64,000 nucleotides of DNA from Anagrus nilaparvatae (lineage: Eukaryota > Arthropoda > Insecta > Hymenoptera > Mymaridae): positions 35,156,501-35,220,500 of the forward strand of contig JAKSXM010000007.1 of NCBI GenBank assembly GCA_022575985.1. The letters run 5' to 3'. The first letter of the stretch is position 1; each line of letters starts with the position of its first letter. The position numbers and the translations under genes are program-made. The notes beneath the pieces are model-generated. The model was not told where the DNA came from. It searched no databases and saw nothing but the letters and a program-made list of their open reading frames with translations. Below, one piece after another: positions 1-64,000 of the stretch.

Positions 1-1279
1 CCGTTTTTTGTCGTTTTTCTTTTTTTTTTTCACGCTCTTTTTTTTCTCATTTTTATTTTAAAGTTCATATCTCTGGTTCCTGAGTACCAAAATAGGTCTA
101 CAAGGTCTTAAAAAATTCGTTTTTATAATCTCTTTCACATGCAGGAAATTAAAATAAATTTTGCCCACTTTAGGCACCCTTAAATTTAAAAATGTTGAAA
201 ACTAAAATTTAAATTCAATTATTTTGTGATAACAAAAATTAACTATCTGTAAAATTCCTGTCTTTTGCCTATCAAAGGCCTTCAAAATGAGCTCAGTTGA
301 TGCAATTTAGAGCCACGGACACCGTCAAAATTAAAAAAAAAACCAAAATTTTTACGTTGAAATTTGACTCATTTTTTTTAAAATTAAAGGGTATTTCGAG
401 ATAAGTGAAATGGACATAGAGAGAATGGGTTATTTCTCAGAACCTTAAAATCTATATTTTACGAACGCAGACCCATAAATGAATTTTGCAGAAACATTTA
501 TTTCTGAATTTGTAAAATCAGAATGCATCAATGTAAACAATAGGATGAATTCCGAAATTCATTTTATGAAACCTTGTATTTCATGCTAAATTTTTGTTTT
601 TTACAAATAATAACTTCTGATATTTTTTCAACTTTGCAATGATTTTTAGGAATTTTGATTTATTTGTCTTACAATGCTTCTAGTTTTTATTCTTCTGTAT
701 TAGAAAGTTTGTATACTTAATTTTTGGGATTCGGAAAACTGCCCTAAATGGAACATTAGACAATTATGATCAGTGAATGGCACCCCATACACACACATAC
801 ATACACAAACACACTTATGCACAAATATGGTCGCCGTATTCCCTTTTCCCATTTCACTTATCTCATCTCGACATACCATTTAATTTAAAAAAAAATGAGT
901 TAAATTTCAACGCGATAAATTTTGGTTTTTTTTTAATTTTGACGGTGTCAGTGGCTCAAATTTGCCCCAGCTCATTTTGAAGGTCTTTGATAGGCAAAAG
1001 ACAGGAATTTTACAGATAGGTAATTTTTGTTATCACAAAATAATTGAATTTTAAAGTTAAAATTTAAATTTTAGTTTTCAACATTTTTAAATTTGAGGGT
1101 GCCTAAAGTGGGCAAAATTTATTTTAAACTCCTGCATGTAAAAGAGATTTTAAAAACGAATTTTTTAAGACCTTGTAGACCTATTTTGGTACTCAGGAAC
1201 CAGAGATATGAACATTAAAATAAAAATGAGAAAAAAAGAGCGTGAAAAATAAAAAAAAAAGAAAAACGACAAAAAACGG
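1..1279. repeat. Long inverted-repeat (foldback) element, left end cut by window
   Basis: Positions 1-430 are repeated as the reverse complement at about 850-1279, symmetric around about position 640. The arms share distinctive blocks such as the T-rich tgtcgttttt start, the tctggttcctgagtacc block and the gataggcaaaagacaggaat block, with only scattered mismatches. The central 420 bases are unpaired and hold no credible gene. The arms probably continue to the left of the window, because sequence directly after 1279 has no partner inside it. This is a foldback-type or MITE-like DNA element; no transposase is present. Target duplications cannot be seen. Confidence 0.85.
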
Positions 1280-2620
1280 CAAAAAAGGAGCAGCTCCGAT
1301 TTTCTGCCAAACGGATTCTGATTATATTTGGTCTCTAAAATAGTTACCCTCAGTCTAAATTTTGCGGCATTTTAAAATTTTTTCATCATGCTATTTTGAA
1401 TTTTCAATTATTATTGCTTTCAAAAGAAAAATCATAAACTTTTTTTTAAATTTATCTAATTAGTTTGATGTTACATAGGTTCAAATTTGCTGAATTTAAG
1501 TGGACTACTTTGCTAGACTAGCTGACATCATGGGATTCACACTTGGATATTTTATCACTTATCCTGCTTGCTGTTTTCATCACAAATTCAAGATCATCCT
1601 AAGATCTTACTGCACTTTAATATTGTTATTAATTACAAAATGCTTTTTTTTTCTTATTAACTATTAGTTTATTATTCAAGTTAGATTATTATAATTGTTA
1701 TGAGTCTCTTATAAATTCTCATAAATTAAATTCATTTTGCTGCTATTTAAATTCAATATTATTATCATGGCTTATAAAATATTGTAAATTATTTACATGT
1801 ATAAATTGTTAGTTGAATTTAATAACAAATGATAAAATATAAACCTCTTCTCTACAATCTGCAATTGTAGAAATTTTGCAGATTACAGTTTTTGAATTAA
1901 TTTTTGTGTGTTAACTTGCTTATATTTTTTGCGGGGGAAGAGGGTATATATTTGTATTTTGAAAATTTAATTTTATGTATGTATTATTTTCAACTAATAT
2001 ATTTAAATTAGATTATTATCAGTTTTATTAATTCATTAGAGTGGATTTGGCAAGGTGGGTGGTTATTATTTACAATTGTGATTATTACTAATTAATTATT
2101 CTATTAATATAGCACCTACTTTGATAAACTACTTTATTTGTAAAATTTGTGCAGAGTCTTTGCTGATTTAAATATAAACTCACTTTTAATATACTTTCTG
2201 TATATGAAAAATAATATATCAGTTCTATTTGCAGAAATGATATGAATATGTTGAGTTATTATACTCTCATATTATTACTTAATTGAAAAATTGCGAAAAA
2301 CAATATTATGCTCTAATTGTAGACATAATAAATGAAGAATTAAATCAGCAGGATTCTCAATAAATTATTATTTAACTTCTTAAGACTCTAAAACAAAAAT
2401 TAAATTTATTCAATTCTATTTGTCAATTATTTTTATTATGAATTCATTATTGCTAGTGCAGTGGTAATATCAGTGATAGAATTATTATTAATCATAAATC
2501 TACATATATCCTGCTAGTCTGGTCAAGATAGTAAAACTTAAAATTAGGCAATCGGCCTATCTTAAACTAGCAGCAACTCGTTATTTATTTATATTTATAC
2601 GCGTTTTATTGAATGTTGTA
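1280..2620. other. AT-rich spacer without a gene
   Basis: No supportable gene. A block around 2041-2062 (ggatttggcaaggtgggtgg) recurs at about 3685-3705. Both copies are followed by a ttctatttgcag/ttctacttgcag motif and a ctgctagtctgg/ttgccagtctag motif. 1900-2540 and 3640-4060 are therefore diverged direct copies of an unidentified repeat, separated by the pogo-like element. Confidence 0.4.
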
Positions 2621-3369
2621 CAGGAATCCCTCGTTATTCGCGGTAGTTAGGTTCCAAGAAACTGCCGCGAATAACGAAACCGCGATAAACGAGACCTTAG
2701 TCTTATGGGAAAATGGGGGTTAGGTTCCGGCTAAATAAAAAAACTCAATTTAAATATATGTATGCATATATTTATTCATTTATTTGTAAATTAGGACAGT
2801 AATATTTAATCCTTATAATAATCTGTTAATTGCGACTGTTTAGATCTCCTTAAATTATTATATAATTCTTCATAATTTTGAATTGCCATTTCACAACTGC
2901 GTCTAAAAGTTAAACTTCTGTTCATGATTGGATCATTATTCATTGCAAGTTCTACAGCAATTTGAATATGGTTTATAACTTGCAGCACTATTTTAGCACT
3001 AAAGTGAGGTGGATTTTTTTCTTCCTCTGGTTCATCTGAATAATCTGCTAACTCTTCAAGCTCTTCAATTGGAATCTCAGTTTGTTGAGAATTTACAAGC
3101 TCTAAAACCTCTGAATGCTGCATTAACTATATTAACTATATTGTTTATAAACTATTTATTTATTATAGGTTAAATTTTTTTTTTCTTTATTTAATTATAT
3201 TTAACGCCAATTTCCGAGTGTAATTTTTTTAAAAAATCAATTAAATAAAAAAATTAATCCGCGATTATCGGGGAAAATGCCCGCGAAAAACGAGGGACTG
3301 TCGCATTTCACAAACCGCGGATGAGGGTAGTCCGCGATTAGCGGAACCGCGTATAACGAGGGATTCCTG
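2621..3369 (-). mobile_element. Internally deleted pogo/Tigger-type DNA transposon
   Basis: The ends are inverted repeats beginning CAGGAATCCCTCGTTAT, each flanked by a TA dinucleotide (2619-2620 and 3370-3371). This is the signature of the Tc1/mariner/pogo superfamily. The terminal repeats extend inward with further ggttcc and cgcgataa blocks. The element is 749 bp, much shorter than an autonomous Tigger (about 2.4 kb). It keeps only the C-terminal part of a transposase on the minus strand, so it is non-autonomous. Confidence 0.88.
2806..3123 (-). pseudogene. C-terminal remnant of Tigger/pogo transposase
   Basis: An open frame of 105 residues inside the pogo-like element. It has an acidic stretch (residues about 17-36, rich in Glu) followed by a region with the pattern NDPIMNRSLTFRRSCEMAIQ. 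That pattern resembles the tail of Tigger/jerky-type DDE transposases, which have an acidic linker, an 'E..DP...R' helix, then a conserved 'A...Y...Y' helix. The DNA-binding CENP-B-like domain and the DDE catalytic core are missing, so it cannot transpose itself. The first Met is simply the first in the open frame and need not be a true start. Family assignment is from pattern recognition, not alignment. Confidence 0.65.
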
Positions 3370-4294
3370 TATTGTAGAATTATGATTTCATGATCAATTT
3401 TAATCAGGAACTCTTCAAGTTCAACTAATTAGAATTAATTACCATTCTTTATTCTAATATAATTGGCTAACATTTTATAAATTGTAATTTTTTTTTTAAA
3501 TATTTTTCCATTTTTTGGTTTTATTTTTTTTAAATTCTCTTGTTTAAGACTAATTTTATGCAATTTTCATAATGCTACGAAATTTAAGATTCAAAAAATG
3601 TTTAGCCTAAAATTTGTGCTATTAATTTTGTAAAAATGTATATTTTCAATTTATCTTTTAATTATGAAATAATTTTGTATGTGTAAATTTGGCAAGGTGG
3701 GTGGTGAAAATCATTGTATTCATACATTATAACTATTTGTTACGTTGCCCCTACTTTGTCAGATTGACATGGATTTAAGCTTAAGCCATGGTTTGGAAAT
3801 TTTGCTATTAACTTATAAATATGCTTTTCTAAACAATGACATATTCCTTTTCAATTTGCAAGGAAAGGGGGATGCTTGAGTTCTACTTGCAGAACTAATC
3901 TTAGCAAAATTTTTGAATTGGGTTTGAGTTCTACTTGCAAAACTTAAAATAAATGTCATTAATTACTGTGTGATGTAGTCTCGAGCCTTACAAACCATTA
4001 AGGTATATAGATTGCTTGCCAGTCTAGTGGAGTTAATCAAACTCTGAATCAGTCGAATTAGAATTTAAATTGAATAATTATGTATAAATTGTAATATATT
4101 TTTTTTAATTTTGCTATATTTTATTCCATTAGGCATCAATTTTGTTTAAATTAAAATTATATTTTTCTTATATATTATTATGTCATCTGCTCACCACAAG
4201 TATTTTTTTTGCTTTAATTCATAATTTTTTACAATTTAGTAATAAATTGTGGTGGGTGGAATTTTGTATATATGTAATATAGTATATGTGTGTA

Positions 4295-4457
4295 TGTTGG
4301 AGCGCTCCCCTCCATTTTTATGTATGATCTCTACTGAGGACCAGTCCCCGCTGAGACGCCGACTTATAAGCGTCTACAATAAAGCTTATTAAAGTTATAT
4401 ACAAATTGCTGTCTGTATAATTATTGTGACTTCTTTTATACATCCAATATCCTTACA
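4295..4457 (+). repeat. Possible short solo LTR
   Basis: A TGTTGG...TTACA segment with a TATAAG box-like motif, an AATAAA polyadenylation signal near 4379 and a following leader-like stretch (gttcagtcgccacccta). These are LTR hallmarks, but no second copy, no target duplication and no clear primer-binding site could be found. The ends are uncertain and this may be another kind of repeat. Confidence 0.3.
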
Positions 4458-5069
4458 GTTCAGTCGCCACCCTAACCTTACAAGACGCGAGGGTTTTATC
4501 GGGGTCTGAATTAAACCTATTGAATGATTGCAACATTCTATTTGCTAGTGCATCCTGTTCCAGGAATAAGTTCGACATTGTGGTATTTTAATCAATTTAA
4601 TTTACTATAATAATAATATTTACCAAATGACAACAATATTTGCTGCTTTGTATTATATAAAAATTTGTTGTAAATATCTGAATCAGAACTTGTAACAAAA
4701 AAAAAATAAATAAATTTTATTATAATAATAATTATTTTAAACAAGCTAGTAAAAATGAGAATTTTAAAATAAGATAAATGTGAAAAAATAATAAATTCAA
4801 AGTTATTATTATTTAAAAAGGAAAATTTCTTTTTTTTTTTAAACAAGTTTTGATTCTTCTTACTTTAAACTGATAGATAAAAAGAATATTCTATATTTTA
4901 TAATAAATAATTCAATGAAATTTAATGAAATAGTAAATTAGGGAAGTATTTGATTATTATATTTTTTATATAAATTAAATACAGTTGTATCCCAAACCTT
5001 GCTAATGGAAAAATATTTAAAATATTTCCAATATAATATTTACTAACTACTTTTTAAATGCCGTTGTGA

Positions 5070-5249
5070 CTCGGTCCAACTGATGATCAGCCAAAGCAAC
5101 CCCAAGGACAGCCAGACAAAGTTCCTCAAGGTCCAAAAGATCCTAGTGGTCAGCCACACAGCTATGTATACCCAAGACCAAAGCAGCAGATACCAACGCC
5201 AATACCTAGTGAACTTCCAATAAAATTAGTTTTTGTTTATTATTTTTAA
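5070..5249 (+). pseudogene. Pro/Gln-rich coding fragment, unidentified
   Basis: A short open stretch between a TGA (5067-5069) and a TAA (5247-5249). It translates as a Pro/Gln/Gly-rich sequence with a repeat-like PQGQPDK / PQGPKDP pattern followed by a Tyr-Pro motif. Its base composition is clearly richer in G and C than the flanking DNA. It could be an exon or a gene fragment; a possible acceptor AG lies at 5089-5090. No family is recognised and no adjoining exons were found. The last residues look like read-through into AT-rich DNA. Confidence 0.3.
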
Positions 5250-5422
5250 ATTGCTCAATAATTTAAATTCATTCAAGAAAAATGATAAAAAGAAAACAAT
5301 TTTTTTTTTTAATTATACTTATAAAACTTTAAATTAAAATTTAAATTAATCATAAAAAAAAAAATATATTTGAAAATAATTCTTCAATTTAGTTTTAATA
5401 ATAAAAATTAGATTATATATTT

Positions 5423-6020
5423 ATTAATTTTTTAAGCGACCGTATACAGACAAATGAAGATTTCATCTTTATCGACATCATTATTTATTGCTTTTTATTG
5501 AGAAATATTAATTTTGACAATTATATTTATCATATAACTTGGTCAATAATTTTCTCACAATAGTAATGACTATTGTTGATGAAAGAGAAAAATTCAATTA
5601 ATTTTTTCAAACTTAAATTGCATTAATAATGCAATTCCGCGATTTTTTAAAAGATGTTAAATAAAATAAAAAACCAGAAAAAAAGTACGACCACCGCCCG
5701 GGATCGAACCGGGAACGACGAATTACTAGTTCGATGCTTTACCAGTTAAGTTACGGTGACCCCAGTTCGATAATTTTTTATTTTATTTAACATCTTTTAA
5801 AAAATCGCGGAATTGCATTATTAATGCAATTTAAGTTTGAAAAAATTAATTGAATTTTTCTCTTTCATCAACAATAATCATTACTATTGTGAGAAAATTA
5901 TTGACCAAGTTATATGATAAATATAATTGTCAAAATTAATATTTCTCAATAAAAAGCAATAAATAATGATGTTGATGATGAAATCTTCATTTGTCTGTAT
6001 ACGGTCGCTTAAAAAATTAA
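5423..6020. repeat. Palindrome with about 245-bp arms flanking a tRNA-like apex
   Basis: The left arm (about 5423-5673) is the near-perfect reverse complement of the right arm (about 5774-6020). The outer ends share ttaagcgaccgtatacagac, and the arms differ by only a few substitutions and one small indel. The roughly 100-base spacer is not random sequence but holds a complete tRNA-Thr-like cloverleaf. No transposase or clear target duplication is seen. Confidence 0.9.
5689..5760 (-). tRNA. tRNA-Thr (anticodon AGT)-like sequence
   Basis: Read on the minus strand, this 72-base sequence folds as a cloverleaf. It has a 7-bp acceptor stem (GTCACCG with CGGTGGT, two G-U pairs), T8-A9, a D arm containing the AACTGGTA loop, and an anticodon loop CTAGTAA (anticodon AGT, Thr). 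The variable region is 4 nt. The T arm is perfect, CCCGG-TTCGATC-CCGGG. The discriminator is C. Weak points are an A-C mismatch at the base of the D stem and a T-T mismatch at 27-43. It sits exactly between two long inverted repeats, so it may be a tRNA gene captured by, or nucleating, a foldback element. Whether it is transcribed is unknown; CCA is not encoded. Confidence 0.7.
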
Positions 6021-9000
6021 AAAATTATTTAATTTCACAGACGTATAACGTATAAAAATTATATATTTAATTATCTAATTGATTTGTTTTTAAATTTTAT
6101 AATAATAAAAACTTTTTATATTAAATATTCTTTTTACTTACATAAAAATGCGCACCACCACTTAATATTATTGAATTACAAAAATAGATTTTTATTATTT
6201 TATTTTAATAATCAAAAATTTAAAGATTTTTTTTTTTTTTTAATTTAATTTACTAAATAATTTAATTTTATTTAATAAATAATTTCATTAATTAAGAATT
6301 TGAATATCAAATTTGACAACAATAATTTACTCTAATACATTATATTACTAAACACATAATACTCATAGAGAGAAAGGGAGATGAAGAGATAAAGAATAAA
6401 TAACCTCATCTCTATGTGTTTTCTTTTCAAAAAAAAATTTTAATTTCACCAAAAAAAAGACAAGTAACAGAAGAAAAAGAGGTAAAATAAAATTACTCAT
6501 CTTAAAAAAAAAATAATTGATGTTGAGATCCAGCATGTGCGCACGCTACTTTAAAATTTCAAAATAATATAGCCGCTGACATTTTTTATCCTTCATGCGC
6601 TGGAGAAGAATAGATATTATATGATGATGACGACATTTCTCTTCCGTGATAAGTTGTTGCCATGCCAATATCTAATAGCGTGCACCTGTTGAACGGCCAA
6701 AATCCCTTTTACTGTTTTGCCTATTTTAGTCTCTTTTTCAACTCTTCTTTTTATTCTCTGGTGTGCGTCGACTCCCCCACTATTAATTTTCAAACATGAA
6801 AATTCTTCTTTTTTTATTTTTTTATTTTTACGATTCTTTTTTAAAAATCTTCTATGATTTTTATCCTTGAATCTTTGTTGAGATTAAAAGAAGTTTTTCT
6901 GTAACAAAACGTCGCCATATGACGTCACAATTAAAAAAGAAAAAATTTCGTTATTGCTGTCCTTCTCTTTACTCCGGTACTTGTTGTTCCGGTGTTTAAA
7001 TAAAAATCACCATATTTAAAATTTTTTTTTGACACGTGTAGCAAAAAAAAAAAATATTTTTACACTTTTAATATATTTTGCATGTTGATGATTTTTCTTT
7101 ATAGTTTTTGCCGATAATATTTATAACCAAAGTACTTTATATGCTGCACGTGCACATGTTTTTCTATTATCACCTTATGACTCCATCTTGATACAATTTT
7201 CCAAATTTTGCAATTATAGACTATATTTTTAATTCACATTAATCATCCAATAATTAAAAAAAATATCAATGTGCATCACAGTTTTTATAAATAATTGTAT
7301 AAAAATATATTAATTTTTAGTTTTAATCAATGGCACTTAGTTTTATTAAACGGCACTCGAAACTTGTACACGTGATAACCGCGTGTTGAAAAAATCACAA
7401 ATCTATCACTTCTTCATAAAAAAATAAAACTTTTATACCACTGGGATGCCAAATGTAGACGTGGGTAGATAAGAAGAAGTAGATAATGGATTAATGAGAT
7501 AGAATAAATGAATTTGCACAATTTAATTGTTATAATTTTAGATATATAAATTTATTAAATTTCTATTAAAAATTTATGTCTTACTATAGCGGGAGTCGTT
7601 ACCGCACTACCGGCGACGATGACCTAAGAGAGTTAATATTAAGCGGGGCGCGCGCACACACATTCACACTATTTACATATATACAACACAACATCCGGTT
7701 TAAATTCACCGATTTTAAATTTTAGAGTTGCATTTGAAAGGTCTTGAGTAGACAAAAAAAATGATACCAACCAGTATTTTAGAGTTGATCTTAAGCCACG
7801 ATATTATTTTGAAAATTAGCTTTTTTGATAAAATTCATTTTACGTTTATCAATGCCGAAAAAAATTGACGCCTTGAAATCAGCTAAACATTTTTTCACAA
7901 AATGTAGACCTTTTACCGGTTCAAATGCGACCAAAGATAAAATTTGAAGTAAATTTAAAGGAATGGCGTAATTTTAAAAATGGGCCAAGCCAGGCTATTT
8001 TTGAACCTATTAATGGCCCCATGAGGTGCTAAAACTTTGGCTGAGGGACTTTTTTATTACCCTAAACTATACTCTAAAATTTGAGCTCAATTAGTGACAT
8101 GAGTGCCCCCGAATCTGTACGAAAAGTACTGGAACCACCCAGTATCATTCTTGGGTAATGGCAATTTCGTTCTCACGGTCTACTTATCATGCTAATTTAC
8201 GAACTTACCTTCTCTGCATATTTACTATGCCGCCGTGGAGGTATTCTTATTCTGCTATATAGCAGCTATTTATTAATTTTTGCACCTATTATGTGTTAAG
8301 TGAAACGCTGTATAGTAGTAAATACAGTAATATATTATAAAGTAACTTCGTCGCTCATAAGAGCAATAACGTTTTTTTTCTGGAATAAATATTTCAAAAA
8401 GGGCAGAGTAGTTTTCCGAGCCTCAGAAAGAAATTAAAATACAAAGCGCCATTTATCCATTTTTCTTTCACTGCTATGAAGCAAAAACAGAGTAATGGTA
8501 AACAAGCCTTTGATTCTTAGCAGGTGGAAGGCAACAGCCAGTTGCCTAGACTGTGCATCCTAAGCCGAAGTTATATCTGAAAATGGAGTTCCGGTTGAGG
8601 ACAGAAAGCGAAGGGGGGTTTAAAGTTTGTTTAGTCAGCAAGAATGTGAAACAAAGCTGGCAACCAGGTTCACAAGACTCTTGATTATACTTTGTGCAGC
8701 TGGGTGGTCATGGAAACCTGCGGACCTCTAAGGCCCCCAAATGCTCCATAATTGATGCAAAATTAATACAGTTCTCCTTGTAAAAAAAAAGTATACAAGT
8801 TTTAAATAGACATTAATAATTCAAAATTTAAAACTCTTTAGATTGTACATGTAGTGCGCGGCAAGTGAAGGGGGTGGAGCCCTCATTAATTTTATAATAT
8901 AATAATAGTAATGATAATATAGATAAGTTGTTTTAGAAAAGTACAATTAAAAGGACTGCTTCTTCCTCCATATTAAGATAAGGATGAACGAGATACGTGT

Positions 9001-9127
9001 TGGTTTTTAAAAAGTACGAAATAGGACAAAAAAGGCGAGTTAGGTCTTTATATTTAGGAAGGATAAAGTAGATCTTCCTACTTTGAAAGGGTGAAATGGG
9101 CCTTTATTTTTAGCAGCTGCCCTGCCG
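6021..9127. other. Non-coding AT-rich stretch with GC-richer patches
   Basis: No convincing gene. A palindromic TGACGTCA (CRE-like) lies at 6920-6927 within a pyrimidine-rich region with scattered CpG. 7590-7670 has a GC-rich patch. 8360-8760 is a moderately GC-rich unique stretch without an open frame, possibly an untranslated exon or old repeat. Nothing here can be assigned a function. Confidence 0.35.
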
Positions 9128-9612
9128 CACAGTGTGGCAAAATTGACAAAAATCGCTCTTGGACTGAGTTTTTGTGTTATCAACTTGAAACCTGTTTTGA
9201 ACAACTTTAAAATAAGCCTGCTTTCGTGTCTCTCTGCGGATTTTTCATATTTTTTTATTTTTAATTAACCTATTTACTAAAAATGCATTTTATGCGAGAT
9301 TCTAAAATATGCAAAAATTATGATTTAATATTTTTTGACTGAAAAATTTTTTTTAATTTTGATGTATATAATGCTGGATTAATACAAGGAAATTTCCCGT
9401 TTGTTTTAGAGTGCAAAAAATGCAGGAAGTGAAAATTTCGATAAATGAATAGTTTGAGGTCGTGTAAATAGGCTTATTAAAAATAAAAAATTTGAAAAAT
9501 CCGCAGTGAGTTACGAAAGCCGGATTATTTTAAAGCCGTTTAAAACAGGTTTCAAGTCGATAGCTCAAAAACTCAGTCCAAGAGCGATTTTTGTCCATTT
9601 TGCCACACTGTG
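9128..9612. mobile_element. MITE with long inverted ends (about 485 bp)
   Basis: The ends are inverted repeats starting CACAGTGTGGCAAAAT. They extend inward through the tcgctcttggactgagtttt block and the aaatccgca block, giving imperfect arms of over 150 bp. There is no coding capacity. The flanks do not show a clear target duplication, so the superfamily is not assigned. Confidence 0.75.
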
Positions 9613-10057
9613 TGCCGGTGGTAGTAGGTGCTATAATTTTATAATATAGAGAAATTAATAGATGCCTCTTACTACCATTTAAAAATATCTTCCTTTAAGA
9701 AATATTCATTAAATAATTAATTAATTTGATAGCTCTATATTTAGTGCCTATCATACTCATCTAATCAGCACCTTTTAGCGAATTCATATTTTATTATAAA
9801 TATATATTATAAATATTATAAAGTGAAACGTGCATTACTCTGCTTAACTCAAATTCTATCCTTTTATTTATATAAAGCAGCTTAACATTTTTAAAATTGT
9901 ATTGGAAATTTAATCAGGATGTTCACTATTATTATTTTTTTTTTTTGTTCCTCATAGAGGAACCTTTGTGATAGATGAAATTTTGATTTTTGATTTTTTG
10001 GCATATAAGCACGTTTTGGGACCTCAGGAAGCTAAAAAACCGGTTTTTAAAAAAAGT

Positions 10058-10058
10058 C

Positions 10059-10096
<38 letters not shown>
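10058..10096. repeat. (TG)n microsatellite
   Basis: An uninterrupted run of about eighteen TG dinucleotides, located just left of a pair of longer tandem repeats. Confidence 0.9.
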
Positions 10097-10097
<1 letters not shown>

Positions 10098-10102
10098 TTA
10101 TG

Positions 10103-11040
10103 TAACCGGTGAAATTTCACAACCATTATGGAATTAAGACCTAATTTTTTTTTCAAAAATTTTTTCATCAAAAAATCTCAAACTACTTTTTTTTTTTTTT
10201 AATTTGGATGTAATACCTCATTTATTTCCATGAAAGTACTTATATTTGAAAGTACGATTTTTACTCGATATCTCGAATCTGATAACTAATTTTTTGAAAA
10301 TTTTTTTCTCAAAATTTTTTTCACCAAAAAATACAAAAAAAACTTTATTTTTTTTTATTTTTGGATGTAGTACCTAATTGATTTCTATGAGAGTACTAGT
10401 TTTAGAAATATCGTTTATAGTAATTTTTTGGACCTGAAACTTAATTTTTTCAAAATTTTTTTCTCAAAATTAAAAAAACAAAAAAATTAGAAAATCTGTA
10501 ATATTTTTTTTTTTTTAGTGTAATACTTCCTTTAATTCCATGAAAGTACTAATATTTGAAAATTTTGTAATCGGTGGTATTTAACAACCATTATGGAATT
10601 AAGATCTAATTTTTTTTTTCAAAAATTTTTTCATCAAGAGATTTCAAAATACTTTTTTTTTTTTTTTTTTTTTAATTTAGGTGTAATACCTCATTTATTT
10701 CCATAAAAGTACTTATATTTGAAAGTATGGTTTTTACTCGATATCTCAAACCTGATAATTAATTTTTTGAAAATTTTTTTCCCAAAATTTTTTCACAAAA
10801 AAATACAAAGAATACCAAATTTTTTTTTTGTTCGGACGTAGTACCTAATTAATTTCTATGAGAGTACTAGTTTTAGAAAGCTTATTCATAGTAATTTTTT
10901 GGATCTGATACCGAATTTGTTCAAAATTTTTTTCTCAATATTAATAAAACAAAAAAATTAAAAAATCTGTAATATTGTTTTTTTTTTTAAGTGTAATACC
11001 TAGTTTATTGAAAATTTATTTCTAAAAATTTGTTAAATAA
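10103..11040. repeat. Two tandem copies of an approximately 464-bp unit
   Basis: The block around 10103-10140 (ggtgaaatttcacaaccatta, then tggaattaag) recurs at about 10567-10605. The following internal blocks recur in the same order: tttccatgaaagtactta, tactcgatatctc and gagagtactagttttagaa. Copies are diverged and each contains long A and T runs. No gene. Confidence 0.8.
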
Positions 11041-11699
11041 AAAACATTAAATCACAGCAACATTTTTTTTCTTTTAAAATACGGTATTTAACTTTTTTTT
11101 TATGAAATACTGATATCTCAAATTATAATTTTTATTAGATAAAATAGACCATTATAAATATTTTGCAATTGTTAATGAGGAACCATAGTGCCAATCACTT
11201 GGCAGCGTTTTTTAATACTTGCTCAGACCGAAATTATAGCTATTTTAGCAAAACACATAGAATATTGAATCTATTTTACATTATGCATAATATAGCATTA
11301 ATAGAGCTCTACCCTTTCGTGTTATTAATGCTTATAAATACCGAAGACTATTGTATATTTATTATGTATACCAAAATCTGAAAGAATTTAAGTATTAATT
11401 TCGGTTAATTACTCTGCGTGAAGCATGTATTACCATGCTGAACATAAATTCTATCCTTTTATACAAAATAGCTTAACTTTGTAATAAAATCCTATGCATA
11501 AAAATGAAAAAATTCAACATTTTTAATTTTATTGCAAGTCAATTTGTAAAGTTTTGAATGGACGAATACACTTGAAAGTGGTTTTCCTTCCTAGCCGGCC
11601 GAAAACACTTTTTTCGACCCGCAAGGTGATAAAAAAAAATGCGTTTTCACGCCACTGAGAAAGAAAAATTTCGTTTTGTCCATGGGAACAAAAAAAAAA

Positions 11700-11750
11700 T
11701 ACCCCAGATCGCAGTTTACCAACTGCTAATTAACGTGCGATCTGGGCCGT
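11700..11750. repeat. Hairpin with 11-bp stem
   Basis: cccagatcgca and tgcgatctggg form a perfect stem around a loop of about 22 nt containing two smaller related words. The position is between poly(A) and poly(T) runs. Function unknown; it may be the core of a small repeat. Confidence 0.6.
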
Positions 11751-11984
11751 TCTTTTTTTTGCGTCCCTTGGTTAAAAATGTACTATTAAGGTAATCTTTA
11801 AATAAATATCTCCAGGCTTTTTTTTATTTTAAAAAAAAACTTTATACCGGTTTGTGTAAACACAACCTAAATGCATGGAACCTGTTTACTTCCAGATGAG
11901 GAGTAGGTATAATACAAATGTTACTCAACATTACAATACAATTTTCTATTTTTATAATTTGTAATTATCACCTCACAAGCTTCA

Positions 11985-12235
11985 AAGATTCTAAACCCAA
12001 ACTATTTTGATTTCCTAAACCTGAATTATTCTAAGTCCCTTTATCGATATTATTCTAAGCCCCAAACCTGAATTATTCCAAGTCTCTGAACCTGAATTAT
12101 TCCAAGTCCCTAAATCGATATTATTTTAAATCCATAAACCTGTATTATCCTAAGTCCTTAAGCCCAGATTTTTCAAAGTCTTATAAAAGTATTTTATTTA
12201 TTTATATATACTTACCTAATTATTCTAAGTCTTAT
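11985..12235. repeat. Degenerate approximately 24-bp tandem repeat
   Basis: Repeated words of the form attctaagtccctaaacctga occur about ten times with variable spacing and substitutions. This is a minisatellite with no coding potential. Confidence 0.7.
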
Positions 12236-12362
12236 TTGACCCCCCCCCTTAAATAGGACAAATTTGACCCCCCCCTTAAAAAGGACAAATTTGACCCCCC
12301 CCCCTTAAATAGGACAAATTTGACCCCCCCTTAAAAAGGATAAATTTGACCCCCCCCCCATA
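12236..12362. repeat. Minisatellite with poly-C cores
   Basis: Four to five copies of a unit of about 29 bases made of tttgac, a run of seven to ten C, then ttaaataggacaaa or ttaaaaaggacaaa. It abuts the preceding 24-bp repeat. The strand asymmetry (C only on the plus strand) is striking. Confidence 0.9.
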
Positions 12363-13467
12363 ATTTTCAAATTCTGAAAAACCGCCTCCCTATAAACGTT
12401 CCATGTTAAAATATTTAATAGATTCCGAAATATTAATCTCAGAAGTTAGTGGTTGAAAACGTAAAAAATTTTTTAATTTTTTCACTAAAACTGATTTTTC
12501 TTAGAATCTAAGAGGTCTTTTGAGACATGCTTTAGTGAAAATTTTTCCTTGGAAAATGATATCGATTTAACGTTTTTTTCTTTAATCCGAGCTCATGATT
12601 CAGAGTTACAACTATTTAAAGCCAAAAAAATCAAAATTTAAAAACTAAAAAAGTTGTCACTTTAATCACTTCATAACTCAAAATCTATATCACCAAAACG
12701 AACAAACTAAAGTGCTATGTATTTCTTAAAGCGTTAACTAAAACAAGTATTTTTGGTTTTTAATTTAACCCTTTCATTAAAGAGAAATCTCAAAAAAACC
12801 ACTTTACGTTAAATTACAAAAAAATTTATCATTTTAAAAATGTTTTTAATATCTGAAACAAAATATATATATATATATTTTTATATTAGTATTTTATATT
12901 ACAGCAAATATATATTGAACATTTTCGACTTTAATCAAGTTATGAACAATCAATATGAGTGATTCTTAGTGAATTCAGCAAAAGTTTCCAGGTCGGGTCG
13001 CTGAAACCGGCTAAAAACTTTTTTTTGCCAATTACCTATCCAAAATGGACTATGTCCCCAAATTTTAGCCCTTAATATTGAAAACTAAGCCCAGCGCGAA
13101 TTTTTGAAAAAAAAAGACGTTTTCATCTTTCCTCAGCCACCCATTCTTCTTTTATGTGCCATTCCTTCTGGAAATCATTAAAAATAATGAAAAAAGAGGT
13201 ACTACAGTAAAATTTCCTCAGGAATCCAGTCATGCCATTAATTTTTGAAAATTCCTACACGGGGAGCCAGAAAATCGATAAATTCACAAGGTATATTACG
13301 GAAACTACAGAAAAATTGTATATCCGAATTTTTTATTGAGCTTCTCAGGAAAAGCGTGTTTTTATATATATTTTTGGATGCCATATCAACCTAGATGCGA
13401 TCGAACTTCCTAGACCCTAAAATAACCGAAAAATCGTGAATTTTCCTCAATTTTTCTCATTTTTTAG

Positions 13468-14355
13468 CAGTTTTTTTGAATTTTCCCGCTCTAAATGACT
13501 CCGAACGATTTAAACAAAGTAAAATTCGGATTCCCAGGGAAATTTCACATATTTTCTTTATTTAAATAATTTTTATGCATCGATGTAAACGAGCTCACAC
13601 CAAATGCCTTAAATACAAAATTTTGATTTTTATCGTTTTTTAGCAGTTTTTTTGAATTTTCCTGCTCTAAATGACTCCAAACAATTTAAACAAGGTGAGA
13701 TTCGGATTCCCAGTGAAATTTTACATAATTTCTTTATTTAAATAATTTTTAGGCTTTGATGTAAACGAGCTCACACCAAATGCCTTAAATACAAAATTTT
13801 GATTTTTATCGTTTTTTAGCAGTTTTTTTGAATTTTCCCGCTCTAAATGACTCCGAACAATTTAAACAAGGTGAGATTCGGATTCCCAGGGAAATTTTAC
13901 ATATTTTCTTTATTTAAATAATTTTTAGGCTTTGATGTAAACGAGCTCACACCAAATGCCTTAAATACAAAATTTTGATTTTTATCGTTTTTTAGCAGTT
14001 TTTTTGAATTTTCCTGCTCTAAATGACTCCAAACAATTTAAACAAGGTGAGATTCGGATTCCCAGTGAAATTTTACATAATTTCTTTATTTAAATAATTT
14101 TTAGGCTTTGATGTAAACGAGCTCACACCAAATGCCTTAAATACAAAATTTTGATTTTTATTGTTTTTTAGTAGTTTTTTTGAATTTTCCCGCTCTAAAT
14201 GACTCCGAACGATTTAAACAAGGTAAGATTCGGATTCCCAGGGAAATTTTACATATTTTCTTTATTTAAATAATTGTTAGGCTTGGATGCAAACGAGCTC
14301 ACACCAAATGCCTTAAATACAAAATTTTGATTTTTATCGTTTTTTAGCAGTTTTG
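13468..14355 (+). repeat. Tandem subterminal repeats of the long-TIR transposon (about 176 bp, 5 copies)
   Basis: Each unit contains gctctaaatgactcc, attcggattcccag, gtaaacgagctcacacc and a tttttagcag junction. Alternate copies share the same private differences (for example cctgctc versus cccgctc), which suggests that a two-unit block was duplicated. Such subterminal repeats are usually transposase-binding sites; that role is inferred here. Confidence 0.88.
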
Positions 14356-14581
14356 TGTGTACTTTTTTTGTTTAAGGTTCCTAATAAGATTTATTATACC
14401 GTATATAATAACAACTTAATAAATATTATATTATTAAAGATGTAAATTACTAATAATCTTATTTCCGAAAAAAATTTTAAATAATATAAATTTAGCGCTA
14501 AAAATAATAAACATTGTATATAAAAAATTTAAAGCTGTGGCGTGGCAACCGTCAATGTTTACAAGATTTATTAGTAAATAA

Positions 14582-15271
14582 ATGAGTTACATTAAAAACA
14601 TTTTTATTGTATTCATATTATTCATTAAAACAATAAGTTACGTAAATTGTAAACATGACGTAGTAGCAGTTAAGGTTTTTCAAAAATATATTGTAAGGTA
14701 CACAAAAGAAAACATGCCTCAAATTAAGAAAATTGAGTATGTTAGCGATAGTTGTCCGGGACAATACAAAAATTGTTCCAACCTATACAATTTATGTCAA
14801 CATAAAAAGAATTTTGGTATTGATGCGAAGTGGATATTTTTTGCAACTTCTCACGGTACATCAACTTGTGATATCATTGGAGGTACGATAAAAAGAGATA
14901 CAAGCAAAGAAAGTTTACGTCGTGAATTTGATAATCAAATAATAAATGTAGGCCGCATTCATGAATTTTGTGAACAACATTTACCTACAATAAAAACAAT
15001 AATAATAAGCAGAGAGGAGTTAAACCTGGAACGTGACACAACATCATCAATTGCGCATACCATTCCAGGAACACGAAATTATCACGACTTTACTCCATTA
15101 TCAAATACAATAATTGGCTGTAAATATTTAAGTTCAGATGAAAGTTATTCCTTAAGATTTAATTTGTTGAAAAAAATAGCTTATAAATGGTCAGCAAATA
15201 CTTATGTCTCTTTCGTAATCTTAAATACTTGGGCGGTAGGTTTTATTACAGATATAATTGAAGATGAATAA
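14582..15271 (+). CDS. Transposase-like protein of the long-TIR element
   Basis: 229 residues, ATG to TAA, centred between the inverted arms of the transposon. The N-terminus is hydrophobic (residues about 6-22, a signal-like or membrane segment), which is unexpected for a transposase and may mean the true start or first exon is elsewhere. Residues about 55-110 carry SDSCPGQYKN, then HKKNFGIDAKWIFFATSHG, then CDIIGGTIKR. This resembles a widespread invertebrate family of repeat-encoded proteins with an Asp...Gly-Gln-Tyr-Lys...Ser-His-Gly...Gly-Gly...Lys-Arg pattern, likely an RNase H-like catalytic fold. After the TAA the same frame stays open for a further 56 codons and still looks like the family, so the stop is probably a disabling mutation. 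Function is inferred from position and pattern. Confidence 0.6.
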   Translation: MSYIKNIFIVFILFIKTISYVNCKHDVVAVKVFQKYIVRYTKENMPQIKKIEYVSDSCPGQYKNCSNLYNLCQHKKNFGIDAKWIFFATSHGTSTCDIIGGTIKRDTSKESLRREFDNQIINVGRIHEFCEQHLPTIKTIIISREELNLERDTTSSIAHTIPGTRNYHDFTPLSNTIIGCKYLSSDESYSLRFNLLKKIAYKWSANTYVSFVILNTWAVGFITDIIEDE

Positions 15272-15442
15272 ATAGCTGAAATATCTGTATTACAAAGTTT
15301 TTCAAAAAATGTCTACAAATGGCCTGGTACTGAGACCCGTGTTAAAGTAGGCTTTAATGAAATTTTATACAATGTATCGGCTACAAATGAAAATGATAAA
15401 ATAAAAATAAAACTAGGGCATACTCATTCCAAATACACTTAA
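15272..15442 (+). pseudogene. In-frame C-terminal continuation of the transposase-like gene
   Basis: Directly after the TAA at 15269-15271 the same reading frame continues for 56 codons to a TAA at 15440-15442. It contains the phrase SKNVYKWPGTETRVKVGFNE, which looks like the C-terminal Trp-Pro block of the same protein family. It indicates that the ancestral protein was about 286 residues and was shortened by one nonsense change, unless the stop is read through. Confidence 0.55.
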
Positions 15443-16739
15443 TATCTAAAGAATTTGGATTCTATTTGTGAATAAATTATTTAAATTATAAAAATATTTT
15501 CTGAATGCATTATTGTAGCTAAATATTATGTAAATATCAATAAAAATTTTTTTAATAGAATAATTTTCTTCTTATTAAAAAACTCATTCTTTTAAAAATT
15601 ATCAAAATATGTATTTCATTCATTATTATTTAAAAAATTTTTTTTCTTTAAAGAATAGCTATATTTTATAGAATGTAACTCCGAATTCTACCTAGTGACC
15701 AATATAGAGCTAAAAAATAATTTAAATTTATAGAATTTTCTATGAACTCTTTTACACTAAAGCCAAAAAATTATTAAAGTATAGAAAAAGTTTAAAATTT
15801 TACTGGAAACCCGAATTTGACATTAATTAATTCATACAGGGTCATGGAGTGCGGCAAAATTCAAAAAAACTGCTAAAAAACGATAAAAATCAAAATTTTG
15901 TATTTAAGGCATTTGGTGTGAGCTCGTTTACATCAAAGCCTAAAAATTATTTAAATAAAGAAAATATGTAAAATTTCCCTGGGAATCCGAATCTCACCTT
16001 GTTTAAATTGTTCGGAGTCATTTAGAGCGGGAAAATTCAAAAAAACTGCTAAAAAACGATAAAAATCAAAATTTTGTATTTAAGGCATTTGGTGTGAGCT
16101 CGTTTACATCGAAGCTTAAAAATTATTTAAATAAAGAAAATATGTGAAATTTCCCTGGGAATCCGAATTTTACTTTGTTTAAATCGTTCGGAGTCGTTTA
16201 GAGCGGGCAAATTCAAAAAAACTGCTAAAAAATGAGAAAAATTGAGGAAAATTCACGATTTTTCGGTTATTTTAGGGTCTAGGAAGTTCGATCGCATCTA
16301 GGTTGATATGGCATCCAAAAATATATATAAAAACACGCTTTTCCTGAGAAGCTCAATAAAAAATTCGGATATACAATTTTTCTGTAGTTTCCGTAATATA
16401 CCCTGTGAATTTATCGATTTTCTGGCTCCCCGTGTAGGAATTTTCAAAAATTAATGGCATGACTGGATTCCTGAGGAAATTTTACTGTAGTACCTCTTTT
16501 TTCATTATTTTTAATGATTTCCAGAAGGAATGGCACATAAAAGAAGAATGGGTGGCTGAGGAAAGATGAAAACGTCTTTTTTTTTCAAAAATTCGCGCTG
16601 GGCTTAGTTTTCAATATTAAGGGCTAAAATTTGGGGACATAGTCCATTTTGGATAGGTAATTGGCAAAAAAAAGTTTTTAGCCGGTTTCAGCGACCCGAC
16701 CTGGAAACTTTTGCTGAATTCACTAAGAATCACTCATAT

Positions 16740-17560
16740 GACTTTTGCAATAAAAGATTTTTTTTGGAAATTTTTGTTTTTTCATGTTTAAGACAGACGA
16801 ATGAAATTTTATGAACTTTTCATATATAAAACGAAATAAAATATACATTTACAATTTATAAAGTTATGAACAATCAATATGACTTTTGCAATAAAATAAT
16901 TTTTTAGGAAATTTCTTTAGTTCATGTTTAAAACAGACAGATGAAATTTTATGAAATTTTCATACATAAAACGAAATAAAAGATACATTTAAAATTTGTA
17001 AGGTTTTGGACAATCAATATGACTTGCAATAAAATATTTTTTTTGAAAATTTTTATTATTTCATATTTAAGACAGACAAATGAAATTTTATGAACTTTAT
17101 ATATATAAAACGAAATAAAATATACATTTGAAATTTATAAAATTATGAACAATCAATATGACTTTTGCAGTAAAATAATTTTCTAGGAAATTTCTTTATT
17201 TCATGAAAACAAACAGATGAAATTTTAGGAACTTTTCATATATAAAACGAAATAAAATATACATTTTTATTATTTCATATTTAAGACAGACGAATAAAAT
17301 TTTATGATATTTTCATAGAAAAATTTAAATAAAATATACATTGACAATTTATAGAGTTGTGAACAATCAATATGACTTTTGACTTCTGACTTTTGCAATA
17401 AAATATTTTTTTTAATGATATTTTCATACACGAAACAAAATAAAATATATATTGTCAATTTATAAAGTTTTGAAAAATTATTAAAATTATTAACAATTTA
17501 TAGAGTTATGAACAATCAATATGACTTTTGCAATAAAATATTTTTTTTAATGATATTGTT
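16740..17560. repeat. Tandem array, approximately 140-bp unit, split by the transposon
   Basis: Words gaacaatcaatatgactttt, gcaataaaat and cagatgaaattttatgaac recur at about 16867, 17007, 17146, 17355 and 17508. The left flank of the transposon (12860-12956) ends in the same unit. The array is therefore the target into which the element jumped, and intact units show the empty site caatatgactttt. Confidence 0.85.
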
Positions 17561-20500
17561 GTAGGCATAGTATGGGAAGAATGTTAATATTTTTTTGTAA
17601 TATTATATTTAATATGTTCAATTTCGTGGAAGATGCTTAGTAAAAGAGATCACTAATAGAAAAATAATAAATATCTGAAAAATATGATAAAATTTTAATG
17701 TCGCAATTGGTATTACTTGATTCAGTCAATTTTAGAACCATCTATATATACATATCTTAATAATATATACTATATGCTTTTTTTTTTTTTGCAGATTTTC
17801 ATCAAGAATTTGTTTTTTGAAAATTTCAAAAAGAAATTCGTTATCTAAATCTAAAAAAAAATCAATAAAATCTTTACCAATCGATTCGTAAATCATTTTT
17901 TTATGTTTTCCTCTTTTGCTTTTTTTAGATTATTTCTAAAAGAAAATTTTATTTGATTTATAAAGAGTAGTTAAATAATGAATTTTGATTTTCATAAAAA
18001 ATTTTTGCATTTAGGTTGGTTATTCTGCATAACATATTTCCGAGTTGAATTTGAAAGATGTCGCCACTATGATGTAAATAATCTAGGGAGTAAACTCTAG
18101 TAAATATCTGGTAAATATTTGGTAAATAATATAGCTTTCATTATAAAATCGGAGTCGATAACGAAAATTGAGTTTTTCTTTGCAGAAAATCGGAGTCGTA
18201 ATCAAAATTAGAGAACGATCGGAATTCGGACCACGGGTTATCTATATAGTCGAGTCGAGTGAAAACATTGGAGTCATAAATAACTCATAACAAAAAATTG
18301 TTTGTGGAAAAAATCAAGTTTTACGAGTTTTATCCTTTGCTTTAATTTTTAATGCAATTTCTAAGTAAGTGTATGAAGTTAATATTATTTATATTCATCA
18401 TTCATAATAATTTTATATCTGTTTTCACCAATATTTATTCTATTCAATTCAGGATAAATTCACATATTATGGAACTATTTATTCATAATATTATAATTGC
18501 CACATAGTATTTCAACTTCTGAAAGGTAAATATTTAAAATATAAATAAAAGACCATATAAAATAATTACAAATTATCATTTTCTGGAATCATTTATTTTG
18601 TAAAATAGAATAAAAATATACTCGAAGTTGGGTATAGTAATTGAACTTTGAGAATATAGACTGTAGACGTGTACCGGCTAGAAATGCCTCAAACAAAATA
18701 TATGATAAAAGAAATATTGTTAGAGTACAATTTATACTAATTGAACTTGTGGTAATTTCAGCAACATCTGATGCTGGATTTGATGTAAATATTTTAATAC
18801 ATAAGTTTTTGATATTATGATTGCATATTATAAAATTTAAATACATTTTACATGTGCATTTTTTATATATCGTACTGAATCAGTATAACATAGCTTATTA
18901 TATAATATTAGCTTGTGCGATATGTAGAAAATATATGCAAAATACATTTAAATTTAATAATTCAAACATAATACTAAAAAATTAGGTATAAAAAAAACTT
19001 TAATTGATTCATACAATATTTCAAGTATGTCAATATTTTATATCAATAATAGTTTCATGTTTTTATTTTAATTATTTTCTAGATACAGATTCACAATATT
19101 TTTTGAGAGTGGATGGTTCAATTCAGCAGTATTATCTCTATTGGAACATTGTCTAGTTTAAATATTAGAAATTGTCCAAATGATTCTAGAAAAATGAGAT
19201 TCAAATGAAGAATTAAAATGAAGAGCATAAAGTTTTTTTTTTAAAATAAAAAGTATAAAAAGTGTTATTATTTTATTTTTTTGTATTCCGCTGAAAGTTT
19301 CTAAAAAAAGATGTACAGTTTTGAAATATATGTACCCAGCTTTTTGCCTATTATGATCAAACCAAGTGGCATTTCTCATTTGTATTATGGTTTCAGTTAT
19401 GTCGCAGCAAATGGTAATGCATTTTTTTTTTAATTTAAAGACCATAATAAACTTTTTTTAATTTAATCAAATTTTTGAAACAGACTAAACCTATATATGA
19501 TATAAAAAGTGCATACATTTTGATAAATATGAGCTTTCTTAGAGCTGAAAAAATAAAATAATCCAATAAATAATTGTAATTATTTAATTAAATAAAGAAG
19601 CACAATTACGAATAACAACTAATACCATAGTAAGATTTTCATTGGAATAGGCTAAAAGCTTGAGGTATATATTCTATAACTGATAATGTTATTATGTGTG
19701 GCAATTTTACTGCAAATTTTCTATCTACAATCTTTTTTTAGAATAAGTCTCAGACAAACACCATAAAATAAAATAAGTACACTTTTCATACTTTAATTTT
19801 TAATAAAATAAATATGCTCCTTATTTTATTTATTTCTTCAATTTACTTTTTTTTAAATTTAAAATTCCTTTTTTCAGAACTAATTAAAAATTTCTAGCAT
19901 CTAAAAGGTCTAGATAATATTAATATTTCTAGAGCAAATTCAGCTGAATTAGAATATCCGCTTTCATAAAAATATTGTGAATCTGTATATAAATAATATA
20001 ATTCTGAGGTTAAATATTAAAATATTTGTAAATAACATATGGATTGACTCTGCAAATATAATTATACCCTCAATTTTATAGAAAATGTTAAACAGACAGG
20101 CTTTACTTCAAATTGACTGACAGTCTGGCCCAGATTTATGCAAAAATTTAGATAAACTGAAGACTACGATTGTATTTACTTAGTAACTCGATAAATACAC
20201 CATTTTAATATTTTAATTTATTAATTTAATTTTAATATTTTAATTTGTTAATTTATTTCAATATTTTAATCAAATCATTTTCTAGCTGTACAGATTCACA
20301 ATATTTTTATGAAGGCAGGATAAACTAATTCAATTGAACTAGTTTTATGAACTTTGTTAAGATCTTTAAATATTAGAAATTGTTCAACTGCTTCTGAAGA
20401 AAGAAGTCTTAAAAAAAATATCGTAAACAATTTGTAGTGGCATATTGCCACATACCTCAGAGCTCCAGATTTAAAATATCTACTAAGCTTATAGCCTATG

Positions 20501-21140
20501 TTCCAATCGAAATGTCACTGTGGTTGCAATTCTTATTCTTATATTGTAGTTGAATCAACCATATGTTTCAGAAATCTTAATGTTGTGATCAAATAAATAA
20601 TATTCACAATTTACAATAGAATAGCATGTGTGAAGCCATCGGTGGCCATGAGTGAATTACCTAGTCACGCGGTTCTAGATATAATATCTTCATTTTATTT
20701 ATCTAATTTTGTAATAAATTTTAGCTTTTAATTAAATAAATTTTTTAATTTTTATAATATAAATAAAAAAGTTACAAATAAATTTTGTCTTTAGCGCGCA
20801 TAAACAAGTGACCTCTAGTTGTTATATGCATAGTAAAATGTCAGGTTAAGTTGTAAATGTAAATAAGAGTACGTTTATTGCACGTGCACATAATTGCACA
20901 CTTTTTGCCATATTTGCGATATTTTCGGGGAATACCTAAATATAATTTTTATTTTTTTAGCTTGGATGATTATTATATACTGAAAGTATCCTGAAGCTGT
21001 GCAATACCTTTGGCTGAGTTATAGCTATCAAAAAAAGAAGCATATCTTTAGCTCCTAACTTTTTTTTACAAATTACGATTTGGTAAATATATTTTATCAG
21101 TTTAAATTACATTCTAAAAACTTAATTAAATTTTTCTTAC
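17561..21140. other. AT-rich stretch with a diverged dispersed repeat, no gene
   Basis: A roughly 110-base motif (agattcacaatattttt ... aatattagaaattgt) occurs at about 19085-19200 and 20285-20400 in the same orientation. A partial inverted copy is near 19965-19995. Open frames in this interval have the amino-acid composition of random AT-rich DNA and are not called. 18180-18260 contains tandem ggagtcg words. Confidence 0.4.
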
Positions 21141-21149
21141 TTCATTTTA

Positions 21150-22106
21150 GCAAGCGGTATCAAGAGTAGTAAAAGTCTTCAGTCAAAGATCCTAGTTTTT
21201 TGACAAAAAGTCTTGCCCAGTAAGAATTAAATCTACGTAACAGCAATTAAGAGTTAAACAAATTTTAGTCTGGAAAATAAACAAATTAAAGGAGGATTAA
21301 AAAGAAGTACTTGTTTTATAAGATCTTATACAACTAGACATTGATGAAAAACCTCAATTTGATATTTTATAAAAATGGCTAGCACAAAACATTTGTTCTG
21401 TTTGCAAGTTGAAATCTGATTTTAACAAAAATTTGAAGTCCATGATTCTTCAGTTTTGGTTTATATTTATAATTAACTTTTGGAGTAACAAGTTAAAGAT
21501 GTTTTATTTCCAAAGTATTTTAGTGCACAAGATTTACCAAACTATTCTCAAGATTATGCTGTGAAACACGCTGTTCAAGAATTATCAATAATTCAAGTCC
21601 CTGGTAAAGAATGAATCTTAAATAATTCTAATATTGTTTAAAGACATATCAGTGTACCAGTTCTAATTTGTACAACGTTAAGTTCTGTTATTGATCTACT
21701 AAACAGTTAAAAACTTATTGTATAATGTGCTAAATAGCGACAAGTAATTTTTTCGCCAGTTAATTATTTATCACTACAGAATTTACTAAGAAATATACAA
21801 GTTGAACGAATTATACAAGAAAAACTGTAACAATTGAAAGTTCATATTATAGATTGTATGTTGCACTTGTGTAGGCATAGTTGATCTTGGACCTCGTAGA
21901 CTTCAATTTCACTCTAATCCTTTTGACAAAAGCAGGCAAACAACTTTTATATTAGGTGAAAGACAATTAATTATTGTTAGTGATCAGTGCCAGTTAGTTC
22001 TACTTGTTATATGCAAAAATTTTATAAGAGCTTGATTACCACAGTTCTTGCATGAACGAATTGAAGAGCTTTATTAAACTTGATTTTTCCGTTTAAATGT
22101 GTTATG
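21150..22106 (+). pseudogene. Upf1: UPF1 helicase pseudogene, first part
   Basis: The translation, in shifting frames, follows the RNA helicase UPF1 (nonsense-mediated decay, SF1 family) from the regulatory region into the ATPase core. Around 21260-21440 it reads INKLKED..., DIDEKPQFDIL and KLKSDFNKNLKSM, matching the segment before the helicase core. 21500-21610 gives FPKYFSAQDLP then YAVKHAVQ, followed by a ruined Walker A (VPGKE then stop). 21650-21830 gives VLICTTLSSVIDLL, then SPVNYLSLQNLLRN. 21960-22095 gives LGERQLIIVSDQCQL, then FLHERIEEL and FRLNV. Several stops and frameshifts make it non-functional. No introns interrupt these blocks, consistent with an old retrocopy. An R1 LINE interrupts it just after FRLNV. 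Confidence 0.8.
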
Positions 22107-22651
22107 TAATTTTTTTTTTTTTTTTTTTTTTTTTGCACACTGGCAGAGAGGCGAGAATATGTTACGCACGAACAGAACCCGGTGTTCTGATGAATGTCGG
22201 ACTCCATGATGGCAAGGCACTCTGCAGAAAATGCATTGCCCCATGTGTACCGACTAAACTCACCCCTCATCATACCTTATACAAGTCAGCCCGGAACCGT
22301 TTATCACATTACATCGGGTTGACTTAAGGCCATGTATCTTCTTTGGTTGAAGATCCTTCCATCCGTTAATCCTTTCTTTCTCCTTCTTGTTACTTCACCT
22401 TGTCGTCAACTAGATAAATAAGTAAGTTTATAAATAAATAAATATATAAATAAATAAATAAATAAATAAGTATATAAATAAATAAATAAATAGATATCCT
22501 TGTACGTCCTACATTGTCCCCTCTTTAGTGCCGCGATACGGTCGACGTCGCCTTCATTTTTTCAATCATAAATAAGTTTAGGCTCTTTGGCGAGGAGCTT
22601 AATTGGGATAATGCCTGCGATAACAAGGACTGCCGCTTCCGAGACAGTCCT

Positions 22652-24124
22652 CTACGCGCAAGAAACCCTCAGAGCACCTTGCCTCTGAACTCTTATTATG
22701 CCTTTCGCATACATATCCTTGTCTAACGCCTTCCCCCAAATTTCTGCTCCATACAATAGGATGGAGTGAGTTACAGACATTAGTAGCTTCCTCTTGCTGG
22801 ACTTCGGGCCGTTCATATTTGACATCAGCCTGCTCAGTACTTGCGTCGTGGTACCTGCCTTCTTGACCCTTTGGGAGATGTGCTCCCAATAAGTCAGCTT
22901 CGTGTCCAGAGTTATCCCTAGATATTTAACGAACTCTATGACAGTATCCTCGTCGATTCGTATCGGGATCACAGTTTGAATTTGCTTCCCCGTAAACATT
23001 ACGATCTCTCTCTTAGCAGCTGCAAGACTTAATCCATGCTCTTCCATCCATATGTTTGTATTTATCATGCAAACGTTCAAGCTGTTCTGAGCCTGTTGTA
23101 CGTTTCTTGCTATGATTACGAGAGCAATATCATCCGCATAACCTATCATGAAGCAGCCATCCGCTAGCTCCAGCCTCACGATACCATCATAAGAAATGTT
23201 CCATAAGTCAGGTCCCAGTACCGAAACCTGAGCCGCGCCAGCAGTCACTTTCCTACGCCTTTTACCTTGTAGAGTCTCGTACAAGAGTACTCGGTCACTT
23301 AGGTAGCTCTTCATTACCCGCATCAAATAAATGGATACTGCGAAGTCACTCAGTCCTTGCAGGAAGTCTGTCCACTTTGCCGAGTTAAATGCATTCTTGA
23401 CATCAAGGGTAACCAAAAGAGTAATTTTACGAGAGTAATGATTACCCATTTGGGCCCTCGCTATCGCGTCAACGGCCTCCTTCACTGCCCCAATGGTGGA
23501 CAGCCCCCATCTAAAGCCGTATTGTCGAGGAGATAAGTCTCCCGCTGCTTCTATAGCGTTTAAGATACGAGGTCGAAGCATCTTTTCGAAACTTTTTCCC
23601 GCTGTATCCAAAAGTCCTCGTGGTCGCCAGTAGGATGGGAGTGTAGGATCATCCTTTCCTTTGCTGATAAGTACCAGTATTGCCTTTTTCCATCGCCTGC
23701 TAAAGACTCCTGTTCGGATGCATGTGTTGTACATCCTTAGCATCAATGATGGACACTCGTATGAAGCTAATCTTATAATCTCGGCTGGTATACCGTCTGG
23801 GCCGGGAGCTTTCTTATTTCTAAGGGAATCCACGGTAGCGAACAGCTCTTCTTGCTTAAAGTCCGAGATATCCTCCACATTGATGTTATCCTCTTGATCC
23901 ACTCTTGTCGGATGCATCGGGAATAGGGCATCAACGACTGTTTTTACCTCCTCTTCGTCCATTAGCGAGCTGGCCGCGAAGCCCCTCAGCTTCTTCGTAA
24001 CTATCTTGAAGCCAAGTTCCCAGGGGTCGTTGTCAACTTCAATACATAGCTTTCTTTCACAGCGAATTTTGCTGGCGTTGATCGCCTGCCTTAAGGATCG
24101 CTTAACTTCTTTGTGAACGTTCAT
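22652..24124 (-). pseudogene. R1-clade LINE reverse transcriptase (long open fragment)
   Basis: 490 residues covering most of the reverse transcriptase. Visible motifs in order are KAPGPDGIPAE (about residues 108-118), LDVKNAFNSA (motif A, about 240), a B-like motif with VSVLGPDLWN where Gln-Gly has become Gln-Val, GYADDIAL (catalytic YADD, about 328), and KYLGITLD. The thumb region SILLYGAEIW is present. The C-terminal zinc-finger block is not in this frame; the frame closes at 22652 and a short continuation (SEAAVLVIAG) follows in another frame. The altered motif B and frame breaks make activity unlikely. Confidence 0.85.
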
Positions 24125-24148
24125 GAGTTCACTTGCTTCTCCGCGGGA

Positions 24149-24373
24149 CTATGCTCTAGTCGCTCTTCTTCGCGTCTTGTGGCTTTGTCTGCGGAGCTCT
24201 GCAATTTCTGGGTTCCAGCAGTACACAGATGGGTTCTTTCCATTGAACCTTTTTCGAGGCATGGAAGCATCACAGGCTTTCTTAATCAGCGTCATTACTT
24301 CGGATACTAGTTTCTCCGCGTCTTCCTCACTTCCTACTCTGCGGGGATTCGCTAGAATTGCCCCTTGTCCCAT
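24149..24373 (-). pseudogene. R1 LINE ORF2 linker fragment (between endonuclease and RT)
   Basis: 74 residues upstream of the RT frame, containing KKACDASMPRKR and NPEIAELRRQSHKTRRRATRA. This is the linker seen in R1-clade ORF2 proteins, and the equivalent block is present in the second LINE as RGACDASMPRKR. It is separated from the RT by a frameshift near 24125-24149. Confidence 0.75.
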
Positions 24374-24581
24374 CGATAAAATTTGTATGAATCGTTCTTT
24401 ATTCAGCTTATTGAGGTTCCAACCTCTTGGATTCGGCCTATATGCCTCGCCGGGGGGCTGTCGTTTGTGCTGGATTTCAAACGAAATATACTGGTGGTCG
24501 CTCGCTGTAAAATCTTCCGTGCCAGTTATTCACTCTTGTGCTCAGGCCTTCAGATGCGAAAGACACGTCAATTAGCGTCTC

Positions 24582-24869
24582 GTTATATTACAATACATTT
24601 AGATGTTTTAAGATTTATTTCAAATATTTCGAATAAAAACTTTCTACAAAATGGAGTGAATGCAGATAAATATCAGAGAAGCAGAAGCCAATGGTTCTTC
24701 TGTGTTACTCAAGGAAAAGAAGTGGTACTTCATTTAAACCTAAAGCAAGAAAAGTTGAAAAATGAATATTTGTTATTTAAATCGTTACAAATATTACGTT
24801 TCGATGTAAAACATGAACAAAATTGGAGTTATTATCTCCTGTGAAGGGCAAGGAAGTTATCCTGTGTTT
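24582..24869 (+). pseudogene. Upf1: UPF1 pseudogene, middle part
   Basis: Resumes where the R1 LINE ends. It reads IHLDVLRFISNISNKNFLQN, matching the UPF1 block normally seen as HPALSAFPSNIFYEGSLQN, then WFFCVTQGKEVV (UPF1 'FFYVTQGQEE') and, in another frame, IGVIISCEGQGSYPVF ('QIGIITPYEGQRSYLVQ'). The last bases (24857-24869, ttatcctgtgttt) are duplicated at 26662-26674, marking the Penelope-like insertion. Frame changes confirm decay. Confidence 0.8.
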
Positions 24870-24971
24870 ATTGAAGTATTCATAATGAATTTGAATATCC
24901 AAGTCACCTTAATTAAAATGAGATATTTTTACCTTTGTTTTATCCGTCTTGAGAGTGACTTCGTTTATAAA

Positions 24972-25022
24972 TATTTTACACTACGCGTTTCAGAATTGAA
25001 AATTCGATCATCAGGTGTATTA
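24972..25022 (-). ncRNA. Hammerhead-like ribozyme motif (type I), left arm of PLE 1
   Basis: Exact inverted counterpart of the motif at 26557-26605. It contains CTGATGA, a stem II of GAATT/AATTC, GAAA and a palindromic ACGCGT stem III. It lies on the same strand as the element's ORF. Confidence 0.6.
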
Positions 25023-25338
25023 TTTGTCAGATGTTAAAAAATAAATATAATGATTAAAGTTTCTAAAAACTAATTATTTCTTAATTTTAATTTTAAGTTC
25101 TTCTTCTTTGATTTCTTCTTATATACACTATATTGCACTTTTTATCACTATTATTTTTCATATTTTAAACTGATTTTATTTATTTTATTTTACTTTAATT
25201 TTAGAAAATTTTTATTTAAAATTTTGTTATTTACCGGACGAGATCTCGTTATATACTGTTTAAAATTTTTATTATTACATTTTATTATTAAAGTTTATTT
25301 ATTATTGTATCCTATAGAGAATTTGATTTGAACTGTAA

Positions 25339-26250
25339 TTAGTCATTTAACAGGGGTGTATCGTTGTTTTTCAGTGCCTTGTATATTTCGTATTCTTCTA
25401 ATGCATTCATATAATTTCCTTTTTTGTCATAAAAATGTATAGGTGTTAAGAAATCATCAAAATTTTTATTTTTATATTCGTGATTGGTTGTTATCAGATG
25501 TTTTGCAAAATTTGATTGTATTATTGTGTTCTTTTTGATGGTTTTTGGTGGTAAATGCTCAGTATATCTGGTGTAAAAATCTCTAGCTGTTTGTCCTATA
25601 TATATTGAGCCACATTCACATACAATTTTATATATACCTGCTTTTTTTGTTATTGGCTCTATATTATTGTCTTTTGGGTGTAATATCCTTTCTATTTTGT
25701 TGTCAGTACTGAAACTAATTGTTATACCGTGCTTCTTGAATGCATGAAATAATATATTAGACAAATAGTTTCCAAATGTGGCCGATGTGTATTTAATTTC
25801 ATTAATTTGTTCTGCGTTGTTTTTATCACTTAGGTTATTTTTAATAGCAATTTTCTTACGATGTCTAGTTATTAGTTTGTCTATAATGGAACTATTATAT
25901 CCGTTTCTTACTGCAATGTGTTTAATTGTATTAACTTCATCCTTAAAATCTGTTTCAGTCATTGGTATTGTTAGGAGCCTGTAAACGAAACTATTATATG
26001 CTGCCATTTTTTGTGAATATGGATGATGTGAATTTATATGTATAGTTGCGTCTGTTGTGGTTGGTTTTCTATAAATTTTGAAAATTAAATTGTTTTCTTT
26101 TGATTTTCTAATATTTAAATCTAAAAAGTTAATGGAATCTTCTTTTTCTAGTTCTAATGTGAATTGCATATTTTTATTCTTTTTATTTAAAAAGGTTTTG
26201 AAGTTTTCTAATTGTCTGTTAGTTCCATTGTAAATTAAATTACAGTTCAA
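25339..26250 (-). CDS. Penelope-like RT C-terminus plus GIY-YIG endonuclease
   Basis: 303 residues. Residues about 30-75 carry the Penelope pattern NFLDLNIRKS...FKIYRKPTTTDATIH with NSHHPYSQKMAAYNSFVYRL, which follows the catalytic YxDD block of these reverse transcriptases. Residues about 206-240 carry GIYKIVCECGSIYIGQTARD, the hallmark GIY-YIG motif, then Arg-Tyr-Thr-Glu-His. A conserved Asn/Glu-rich tail follows. The catalytic RT fingers and palm are missing because the ORF starts at the inverted-arm boundary, so the protein is a 5'-truncated product. The frame itself is undamaged, indicating a fairly recent insertion compared with the UPF1 relic around it. Confidence 0.88.
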   Translation of the reverse strand: MNCNLIYNGTNRQLENFKTFLNKKNKNMQFTLELEKEDSINFLDLNIRKSKENNLIFKIYRKPTTTDATIHINSHHPYSQKMAAYNSFVYRLLTIPMTETDFKDEVNTIKHIAVRNGYNSSIIDKLITRHRKKIAIKNNLSDKNNAEQINEIKYTSATFGNYLSNILFHAFKKHGITISFSTDNKIERILHPKDNNIEPITKKAGIYKIVCECGSIYIGQTARDFYTRYTEHLPPKTIKKNTIIQSNFAKHLITTNHEYKNKNFDDFLTPIHFYDKKGNYMNALEEYEIYKALKNNDTPLLND

Positions 26251-26556
26251 ATCAAATTCTCTATAGGATACAATAATAAATAAACTTTAATAATAAAATG
26301 TAATAATAAAAATTTTAAACAGTATATAACGAGATCTCGTCCGGTAAATAACAAAATTTTAAATAAAAATTTTCTATAATTAAAGTAAAATAAAATAAAT
26401 AAAATCAGTTTAAAATATGAAAAATAATAGTGATAAAAAGTGCAATATAGTGTATATAAGAAGAAATCAAAGAAGAAGAACTTAAAATTAAAATTAAGAA
26501 ATAATTAGTTTTTAGAAACTTTAATCATTATATTTATTTTTTAACATCTGACAAAT

Positions 26557-26605
26557 AATACACCTGATGATCGAATTTTCAATTCTGAAACGCGTAGTGT
26601 AAAAT
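26557..26605 (+). ncRNA. Hammerhead-like ribozyme motif (type I), right arm of PLE 1
   Basis: Order of elements: stem I strand ATACAC, core CTGATGA (26564-26570), stem II GAATT/AATTC with unpaired bases at its base, core GAAA (26587-26590), then ACGCGT (26590-26595) as a loopless palindromic stem III. Next come A as the cleavage nucleotide and GTGTA completing stem I. Penelope-like elements are known to carry type I hammerheads with minimal stem III that act best as dimers. The poor base of stem II lowers confidence in activity. Confidence 0.6.
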
Positions 26606-26661
26606 ATTTATAAACGAAGTCACTCTCAAGACGGATATAACAAAGGTAAAAATATCTCATT

Positions 26662-27000
26662 TTATCCTGTGTTTGCTTGTGTAGATACTTTTCAAGAAAG
26701 CAGAAAAATAACAAAATGATTCTGCATTAGGTCCAGTAAGTATCGAGGTATTAGTTTTTTTAGTCTAAATTAAAGTGAAGAATATTTCAATATGATTTGG
26801 AATGTTTACGAACATGGAACATGTGCCAGCAAGGCTAACTAGTAAACAAGTTGGAGTAAAGAGTAGACATCGTATCAATGAAAATAATCGATCAAACTTG
26901 TCTTTTATTCGCCTCAAGTTTGCCCCAAACTGAATTATTTATTTAAAGTGGAAGAGTTTCAATCACAAATAAATGAGTTATCGCTCCAAGATTCCACTTA
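26662..27000 (+). pseudogene. Upf1: UPF1 pseudogene, C-terminal part
   Basis: After the Penelope-like element the translation reads ACVDTFQESRK, matching UPF1 'ASVDAFQGREK'. Then come decayed frames with MEHVPARLTSKQ, and near 26950-26995 EEFQSQINELSLQDSTY, closely matching the UPF1 tail 'EFKSQIDVALSQDSTY'. The block between these in UPF1 (the final helicase motifs) is largely missing or unreadable. The end lies just after 26995. Together with 21150-22106 and 24582-24869 this is one relic cut by two mobile elements. Confidence 0.75.
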
Positions 27001-28195
27001 TTAGGGGTTAGGTAACATCTTAGAGATATGTAATTAAATGTAATTTGATAAATGATTCTAAATAATCTTATTTTATAACATAATCTTTCTTTATTTAAGA
27101 TTATATCAATCTGGCTAATCGTAAATTGATGGACAACTTTCCCAGCCACTTTGGAACACATAAATAATTTAAGTCATGCATACGTTGATTTAGAGACTGG
27201 AAGGGTCAAACTATCATTGCAGCAAAGTAAGCTAAACAGCCACAATTACAAAATTTATTGATAAAAATACATTTCACAAAAGGTTAGTAAAATTAAATAA
27301 AATTTAGTCTTAAAAAAACGCATTATTCATATTTTCAGCAAAAGTAACGCAGATATAAAATGTATTATGCACTCCTATTTAAAAAACGTTCTAAGCTAAA
27401 TAACATTTGCCTGGTTTAGAATCTTCTGAAGTTTTTATTACAATTATAAAAAAATTCAACAGATGTCTTAGCACAGTTTTGGAATGGGGGTACAATATTC
27501 TATCAAAAAATTTAAAAAATGTTTGTATTTTGGAAATACATGTTATTTTATAATAAATAACGTAATCAAAATCTATTAACTATGCAATGAAATAAATTAA
27601 TTATAAAAATAAGATGGAATTAGTTTAATCTTTAAAAAAATGTTACTTTATAAATTAGCTGTTTTGCTATAAGATATTACTTACATTTTAATTACTATTA
27701 TTATTAGATTTTATCGAAATTCTTAAATTTTTTAAAATTAAGGGGGATCGAGCTTATCGCGACGAATTGGTAGAGGGAGATTTAAGGTGCTTGTTAAAAA
27801 ATCTTTGAAAATTTTATTATTTTTATGATTAAATAGCTGTATACATTAACTAAAAGCAAATAATGCATGGTTATTTAATAAAAAATAATTTAATTAAATT
27901 AAAAAAAATTTTTATCGCCCCTTTTTAATATCACCTCTTATATGTACGAGTATGCGTAAGAAACTTGACAACATTATTTTAGATATTTAGAATGAGTCAA
28001 CACGTGTGCTTGATAAACAACTAAAGCACCACGTTCTTTGTATACATATACGATATGAAAGTAAAAATATATATTCATTAAAAAATTATAAATTACAATT
28101 AATATTAAATCAAACAACAGTTTCTTTAACCTACCCATTTTTAAGAAAATTTTTTAACACAGATAAATAAACAATTTGATAATTAATATAATTAT
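27001..28195. other. AT-rich spacer, no gene seen
   Basis: Nothing recognisable. The few open frames are short and have random AT-rich composition. Confidence 0.4.
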
Positions 28196-28561
28196 AACTT
28201 TAAATTTTATTTTATTTTATTTTTTTTTTTTTTTTTTTTTAAATTTTTTTTTTTTTTTTTTTTTTTTTTTGGGCCCCTTCAAGAAGGGGCCTTTTTCGTA
28301 GGACGAGGAGAATGCATTTACGCATACCATACACGCGTACTGTATGGTTATGTGGGACTCAACCTCAAATTTGTATCTGGGGTTGCCCAGATATACACAA
28401 TTGAGGAATTACAATACCCACTAAACTCCCCACCCTCCTGCATTTATGACAATATCATAGAATCCGGACCGGGACTCCCTGTTTAGGTATTACTTCGGTC
28501 CGGAAACAATGCAGCCCAGGCATTTCTTCGCCATACCCTGTCAATAAAGGAGGAGATTTTC

Positions 28562-28957
28562 CTACGAGAGGAAACCTTCCTCCTTTTTTCCAATCAGTGT
28601 CGCCCGTACGTACTCTGCCACACTGTACCAGTTAGCGGCACTGCGCAGCATTTCCGGGACGACTACTTCCGGCCTCCATTCATCGAAGGGCGGTCGCCCT
28701 TCAGCGCAGCGAGGACACCCAAAAAAGGTGTGCTCAGCGGTATCCAGCTCGCCCGGGCAATGCAAGCATTCCGGAGATGTCACCTTGCTCCACTTGAAAA
28801 GCATATCGCGGAAATAACCGTGACCAGTTAGGAACTGTGTGAGGTAGAAGTCTACCTCTCCATGATCACGGTTCATCCAGCTTTCCAAATCGATGATAAG
28901 GCGGTGCGTCCAACGTCCCCTCGGGTCAACATTCCACCTATACTGCCAACATTCCAT
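28562..28957 (-). pseudogene. LINE ORF2 C-terminal zinc-finger segment
   Basis: 131 residues with the R1-type C-terminus: RWNVDPRGRWTHRLI, FYLTQFLTGHGYFRD, and a CCHC-type finger seen as ECLHC...DTAEHTFFGC. It is joined abnormally to the RT palm because the thumb is deleted, with a frame change. The finger is thought to bind template RNA or target DNA in this clade. Confidence 0.8.
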
Positions 28958-29417
28958 TGTGCGGGAGCGAGCGCGAACGGACGGACGGACCGCCGATGTT
29001 CGTCATTAGCCACGAGAGGGACTTTGTCACCCGGCCAGCCTTTTCACAGGCCTGCTTGAATTGTCTATTGTAGGTCAACTTGTTGTCCAAGAAGACCCCC
29101 AAATATTTGACCGATGGTTTGGTCTGGGTCATATGGGGATTACCTCCGTCATCAAAGCTAACGCCGAATATGGTATCAACCCTTCTCCGGGTCAGAAGGA
29201 CAATCTCCGTTTTCGGAGCTGCCAGTCTGAGTCCGTGATTCGACATCCAGCTATTGATAAGGCGCATGGCCGCATCCAAGGTATTCTGCTGATCCTCTGT
29301 CTCTCGAGCTGTTATGGTTAGAGAAACATCATCCACGTATCCGATCATGGAGCATTCATCCGGAAGCTCAATCTTTAGCAAGCCGTCGTAAAAGGCATTC
29401 CAAAGATCAGGGCTCAA
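28938..29417 (-). pseudogene. LINE RT palm fragment with YVDD motif
   Basis: 159 residues continuing the RT in a shifted frame. It has SPDLWNAFYDG (end of motif B), GYVDDVSL (catalytic YVDD), a Trp/His block NSWMSNHGLRLAAPKTE, and KYLGVFLDNKLTY. The final residues after LTNIGGPSVRSRS belong to the deletion junction. Confidence 0.82.
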
Positions 29418-30729
29418 AACTGAACCCTGCGCTAGGCCTTAATACTTTACCTCTTGTGCCATCGAGCGTGTCCCAATGCAGGTATCGGTCCCGGAGGTAA
29501 TCTCTGAGTATATTTCTCAGATAATCCGGAACTCTGAATACCTGCTCGAGGGAGTGCAACATATCGTCCCACTTAGCCGAGTTGAATGCGTTTTTCACAT
29601 CCAACGTGACAAGCAGGACGTCCGGTTTAATATCCGGCCGCACTTGTCTGGCCCTCATAACCACCTTCACGACCTGCTCGATGGCACCGATCGTGGAACG
29701 ACCCTCACGAAAGCCGTGTTGGTCGTCGCTAAGGCCACCCGCTTCCCTAATTGCTTGCCGCAATCTTCCTCTGACCATGCTCTCCATCACCTTGCCAATG
29801 GTATTTAACATACACAATGGTCTGTAAGATGATGGAGATCCTGGTTCACCCTTTCCCTTGCTTATCAGAGCCAGACGGGCCACTTTCCAGTCCCTTGGAA
29901 AGGCGCCTGCCACGAGGCACGCGTTAAACATGCCAAGCAGGAGACCAGGGATTACCTTTGCAGCCACCTTAAGGGCTTCCGCGGGTATTCCGTCTGGTCC
30001 TGGCGCTTTCCCATTTTTCATTGACCTAATTGCCTGAAGCATCTCCGCCTCGATAAATAGCGGAACTTGCTCCCTCGGGACATCCAAAGCAGGGTGTTGT
30101 TGGTTTGGATGATCCGGGAAGAGAGCGTCCACTATTCTTTTGGTCGTTGCTTCATCCATCGTGTTGTCACATCCGGACTTAAGTTTGCCCATGACAACCT
30201 TATATCCCAGGCCCCACGGGTCGCTGTTGACATCATCTCTTAGGGACCGAAGACAGCGCGCCTTGCTGAGGCGGATAGCTTTCGCCAGCCTATGCTTGGC
30301 TTCCTTGTACTCTTCAGAGCGCGTAGCCAGCTCTGGGCGGCCATGCGCTCTTTGCCGTCTTCTGCGTGCGCCGTGACAGACCCGTCTTAGCTCCGAAATT
30401 TCTTCATTCCACCAGTACACGCTTCTTTTACCCTTCCAGGGCCGTTTACGCGGCATAGAGGCATCGCAGGCTCCCCTCAGAAGAGCAGTTACCCTCTTGA
30501 CAAGGGTCTCTGCCTCTCGCGGGGTGGTCGGTCCTCCATGCCAGGCTGGGATAGACGAGAACTCTTCGCGAAGATAATCCACAAATCTGTCCTCGTCCAT
30601 CTTTGACACATTCCAGCCTAGTGGGCGCTTTTTGTACGGGGGCCGATTAGCAACCCTATCACGCACTTTGAAGGTGATGTAATTATGATCGCTGCCATTG
30701 GCTCCATCCATCACCCTCCAGCCACCCAC
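29407..30729 (-). pseudogene. LINE ORF2, endonuclease end to RT motif A
   Basis: 440 residues. It starts at the end of the endonuclease (GSDHNYITFKV) and continues through the linker (RGACDASMPRKR, VYWWNEEISELRR) to the RT fingers (GKAPGPDGIPAEALK). It then covers FPRDWKVARLALISKGKG, YRPLCMLNTIGKVME, HGFREGRSTIGAI and motif A LDVKNAFNSAKW. A frameshift near 29415 ends it. Long, GC-rich and otherwise intact, so the copy is fairly young. The same linker and fingers appear at 63539 onward. Confidence 0.87.
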
Positions 30730-30775
30730 TCTTCCTGCCAGCCCGGCCGAGGCAAAAGTGACATCAGGGATCGAT

Positions 30776-33385
30776 TAGAAATACTATACATATTGTATTC
30801 TTTATTTCTTATATACATATATGAAACACACAATTTAAAAATCAGTGCTTCAGTAAAACGATGTTGTCTAGTAACAAACGCATGCGCGTGAATTTACATA
30901 CAAAGCAGCTGCAAAAATATTTTCTTCGTTTTATTATTTATTTTTTATTTTATTCATTTATTTTGTCGGAAACTCAAATTTTTCATTAATTAAAAAATAT
31001 TTTAATTTAGTTCAGCTATAAGCTAGTGCTATTTGTTTTGGATAAATTTCGATATTTATAAAGAACTTAAAAAAACAAAATGAAATCCCGTAAGGAACGC
31101 GTGTTATATCAAAGAATTTTCAATTTAATATTTTGTCCTTTATTTTATCGGAAAACTATGAAGTTTTTGGGCTCGTTCTATTTCTTTTTAAATTTTCTTT
31201 AATACAGGTATATTTTAACTGATATTATTGGATATCTTACAAGTGCTCGATCCACCTTAAAAAATTTTTTTAAATAAATTAAAATATTAACATAATGTAA
31301 ATAGCGAATACGATTAATTGTATATGAGTTAGTTAAAAATGTTAATTTGTATAATTTATTTCTGTTATGTACAGTTTTGGCATTTTAATATAAAGCAAAT
31401 AATTTTTTAATGTTTACTTAGTTTTTATTAATTGATCAAAAAAGGTTGAAAATTTTTTAATTTTTTTAAATAATTAAAATAAGAAAACTTTCCAAAACTA
31501 AAATTTAATAAACAATCTTATATGAATTATAAAATTATTTCGATAAAAATGAATGACCTTTGATTACCAAATCAAAACTTTCAAATAAATGTTTATAATT
31601 TTATAATTTCAAAAAATGAAACTGTGTTGTCAGAATTAAAATGAATTTTAATACGCAAAGGTTTCTTTACTATGTAAATTATTAAAAATAATCAATAAAA
31701 ATTATTGTTCAATTATATAGGATTGGAATAAAATTTTGATTGCAATGTTTTTGTGAAAATCAAAATTAATATTTATAAATAATTATAACTAAAAAAAGTA
31801 ACAATTTAATAATTGGCTAATATCATTAAAAATGCATCTGTTTCTACTTAATTATTTTTATCTTATTGCCAAAAAAACCACATGTGATAAATTTAATTGT
31901 TAAAATAATGTTTAATTTTTTTAAAACAGTTAGATACATATAATTTTATATTAATCTGTGGATAAATTTTTTTAATTCGATCCATATGTAAAGCATACTT
32001 TGATTAGATGTTATTTTTAATTAATCATGAAATACGATAAGCAATTATTAAATATCAAAATTAATGTTTTTGTAAAATATTTTAAAAATATAAATCTGAT
32101 GTACTTTTCATATATTTAAAAATTGAATTTTGCATTAGATTATTGTTAAATTATTCTTGTATGATACATATTATATAAAAATTTCTTAGAATATCATAAA
32201 GCATGATAAGAAAATAAAAAGAAAAATTTTTGGAAAATATGAAATATAAATACAATGAATGAAATTTCTTTTATAACGATCTAATTTATTTAATATGTTT
32301 TCAATAATTTGTCTTATTATTTTAATGCATATTATGTCGAGAGTTTTTCACTCAATATTTTAAATGATTTCGTTAAAAAAACTTGTTGAAAATCATCGCA
32401 TGTATGTACCTGCTTATGAAAACAAAGTTTTTTATCTATCTTTGGTTTATTATGTGTAACTTGAATGATTATAGTATTCTAATAATTTATATTTATTCAA
32501 CATTTATTTTTTTTTTGACTAAAAACCTAATTCGGGTTCACTGCATGCTTGACCCAATAGCTAAAAAATAAAATCTATCCTACTTTAACAACATTTTATA
32601 AAACTTATATTTTTACAACAATAAAAAAATTAAGTATTATACAATTAAAGTTATTTTACTGATAGCATAATTGTGTAATATCAATTAATTAATGTTTTTT
32701 TAATACATGAGATAATAGGAATGTATTCATTTTTTTTCTTGCATGTTTTGCTAAAGTTTGCTTTAGCACTTTAAATTAATTTACATTTTGATGCATTTTT
32801 TTTATTTACACTGAAAATAATCTAGTGTAAATACATTTTTGAGATTCGTTTCATGATTGACCTCAAATTTTATAATCAATCAAAATGTTATAATTTATGT
32901 TTAAAACTAATCTTTTTTATAAATACAATTTATATAAATTAAAATTTATAAATTATTTTATTATTTATATTGGTAAAATTAAAAAATTTATACTTGTAAT
33001 CAAGTACTCTGAGTTTTAAATATTTTACCAAAATAGCCCTAGATATTTAAAATGTTTTGTTAAATATCAGCATGCACTGTAATATACTATTTTTTTTAAA
33101 TGCTACTACTTTTACTAACTACTTTTACTAACTCCAGAAGAAAGCATGATATAAACAATTGTTTTTTTTTATGCATGTTTAGTTGTCATTTATTTAATTT
33201 TATATTCAACATTTTTTTAAATAAAAAACTTAACGAATAATCATATACGCATGTTTAAAATCCCCATGTTTAAAAGCGGGCTTTTATGATTCCTAAAGTT
33301 TTAAATTTTCGAGCTTTTTTGTACCAACTTAAGAAACTTAGAAAATATAACCACAAAATCACCCAAAAGTCGCTTTTGTCTCGGG
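30776..33385. other. Very AT-rich spacer, no gene seen
   Basis: Long runs of A and T with no coding signal, no long inverted repeat and no clear tandem array. Confidence 0.45.
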
Positions 33386-33389
33386 TACA

Positions 33390-33631
33390 GCCCCTTAATG
33401 TTTGAATGTGTTTGCATAATTATAAATTTGTAGTGAAAAAAAATTTTTTTAAGCAACAGAAAAATATTGAAGTACATGTGAACGGGAGGGACTGCCTCAT
33501 CTGAAAAATCTTAACGTGTTTGCATAATTATAAATTTGCAGTGAAAAATGATTTTTTGTAACAACACAAATAGAAGTAAATGCGACACAGGGGAGGGGCG
33601 GCGCCCCCCCCCCTCCACCTCTTTTTGCTAG
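33390..33631 (+). mobile_element. Helitron-like 3' end (non-autonomous fragment)
   Basis: Two copies of a gtgtttgcataattataaattt block are followed by a GC-rich hairpin (ggaggggcg...ccccctcc, about 33590-33616) and the terminus tttttgCTAG (33628-33631) before a T. A hairpin a few bases from CTAG is the Helitron 3' signature. The same sequence occurs inverted at 35695-35930, where both ends can be defined. The 5' end of this copy was not found. A (agatat)n microsatellite follows. Confidence 0.7.
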
Positions 33632-33665
33632 TAAGATATAAGATATAAGATATAAGATAAGATAA
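33632..33665 (+). repeat. (AAGATAT)n microsatellite
   Basis: Four to five copies of taagata/taagatat directly follow the Helitron 3' end. Confidence 0.8.
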
Positions 33666-34536
33666 GAAATGTGAGTATAAAAAAAAAAGAACCTCATATA
33701 AAATAATAAATTATTCCGGTAGAGTGCGCAATATATAGCAAATAAGCATAGTTTGCAAAGCGCAATATTTTTTTTTAAATATATACATATAGTATTTGTT
33801 TTTAAATTAATAAAAATGGATGAATTAGAAAGACGCAGTATATTGTTATAATAAAATTATATTCAACGCAATTTTTTTATATAAATAAAATATAAAATAT
33901 AAGTATTATACATATATAAATAAGTATTTAAAATAAAAAATTAGTTAATATTGGTTGGTATACTAATAAATGAATAAGTTGCTTTAAATATTAGCATTAT
34001 TATACTTTTTGCAAAGCAGAAATGGGTTATAGTAAGGAGGAAAATCCTTAATTTTAGCAGAGAGGGAGGAAAAGGAAAAATAAAAGTTAAAGTATAAAAT
34101 AAAAAATAGAAAATTAACAAAAAGTATTAATTTTATTGGTATACATATTTTTTTTAATATAGCATTTACTGCAGGATTAATATATTTATATTAAAGTTTA
34201 GTTTTGATTCATTTACAAAGATTGGTTTTAATATACATATACATGTATTTACAATATTTTATAAAAAATATAAAAATTGTATTGGTAAAAATGAAGAATA
34301 TTAAAGTAATGAGAAGCTAGCATTTTATTTTTTTATTCGGAGTCACTACCAGAGGATATATGAATCACCTTATGCAAAAACCCTAAAATTTTTGAAAGAG
34401 AAAGGGAAATTTGAAGATCCAGGTACGTAACAACGTATGTTAAATTTCTATTATAACGTAAAAGCGGGGAGGAGCACTTAAAGCTACCTGTTTTTAAGTA
34501 CGGAAATGTAAGATTTTCGTATATTCTCTTTTACGC

Positions 34537-35513
34537 TTATTCTTCCTTCAAAAATTTTATACGGGATTCTTGCATAAGGCGATTCATATGATACATAGAG
34601 AAAGTAATGTCTAAGGTAGAATAATCATAGTTAGCTTCGGAGAAAAAACTTGGAGTATCAGGGTGCATGGAATCACATAAAAAGTAAATTGGGAAATTCA
34701 TGAATGTTATATCTACGCATTAATGTAAGACGGAAACCAGTCTGTAAATAAAATGTAACAGGACGAGCAAGAGCGGACAAAAAATTTTGAAATATTAATA
34801 TGGTTGAATCTAAATAAGCAAAATTGATTGTAGTATATTTGCGTAAACTAACATAATCTGCCTCATACATAAGATATTGTAAATTGGGAAGTTGCATGAA
34901 TAAATCAATAGGTTTTAAAGTTAGCATATTAGAAAAAAGAATATCGAATACTTCAAGGGAAAGATCAGTAAAACATTCATAGTCAAAGGACAGGTTTAGA
35001 AAGGCTAGAAAGTTCTTCAGCTTTTAAGTTAAAACAAGCGCTAATATCAAGGCTGGCAAGTTGTTTAATTTTTTTGCAAATAGTCATGAGTTCAGCATCA
35101 GTAAGGGAACTAAATGGAATACGCAAAATAGTTAAATTTTCCATTTTAATAATATAATCATAATTGTAGGAAAGATCATGGAAAGCAGGACCTAATGCGC
35201 TGATATTTAATTCAAAAAGATTTTCAGGGGAAGATATAACTTTACTTAATGGGGAGCAAAGTTCACCATAAACAGTGAGTTTTTTAAAACGAAGGGGTAA
35301 AGTAGGCAAGCATAAAGAGGTTTGAGTACTTATTGGACTTAATCCTTGTAAATGTAAATTTGAGCAGTGTAAACTGGTTAACAGAGGAAAATTTAATAAA
35401 TATTTATCAAAATTAGCATAAAATAAAGGAGTTATACGATTGAAAGAAAGACTTTCTAAATATATAGCATAAGAATAAAATAATCGACCGTGATTATTAT
35501 TAAGATTAATATT
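34537..35513 (-). pseudogene. F-box/LRR gene, C-terminal part
   Basis: Continuation of the gene begun at 39868, in the same frame across the 17-bp target duplication (encoding NINLN). Leucine-rich repeats are visible: LLNFPLLTSLHCSNLHLQGL, LPLRFKKLTVYG, LFELNISALG, MENLTILRIPFSSLTDAEL and KQLASLDISACFNL, the last being the F-box-LRR signature. A one-base change near 34998 shifts the frame (the frame ends at 34983, while the next continues as LSFDYECFTDLSLEVFDILF then MLTLKPIDLF, 34673-34927). A second shift near 34720 leads into ITFMNFPIYFLCDSMHPD and on to a stop at 34537-34539. F-box proteins recruit substrates to SCF ubiquitin ligases; this copy is broken. Confidence 0.72.
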
Positions 35514-35606
35514 CATAATTGATGAAGTTTTATCACTTGGTAAAAAATTAATAAAGGTAAATAAATAAATCGATCTATCCAAGTAAAATTTTGATCTTAT
35601 ATATTT

Positions 35607-35650
35607 CTAATTGACGTTTCGTCGATCCATGTCGACCTTATCAAAACTGC
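35607..35650 (-). ncRNA. Degenerate hammerhead-like motif, pLTR A of PLE 2
   Basis: On the minus strand: AGTT, TTGATAAG, stem GTCGA/TCGAC, GAAACGTC, AATT. The core CTGATGA is replaced by TTGATAA, which keeps a U-A pair in place of the usual C3-G8 pair. Stem III is only AC/GT. Copies occur at 38437-38480 (minus) and 39393-39436 (plus). Confidence 0.5.
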
Positions 35651-35694
35651 AATAATTTTTTTACAAAATAAATGTTATAATATATATATATATA

Positions 35695-36740
35695 CTAGCA
35701 AAAGTTGGAGAAGGGGGCTCCACCCCCCCCCCCCATTGTCACATTTCCTTCTGTTTGTTTTGCTTCAAAAAATCATTTTTCATTGCAAACTTATAATTAT
35801 GCAAACACATTCAGATTTTTCAAATGAGACTCAGTCCCTCCTGTTCACATTTACTTCAATAGTTTTCTGTTGCTTAAAAAAGTCATGTTTCTCTACAAAT
35901 TTATAATTATGCAAACACATTCGAACTATTCAGAGTTATGAAAAATTCAGATTTATGAAAAATTATAGGTTCTGATTGATTCTCTAGTAATAATAGAGAA
36001 AATAAAATAATTTAACTTAGTACGTATAAATTAGTGCCAAATTAAGTAATACCAATTGTGACAGTAAAATTTAATCATATTTTTTAGGTTACAAAAAATT
36101 TTATATATCCTAAAAATAGTAAAAATTGAATATCTCCAAAAGTAAGAAAGCTGAGTCAGAAAACTATAGCCTATGTTATCCGAATACTTTTATTCTTTAT
36201 TATGACACTGGTTTCATATCAAGTGGTTCGGTGGTTCTTGAGTCATTAGGGTACAGACAAACAGACAAACAAACAAATATATAATATACAATAATATAAT
36301 AAAAACAAACAAATAATATTATATACTGTAGCCTAAAATTTGAGTTGAATATATATAATATATAGTAAAAAATTTTTTAAAAATTTTATAAAATTTTAAA
36401 GATACCTGCGTTTTGAATAAAAATTTCAGAGAATACGTAAAAATTAGTGCTGAATTGAATACTATGAAGTGCTATAGAAAAATTTTTCGATAGTATCCAG
36501 ATATTTCAATTTTTGATAAAATTTTTAAAAAATGTTATGAAGTTCAAAAATACTAAAAATTTAATATCTCAAAAACTACGACAGCTAATCAAAAAATATA
36601 GGGCCTATGTCACCCGTATTTTTTTTTTCTTCATTTTGACACCGGTTTCATGCTAATCGGTTCGTTGGTTCTTGAGTCATTAGGGTATAGACAAACAGAC
36701 AAACAGACAAATAAATTTTCAAATATATATAGTATTAAGA
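35695..36740 (-). mobile_element. Complete non-autonomous Helitron nested in the PLE pLTR
   Basis: 1046 bp. On the minus strand it begins 5'-TCTTAATACTATATA and ends ...TTTTGCTAG-3', with a TGGAG/CTCCA hairpin 11 bases before CTAG. It sits between A and T with no target duplication. The uninterrupted pLTR at 38344-38828 shows the empty site (tatatatgtataataatg). Inside are two diverged tandem copies of a unit ending in gacaaacagacaaac (36240-36280 and 36680-36720), each preceded by ggttcttgagtcattagggt. It has no Rep or helicase gene, so it must be moved in trans. Confidence 0.9.
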
Positions 36741-36997
36741 TATGTATAATAATGTACACTACTTACAATTTTAATATAAAAATACATTCAAAAATGAATT
36801 ATGTCTTAATTAAACAAAGTTTAAAATCAAGATAATAGAAAAATATGATAATATTTTATAAAACAATAACAAATTATAAATTAATATAAAAAATGTTGAC
36901 ATGACTATTTAATAACAATTCACATAATTCTAAGAAATTAACAGCTGATAAAAAAGTATAATCATAATAGTTATTGTAACAAAAACGACATCTACAA

Positions 36998-37888
36998 CTA
37001 TTGATTGATAATGGAAAATGTGATATTTATCGATAAATCAGAAGACAAAACAGGTCTTAAATTATAATGTAATATCCCGTTATAATCAATAATGATTTTG
37101 TGTACCTTAGGAAGTCCATACAGTCTTGGCAATACCGTATCAGTTTGAGTTAATGCCCAATCATGGTAAGATTTATTGAAAAACCCATTGATATTCCAAA
37201 AATGTAAAAAATTTTGAGTATCTTTTCTTAATTGAATTAAAGGATTAAAATCAAGTCTAGTATAAGTAGAAGTATCATTGAGAATTTCATTTTCCATTTT
37301 CAAATTATACAATGGTCTATCTAAAGCAACTGTGGAGTTGCCTTTATCAGCATTAGTAAAAAATATATTATTATCAGTGTTTTTTAAATATTTTTTAGTA
37401 AAATTAATGTCTTCCTGAAAATTTTTTTCTAACACAGAAATGTGTTTATTTTTACTTACATATTTGTTGATGTTAGAAATAACACAATATCTAATGTCGT
37501 TTACAACTTCATTGTCAAAATCATAGTTAGTAAATAGATTTTCGATGTTTTTAATAGTGTCAAAGGCATTTTTATTATTTAAACTATTATTTAACGAAAA
37601 TTTCTGGCCTTTAGAAACAGTGGTGATAACTCTTTCAGGTATATTTTCATCAGTTAAGTTGACAAACCAATTTTTATTATTAATATCATTATTGTTATTA
37701 TTATTACTGTTTTCTGTATTATTATTATTATTATTCAACAATTTATTACTATTATTGTCATCAAAAACCTCATTTCTCATAAATTCATTTTGTATGTTAT
37801 TGGAATTTATGTTCAGAATGCCATTAATTTTTTTATCAGATATTTTATTTAATTTGTTGTTAAATTTTTCTAGGAGCATTTTATACAT
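36998..37888 (-). pseudogene. Penelope-like RT, N-terminal/finger region
   Basis: 296 residues. The N-terminal part is low-complexity (Asn-rich, residues about 44-72). Residues about 165-200 have the Penelope fingers pattern FFTNADKGNSTVALDRPLYN, followed by LPRLYGLPKVHK and NLRPVLSS, where other PLE reverse transcriptases have LPRxYGLPKIHK...RPIVSS. The frame ends where the 3' pLTR copy begins, so palm, thumb and GIY-YIG are absent. Confidence 0.83.
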
Positions 37889-37893
37889 ATTAT

Positions 37894-38412
37894 TTAATTC
37901 AAAAAGAAGTTCCTCACCAATAGAATCTTTGAATGATTTTCTAAAGTTTTGGCTTTATTATTTAAAAATTTAATATGTATATTAATGTCATTAATCTCAA
38001 TTTTTAATAATTTATGAATGAAGTTTAATTTAGTAGATTGGAAGTTTTTTATTCCCAAATTACTATAAAATTTAAGATGTTTTAAATTACCGTGTACATT
38101 ATTAAGATGTTTAGGGATAATATCTCTTGATCTACATGATAAAAGAAATCTTCTATGTGACAGATTACGTGTAAGTTTTTTCATTGTACTGAGATAATCC
38201 CTAGAATTTTTTACAACATCTTCATTATGTATTCTTCGAATATGTAATAATACTGATGACATAGAATTGAACGAAGTATTGTTGTTATTGATTTCATTAG
38301 AACGGTTGGATTTATGGACGTTTTTCGATCTAAGTCCTGTATTCATAATTGATGAAGTTTTATCACTTGGTAAAAAATTAATAAAGGTAAATAAATAAAT
38401 CGATCTATCCAA
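37894..38412 (-). pseudogene. Penelope-like ORF N-terminal segment
   Basis: 172 residues upstream of the RT fragment, separated by a frameshift at about 37890. The first 24 residues come from the pLTR and recur at 35582. Then comes a basic region NLSHRRFLLSCRSRDIIPKHL, matching the conserved 'RRFLLxCR...P.HL' block found at the N-terminus of Penelope-like proteins. Confidence 0.75.
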
Positions 38413-38828
38413 GTAAAATTTTGATCTTATATATTTCTAATTGACGTTTCGTCGATCCATGTCAACCTTATCAAAACTGCAATAATTTTTTTACAAAATA
38501 AATGTTATAATATATATATATATATGTATAATAATGTACACTACTTACAATTTTAATATAAAAATAAATTCAAAAATGAATTATGTCATAATTAAACAAG
38601 GTATAAAATCAAGATAATAGAAAAATATGATAATATTTTATAAAACAATAACAAATTATAAATTAATATAAAAAATGTTGACATGACTATTTAATAACAA
38701 TTCACATAATTCTAAGAAATTAACAACTGATAAAAAAGTATAATCATAATAGTTATTGAAACAAAAACGACATCTACAACTATTGATTGATAATGGAAAA
38801 TGTGATATTTATCGATAAATCAGAAAAC
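38344..38828 (-). repeat. pLTR copy B of PLE 2 (uninterrupted)
   Basis: Matches 35514-35694 plus 36741-37035 in direct orientation and 39040-39488 in inverted orientation, with a few percent difference. It contains a tatata tract, a gtacactacttacaatttt block and the hammerhead-like motif. It serves as the reference for the empty Helitron site. Confidence 0.87.
38437..38480 (-). ncRNA. Degenerate hammerhead-like motif, pLTR B of PLE 2
   Basis: Same motif as at 35607-35650 with one change in stem II (gttgac instead of gtcgac). Confidence 0.45.
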
Positions 38829-39039
38829 TAAAATGATATTATATTGATAAGGTAGTATATTTTAATATTATTGATTTTGAAAAGTATCCAAGATGATCCT
38901 TTGAATAAAAAAGAGGATTCTCAACAGCTCTTTAAGCCTTATTTACATTCATTACATAAAATGAAAAAAAGACAAAATAAACATACTTTTCAAAATCAAT
39001 AATATTAAAATATCACTACCTTATCAATATAATATCATA
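38829..39039. repeat. Hairpin centre of PLE 2 head-to-head copies
   Basis: About 60 bases on each side (gatattatattgataagg and its reverse complement) pair. They extend the inverted pLTRs into one palindrome of about 1.1 kb with a spacer of some 80 bases. Confidence 0.8.
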
Positions 39040-39488
39040 TTAGTTTTCTGATTTATCGATAAATATCACATTTTCCATTATCAATAAATAGTTGCAGATG
39101 TCGTTTTTGTTTGAATAACTATTATGATTATACTTTTTTATCAGCTATTAATTTCTTAGAATTATGTGAATTGTTATTAAATAGTCATGTCAACATTTTT
39201 TATATTAATTTATAATTTGTTATTGTTTTATAAAATATTATCATATTTTTTTATTATCTTGATTTTAAACTTTGTTTAATTATGACATAATTCATTTTTG
39301 AATTTATTTTTATATTAAAATTGTAAGTAGTGTACAATATTATACATATATATATATATATATTATAACATTTATTTTGTAAAAAAATTATTGCAGTTTT
39401 GATAAGGTCGACATAGATCGACGAAACGTCAATTAGAAATATATAAGATCAAAATTTTACTTGGATAGATCGATTTATTTATTTACCT
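39040..39488 (+). repeat. Inverted pLTR copy C of PLE 2
   Basis: Reverse-complement copy of the pLTR, ending at the target duplication. It lacks about 30 bases at the outer end compared with copy A. It contains the hammerhead-like motif on the plus strand at 39393-39436. Confidence 0.87.
39393..39436 (+). ncRNA. Degenerate hammerhead-like motif, pLTR C of PLE 2
   Basis: Same motif on the opposite strand: gcagttttgataagg, then cgacgaaacgtcaattag. Confidence 0.48.
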
Positions 39489-39868
39489 TTATTAAGATTA
39501 ATATTGTTACCAATAAGAGTATGCATTTTTGGAAAAAATTGTAAAACAATTTCCAATAGCTTAGATAAATGATTCTGTATAATATAACATTCATAAAAAC
39601 TTACATTTACATGTACAGTATAAGTTTCAGTCAAATAGCGAAATAGATTAGCTAAAGAACTTAACGGTATATAATCAATATTTAGTATAAAATAATTAAC
39701 AGTGGTGCAAGGACCAATACCAAAACAAAGTTCTAAGCAATGTATTCGTTTCCAAGCAAGTTTTGCAAAATGCAAACTTTTTTGATTGACTGCAGCCCAA
39801 GACATTTTGTCGCGAATATCTAAGTACTGCCAAATAGCTAAATGACAATATTCATTTAGGAGATCCAT
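39489..39868 (-). pseudogene. F-box/LRR gene, N-terminal part
   Basis: Starts with MDLLNEYCHLAIWQYLDIRD followed by KMSWAAVNQKSLHFAKLAWK. This fits the F-box pattern (leucine-rich helix, YLD.RD, then a W/C-rich helix), which binds Skp1 in SCF ubiquitin ligases. The following residues begin leucine-rich repeats (LSKLLEIVLQFFPKMHTL). The frame runs into the Penelope-like insertion at 39488 and resumes at 35513 in the same phase. The upstream region is AT-rich. Excluding the insertion, the coding part is about 1.35 kb without introns. The gene is disrupted in this copy; whether the insertion is fixed is unknown. Confidence 0.72.
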
Positions 39869-40774
39869 TGTCTTGAAAGTTATCTAATAAAAGTTATATA
39901 AACGCTTTTATATATGATGATAATAGGAAAATATATGTAATGTATGATAATTACCAAATTTTTTTTCTTTTTGCAATAAAAATCCAAAAATTTTTTTATA
40001 TTTATTTCAACTGTAGAATTTAAAATATAATAAGAATATTAGAAAATTAGATGCAACAGTAATGACGAAGGTCAGAAATAAAATGCTACGCATGAGGATG
40101 TGTGAAAATAATATAAAAAAATAATAATAAAATATACTTATTATTGTTATTATAAGGAATACTGAAAAGTAATGAAGATATTGGGCATTAAATAAATATA
40201 GCGCAGGGAACAAAGGAAATAAGATTCGAAAATAAATTTAGATAACGACGTCGGACAAAATAAAATAATTATCCCTTCTTAGCTTTCTTTTCGGATATCA
40301 TAATATTTATACATATATATACAGATATGTGTGTGTGCATGCAAACTTAGGAGCATAATAGGGGGTAATGAGATTAATTTATAAATGAATCAATCAGTAT
40401 ATTTTAAAGTTATATGACATAGCCAATAATTAAAAAATAAAAATAGCAAATAAAGTTTCTCGTTTTTTTTTTAAGGCAACCCAGAGGTGTAAAGATAAAA
40501 AAAAACGAGAAACAAATGAATTTTAACAAAGATTTGAAACAATAAAAATAAAAAAAAAGAGAGAGAAAATTTTGTTGCTATCAAAAAAAAATAATAGCAA
40601 TAAATAAATATTGAAGTAAAATTTTTTTTTAGATGATAAACAGTAAAATTCAAGAAATATAAGATATAAGAGTAGTTATAATAATATTATGAGAATAGTG
40701 AAAAATATATCACAGCTTGCCAAAATGTATAAAATTAAAATATTGAAGTCAGAATTAGAAAAAAGCAAGAAAAA
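39869..40774. other. AT-rich spacer, no gene seen
   Basis: Nothing recognisable besides low-complexity A/T runs; it may hold the promoter of the F-box gene to its left. Confidence 0.35.
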
Positions 40775-41383
40775 ATGGGAAAAATAAGTAAAGTTAATAA
40801 AAAATTCGTAATAAAATCAATTAAAGAGGATGTGATAAAAGAGGAATCGAATTTGGTTGAAATAGGAAAGGAAATGAGCCCTCAGCCCTCAACTAGTAAG
40901 GAAATTAAAAAAGAAAGGCAAGAGGAGGAAAGAGAATTAATTTGAGAAGAATTATTAAAGCCAGTAGAGGAGACATAAATTTATCCCATAAATTTAACAA
41001 GTGCAGAATATAATAGAGAGGGACCAGTAATAATACCAGGCATTAATAAAGAGCAAATTAGAGCAGAGCAAATGAGAGCAGAGCAACAATTTTGGAATGA
41101 AATTGAAGCTTTAAAACATCATAATTATATTTTGAAATTAGAAATGGATAATAAGGCTAGAGAAATGAAAACGTTAAAGGATAGAACAAAAACTTATACG
41201 GATTTTGGCTCATGTCATGTCAATAGACCAGGTTTGGCTGTTACTATGTGTGCATGGTGTGATAGAGGCACTAATGAGGCAGCAAGATTAGTACTATGCA
41301 GAAAAATAAGTGTAGTACAAGTTATGCAACAAATAGAAATAAGAATAAAAACAAGAAATTTTTTTAAGAAGAAAGAAAATTAA
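40775..41383 (+). pseudogene. Lysine/glutamate-rich ORF with two in-frame stops, unidentified
   Basis: One frame from ATG 40775 to TAA before 41384, interrupted by TGA (40943-40945) and TAA (40976-40978). The first part is a highly charged Lys/Glu stretch with PQPSTSK. The last 103 codons (from Met at 41072) form a coiled-coil-like helix (FWNEIEALKHHNYILKLEMD), then a Cys/His cluster (C-H...CAWC...C, about residues 48-78) that could bind zinc. The continuity of composition across both stops suggests a decayed gene rather than chance. No family is recognised. Confidence 0.5.
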
Positions 41384-41472
41384 AAATAAAAAGTTTTTGT
41401 AAAAAAAAAAGAAGTAGAATAATATTTTAATTGATGAAGTCTTGAAATAATGTAACAAAAAGAATTTGAATT

Positions 41473-41587
41473 CTAATTCAGAGCATGTTCTATATTTTGA
41501 TAATTAAGGGGAGAAAGAGTCACTAATACCGAAGAATTAAGGCTAGCGACTGATTCATGTTTACGAAGATGGTATTCGTAAAGAAAT
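41473..41587 (-). CDS. Unidentified spliced gene, terminal exon
   Basis: Follows a consensus acceptor (ttaatgACAG, with AG at 41588-41589) and codes for FLYEYHLRKHESVASLNSSV, ending at TAG (41473-41475). The frame fits the end of the preceding exon only if the short interval of about 50 bases acts as an intron with a weak donor (GTTTTG at about 42195-42190), so this junction is the least certain part of the model. Composition is gene-like compared with flanking DNA. Confidence 0.5.
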
Positions 41588-41647
41588 CTGTCATTAAAAG
41601 CAGGATAATTTTAAATTAGAAAAAAAAAGCAAAACTTCTTCCTTCTA

Positions 41648-42184
41648 ACGGTATACAAAAGCAAGCATCTTTAGTCGTTTTGGGAACATGTGCATGGCAA
41701 GTACTAACACAAATTTCAAAAAAATAATTTCATAATTTTAATATTTTTTGTTTTTTTAAATAATTAAACGGTGTCTAGATAAGGTGTATTAGGAGTCTAC
41801 TGACGAGCCAACCTAATACACTCTGGCGAAACACTGTTACGTGACTGTTAGTTGAAAATTAACCAATTTATTGGTTAAATTAATAAAAATATTACATTAA
41901 ATTGGGTCACGTTGGTCATAAAAAATAAAATTTCTACATTTTCTGTTTATACATGAAAATATTGAGTAATGAATTTTACTAGAAGTTTTATTTGTATGAT
42001 TAGAAGCTTTAACATAAGCAAATTTTGATGAAAATTTATTTTCAAAAATAAGGCTATGACATTTTTTGATACTGATTTATCAGTTCGTGTTATTTTTAGC
42101 CTTATTAAATTTTAAATAATCTCTGAATGTAATTTTATAAAATTAATAGAATAAAAACGCCAGCTGTATTTAAATCTGAAAGAG
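41648..42184. mobile_element. 537-bp insert with 22-bp target duplication and a hammerhead ribozyme
   Basis: The 22-base sequence aaagcaaaacttcttcctt plus cta occurs at both edges (41626-41647 and 42185-42206). The interval between them has no coding potential and no poly(A) tail. It contains a type III hammerhead ribozyme (41767-41838) and a small palindrome aaccaatttattggtt (about 41859-41874). It lies at or next to the exon 2 - exon 3 junction of a spliced gene. The combination suggests a small retrotransposed, ribozyme-bearing element, functionally similar to retrozymes or Penelope-derived repeats; the mechanism is inferred. Confidence 0.75.
41767..41838 (+). ncRNA. Hammerhead ribozyme, type III topology
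   Basis: All conserved core positions are present. Stem III is aacggtgt (41767-41774) with acactgtt (41831-41838), eight pairs with one G-U. The cleavage triplet is GTC (cut after 41775). Stem I is taga/tcta (41776-41779, 41796-41799). The core CTGACGA is at 41800-41806, stem II is gcca/tggc (41807-41810, 41824-41827) and GAA is at 41828-41830. The open helix is stem III, which makes it type III. The loops of stems I and II contain a perfect 10-base complement (41784-41793 with 41812-41821), which could be a tertiary contact or a competing hairpin. Confidence 0.82.
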
Positions 42185-42502
42185 AAAGCAAAACTTCTTC
42201 CTTCTATGATCGCGTATGTTTTCCCAAAATTGACCTGTTAAAGCAAATTGGTCCATAATCCGGGGAACATCGGATATAGTAGGATATTCAGCGACAGGTG
42301 GTTGTTTAAATTTAGATAAAAAATCTCTCTTAATTAATCTAGGATTTTTATTATCGAAAGTATCTAAAACACGAAATATGGGAATTCGGTAGTCATGAAA
42401 AAATTCAGGTGCAAAACTTTTACGTCTAAAATATTTGGGGGGTAAACGGTTAGCCCAGTCGAATAGGGGAATTTTGAGTCGTGATTGACATGAATTTTTA
42501 AG
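42173..42502 (-). CDS. Unidentified spliced gene, second coding exon
   Basis: Begins after a textbook acceptor (tttctctttctAG, AG at 42503-42504) in phase with exon 1. It encodes RLKIPLFDWANRLPPKYFRR, then FFHDYRIPIFRVLDTFDN and YPTISDVPRIMDQFALTGQF. It is rich in Pro, Phe and Arg with no membrane segment. In the present copy the frame runs through the left edge of the insert and stops at TAA 42170-42172; before insertion it would have continued toward exon 3. The protein family is not recognised. Third-position bias and conserved splice sites argue for a real gene. Confidence 0.62.
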
Positions 42503-42599
42503 CTAGAAAGAGAAAAAGAAAAATGAGTGATAAAAATAGTAAAAAATTAATAATAATAAGAATGATATTTTTGTTTGGATTGTTTTATTTTTTACTTAC

Positions 42600-42738
42600 A
42601 ACTACAATGGAATATTTGTCAAAATATTTGTGAAGCTGACCAATTAAGACAGGTAGATTAGATACGGGTTGATTATATAAAATTTTTTCTAGTTCGTCAG
42701 CATTATATAGTCGTTCCATTGTATAGCGATGTATTAAA
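42600..42738 (-). CDS. Unidentified spliced gene, first coding exon
   Basis: The ATG at 42719-42717 opens 40 codons (MERLYNADELEKILYNQPVS, then NLPVLIGQLHKYFDKYSIVV). It ends exactly at a consensus donor GTAAGT (42599-42594). The exon itself starts after an acceptor (ctttttcAG, AG at 42740-42739), so an untranslated or additional upstream exon exists. The 97-base intron (42503-42599) is typical of compact insect introns. Translation is inferred; no homologue recognised. Confidence 0.62.
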
Positions 42739-42739
42739 C

Positions 42740-44300
42740 TGAAAAAGAAATTTTTTTTTGCAAGGTTTTAAACATAGGAATTTAAAAATTTAATTTTTTT
42801 AGAGTAAAAAGAAAAGGAGATGCAAAACTCTTTATAGCGAATAAAATATTATAAAATAAAGAAATAAATTAAGTATAAGTAAGCATTTTTTTTTACAATA
42901 AATATTTAAGTAATTCAATAATATTTTTTTTAGTCTTGGGGAGTATAAAAATAGTAGAAAGAATTAAAGAGTTGCGGGATTTTAAAATATAAGAAAAGAA
43001 TTGGTAAATTTATGTTATTGGTGTTTTTAATAATTTAAAAAAAATATTAATGATAAGAAAATGGAAATTTTAGGGTGTTAAAATATTTTTGTTGAAGTTT
43101 TTCTATGTGCTGAAAGGATTTGAGAATTAATGTAAAATTAAAAAAAATGATTTAAAAATTTTTTTTTAGATGTTTTGCATATTACAATAGAGTTTTTTTT
43201 CTTGAAGTAAGTTTGAATAATATTAACTTGGGAAAGTAATTATTAAAAATAAAAATAGTGGAGTACAAATTTATGTATTCAATATTTATCAGTATGAAAA
43301 ATTTTTTTTTACGTTAAGAATCAAATTCAACAATTTTTTTTTCTTTTCTTAATGATTTGCTAGTAAATTTTAAACAATGTATATAAATAAGTAGAAAAAT
43401 TGGGATCATGCATTTGGTTGAAATAAAAAGAAAAGTAAAGGGTTATAGTATTAAAATATTATTGAAAGGAAGAATATATTCTAATGTTAAATTTCAGTTA
43501 TTTTTAATAAACTAATACAAGATTGGGATATAATTTTTATAATGAAATATGATGTTATTCGAGAATTTGGTTAATATAAAATTAAGTATGGGTAACGTTT
43601 GATAGAAGAGCAAATGATGTTTATTTTTACGGGATAGAATAAAATTAGAGTTTAAATAAAAAAGAAATTTTCCAGCAAAAAAAAATATATGTTTTTGAGA
43701 TATTTTGATTTTTATGGGAAGGAGTCATATGAAAACATAAGCATTTAAAAACGTTAAACGCGATCTCAAAACTACTTTTTTAAATTGGTTCCAGTTCTCA
43801 CTCAAAAAGTTATTCAGCTATTGACCTTAATCTTGATGCGTTTTATTTGTAATAATAGTGCCAAGTGCTGGAACTAGAAGATCAGAAAAATGTGGATTAG
43901 AAAATTTTTTATTGACCATATTAGGTGTTTTTTTGTAATTAAAAATCTCCATTTTTCATTTTGGCGCACCAAATGGTCAATTTTTGGAATTTTAACTAAC
44001 TTTTAGTTCCAGCACTTGAGAAGTATATAGGGAATAAAATGCTCTTTTATTTTTTTGTTTCGTATGCCTACAATAGGCGCTAGGTGTGGAACCGTTTTTT
44101 ACTTTTTTTTTTCAGCCTCTACTTTGACGCCCTCTATAAAATTTTAAAAATTTGGAAAAAGAAAAATAGTAATTTTTTTTGTATTCTTTGATAGTTTTGT
44201 AACAATTTTAGAAAAATTTGAAGTTATTGTATAATACAATATCTAAAAAAAAAAGATGTTTAAAATTCATTAAAATTACACAAAATAATGAAAAGGGGGC
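42740..44300. other. AT-rich spacer with a small hairpin repeat
   Basis: No gene. At about 43858-44022, agtgctggaactagaag and its reverse complement flank roughly 130 bases, a MITE-like hairpin. The remainder is low-complexity. Confidence 0.5.
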
Positions 44301-44309
44301 CTTAAATAA

Positions 44310-44490
44310 AAAAAAAATAAATTTAGAGTTTAAATAAAAATATAAATTTAGAGTTTAAATAAAATATAAATTTAAAGTTTAAATAAAAAAAAAATAATAA
44401 TAAATTTAGGGTTTAAATAAAAATAAATTTAGAGTTTGAATAAAAATATAAATTAAGAGTTTAAATTAAAATATAAATTTAGAGTTTAAT
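44310..44490 (+). repeat. Minisatellite, approximately 25-bp unit
   Basis: About seven copies of aatttagagtttaaataaaa with small length changes. Confidence 0.85.
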
Positions 44491-44798
44491 AAATAGAATA
44501 ATTTTTTATATAATATATGTTAATTAATCTGTGATGTTTAATTTGATACTTTTACATCCGTTGGTGCATCAGATATAATCTTGATAAAATGGTTAAAAAA
44601 TGGGATTTGTAAGATTTAAAATACTGTTTAATTTTTTGTTATATATGTAGAGAGTTTAGGTTTTCATTTTTTTTAATAATGTAAGAAACAGCATAATATT
44701 AAAGCATTTTTTTTTTATTAAATATACAGGCATGATATTATGGATAATTTTTATGATAAGAAAATGGAAAAGAATACATGTTTGAATAAGTAAAATAT

Positions 44799-45931
44799 AT
44801 ATATGGCTCATTATCGTTTTTTTTCAATAATGACGTACAACACGTTTCCGACTAACAGATGCATTGATTTAAAATTTTTTTTTTTTTAATTTTCAATTTC
44901 AATTAGTTTTCGATGGTACACCATAAAAATCAACATAATTTAATGTTTTAACTACTATAAAACATAAAAATATAGCAAAAAAGCCTTTACCGTTCCCTGT
45001 CACAAAGGAGATTCCTATACTTTGAGTGTCTGTCACTCACACCTATCGATTAATTTTCAAAAATTTTTGTTTTGGGTTTAATTGCTATATCATAAGATTC
45101 AACTTTTTCCATATAGAAAAAATTTAAACTTAGTTTTACTAATTATTACAAGGGTGAGAAGGTGTGTCACACGATTTTACAAAATTTTTATGAAAAACGT
45201 AATTTAATTATATTAAATTTGATTTCTCTTCGTAAAAACATTTTTAAAACCTTTTAACCGCATGAATGACAACTTAAATACATAAACAAAAAATTCTCAC
45301 ACCAAGAGCACTTAAAATGATTGTTAAATAGGAAAACAAAATGGGTTTAAGTTCAGAAATAACGAAGGGACAAAAACAAAAGCCTTTACCGTACCCCCCC
45401 TAGATCTCCTATTAAGAAGCGTTGTAATTAAAATATTAAAAACTTAGCAAGTTTCAATCATAAAAATACTTTACTTTCCAAACGGAAAAGTTTTTTTGTT
45501 CATTTGTCTACGAATTATTTTGATTTTTCTATAAAAATCCTTTACCGTTCCTGCTTTTACCGTTCCTCATTTTTGTTAAAATTATTAAGTATTTTTAAAA
45601 TTTACCTCCAAAACTCGTTTTTTTAGTAAGAATTCTTTAAAAATATATGATATTGTTCTCTAAAATACATAAAACCTAGAAAAATTCATGTATTAAGGCC
45701 GTATGTAACGATTTTGGTTTTTAATGGTTTTAAGCTGTTTTTACCTTATAATTATAGTAAAAAACGTAATAAATTGATGTAAAAGGTTCGTTATGGTGAT
45801 TTTAATGCAACACTGAATAAATATTGGTGAAAAAAGTCTAAAAAGCCTTGTTCGGACTTTAAAAAAGGAATTTTTTATTTTTAGTTTTTGTAAGATATTT
45901 TTTCAAAAAAAATGAAAATGAGCCATATATG
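44799..45931. mobile_element. Non-autonomous DNA element with 33-bp inverted ends
   Basis: The left end ATATATGGCTCATTATCGTTTT matches the reverse complement of the right end (AAAATGAAAATGAGCCATATAT). The interior (1.1 kb) lacks a transposase. It contains three related words (gcctttaccgttcc, gcctttaccgtacc, ctttaccgttcc) scattered through it. Flanks suggest a TA-type target but this is ambiguous in the AT-rich context. Confidence 0.7.
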
Positions 45932-46843
45932 GGCATTTTTAATGAATAAAATAAATAATTACCTTTGATGAAAAAATATGAAAATTTTTTGTTATATATA
46001 TACACGTTTAATAAAATATATCACTAATTTATTAAGTTAAAAAAAATTATAAATAACAGAATATAGGATAAATACACAATTTTTTTTATACATAAGAAAA
46101 ACACGTGATTATTTATATAGAGTTTTTTATAAGTCGGCTAACGCCGACTATAAATGAATAAGTGTCGGATAATGGGGTACATTCTGTCTCTTGTGTATTA
46201 ATATTTTTTATCCACTTTTAGCTTTGGAAAATATGCAAAATGGTCCTGCATGCTGGAAGAATTAAAATTTTTAAAGAACTTATCATGGAAGCTAGTCTCT
46301 CTCGGAAAACATATAGTATAAGCACCTGCCATCTAGCGGTTATATGCTGAACGCGAAAAAACAGTTATTGGAAAAACTAGTATCCCTCAAATATTGTATC
46401 AACTTATGCTTATTCAAGAGATACGTAATAGAGATATTACTTTGCAGTTTGGATAAGCCATAGTTGTACGCACATTTTGTATAAATCGAGACACTAAGAC
46501 ATACGCATGAAAGTACTTTAATAATTTTAGTTATTCCAGCATAGTATAGGTGCATTTAATGTATGCTTTCCAGGGCTAAAGTGGATAAATATATATTATT
46601 TAGTCGCACAATAGGCATGAGAAGTCTACAGTTTGGTTATACAGTAGGCACGAGAAATCTATAGTATGATTACACAATAAATTTGTATATGTGGCAGTAT
46701 AAGGAGTTGTAAGTCATGAATAATTTTTTTAAAAAGAAGCGCGTGGAAATATAAATTAAAAAGTACAAATGACAATGATTACAATTTTAATTTATACAAA
46801 TGGTTTTAGAGTAAATTATTTTATTTTTTTTAGTATTACACTT
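45932..46843. other. AT-rich spacer, no gene seen
   Basis: Nothing assignable; a short direct repeat (gcatgagaagtctacagt / gcacgagaaatctatagt) occurs near 46613-46665. Confidence 0.4.
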
Positions 46844-47395
46844 TTACAGCAATTCGCCATTCACAATTTCTGACATTATGTTATCAAAAATTTGTGATAA
46901 AATGTTTCGTTTTTTAATTAATTTACTTTCTGATAAAGTTTCATATAAGGTGGTATCTGATAAATCATCAAGATTGCTTAACAGTGACGACGTATGTAAA
47001 GAATCTTCAAAATGGTCACAATTATTTGTCTGTGACGAAATATCACTGCTCCTAACAACAAGCATTCGCTCATACGCTCGTTCGTACTTTCTTAAGCAAT
47101 CGGGATGATAATTTAGTCCTTTTTCAATCACATTATCAACGTTTTCAAAACTTCTTAATCTGTCAGAAACACAATCTGTATTTATTTCAGCAATCTTAAG
47201 CAACTTTACTACATTACTTTTTTGTGTTAGCCTACAATTTTTACTTGATTTATTTTTATAAATATTATTACAAATAAAGCATTTTGAACTATCACCTATT
47301 ACACAGTTATTATCACTCATTGTATTACAAAAACTTAGAAATATCGCTCCGAATACAAAAAAAATCGTGATTTTTCGTTCAACTGCAAAAAACAA
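46844..47395 (-). CDS. Zinc-binding-like protein, unidentified
   Basis: 183 residues. Residues about 39-43 carry CFIC and a later HPDCL block (around residue 97) supplies His and Cys. Between them lies KSNVVKLLKIAEINTDCVSD. The overall pattern (Cys-x-x-Cys, a hydrophobic helix, then YHxxCxxxY) resembles the N-terminal domain of some large repeat-encoded invertebrate proteins. The first 24 residues are hydrophobic and the real start may be the Met near residue 26. It ends with an acidic/serine-rich tail. Neighbours are a tandem array and a decayed Helitron, so it may be repeat-derived. Function unknown. Confidence 0.45.
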   Translation of the reverse strand: MFFAVERKITIFFVFGAIFLSFCNTMSDNNCVIGDSSKCFICNNIYKNKSSKNCRLTQKSNVVKLLKIAEINTDCVSDRLRSFENVDNVIEKGLNYHPDCLRKYERAYERMLVVRSSDISSQTNNCDHFEDSLHTSSLLSNLDDLSDTTLYETLSESKLIKKRNILSQIFDNIMSEIVNGELL

Positions 47396-47639
47396 ACTTA
47401 ATTTCTAGGTTACAAAGTTTATTTATTTGTCCTAACAATAACAAAAACGCATCAATTTCGATTTTTAAATAACTCAAAATATTTTTATTAATTATTTGTA
47501 TTTAAAAAATATATTTTTTTGGTACTTGCTGTTTGGTTCATAAAATAATAATGTTAAAAAAAAAAATAAAACATTTAAGTATCAAATAAAAAAGTTTTAA
47601 TTATTTTAATTTTGTTAATTACAGACACTCATAATAATT

Positions 47640-48365
47640 AATCTAAAGTTGCTTTTTTCCTGGACATTCGAACAAATTTGGTAAAAAAAAATATCTTTTT
47701 CATGTTCATATTAGATAAAAAACATAAATACTAAAAAATGTTTAGAAAATCTAAAAAAAATAGACTAAAATTACCTATTGTGGATACATGAATCATATTT
47801 AGTAAAAACTGATATTATATTCGTGTTCATCGACCCGAAAAACATAAGCAGTTAATGAAAATGTTAAAAACCCCGCAAAATATAACCTCAAAATTCCTAT
47901 TGCGGGCAACTGAACCATTTTCGATAAAAATCTATATAATATTCGTGTTCAGCAACCCGAAAAACATAAGTAATGGATGAAAATATTTAAAAACCCGCAA
48001 AAAAACCTCAAAATTCCTATTGTGGGCAACTGAACCATATTCTGTGAAAACCGATATAATATTCATGTTCAGCAACCCGAAAAACATAAGTAACCCTCGC
48101 GTAAATAAAAACATCCCCGAAAATTAACCTAAAGTTGCTTATTGTATGCAACTGTACCATTTTCGGTAAAAACCGATATCATATTCGTATTCAGCGACTC
48201 AAAAAACATAAGTAACCCTTGCGAAAATAAAAAAATTTCCAAAAATTAACCAAAAGTTGCCTATTGCGGGAAACTGGACCATTTTCGGTAAAAACTGATA
48301 CCATATTCGGGTTCAACGACCCAAAAAACATAAGTAACCCTTGCGAAAATAAAAAAATCTCCGAA
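47640..48365. repeat. Tandem array, approximately 121-bp unit, six copies
   Basis: Units share ttgcctattgtgggcaactg, aaccattttcggtaaaaac, atattcgtgttcagc and aacccgaaaaacataagtaa. Copies start near 47646, 47770, 47890, 48008, 48131 and 48250. The central copies are most alike and the outer ones diverged, as expected for unequal exchange. Confidence 0.88.
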
Positions 48366-48367
48366 AA

Positions 48368-48528
48368 TTCAGAAGCTTTGATCGATTAGTTTCGGATTTA
48401 GCAATTTTAAGATATTAATTTAAATTCGGATTAATTCTTAATTCTGTTTAATAAATAGTTCAAAATTTGTTTCAGAATTACCCTTAAAATTGCTAAATCC
48501 GAAAATACTTGATCAAATCTTCTGATAT
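48368..48528. mobile_element. Small hairpin MITE (about 160 bp) at the Helitron gene end
   Basis: Imperfect inverted ends (tcagaagctttgatc and a matching gatcaaatcttctga) contain a perfect core cggatttagcaattttaag. It truncates the helicase frame, which closes in the right end. Confidence 0.75.
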
Positions 48529-48986
48529 TTGGCACATTTATTATGTATCAAAAGACTACCATTTTGCAAACGGGTTCCATTACATAAACCATTTTTCACA
48601 TTTAAATTACGTAATAATATTACGATGGGACTAATTTTCAATTCCAATTTATGTAATAGCAATCCATTTAGAATTAATGAATTCAAAAACTCAATAGGTA
48701 TATACTGAAAATTTTTGGAATTATCATTTTCATCTATCGTTTCAACACTAAAATGTATACGTTTTTTACCAGATATTTTATCAAAAATTTCTGAATTAAT
48801 TTTAATTACATCTTCAGTAGTTAAAGCTAAAATAATATTACTACTGAATTCAGGATTGAAACAATTTAATTTTTCTCGAAATATTTTATTGATTAAATTA
48901 CAATTAGAATGATTATTTTCAGAAATATGTATTAGATTATTAAATTCAGAAAAATTATTATCATATACACCATTACCTACATTCAT
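48513..48986 (-). pseudogene. Helitron helicase, C-terminal segment
   Basis: 157 residues. ILALTTEDVIKINSEIFDKI, then IPIEFLNSLILNGLLLHKLE, IVILLRNLNVKNGLCNGTRL. This is the Pif1-like C-terminal block of Helitron proteins (YPVEFLNSL..GLPPHKL, IMLLRNLDP..GLCNGTRL). The C-terminus is cut by the adjacent MITE. Confidence 0.85.
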
Positions 48987-49463
48987 ACAAACATTATTAA
49001 AAGTTTCTTTGGATCAAGTAATCTTAGATTTTTTGTTAATTTAAATTGTTTAAATTTTGGCCATAACTTACTACTTTTAACACAAGCTTTAATAATATCA
49101 TTTGGATTACCTTACTTAATAATAGGTAATGTTTGTCAAAAATCACCTGACAGTACAACGTATTTAATACCAAATATGTAATTATTATTACAAATATCTT
49201 TTAAACAAAGATTCACACATTCAAAAGCATCTTTTGGTACCACTGATATTTCATCCCAAATAATAACATCAACATTTCTTAAATATTCTGCATATGCAGA
49301 ATTTGCTTTAATATTACATACTATTTCACGTGTAATAATTCACGTGTAATAATAAAACATATATAAGCTGTTTCTCCGAAAGGCAATAAATTTGCAGCAA
49401 TACTAGTCTAAGCAATACATTCAAATCTAATAAAATGTTTTTTTAAATTTTTAAAAAATTTAT
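48987..49463 (-). pseudogene. Helitron helicase, central segment (badly decayed)
   Basis: Between the two open frames the minus strand gives recognisable scraps in several frames, including SIAANLLPFGETAY (helicase Ia-like, 'GIAATLLPGGRTAH') and a strand resembling the 'IIWDEI' Walker B region. A perfect 18-base tandem duplication (cacgtgtaataatt..., about 49327-49351) lies within it. Confidence 0.6.
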
Positions 49464-50030
49464 TCAATACATAACTTTTACAGTCTCTCCAGGAACATCT
49501 ATAAATACCAATTTACTACCAATTTTCTTAAAGGCAGAAAAATTTAAACATTCATAAACATTTTTTTGTTCTACAGATAAATTATTCATCGTATTTGGGA
49601 ATGATTTTTCATCGATTTCTTGATCATTAACTTTAAAAGTGTACTTATTAAATGTGTTATCGTATTCTGAATTAATTCCAAATTTTTCTAGATTTAAACC
49701 ATGTGTTAATAGAATAGAATTTATAGTTTCTAGAGCACGGTGTTCAGCAACTTTTGGATCTAAACATGGTAATATAAAATACTCTTTATATTTATCATAC
49801 AAATCTGATGCATTTATTGGTAAATGAAATACTAATATGTACGCAAATAATTCGCACAAAGCATGTGGAAATTTATATTGCACAGCTTCAGCTAAACATT
49901 TATCCCATTCATCATCAGGTGACACAATATTTAATATCCATGCTGTTTCTAAATCTGAATCATAAATTATATTATTTACAGTTCTCTGATCAACAAAGGA
50001 TGTAGCACCTCTTACATGTAACAACAACAT
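49464..50030 (-). pseudogene. Helitron protein, region before and including Walker A
   Basis: 188 residues. LLLHVRGATSFVDQRTVNNI, DDEWDKCLAEAVQYKFPHAL, then LSVEQKNVYECL and KLVFIDVPGETVKVMY. The last corresponds to the Helitron Walker A (GPGGTGKT), here VPGETVKV, so ATP binding is lost. Confidence 0.87.
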
Positions 50031-50215
50031 TCGTAAATAATATCTTTCTATATCTTTACGATTAACGAATTACATTCTAGGGATAATAGCTTTTTTTTAA
50101 TTTTTACGAGGCAACCATTCTTTACTTTTTTTATGAAATACATAATGATAGGGTATTTCAGTGTAGAAATATTTTCTGGCATTTGGATCCCTTTTATTTA
50201 AATTAAGCCACGCTG

Positions 50216-50791
50216 TCAAAGTCGTTTCAAATTGATTTTTACTGATTTTAAATTATCTATATTTTCTTCATTAAAATAAACTTGTTGCTCATTTTCTAAA
50301 TGGACTGCTAATCTATAAACACAATGTAACAATTCATTTAACTTATACTCATAAAGTCTATAAATTGCTTCAGGTGAACATAAATAACGAGTTGATAAAT
50401 TGATTAATTTCATCGTAACAAGCATCATCTTTTTCATTATTCTGATTGGCATTAGAATTATCTTCTGACTGACATCTTCTGAAATATTATTAATTAATCC
50501 AATCATAGTTTTATCGGAACCTTTAATAATATACTTAAATAAATATTTTATAGACTTAATATTACAACAAATTTCAACATTTATGTGACATTCAAATTTT
50601 AGTAATAAATATGAATTATATGAAACAGAATATCTATTATCAGCAACTTTAGGATTCTTAGAATTGGGATTATATACTATTTGTCTACCATAAAAACGGC
50701 GACGATATTTTGGATAATCATTATTATTATTGTAATTGGTTTCTTCAAAAAATTCTTTAGGAAAATTTTTAATACATTTATTATTTTCCAT
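50216..50791 (-). pseudogene. Helitron Rep domain, catalytic tyrosine part
   Basis: 191 residues. Contains YRRRFYGRQIVYNPNS, VADNRYSVSYNSYLLLKFEC, HINVEICCNIKSIKYLFKYI and IKG. This matches Helitron Rep motif 3 (Y..KY..KG) that supplies the catalytic tyrosines. An Asn-rich expansion (NYNNNNDYP) is present. Confidence 0.87.
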
Positions 50792-50851
50792 ACAAGGCTA
50801 ATTTTTATTTTGTTCGTTACACGAGCCATGTATCATGTGTTGTTTTACCAA

Positions 50852-51244
50852 TTAAAACAATTTTGGATATAAATTTTTGTCAGGTATTTCAGCTGATATT
50901 ATTCCATTCACTTGGGCAGCGTTTCTTACTTTATATGCATCTAAAAAAATTTTTAAATAAATTAACAAATGAATATTAGGTAAGCCACGTTTTTTAAACC
51001 CTATGATGTAAACATATGCTACGACACAACTAAATAAACGATTTTCTATTATTTCAATTTTGAATAATTTTATTTTTTCATGAAAAAATTTTGCTAATAA
51101 ATCTGGTTGGTCCATTGCTGTTTCATTTTGTCGCAAATTATTTTTTATTTCAAGCCAATTAGGATTTGAAGTCATCGTAATAAATAGATCGGGCTTCCCA
51201 TAGAACTGCATCATTGCTAAAGTATCCAACATTTTCTCGTTCAT
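50852..51244 (-). pseudogene. Helitron Rep domain, HUH part
   Basis: 130 residues. DTLAMMQFYGKPDLFITMTS, NPNWLEI, then VVAYVYIIGFKKRGLPNIHL. The HUH nuclease motif, normally PHxH, reads PNIH, so the first metal-binding His is lost. The end is out of frame. Confidence 0.85.
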
Positions 51245-51377
51245 AGCACGAGGACCAGTACGATGATGGTAAAATTAGCATTTTTCCTATTTTTTGACGA
51301 TCATCAGCATATTTATTATGTACATAATCCATTAATCCTTGATATAACTCTGTTCTTAAGGGGTCTTGCGCTTTCAA
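51159..51377 (-). pseudogene. Helitron Rep domain, N-terminal part
   Basis: 72 residues including DPLRTELYQGLMDYVHNKY and GKMLILPSSY, the block just before 'DAMAI...GKPDLF' in Helitron proteins. A frameshift separates it from the HUH part, and the upstream portion is missing. Confidence 0.75.
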
Positions 51378-51427
51378 ATGCTATAATTTCGAGGAAAGTT
51401 TGAGTGGTTATAAAAAAAAACTGCGTA

Positions 51428-52865
51428 AGGGTCGTTTTACCTAAATATATCGATATTTTAGCTGATTTTCAAGTTAGGATTGTGAAATAACGGATAGAGA
51501 TATTTGAATCAAATTTATTTTACTGTTTAGAAATATATTAATAATTTAAAAAAAAAAAATTTTTTTGTTTTTTGTGACGTCATTTTTGCGTGAGAGAGGT
51601 GTTCTTGCGTCTCTGAAAAAAAACTCCAAAGTTATGTACAGGATATCTTGACTTAGGATAATTTAAAACATACAATAAAAAAATTTGTAAGTTAAAACCC
51701 GTAATTTCGGGATGACGTCGAGTTTTTTCAAAAAAATTAATTAGGAACAAAATGGCGGCTCCACAAAGTTAAAATGAAAAAAAAAGCCTATAATTTTCGA
51801 GCAAAACAGCTGTAAAAATTTTTTGAGAACATAAAAAAAAATTCCGAAATTAGTGCATTTATTAAGTTGCTTAGTAAATTTAAAGTAAATCGGTGCAGAA
51901 GTTATCGCGCAATCGTGTGCATGGTTTGCAAAGACGTTGTTTCGAGTAAAACGACTTTGAAGTTTTGGAAAAATTTTTTCGGTAGTTTTAGTTAGTAAAT
52001 TATTAATTTTTTTTTTTTACGTAAAGGAACTTACAATAAAAAAAATTAGACCAAAAAAATGAAAATCAGTTGAGTAGTTTTAGAGAAATCTTAATTAGAA
52101 GGTGTAAAAACGTAGTTTTCTAAATAAGAATAAAAATTTTTTTTTCGTAGAAATTTAACAAAACAATTTTTTTTTTTTGTATATTTAAGTATATTTATAA
52201 GTCATCAGTGATTTTTGGAGCCATAAAGTTATCTTTCTCGTTTTCATACTGAACCTGTAGCTGATTTTACCCCTACTGCTGGGCCGATTTGCTATTTTTT
52301 ACCATTTTGGCACGGGTAAATTTGGCGTCATAAACAATCGCGAATATTCATGGATACACTACTTATATGGATATCACATTCAAAAAAAAATGTGGCTAAT
52401 ATTAAAAAGAGAGATTAGATATGTTCCGACCTTTTATCTTTTTCTAATAGTAGGAGTAGGGAAGATATTCTTTTAAGTTAGTAAAGGATAGCGAGTCGGA
52501 ACAAAAATTTCTAGCAGTAGTAATTTCTCACTTATAGGTTCTTATGTATCGTGTTATATCTATAAAATGTTGTATCTATGCGAATATTAGCAAAATTTGC
52601 TCATAATTTCTATCAGTGACCAGTTCCGACATAATTTCTAACTATTTAACAATAGTTAGAAGATATGTAAGATAATAATAGAGCCATACCGTTAAATTTT
52701 ATCAAAAGCACGTTTGACGGTGCGCGCAAAACAGGCCAAAAAATATTCTTAGGGCGGAGGATTTAAAAATAAATTTTTTTTACATACTCTTGAGACATAT
52801 ATAAAATAATTAACATGAAAAAAAAAAAATTGATTATCAAAAAACAATTTAGGTAAAACGACCCT
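51428..52865. mobile_element. TA-flanked non-autonomous DNA element, 1438 bp
   Basis: Ends AGGGTCGTTTTACCTAAAT and its reverse complement at 52847-52865 are each bordered by TA (51426-51427, 52866-52867), a Tc1/mariner-type target. The interior has no transposase frame. It contains long A/T runs and one GC-richer block near 51590-51720. Confidence 0.85.
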
Positions 52866-52950
52866 TAAGCTATTTGGAAAATTTTTTTTATTGATTTTGT
52901 ACATTATTATTAGGCAACCTTCCTTTTTTTTTTTTTTTAATTTTAAGTAC

Positions 52951-53060
52951 AGTGGAACCTTCTATATCTGTATCAATTAAAATCACTAGTAGTCCGGATA
53001 TTAAAATTATCCGGATACGGGAGCAACTTCAATTTTATTAATAAATGATTAGGATAAAAA
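52951..53060 (+). mobile_element. Single pogo-like terminal repeat
   Basis: The tract tacagtggaaccttctatat is the typical start of insect pogo/Tigger-like elements, and an internal tccggata...tatccgga palindrome follows. No matching opposite end was found, so it is a truncated remnant. Confidence 0.45.
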
Positions 53061-53455
53061 GATTTATTTTAACAAGATTTTTTTTTTTTTAATTTTTCTC
53101 TTTATGCATGTCTATTTATATTTTCAAAAATTTTAAATAAAAAAAAAATTTAACAAACATTTTTTTTTTCACAAATTTTTAATTTTTATAAATTTAAAAT
53201 TAAAAATCTAAAATGTAAATGTAAATGTTATTTTACAAAATTTAATACACTATTATAACAATGTAACATTATAGCCTAATATAGATACAACGATATAAAA
53301 TTTTTTTTTTTTTTTAATAATTTGTGTGTGCAATAATAATATAAAAGTTAACAGCATAATAATAGCAGTAGTAAGCACAGTAGTACAAACGATAGCATTC
53401 AATAATTAGAATTTAGTCAATAATAGCAAGTAATAAATAAATAACATAGTATATA

Positions 53456-53552
53456 GGCCAGCCGTGGCCGAGTGGATTAAGGCGCGCGACCTTTAGTGTA
53501 TATACTATAAGTATATTCATGGGGGTCGTGGGTTCGAGTCCCCTCGATGACT
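53456..53552 (+). tRNA. tRNA-derived promoter head (class II, Ser/Leu-like)
   Basis: Box A tGGCCGAGTGGattaaggc and box B gGGTTCGAGTCCC are intact and correctly spaced with a long intervening region, as in class II tRNAs. The acceptor stem does not pair and the anticodon arm is disrupted by an AT-rich insert, so this is a SINE head and not a functional tRNA. Confidence 0.6.
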
Positions 53553-54069
53553 TAACAGTTTTTATTTTTCAATTAATTTAAAAATTAATTGTCAAGTGAA
53601 AACTTTTAAGTTATATTGCGACTTATGGCCCAGGAACTTGTTTCCAGCATAGTATTTAAAAGAAAAATCGAATACTATGAAGAAAACAAGGCTCCGCGCT
53701 ATGCTAACAGAGGTTTTCTGCAGTTTCCTCTGAGCCAGGCAAATGTCAGCATAGTTCCCATAAGATCTGAAGACGGCTGCGGACGCATTTATCCCCTCAT
53801 TAAAATAGAAAGCTCGCAACCATTAATCACGTAACTACTTCCTCCTGCAAAAACCCATATTAAAACAGATTAAAACAGTTTTCTAAAAGGAACGATTGGT
53901 ATATTGTAACATAGACGATATACCGGCTTCCCTAAGAAATAAAAACATTAAAACAGTACAAAAGGTTGTGGATGCATGGTGTGGTTGTTGTACTCTCTGC
54001 AAGACAATCCAAAAAGGGATTAAAGTGCGGAGGATAAACAATAATAAAAAAAAAAAAAAAAAAAAAAAA
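53456..54069 (+). mobile_element. tRNA-headed SINE-like retroposon with poly(A)
   Basis: Flanked by a 14-bp duplication ataacatagtatat (53441-53454 and 54070-54083). The 5' end is tRNA-like. The body (53560-54045) is richer in G and C than the flanks, and a 24-base A run ends it. These are the hallmarks of LINE-mediated retroposition. The body is unusually long for a SINE and contains an open frame of 72 codons (53616-53834), so it could be a tRNA-mRNA chimeric retrocopy. Confidence 0.85.
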
Positions 54070-54164
54070 ATAACATAGTATATTAATATATAACTCAAAG
54101 TTATATTACATTTAAGATAACGTCATCAATAGCATAATTCTAGCCTATGTCACAATTCTATATG

Positions 54165-55169
54165 TTAACTGCACTTAAAGCCCGAGTCGTCATATGTATG
54201 ACTTAAGGTTTTCAAATGAGCAATTAAGGCTGTCTTGAAAGATTTTATGGAAGGAAGGAACCATATTTTAGAAGGGAGTGAATTCCAGCTTTTTGTACCT
54301 TGTTCTTGAAAGGAGGAATTTCCATACCATTTTTCAAGATCAGGCATATCCACTTCACGAGTTAGTAGATCACCTCTTGCTGTTTCTTTTGAGACGTACT
54401 TAACAAAAATATGAGTCAAATATTCAGGTCTATGTAAGCGAAGAATTATGTACATGATTATCAATGTAAAATACATTCTACGCATGTAACAAGTTAACCA
54501 CCCTAGTCTTTCTCTATACGGAGTGATATGATTGTCCCTACGAACCCCAAAAATTTACCTTAAACAAGAGCTACTCAGCATCTGAATGCATCGGAACAAC
54601 CAGGGCCTGTAAAAGTTTGTTACGTAGAGCTTCCATTGTACATTGTCTGATAAACCTGACTGTGTCCTCTACACTACCCTATTAACTTTTTTACCTATTG
54701 ATGTTATATGCACTTTCCAATTTAATTTGTTACCAAGTATGACTGCTAGGCTTTTGACTTCCTTAACAAAAGGAACAGTAATTCCTTCACTTATTTTAAC
54801 ACCAGAAAGCTTCAGCTTTTCTATTTGGTCTATAAAGTAGCTTGTACCAAAATAGATTGCCTTTGTTTTATCAGGGTTAAGTCTCAAAGATACAGTTTTT
54901 GCCCAGTCATTGATGTTGTAGGCTGCTAATCATAGTTTATTAATAGCTTCATGTATATTCTAAGGTGACGTTTGTATGTGTATTTGTAAATCATCTGCGT
55001 ATAGTAGATGATAAATGTCATCATGAAGATATTGTTTAACGTCATTAACGTAAATACAAAACAGGAGAGGTCCTAAAACAGACCCTTGCGGGACACTAAG
55101 ATTGACTTCAAGTGTAACTTCAAGTTCTACCTTGGTCAAAAAAACGATTTTTATTTTAGTACCAGGCAC
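54165..55169 (-). pseudogene. LINE reverse transcriptase fragment (Jockey/CR1-like)
   Basis: Three frames in series on the minus strand. 54960-55169 has VPQGSVLGPLLFCIYVNDV then YHLLYADDLQIH (motif B and catalytic YADD). 54669-54887 has LRLNPDKTKAIYFG and LGNKLNWKVHI. 54165-54485 has the C-terminus with MRRMYFTLIIMY and YGNSSFQEQGTKSWNSLP. The gaps hold readable joining sequence with stops. The part 5' of motif B is missing. It differs clearly from the R1 elements elsewhere in the window. Jockey/CR1 membership is judged from motif wording only. Confidence 0.8.
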
Positions 55170-55450
55170 ACCAAAACATCAGAGACTTAACCCAGTTGAA
55201 TATACTTCGGCTTCTTGTATTGACTTTTAGGAATAAAACTTCCAAAAAATATAATATTAAAATTAAATAAATATGTATAATCTTAATATTTCTTAAAAAA
55301 TACTTTAAAAAAAAAATTATTAAACAATATAAAACTGTAAAAGAACTTACATTGGTTAATTTTTTAAACTAAAAAAAAATATCAGCTACGACCAGGACCA
55401 CGCCAGAAGCATCTGCGTAACCTGATTGAATATGCAATCTTCAATAACAT
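55120..55450. repeat. Left flank repeat, inverted copy at about 57825-58150
   Basis: accttggtcaaaaaaacgat, cagagacttaacccagttg and ctgattgaatatgcaat reappear as reverse complements around 58050-58150 and 57825-57850. The 2-kb palindrome therefore lies inside a larger inverted duplication. The copies contain a short repeated motif (atattcaactgggttatg) that could once have been exon sequence. Confidence 0.65.
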
Positions 55451-55456
55451 ATATTA

Positions 55457-57424
55457 TACACACCGTGCTTGAACGTACCGGAAAGTTGACCTAAAATGAC
55501 GACAAAATCGGCTTGGGCAGAATTTTAATATATATTTTTTTACGTCGATTCCTTCCTACTAGAAAATACGAGCTGCTCGTCTGCCCGACTTTCATGGGAC
55601 CTATAATTGCATATTTTAAGTTTTTTTAAATTAATGACTTAAATTGCCGCCAAAATTTTATTTCTTCATAAAAATAACTTCTATAGGTCTCAAAAATTTT
55701 TTACAAGCCTCACGCTTCCAACAATTCCTTACTCGTCTCTTTTCATTGATCTGTTTTCAAAATATGATAATTTAAAGTCAGAGTCTCAATTTAAGAATTT
55801 TTAAAAAAAGTCATTTTTATCATTATCTTTGAAAAACTATATCTCGGAAACAATTCAATAATTCAATGAAAAGAGACGAGTAAAAATTTTTTAAAAAATT
55901 TAAGCTTATAGAAAATTTTTGAGACCTATAAAACAAATTTTTATGAATAATTATAATTTTAGCAATAATTTAAAAATTGGTCATTTTAGGCTAAAAATGG
56001 GCCTTTAGTTTATTTACTATAACGATGAAAGAATTAGTGTTATAAAATTGCGGTTTACGGGGCTTGAAAAGTTACACTTACACCAAAAAAATAAAACTAA
56101 CCAGAAGTTTTTTTTGCCGTTGAACCAATTAAAGCCCCAGTGTAATAATGGTCTACTTGCAATGACTTCAAATATTAGAAGAGGTTTTCCTTAAATAAAA
56201 TATTAATTTATTATAATATATAATTTCATTTAGAAAAATTTATTATTATTAATACAATAAAAATTTTATTTGCGTTTTTGATTATATATAAAATAAATTT
56301 GTCTTTATAAAAAATAGTAATCATTTAAAGTATTTTAGTACCCTTTAAAAAATATTATGTAAAATAATTGAAGCCTAATACTTTTTGTCTAATACTTTTT
56401 CTATATTAAATATATATTTAAAAAAATAAAAAAACTTTTAAAAAACATATGTATAGTTATAAACCATTATAAACTGCACAAAAATCTTACAAGTTTAGTG
56501 AATAATAAAATTAATAAAAGATAAAATAAAATGTAATATTTTTTTGTTAATAAAATTAAAAATTACCATTATTTGTAAAGACGAAATTATTTTATATATA
56601 ATCAAAGGCAAATAAAATTTTTACTATATTAATAATAATAAATTTTTCTAAATGAAATTATATATTATAATAAATTAATATTTTATTTAAGGAAAACCTA
56701 TTCTAATATTTGAAGTCATTGCAAGTAGACCATTATTACACTGGGGCTTTAATTGGTTCAACGGCAAAAAAAACTTCTGGTTAGTTTTATTTTTTTGGTG
56801 TAAGTGTAACTTTTCAAGCCCCGTAAACTGCAATTTTATAACACTAATTCTTTCATCGTTATAGTAAATAAACTAAAGGCCCATTTTTAGCCTAAAATGA
56901 CCAATTTTTAAATTATTGCTAAAATTATAATTATTCATAAAAATTTGTTTTATAGGTCTCAAAAATTTTCTATAAGCTTAAATTTTTTAAAAAATTTTTA
57001 CTCGTCTCTTTTCATTGAATTATTGAATTGTTTCCGAGATATAGTTTTTCAAAGATAATGATAAAATTGACTTTTTTTAAAAATTCTTAAATTGGGACTC
57101 TGACTTTAAATTATCATATTTTGAAAACAGATCAATGAAAAGAGACGAGTATGGAATTGTTGGAAGCGTGAGGCTTGTAAAAAATTTTTGAGACCTATAG
57201 AAGTTATTTTTATGAAGAAATAAAATTTTGGCGGCAATTTAAGTCATTAATTTAAAAAAACTTAAAATATGCAATTATAGGTCCCATGAAAGTCGGGCAG
57301 ACGAGCAGCTCGGATTTTCTAGTAGGAAGGAATCGACGTAAAAAAATATATATTAAAATTCTGCCCAAGCCGATTTTGTCGTCATTTTAGGTCAACTTTC
57401 CGGTACGTTCAAGCACGGTGTGTA
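55457..57424. mobile_element. 2-kb near-perfect palindrome (foldback element)
   Basis: Ends TATACACACCGTGCTTGAAC and reverse complement. The arms of about 980 bp meet near 56440 with a very small centre and differ by only scattered bases. No coding capacity. The flanks are AT-rich and consistent with a TA-type target. Such size and symmetry are rare in stable DNA because of cruciform instability. Confidence 0.88.
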
Positions 57425-58149
57425 TATATATATTGTTTATTTTTCTTAATACATTGTCGATATTTTGAATTTAAATATAGCATAAAATTTTTTTTGTTTA
57501 TCGAATAGCACTAATTTTTATTTTAGTTTTTTCATTAAATCTTTATTTTCTAATTTATATTGAAAAAAAACTTAATTATTTTGAGAATTTAGTAAAATTA
57601 AAACTTTGGTTATGTAAAAAAAAAATATCAGATTGAAGTAAATCATTTATTAATATTAATTTTGACGTTCTTTTTTTGGATTTTTTTTTTTTACATAACC
57701 AAATTTATAATTACTTATACCAAGAAAAATTTTTTACGAGTAATTTTTAAGAAATATTAAGATTATTCATTATTTATTTTTAGTATCTTCTGAAAATTTA
57801 CACCCAAAATATAAGCTTGCATATTCAACCAGGTTATACACATCCTCTGGTGTGTTGATGGTCTTGTTTCTAGCTGATATTTTTTTTCAGCTTAGAAAAA
57901 TAAACAACGTAAGTCCTTTTACAGTTTTATATCCTATGATAAATTTTTTTTTTAAAGTATTTTTTAAAGAAATTTTAAGATTATACGTTATTTAATTTAA
58001 GTATTTTATCTTTTGGAAAGTTAATACCTAAAAGTCAATATAAACTACCGAAGTGTTTATATTCAACTGGGTTATGTCTCTGATGTGTTCGTGGTCTTGG
58101 TATTAAAATAACATCGTTTTCTCGACCAAGGTAGAACTGTAGTTTCTTG

Positions 58150-59865
58150 AAGCCTCCAGGAGATCCAATCGTAACTCAGGCTCAAGGTACGAGTAAGTAA
58201 TTCGCCAGCAGAGCCTATTTTACTAATTTTTAATAACAAATTTATCGATCAATCAGTCTTTTATGCTCAGTACGAACGTGCCCTAAATTTAAAAAAAATC
58301 ATCGTGGTTCCTAATCCCCAAATTTAGAATAAAACTAAATTATATGAAGTCCACGATGCTACTCTAGAACAATTGGAATTCAAAGTCCCTTTAAATTCAA
58401 TACTCCAAAAAACTGAACGCAAAGTATATTTACCCAGAAATTTGTTATGTAAAATAGACTCACGCATTAAAAAAAAAAATATTTTGAACATCGGCTTGAG
58501 GTTTGTTTTTCTTGCTTTTATGCACTCTGCACTGAATATTAAAATTTTTTTTGAATAATTAACTATTTTTTTTAGTACTTTATAAAATTTAAAAATAATT
58601 TTAAAAAAATTTTAAATATTATGAGTGAAATCTTTAAAAAATAGTTTTTGAAATTTCGAGATTAATTATTCAGAATTTCTGGGTAAATAGACGCAGCCAA
58701 AATTGAATTATCTCAAATTCCTAAATCGAAATTGGTCTTCCCGAATTATTTTATAAACCTTGAATTAAAATTGATTTATGTCCTTATAAAACCAAAAATC
58801 TATACTCTATAAAAATTATGGTTACTCCAACCGGAATGCTAATTACTGCTACCGGAAAAATTCCAATTGCCGCTACCAAAATTCTACTAAAATTTATTTA
58901 AAATAATTATTTTTTTATCTTTTCTTTATGTTTTATGTAGTTTGTAATCAATAAAAAGAAAAAAAAAAGTAGTCTTAACCGAAATTCTGGTGTAGGCAAC
59001 CAGAGTTTTGGTAATGGAAACCGGATGTTCTCCAGCGTAATTCTAATAATCTTAACTACAATTTGCACTGAAATCAAAATTATTTTAAACTGCTGTCTTA
59101 TTTTAAACTGCATCCATTTTTTGAAACAACTCTTCACCACCCCCCATCCCCTTTAAAACTGTTCACAAATTAATTATGTTAGCAATTTTAATAAAATTTT
59201 TAAATTCTTAATTTTTTAAGTTTGTGAATGACCCTTTCCTAACCAAATTTTTAACCTTTTATTGTAATTTTTTGTGTTTCAGGTTCAATTGATGATTAAA
59301 AAGCAGATAAAACTACCTGCAGATGTTTCCAAAAACTTTAACAAAAGTTGTTCAAAATTTTTTATAAAGAATATTTTGAAATAAGATTTTAAAATTATTC
59401 TGTAATTGTTGAATTTTTACAAAAATAAATTTTATTACTTAAAACTATAAGTTTTTTTTTATTATAAGAAGTACCTAAAACAAAATAAATTATATGTTGC
59501 TAATAAAAATTTAGGAAATTACTAAACAGAAATCGCATTTTTGCTTCTTCGAAAAATACACACAGCCAACGCTTGTAAGTATTTGGACAAGTGCGTTGTA
59601 ACCAAACAATATTTAAATGTTTGCCAACATTAGCCCAAATTTTTGCCAATGTTCAGTCAATTTAATGCCAAATCTGTTCCAACAATCGGCCCATTGAATC
59701 ATTTTTACGTGGGTTATAACTTCTGATACCTCTAGACTATTTACGTAAAAATAACTTTTCAAAAACATTTAAAACGATTTCATGCTGTTTTACAATTTTT
59801 TATAAATTAAATTTTTACCATTAATTTATTAATAAAAAAAAAATTATTTACAATACTTTCTTTAG
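58150..59865. other. Intron/intergenic DNA before the GABA-B exon
   Basis: No gene. An imperfect hairpin repeat at about 58815-59040 (gctaccggaaaaattcc versus ggtaatggaaaccgg). The rest is AT-rich, presumably intron of the receptor gene. Confidence 0.45.
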
Positions 59866-60099
59866 ACTTCTGAGGAATATGAGTTACAATATGATCAAAA
59901 AAGAGGAATGGAATATTCAAGATTTCATGGTTATGCATACGACGGAATTTGGGCCGTTGCTTTAGCAATTCAAAATGTTGCTCAAAGAATACGGCAATTT
60001 CGACGAAACGGAACCGTCACAGACTTTCAGTATAGAGACACGTTTTGGGAAAAGTTATTTCTTGAAGCCCTAAAAAATACTAGCTTCGAAGGTGTTACT
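59866..60099 (+). CDS. GABA-B-R2: Metabotropic GABA-B receptor (subtype 2-like), one internal exon
   Basis: A 78-codon exon in phase 0 with consensus splice sites: acceptor tactttctttAG (59864-59865) and donor GTAAGT (60100-60105). It encodes SEEYELQYDQKRG, EYSRFHGYAYDGIWAVALAI, FQYRD and LFLEALKNTSFEGVT. The FHGYAYDGIW and N.T.F.GVT blocks match the extracellular ligand-binding-fold (Venus flytrap) domain of class C GABA-B receptors and fit subtype 2 better than subtype 1. The protein is a G-protein-coupled receptor subunit for inhibitory neurotransmission. No other exon was found in the window, so flanking introns are long. The exon shows no damage and is probably functional. Confidence 0.88.
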
Positions 60100-61550
60100 G
60101 TAAGTAAATATATTTTGTAATTTTACATTTTCCATGAACTCTTATAAAAATTCGCATAAGTTTTTATTTTAACATTTTTATATAGATGAATTATTTGTAG
60201 TCTGCTATTTATCTGATATATAATTGGATAACTTAGTAATAAATTAAATAAGTAAGTTAGTAATAAATTAAATAATGTATATCTCTTAATGCATTTATAA
60301 TTGGGGTGGTCAGGAAATAAGTCACTTTTGGTAAATATCTGACACGCTAGAATGATATGGGATTTCGGGCCTATGAACTTGTTGGAGTTACCAATTGACA
60401 CGACGCTACAAAAGCTAGATACCACTAGTTTGGTCTTTTAGTGCCGATAACTCTAGGTGGGATTAAACAACCTTCTTCTGGCAATCCTGTTTGCTGCACA
60501 TTAGTGCATACAAATGTTCACCCACTGACCAGGGTAAAGGCTTGCATACCTGTGATAATATAATACCTTGTAATACCTGTGCCTCACTCAACCGATGGCA
60601 CTTGGTTGGGGTCTTATTAGCCTCACACGTTGATATAGCTATAAACGCTAGGACTATATTGTCGCTGGTTCTTTCGTTTCCAAGTTAGAATTGGCTGCAT
60701 CTGTTTATGTTTTAAAAAGCGAAGGCGAATTATTAAATACTATTTTTTTTCAGATAGGTGTTTTTTTAGAAAAGACTTGAAATAAATGAATAAAATTTTA
60801 GGAGAATATTTTTTATCTATTAAAAAAACTCTAAAGGATAGACGTGATCAGAATTTGTTCCTCGATTTATTCGGGTTTTGATTGGTCGCGTTGTTTTTGT
60901 TATGCGCAATAGAATTTTTGTTTTGCACATCGCGGCAAACGTCGCGCGCGTGAGTATGATGATGAAATATATACAAGCTGCCGTAATCATGTGTTGCATT
61001 ATTGCATCATTATTTTTTTTCATTTACAAAGTTAGTCGCAGCATCAATAAAATAACGTTCTAAAGAATTTTTTATACAGTTTTTTATTTAATAAAATAAA
61101 ATTTGTTTAATTTTCTGTATAATAATCTGAAAAATAAATAAAGTGCAGTTTTATCCAGATAAACAAGATTTTGTATTTTATGATCAATCTGAAAAATTAA
61201 TAAAGTGCAGTTTGATCCAGATAAACAAGATTTTGTGTTATTGTTGTCAATTAAAATATCAATTGCCAATTTGCATCTAACCATCATTAAATAGACTAAA
61301 GGTAAATATTTAGTTAATGTTTATTTAATTTTTTTATTTTATTATTAAATTAACCTCAAAATAATTCTTATCAAAAAATGAAATTAAATTAAAAAAATGC
61401 TCTTACAAATACATAAATTATTTTAAAAAAATAAAGATGCAAAAGGGTGAAAAACAAAATTGTGGCTGAAAATGTTTAATTTTTATTTCATTTCCTACCT
61501 TCATTATATATTTATATAAAAAAAAATTAAAAATCAATAACTTTGAAGTG
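60100..61550. other. Downstream intron/intergenic DNA with GC-richer patches
   Basis: 60310-60700 is a moderately GC-rich unique stretch without a convincing frame. 60840-61000 contains CpG-rich DNA (gcgcgcgtgag). 61121-61240 is a tandem duplication of about 60 bp (tgaaaaataaataaagtgca ...). Nothing can be assigned a function. Confidence 0.4.
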
Positions 61551-61551
61551 T

Positions 61552-61767
61552 TTAACATCCAGATTTCAAACCAGGAACCTGACCTAATGGATTGTTTTGG
61601 ATTTTGTTTTTTGGTTCCTGGTTTAGCTTTGAATCTTGATTTTTAGAATAAGCATGCTCATCTTGGTAGTTATCGATGAGGGAATGAAGACTAAATAAAA
61701 GCTTTAAAGCATCTAGACTCAATAGTAGACCCAAACATCCTACGCCTAGGCGCGCTTCAACAAACAT
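61552..61767 (-). CDS. Small ORF with hydrophobic N-terminus, unidentified
   Basis: 71 codons, ATG to TAA. Residues about 6-27 are hydrophobic (RLGVGCLGLLLSLDALKLLF), followed by a polar, charged tail (Asn/Gln/Lys-rich) ending in Cys. Composition differs from neighbouring AT-rich frames, with little Phe/Ile/Lys bias in the first half. It could be a small secreted or membrane protein, or an exon on the strand opposite to the receptor gene. No relative recognised. Confidence 0.35.
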   Translation of the reverse strand: MFVEARLGVGCLGLLLSLDALKLLFSLHSLIDNYQDEHAYSKNQDSKLNQEPKNKIQNNPLGQVPGLKSGC

Positions 61768-63538
61768 TTTTTTAGTTTCTAATCAATAATTAGATTCAGG
61801 CAAAATAATTTCTAAAACTCCGAATCAGACTTTAGTTTTAGCATTTAGTATTTTAATTTGAAAATTTTGAAAGCTCGCTAAACTTACTTTTGGTGAATTG
61901 ATGAAAGTGAATGATGAAAAATTGAACTAAATTATAAAATTGATGGAAAATTGAATAAAATTATACATTTTATCATTAACTTAGTTAAGTTGTAAAAAAA
62001 ATGTTTGAGCCACTTTCAATGAGTAATAAGAAGTATGCAAAACCACCTCAACCATTCTAAGAGTGTTAGTTACTCATTTAATTCCTAAAAAGGTGCCTCT
62101 TAATAGACTCGGACTAAAAGTACTCAAGATTTTAATATTTATTTAAAAAATACAGTTTTCGGGCTTAAATACAAATTAACCTGTTTTTTTTTTTGAGTAA
62201 AATAGTTAAGTAATAAATGAAGTATTGTAACAAAAATCAAAACAGAGCAAAAAATAAACTAAAAATAATTATAATTGCAATGAAAAATAATTTATACTTT
62301 TGTGAGTGAGTAATTTTTATTGCCTAAATAATTTTGATTATACCAATAATAAATATTATTTATTTAATATTATTTATTTAATTATTTATTTCTTTTTATA
62401 TTTATTATAAACTAGAAATAAAACTGAAGTTGGTCAAATTTATTATAACCAAATAATCCAAAATTAGTTAAAAAAATTAAATTGAGTACTTTTAGCCAAG
62501 TGTTTTTCTTAAATCAGAAAATTCAAAATCTTCTACCGTCGTTTACCCGCGTTTTCTTAACTGCTATAAAATATTTTTTTTTAAACACTTTATTACAGAA
62601 GAGGAGGTAATTTTTTTGTAAAATGAAACAGTAATTAGAGGCAAGTCAGATCAACTTAAAATTTTTTGCAATTTGTTAAAAAAGGTGTCAAGTTCAGAAG
62701 TAAACAAGTTTCGTTGGTTAGAGTTGGTCCAAAATGTTGTAAAAATTCAACTGTTTTTTAGCCAAAAATAAATAAACATTTAATATCTCGGGCAATATTA
62801 AATGAAGTTTGGTGATAAAGGTACCAGGGGATTTTTTGGGTCACTGATTACGATTTTAATGTCAGAAATTTATAAAAACACTCTGTAAACAGTAAAAACT
62901 ACCCTTGTTTAGGGGTTGTTTTTAAATATTTTGGAATTTTTGCTAAAATTATCAAATGAATGCCATTTTTTTTGGAAAAATTAATGAAGATTTTTTTTTT
63001 ATTATGGCCTAAAATTGAGATATAAGGTTTAAACAGATGGGTCCAAACTACCCCCAGAATAAAAAGAAATACAAAAAATATGACCTCCTTATTATTTTTG
63101 TATTTAAATTAATTTTGTGAAAATATTTTACCGTATATTTACTATTATGAAATTAATTCAACCCCTCGCCAGGGGGGGGTCAAAACTACCCTAAATTTAA
63201 AAAAATGAAAAAAATGTTATTAAGTTTTTTTGTTGCCCCTTTTCATTTTACAGCCGAAAAAGTAACAATATTTGCAACCCTAGGGGTGAAAAATATCCAA
63301 AAATGTAAATATTGGCATGCCAAAAATGCAAAAGTATGCTTTTATAGATGATAACGACGCTACGACCAATGGCAAAGTATACGTGTGAGATTTCGAGTTT
63401 ATTTTTCGAATTTATTTATTTGGTAATAATTTGTAATTTAAAATTAAATTTTTTTGTAAATTGCATTTAATAAAAAATATATTCATATTTGTTTCATAAA
63501 AATATACACGGAAGTTTAAACTTGAGCTTTAAATTTTT
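61768..63538. other. Spacer with an old dispersed repeat
   Basis: No gene. 62740-63300 contains repeated words aaactaccct and gggtcactgattacgattt, typical of old arthropod dispersed repeats, and long T/A runs. Confidence 0.4.
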
Positions 63539-64000
63539 GCTGGAATGTGTCAAAGATGGACGAGGACATATTTGTGGAATATCTTCGTGAAGAGTCCTCG
63601 TCTATCCTAGCCTGGCATGGAGGACCGACCACCCCGGGAGAGGCAGAGACCGTCAAGAGGGTAACTGCTCTTCTGAGGGGAGCTTGCGATGCCTCTATGC
63701 CGCGTAAACGGCCATGGAAGGGTAAAAGAAGCGTGTACTGGTAGAATGAAGAAATTGCGGAGCTTAGGCGGGTCTGTCACGGGGCACGCAGAAGACGGCA
63801 AAGAGTCAGCAAGGCGCGCTGTCTTCGGTCGCTAAGAGATTATATCAACAGCGATCCATGGGGCCTGAGATATAAGGTTGTCATGGGCAAACTTAAGTCT
63901 GGGTGTGACAACACGATGGATTAAGCAGTGACCAAAAGAATAGTGGACGCTCAGTTTCCGGATCATCCAAACCAACAACACCCGGTTTTGGATGTCCCGA
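63539..64000 (+). mobile_element. Third R1-clade LINE, 5'-truncated, runs off the window
   Basis: Same subfamily as 28200-30775 but on the plus strand. It begins abruptly at gctggaatgtgtcaaagatg, corresponding to the linker region before the RT. It continues through LAWHGGPTTPGEAE and RGACDASMPRKRPWKGKRSV. Compared with the other copy it has a stop in VYW-stop-NEE (63742-63744), a deletion of about 100 bases near 63800, and a TAA in place of Glu near 63922. It is a dead copy, and its 3' end lies outside the window. Confidence 0.87.

Follow-up and report, generated by a model that had tools for sequence, protein, structure and literature searches.

The 64,000-nucleotide stretch of DNA analysed here (the window) carries, at 41610-42206 on the plus strand, a copy of an element family that we take for a non-autonomous animal retrozyme. 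It was active recently, bears a type III hammerhead ribozyme and is probably copied in trans, with circular RNA as the template. The family is real and has moved recently, its hammerhead is of type III, and it is a variant of the animal retrozymes. For its mechanism we infer a circular template, a trans-acting enzyme and a switch in the ribozyme loops.

The hammerhead and its element in the window

The hammerhead lies at 41767-41838 (+). All nucleotides of the core were read directly in the sequence: the T-C preceding the predicted cleavage site, the catalytic strand CTGACGA (41800-41806), which is also part of the genome-wide pattern used below, the GAA strand (41828-41830) and the A-U closing pair. 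The cleavage triplet GTC ends at 41775, and cleavage is predicted after this C. Stem III consists of eight pairs, one of them G-U (5' strand 41767-41774, pairing with 41831-41838), stem I of four (5' strand 41776-41779, pairing with 41796-41799, as judged from sequence and pair counts) and stem II of four; they follow the type III order and are open at stem III. The first-pass annotation had described a canonical type III hammerhead with stems of 8, 4 and 4 pairs. The core and the stems agree with that description, but the loops, 16 nt on stem I and 13 nt on stem II, are unusually long.

The Rfam model RF00008, aligned over its full length to 41768-41837, scored 34.2 bits (E 1.9e-5, calculated for 801 bases and 4227 families). 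The covariance-model check proposed in the annotation thus gave a divided answer, the score being below the gathering score of 48.5, so that the hammerhead is absent from the 'gathering' list, but far above chance. An 801-base piece of another locus, L014, also gave 34.2 bits. When L047, L009, L018 and L041 were scanned together against Rfam, nothing was found at E 0.01, despite the core being kept in L018 and in the copy common to L041 and L047; we take this empty scan for a filter effect. A gathering-threshold Rfam scan misses this hammerhead, and relatives in other insects may therefore be overlooked. A core pattern had a single match in the window and no match in 100 shuffles. A looser scan of the window listed one further candidate with long loops, which lies beyond the element at 51307 (-). 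Neither the Rfam scan nor the script scan revealed a hammerhead on the element's minus strand. By its sequence, 41767-41838 is a real type III hammerhead, and self-cleavage is predicted.

The two long loops are related to each other. A 10-nt segment of loop I (41784-41793) is the perfect complement of a 10-nt segment of loop II (41812-41821), which is expected in about 1.3e-4 of simulated AT-rich loop pairs of the same sizes. All ten loop-loop pairs can form in 58 of 68 ungapped copies of our first genomic sample (three gapped copies left out) and in 21 of 24 copies of the second. For the window copy, the predicted energy of the nested hammerhead was -9.2 kcal/mol and that of the kissing duplex alone about -12.4. 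The best nested fold, however, was a hairpin using the same 10-nt complement, at -24.3 kcal/mol; this hairpin is thus predicted to be more stable than the hammerhead fold (-9.2 plus about -12.4). The L014 copy behaved alike (hammerhead -9.0, hairpin -23.2 kcal/mol), and the fold of the closed 559-nt unit was 3.3 sd better than those of 30 dinucleotide shuffles. Because the competing hairpin draws on the same complement, the loops may act as a switch, at least in these models. The complement would either let the two loops kiss while the ribozyme is in its active fold, or form the hairpin, which would keep the ribozyme off after a circle has closed.

A second hammerhead-like family was also observed. 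A pattern with shorter loops had 23 genomic sites against 2 for its control (G000; L090, L091). Twenty of the 23 matches begin with CTGAAGAG, and the three that were read share CTGAAGAG...CGAAACGTT. One of these three scores 21.3 bits as type I (gathering score 34), and the other two had no hammerhead listed. AACGTT in this family is palindromic, a property shared with type I motifs that form dimers.

The limits of the element differ from those first proposed, namely a 537-bp insert (41648-42184) with a 22-bp target duplication. By self-similarity, the window copy is one 559-bp unit followed by 38 nt of the next unit (42169-42206). Its ends carry a direct repeat of 38 bp with 89% identity (41610-41647 and 42169-42206), and tandem units at other loci overlap by about the same 38 bp, with spacings of about 520-565 bp. 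The supposed target duplication was accordingly rejected, since the repeat is the overlap of head-to-tail 559-bp units. The idea that a variant shared by the two 38-bp repeats is private to the window copy was also discarded, as the variant occurs in L031, L032, L052, L058 and L065. As had been noted in the annotation, the element encodes no protein: no open frame of at least 60 aa lies inside 41610-42206, and one 110-aa open frame overlaps only its right edge. Its G+C content is 25%. A palindromic hairpin is present in the sequence at 41859-41878, just upstream of the usual 3' end of the family.

Elsewhere the window holds several other repeats. Helitron remains occupy 48513-51274 (-), with a Helitron_like_N domain at 50852-51274 and a Pif1 2B domain at 48513-49013, together with a 122/242-bp tandem array at 47756-48369. 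At 24914-26664, inverted repeats of 427 bp with 99.5% identity surround a 315-aa open frame (25339-26286, -) without a significant Pfam match; this is possibly a young DNA transposon. Inverted repeats of 997 bp (96%) at 12953-16739 overlap 176-bp tandem arrays and surround a 229-aa open frame, again without a significant Pfam match. Inverted repeat arms of about 889 bp with 97.6% identity lie 227 bp apart at 55443-57441. Finally, a tRNA-like sequence (5689-5760, -, 45.8 bits) is found between 97% inverted repeat arms at 5412-6033, which may be a tRNA-derived repeat.

Genomic copies and how they end

The genome searched comprises 488.7 Mb in 393 contigs. A pattern of the catalytic strand and loop II, with up to two mismatches, had 392 genomic sites, whereas the reversed control had none; the exact 22-nt pattern had no match in viral and prokaryote contigs. 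Two samples of copies were then drawn. For sample 1, 41610-42206 was used as the query, and the 103 matches, from the best 39 of 554 candidates scored, were merged to 39 loci including the window, of which the other 38 were read with flanks. Being picked by score, this sample favours long copies and under-samples those shorter than one unit. For sample 2, which has no bias to long copies, the query was 41700-41899; it gave 42 matches from the best 40 of 588 candidates scored. Loci were available for 30 of the 42, and removal of the window, known loci and units of the same array left 23 new elements.

The 12-nt core was intact in 82 of the 95 complete ribozymes read and broken in 13, and 53 of 59 loci had at least one core-intact copy (11 partial matches and one further copy, all cut off, are left out of these counts). 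The search for other genomic copies with a conserved core thus succeeded, and the many dispersed, core-keeping copies support the annotation's proposal of a ribozyme-bearing, non-autonomous retroelement of type III in an insect-like genome. The nearest full units from different loci differ by 0.18% (26 full units; for example, L012 and L015), and L014 has two full units with no difference between them, which suggests that the family moved recently. A subfamily has units of about 521 bp, in which about 40 bp are missing. A long array lies at C147:1996504-2002431. In addition, a regular tandem array of the ribozyme was seen at G000:C95:16586638-16591126, with at least eight sites at 561-bp steps and one step skipped. 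Five loci (L017, L028, L034, L041, in the same copy as in L047, and L042) have in common a change of C to A at the closing base of stem II (G10.1-C11.1); judged from this change, they perhaps represent an older subfamily with a weakened ribozyme.

Selection on the ribozyme was sought within the family. Among 18 distinct ribozyme sequences (20 hand-picked copies), no pair was changed on both sides, and covariation within the family is uninformative. Divergence from the window copy was equal across core (0.0114), stem (0.0116) and loop (0.0132) sites. With neither compensatory changes nor unequal rates, selection on the ribozyme is invisible, as far as sequence comparison within so young a family can tell. 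Diversity was 0.025 in the ribozyme, 0.050 in the rest of the unit and lower still, 0.014, at unit positions 401-480. Once inserted, copies seem to undergo neutral decay, as one would expect if the family is young and non-autonomous.

The copies in the 39 and 23 loci are dispersed and are 5'-truncated, partial-tandem or tandem, sometimes head-to-head. Most end about 60 nt 3' of the ribozyme, away from the cleavage site. Of 45 outward 3' ends in sample 1 (one spurious L015 match left out), 27 fell at unit positions 285-296, which match 41894-41905 in the window (site A, the putative start of reverse transcription), and five at positions 388-396, which match 41997-42005 (site B). The remaining 13, among them the right end of the window copy, were at neither usual site. 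Head-to-head structure was seen at six of the 39 loci (L010, L017, L018, L022, L028 and L029); in four of these six, one side ends at site B, and four of the five site B ends belong to head-to-head loci. When only non-inverted elements were counted, 46 of 56 ended at positions 283-300 (one extra span each of L055 and L058 dropped): 24 of 33 in sample 1 and 22 of 23 in sample 2, the latter share being favoured by design as the query stops at 290. The remaining sample 2 element ends at 314.

Exact flanking duplications of at least 9 nt were found in 15 of these 46 elements, compared with 2.0% of mismatched pairings, and of at least 10 nt in 10 of 46, compared with 0.7%; no exact duplication of at least 9 nt was found in the others. 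Their lengths were 9-12 nt. That of L015 proved an artefact, its match falling in the element's own overlap, and its removal leaves 14. An earlier test, which covered all 39 loci and tolerated one mismatch, had given a score of at least 9 in 8 of 39, L015 again among these, against 3.9%. The 3' flanks are A-rich at their start, with 63% A in the first three bases compared with 28-42% from the seventh base on.

The lengths of the 33 non-inverted elements of sample 1 peaked just above one unit: 14, including the window copy, measured 559-659 bp, followed by 2, 4, 2, 2 and 1 per 100 bp and three longer ones. The bias of this sample to long copies cannot cause the drop after 659 bp, but it hides copies shorter than a unit. 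In sample 2 (n = 23), nine elements were of 200-300 bp, followed by 5, 5, none at 500-559 bp, three at 559-659 bp and one; the just-over-unit peak is weak here.

Template, enzyme and competing readings

We consider it likely that these copies arose as follows, which would make the family a recently active, non-autonomous 'type III retrozyme'. Tandem genomic units would be transcribed, and each type III hammerhead would cut after the base matching 41775 to release monomers of about 560 nt, whose ends would be ligated into circles, as retrozyme precedent suggests. A reverse transcriptase supplied in trans would then use nicked target DNA as its primer and begin at the fixed internal position that lies about 60 nt downstream of the ribozyme. 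The fixed 3' end and the short target duplications support such a start. Depending on whether the template is copied for part of a unit, for one lap or for several, 5'-truncated, just-over-unit or tandem insertions would result, and occasional use of both target strands would yield the head-to-head copies.

That the 3' end lies away from the cleavage site indicates that the ribozyme junction was uncut, or had been ligated again, in the RNA that served as template. Copies with several units occur, and the sample 1 lengths just above one unit are those expected from a single lap around a circle. The overlaps of units within a locus share variants more often than random pairs (0.0253 and 0.0078 per column, respectively; 33 loci) and differ less (0.0206 and 0.0489), which fits either one template molecule or one source array. 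At L013, three units are 0.53-0.71% apart, whereas their nearest units elsewhere are 0.30% away on average; units that are not closest to each other argue against a simple circle, and a multimer template fits as well. On balance a circular template seems fairly probable. Since the internal 3' end is fixed in most copies, it can be tested directly which template and which enzyme serve in the copying of retrozymes.

A more specific and, in our estimate, doubtful proposal would make this the first animal retrozyme with a type III hammerhead, its circular RNA being copied by Penelope-type initiation that is internal and uses two sites and two strands. The loop complement would be a conformational switch, in which kissing drives cleavage of the nascent multimer and the nested hairpin then keeps the ribozyme inactive and shields the circle once it is ligated.

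The same element and ribozyme could also be copied by a LINE from a linear transcript, uncleaved and multimeric or polyadenylated, the ribozyme only trimming it and no circle being involved. An AATAAA at 41882-41887, 7-18 nt before the usual 3' end, would suit this account, but the youngest copies (such as L011-L016) have AATAAG at this position, which makes it less likely that the 3' end stems from a poly(A) signal, and no long poly(A) tails were seen at the junctions listed. The 3' flanks are A-rich at their start, as expected of LINE target sites, and a LINE reverse transcriptase, which we take to be of the jockey type, is encoded in the window; its named relatives among those listed are from insects, the best from Apolygus and Nesidiocoris. 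A LINE is a possible mover. The distances among the L013 units also accord with a linear multimer. On the other hand, site B and the sample 1 lengths just over one unit speak against a linear transcript, and we regard this account as unlikely. Still less can be said for the idea that the element is not a genome-born retrozyme but a circular RNA agent, viroid-like or HDV-like, that became integrated or endogenised. The HDV-like agents in the part of PMC7761336 drawn on here carry hammerheads on both polarities, whereas the scans revealed none on the minus strand here; the lack of an open frame of at least 60 aa and the hundreds of copies with tandem structure also make such an origin very improbable. 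As for satellite DNA that was duplicated at the DNA level and bears a decayed or accidental hammerhead, the long arrays on C147 and C95 and the 13 broken cores are what it would predict. It is nevertheless largely refuted by the single copies, which are dispersed, truncated on the 5' side, mostly alike in their 3' end and flanked by target duplications; the cores that stay intact oppose it too, leaving it next to no weight.

For the retrozyme reading, a source of enzyme was sought in the genome. GIY-YIG domains gave at least 39 matches (best 150 of 1091 candidates scored), the open frames reaching 885 aa in length. At one locus at least, L088, RVT_1 and GIY-YIG lie side by side, as a Penelope-like element, whereas L080 is a host gene of the SLX1 type with GIY-YIG. 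In ten GIY-YIG loci, no convincing type III hammerhead was found, nor any Rfam hammerhead in a scan whose filters can miss the motif; one loose hammerhead-like string occurs in the SLX1 locus. Homology of the unit to these ten loci was rejected. The matches had about 60-80% identity (the longer ones 60-66%, E 1e-6 or weaker), and were taken for AT-rich background because parts of L047 and L048 that lie beyond the element gave equally strong ones.

Comparison with known systems

Animal retrozymes, as described in the part of Cervera and de la Pena (2020; PMC7229834) considered here, have type I hammerheads, repeats of 150-450 bp and target duplications larger than those of plant retrozymes, with Penelope-like elements proposed as their likely movers. 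The present family resembles these metazoan non-LTR retrozymes in its multi-copy, short, AT-rich, non-coding tandem or partial-tandem repeats, its multimeric arrays, its hammerhead, its low G+C content and its duplications of more than 4 bp. It differs in the type III order of its hammerhead and in its unit of about 560 bp. Given the strong 8-bp stem III, no dimeric ribozyme should be needed.

With the plant LTR retrozymes, whose unit of about 700 bp is fairly close in size, the family shares the type III topology. However, no LTR-like pair flanking a body was seen in the copies read, and instead of LTRs with 4-bp duplications they have a mostly fixed 3' end and a variable 5' end. The target duplications are of 9-12 nt rather than 4 nt, the G+C content is 25% rather than over 55%, and long complementary loops take the place of loops of 6-8 and 4 nt.

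Type III hammerheads are also recorded from termites, dipterans and D. pseudoobscura. In the excerpt of PMC7936874 used here, which cites PMC3088659, they too show a Watson-Crick pseudoknot between loops I and II, and the termite motifs are reported as isolated and the dipteran ones without element context. The complement is about 4 nt there and 10 nt here, and the present hammerhead belongs to a multi-copy mobile element and has no extra stem I hairpin. Loop pseudoknots and the distribution of hammerhead types are treated in parts of PMC3088659 and PMC6155905. According to the portion of PMC7761336 consulted, type III elements may also be present in insects ('in preparation'). In the literature searched, outside which most subscription journals and all bioRxiv preprints fall, no animal retrozyme family whose hammerhead is of type III was found. 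Within Rfam, the motif aligns with RF00008 (Hammerhead_3) at all core positions, but with long loop insertions that set it apart.

The copies also resemble, by analogy, the pattern left by a lizard Penelope-like enzyme: tandem or partial-tandem copies, internal starts of reverse transcription at two sites, use of both DNA strands with head-to-head copies, and AT-rich targets, beside a hammerhead, as given in the portion of PMC11167929 that was available. Nevertheless, the unit lacks a reverse transcriptase/GIY-YIG gene, such genes lying elsewhere in the genome, and the hammerheads of Penelope-like elements are variants of type I in the cited part of PMC7229834, not type III. The shared type I ribozyme is used in the sources consulted to link animal retrozymes to Penelope elements.

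In the published pattern, to the extent that these sources cover it, animal retrozymes are of type I and plant retrozymes of type III, and the present family, which is young, of type III and from an insect-like genome, departs from this rule. It should provide an animal element with a ribozyme that is active as a monomer. Taken together, the type III order places the family as one that works like a metazoan non-LTR retrozyme without being a plain member of that group.
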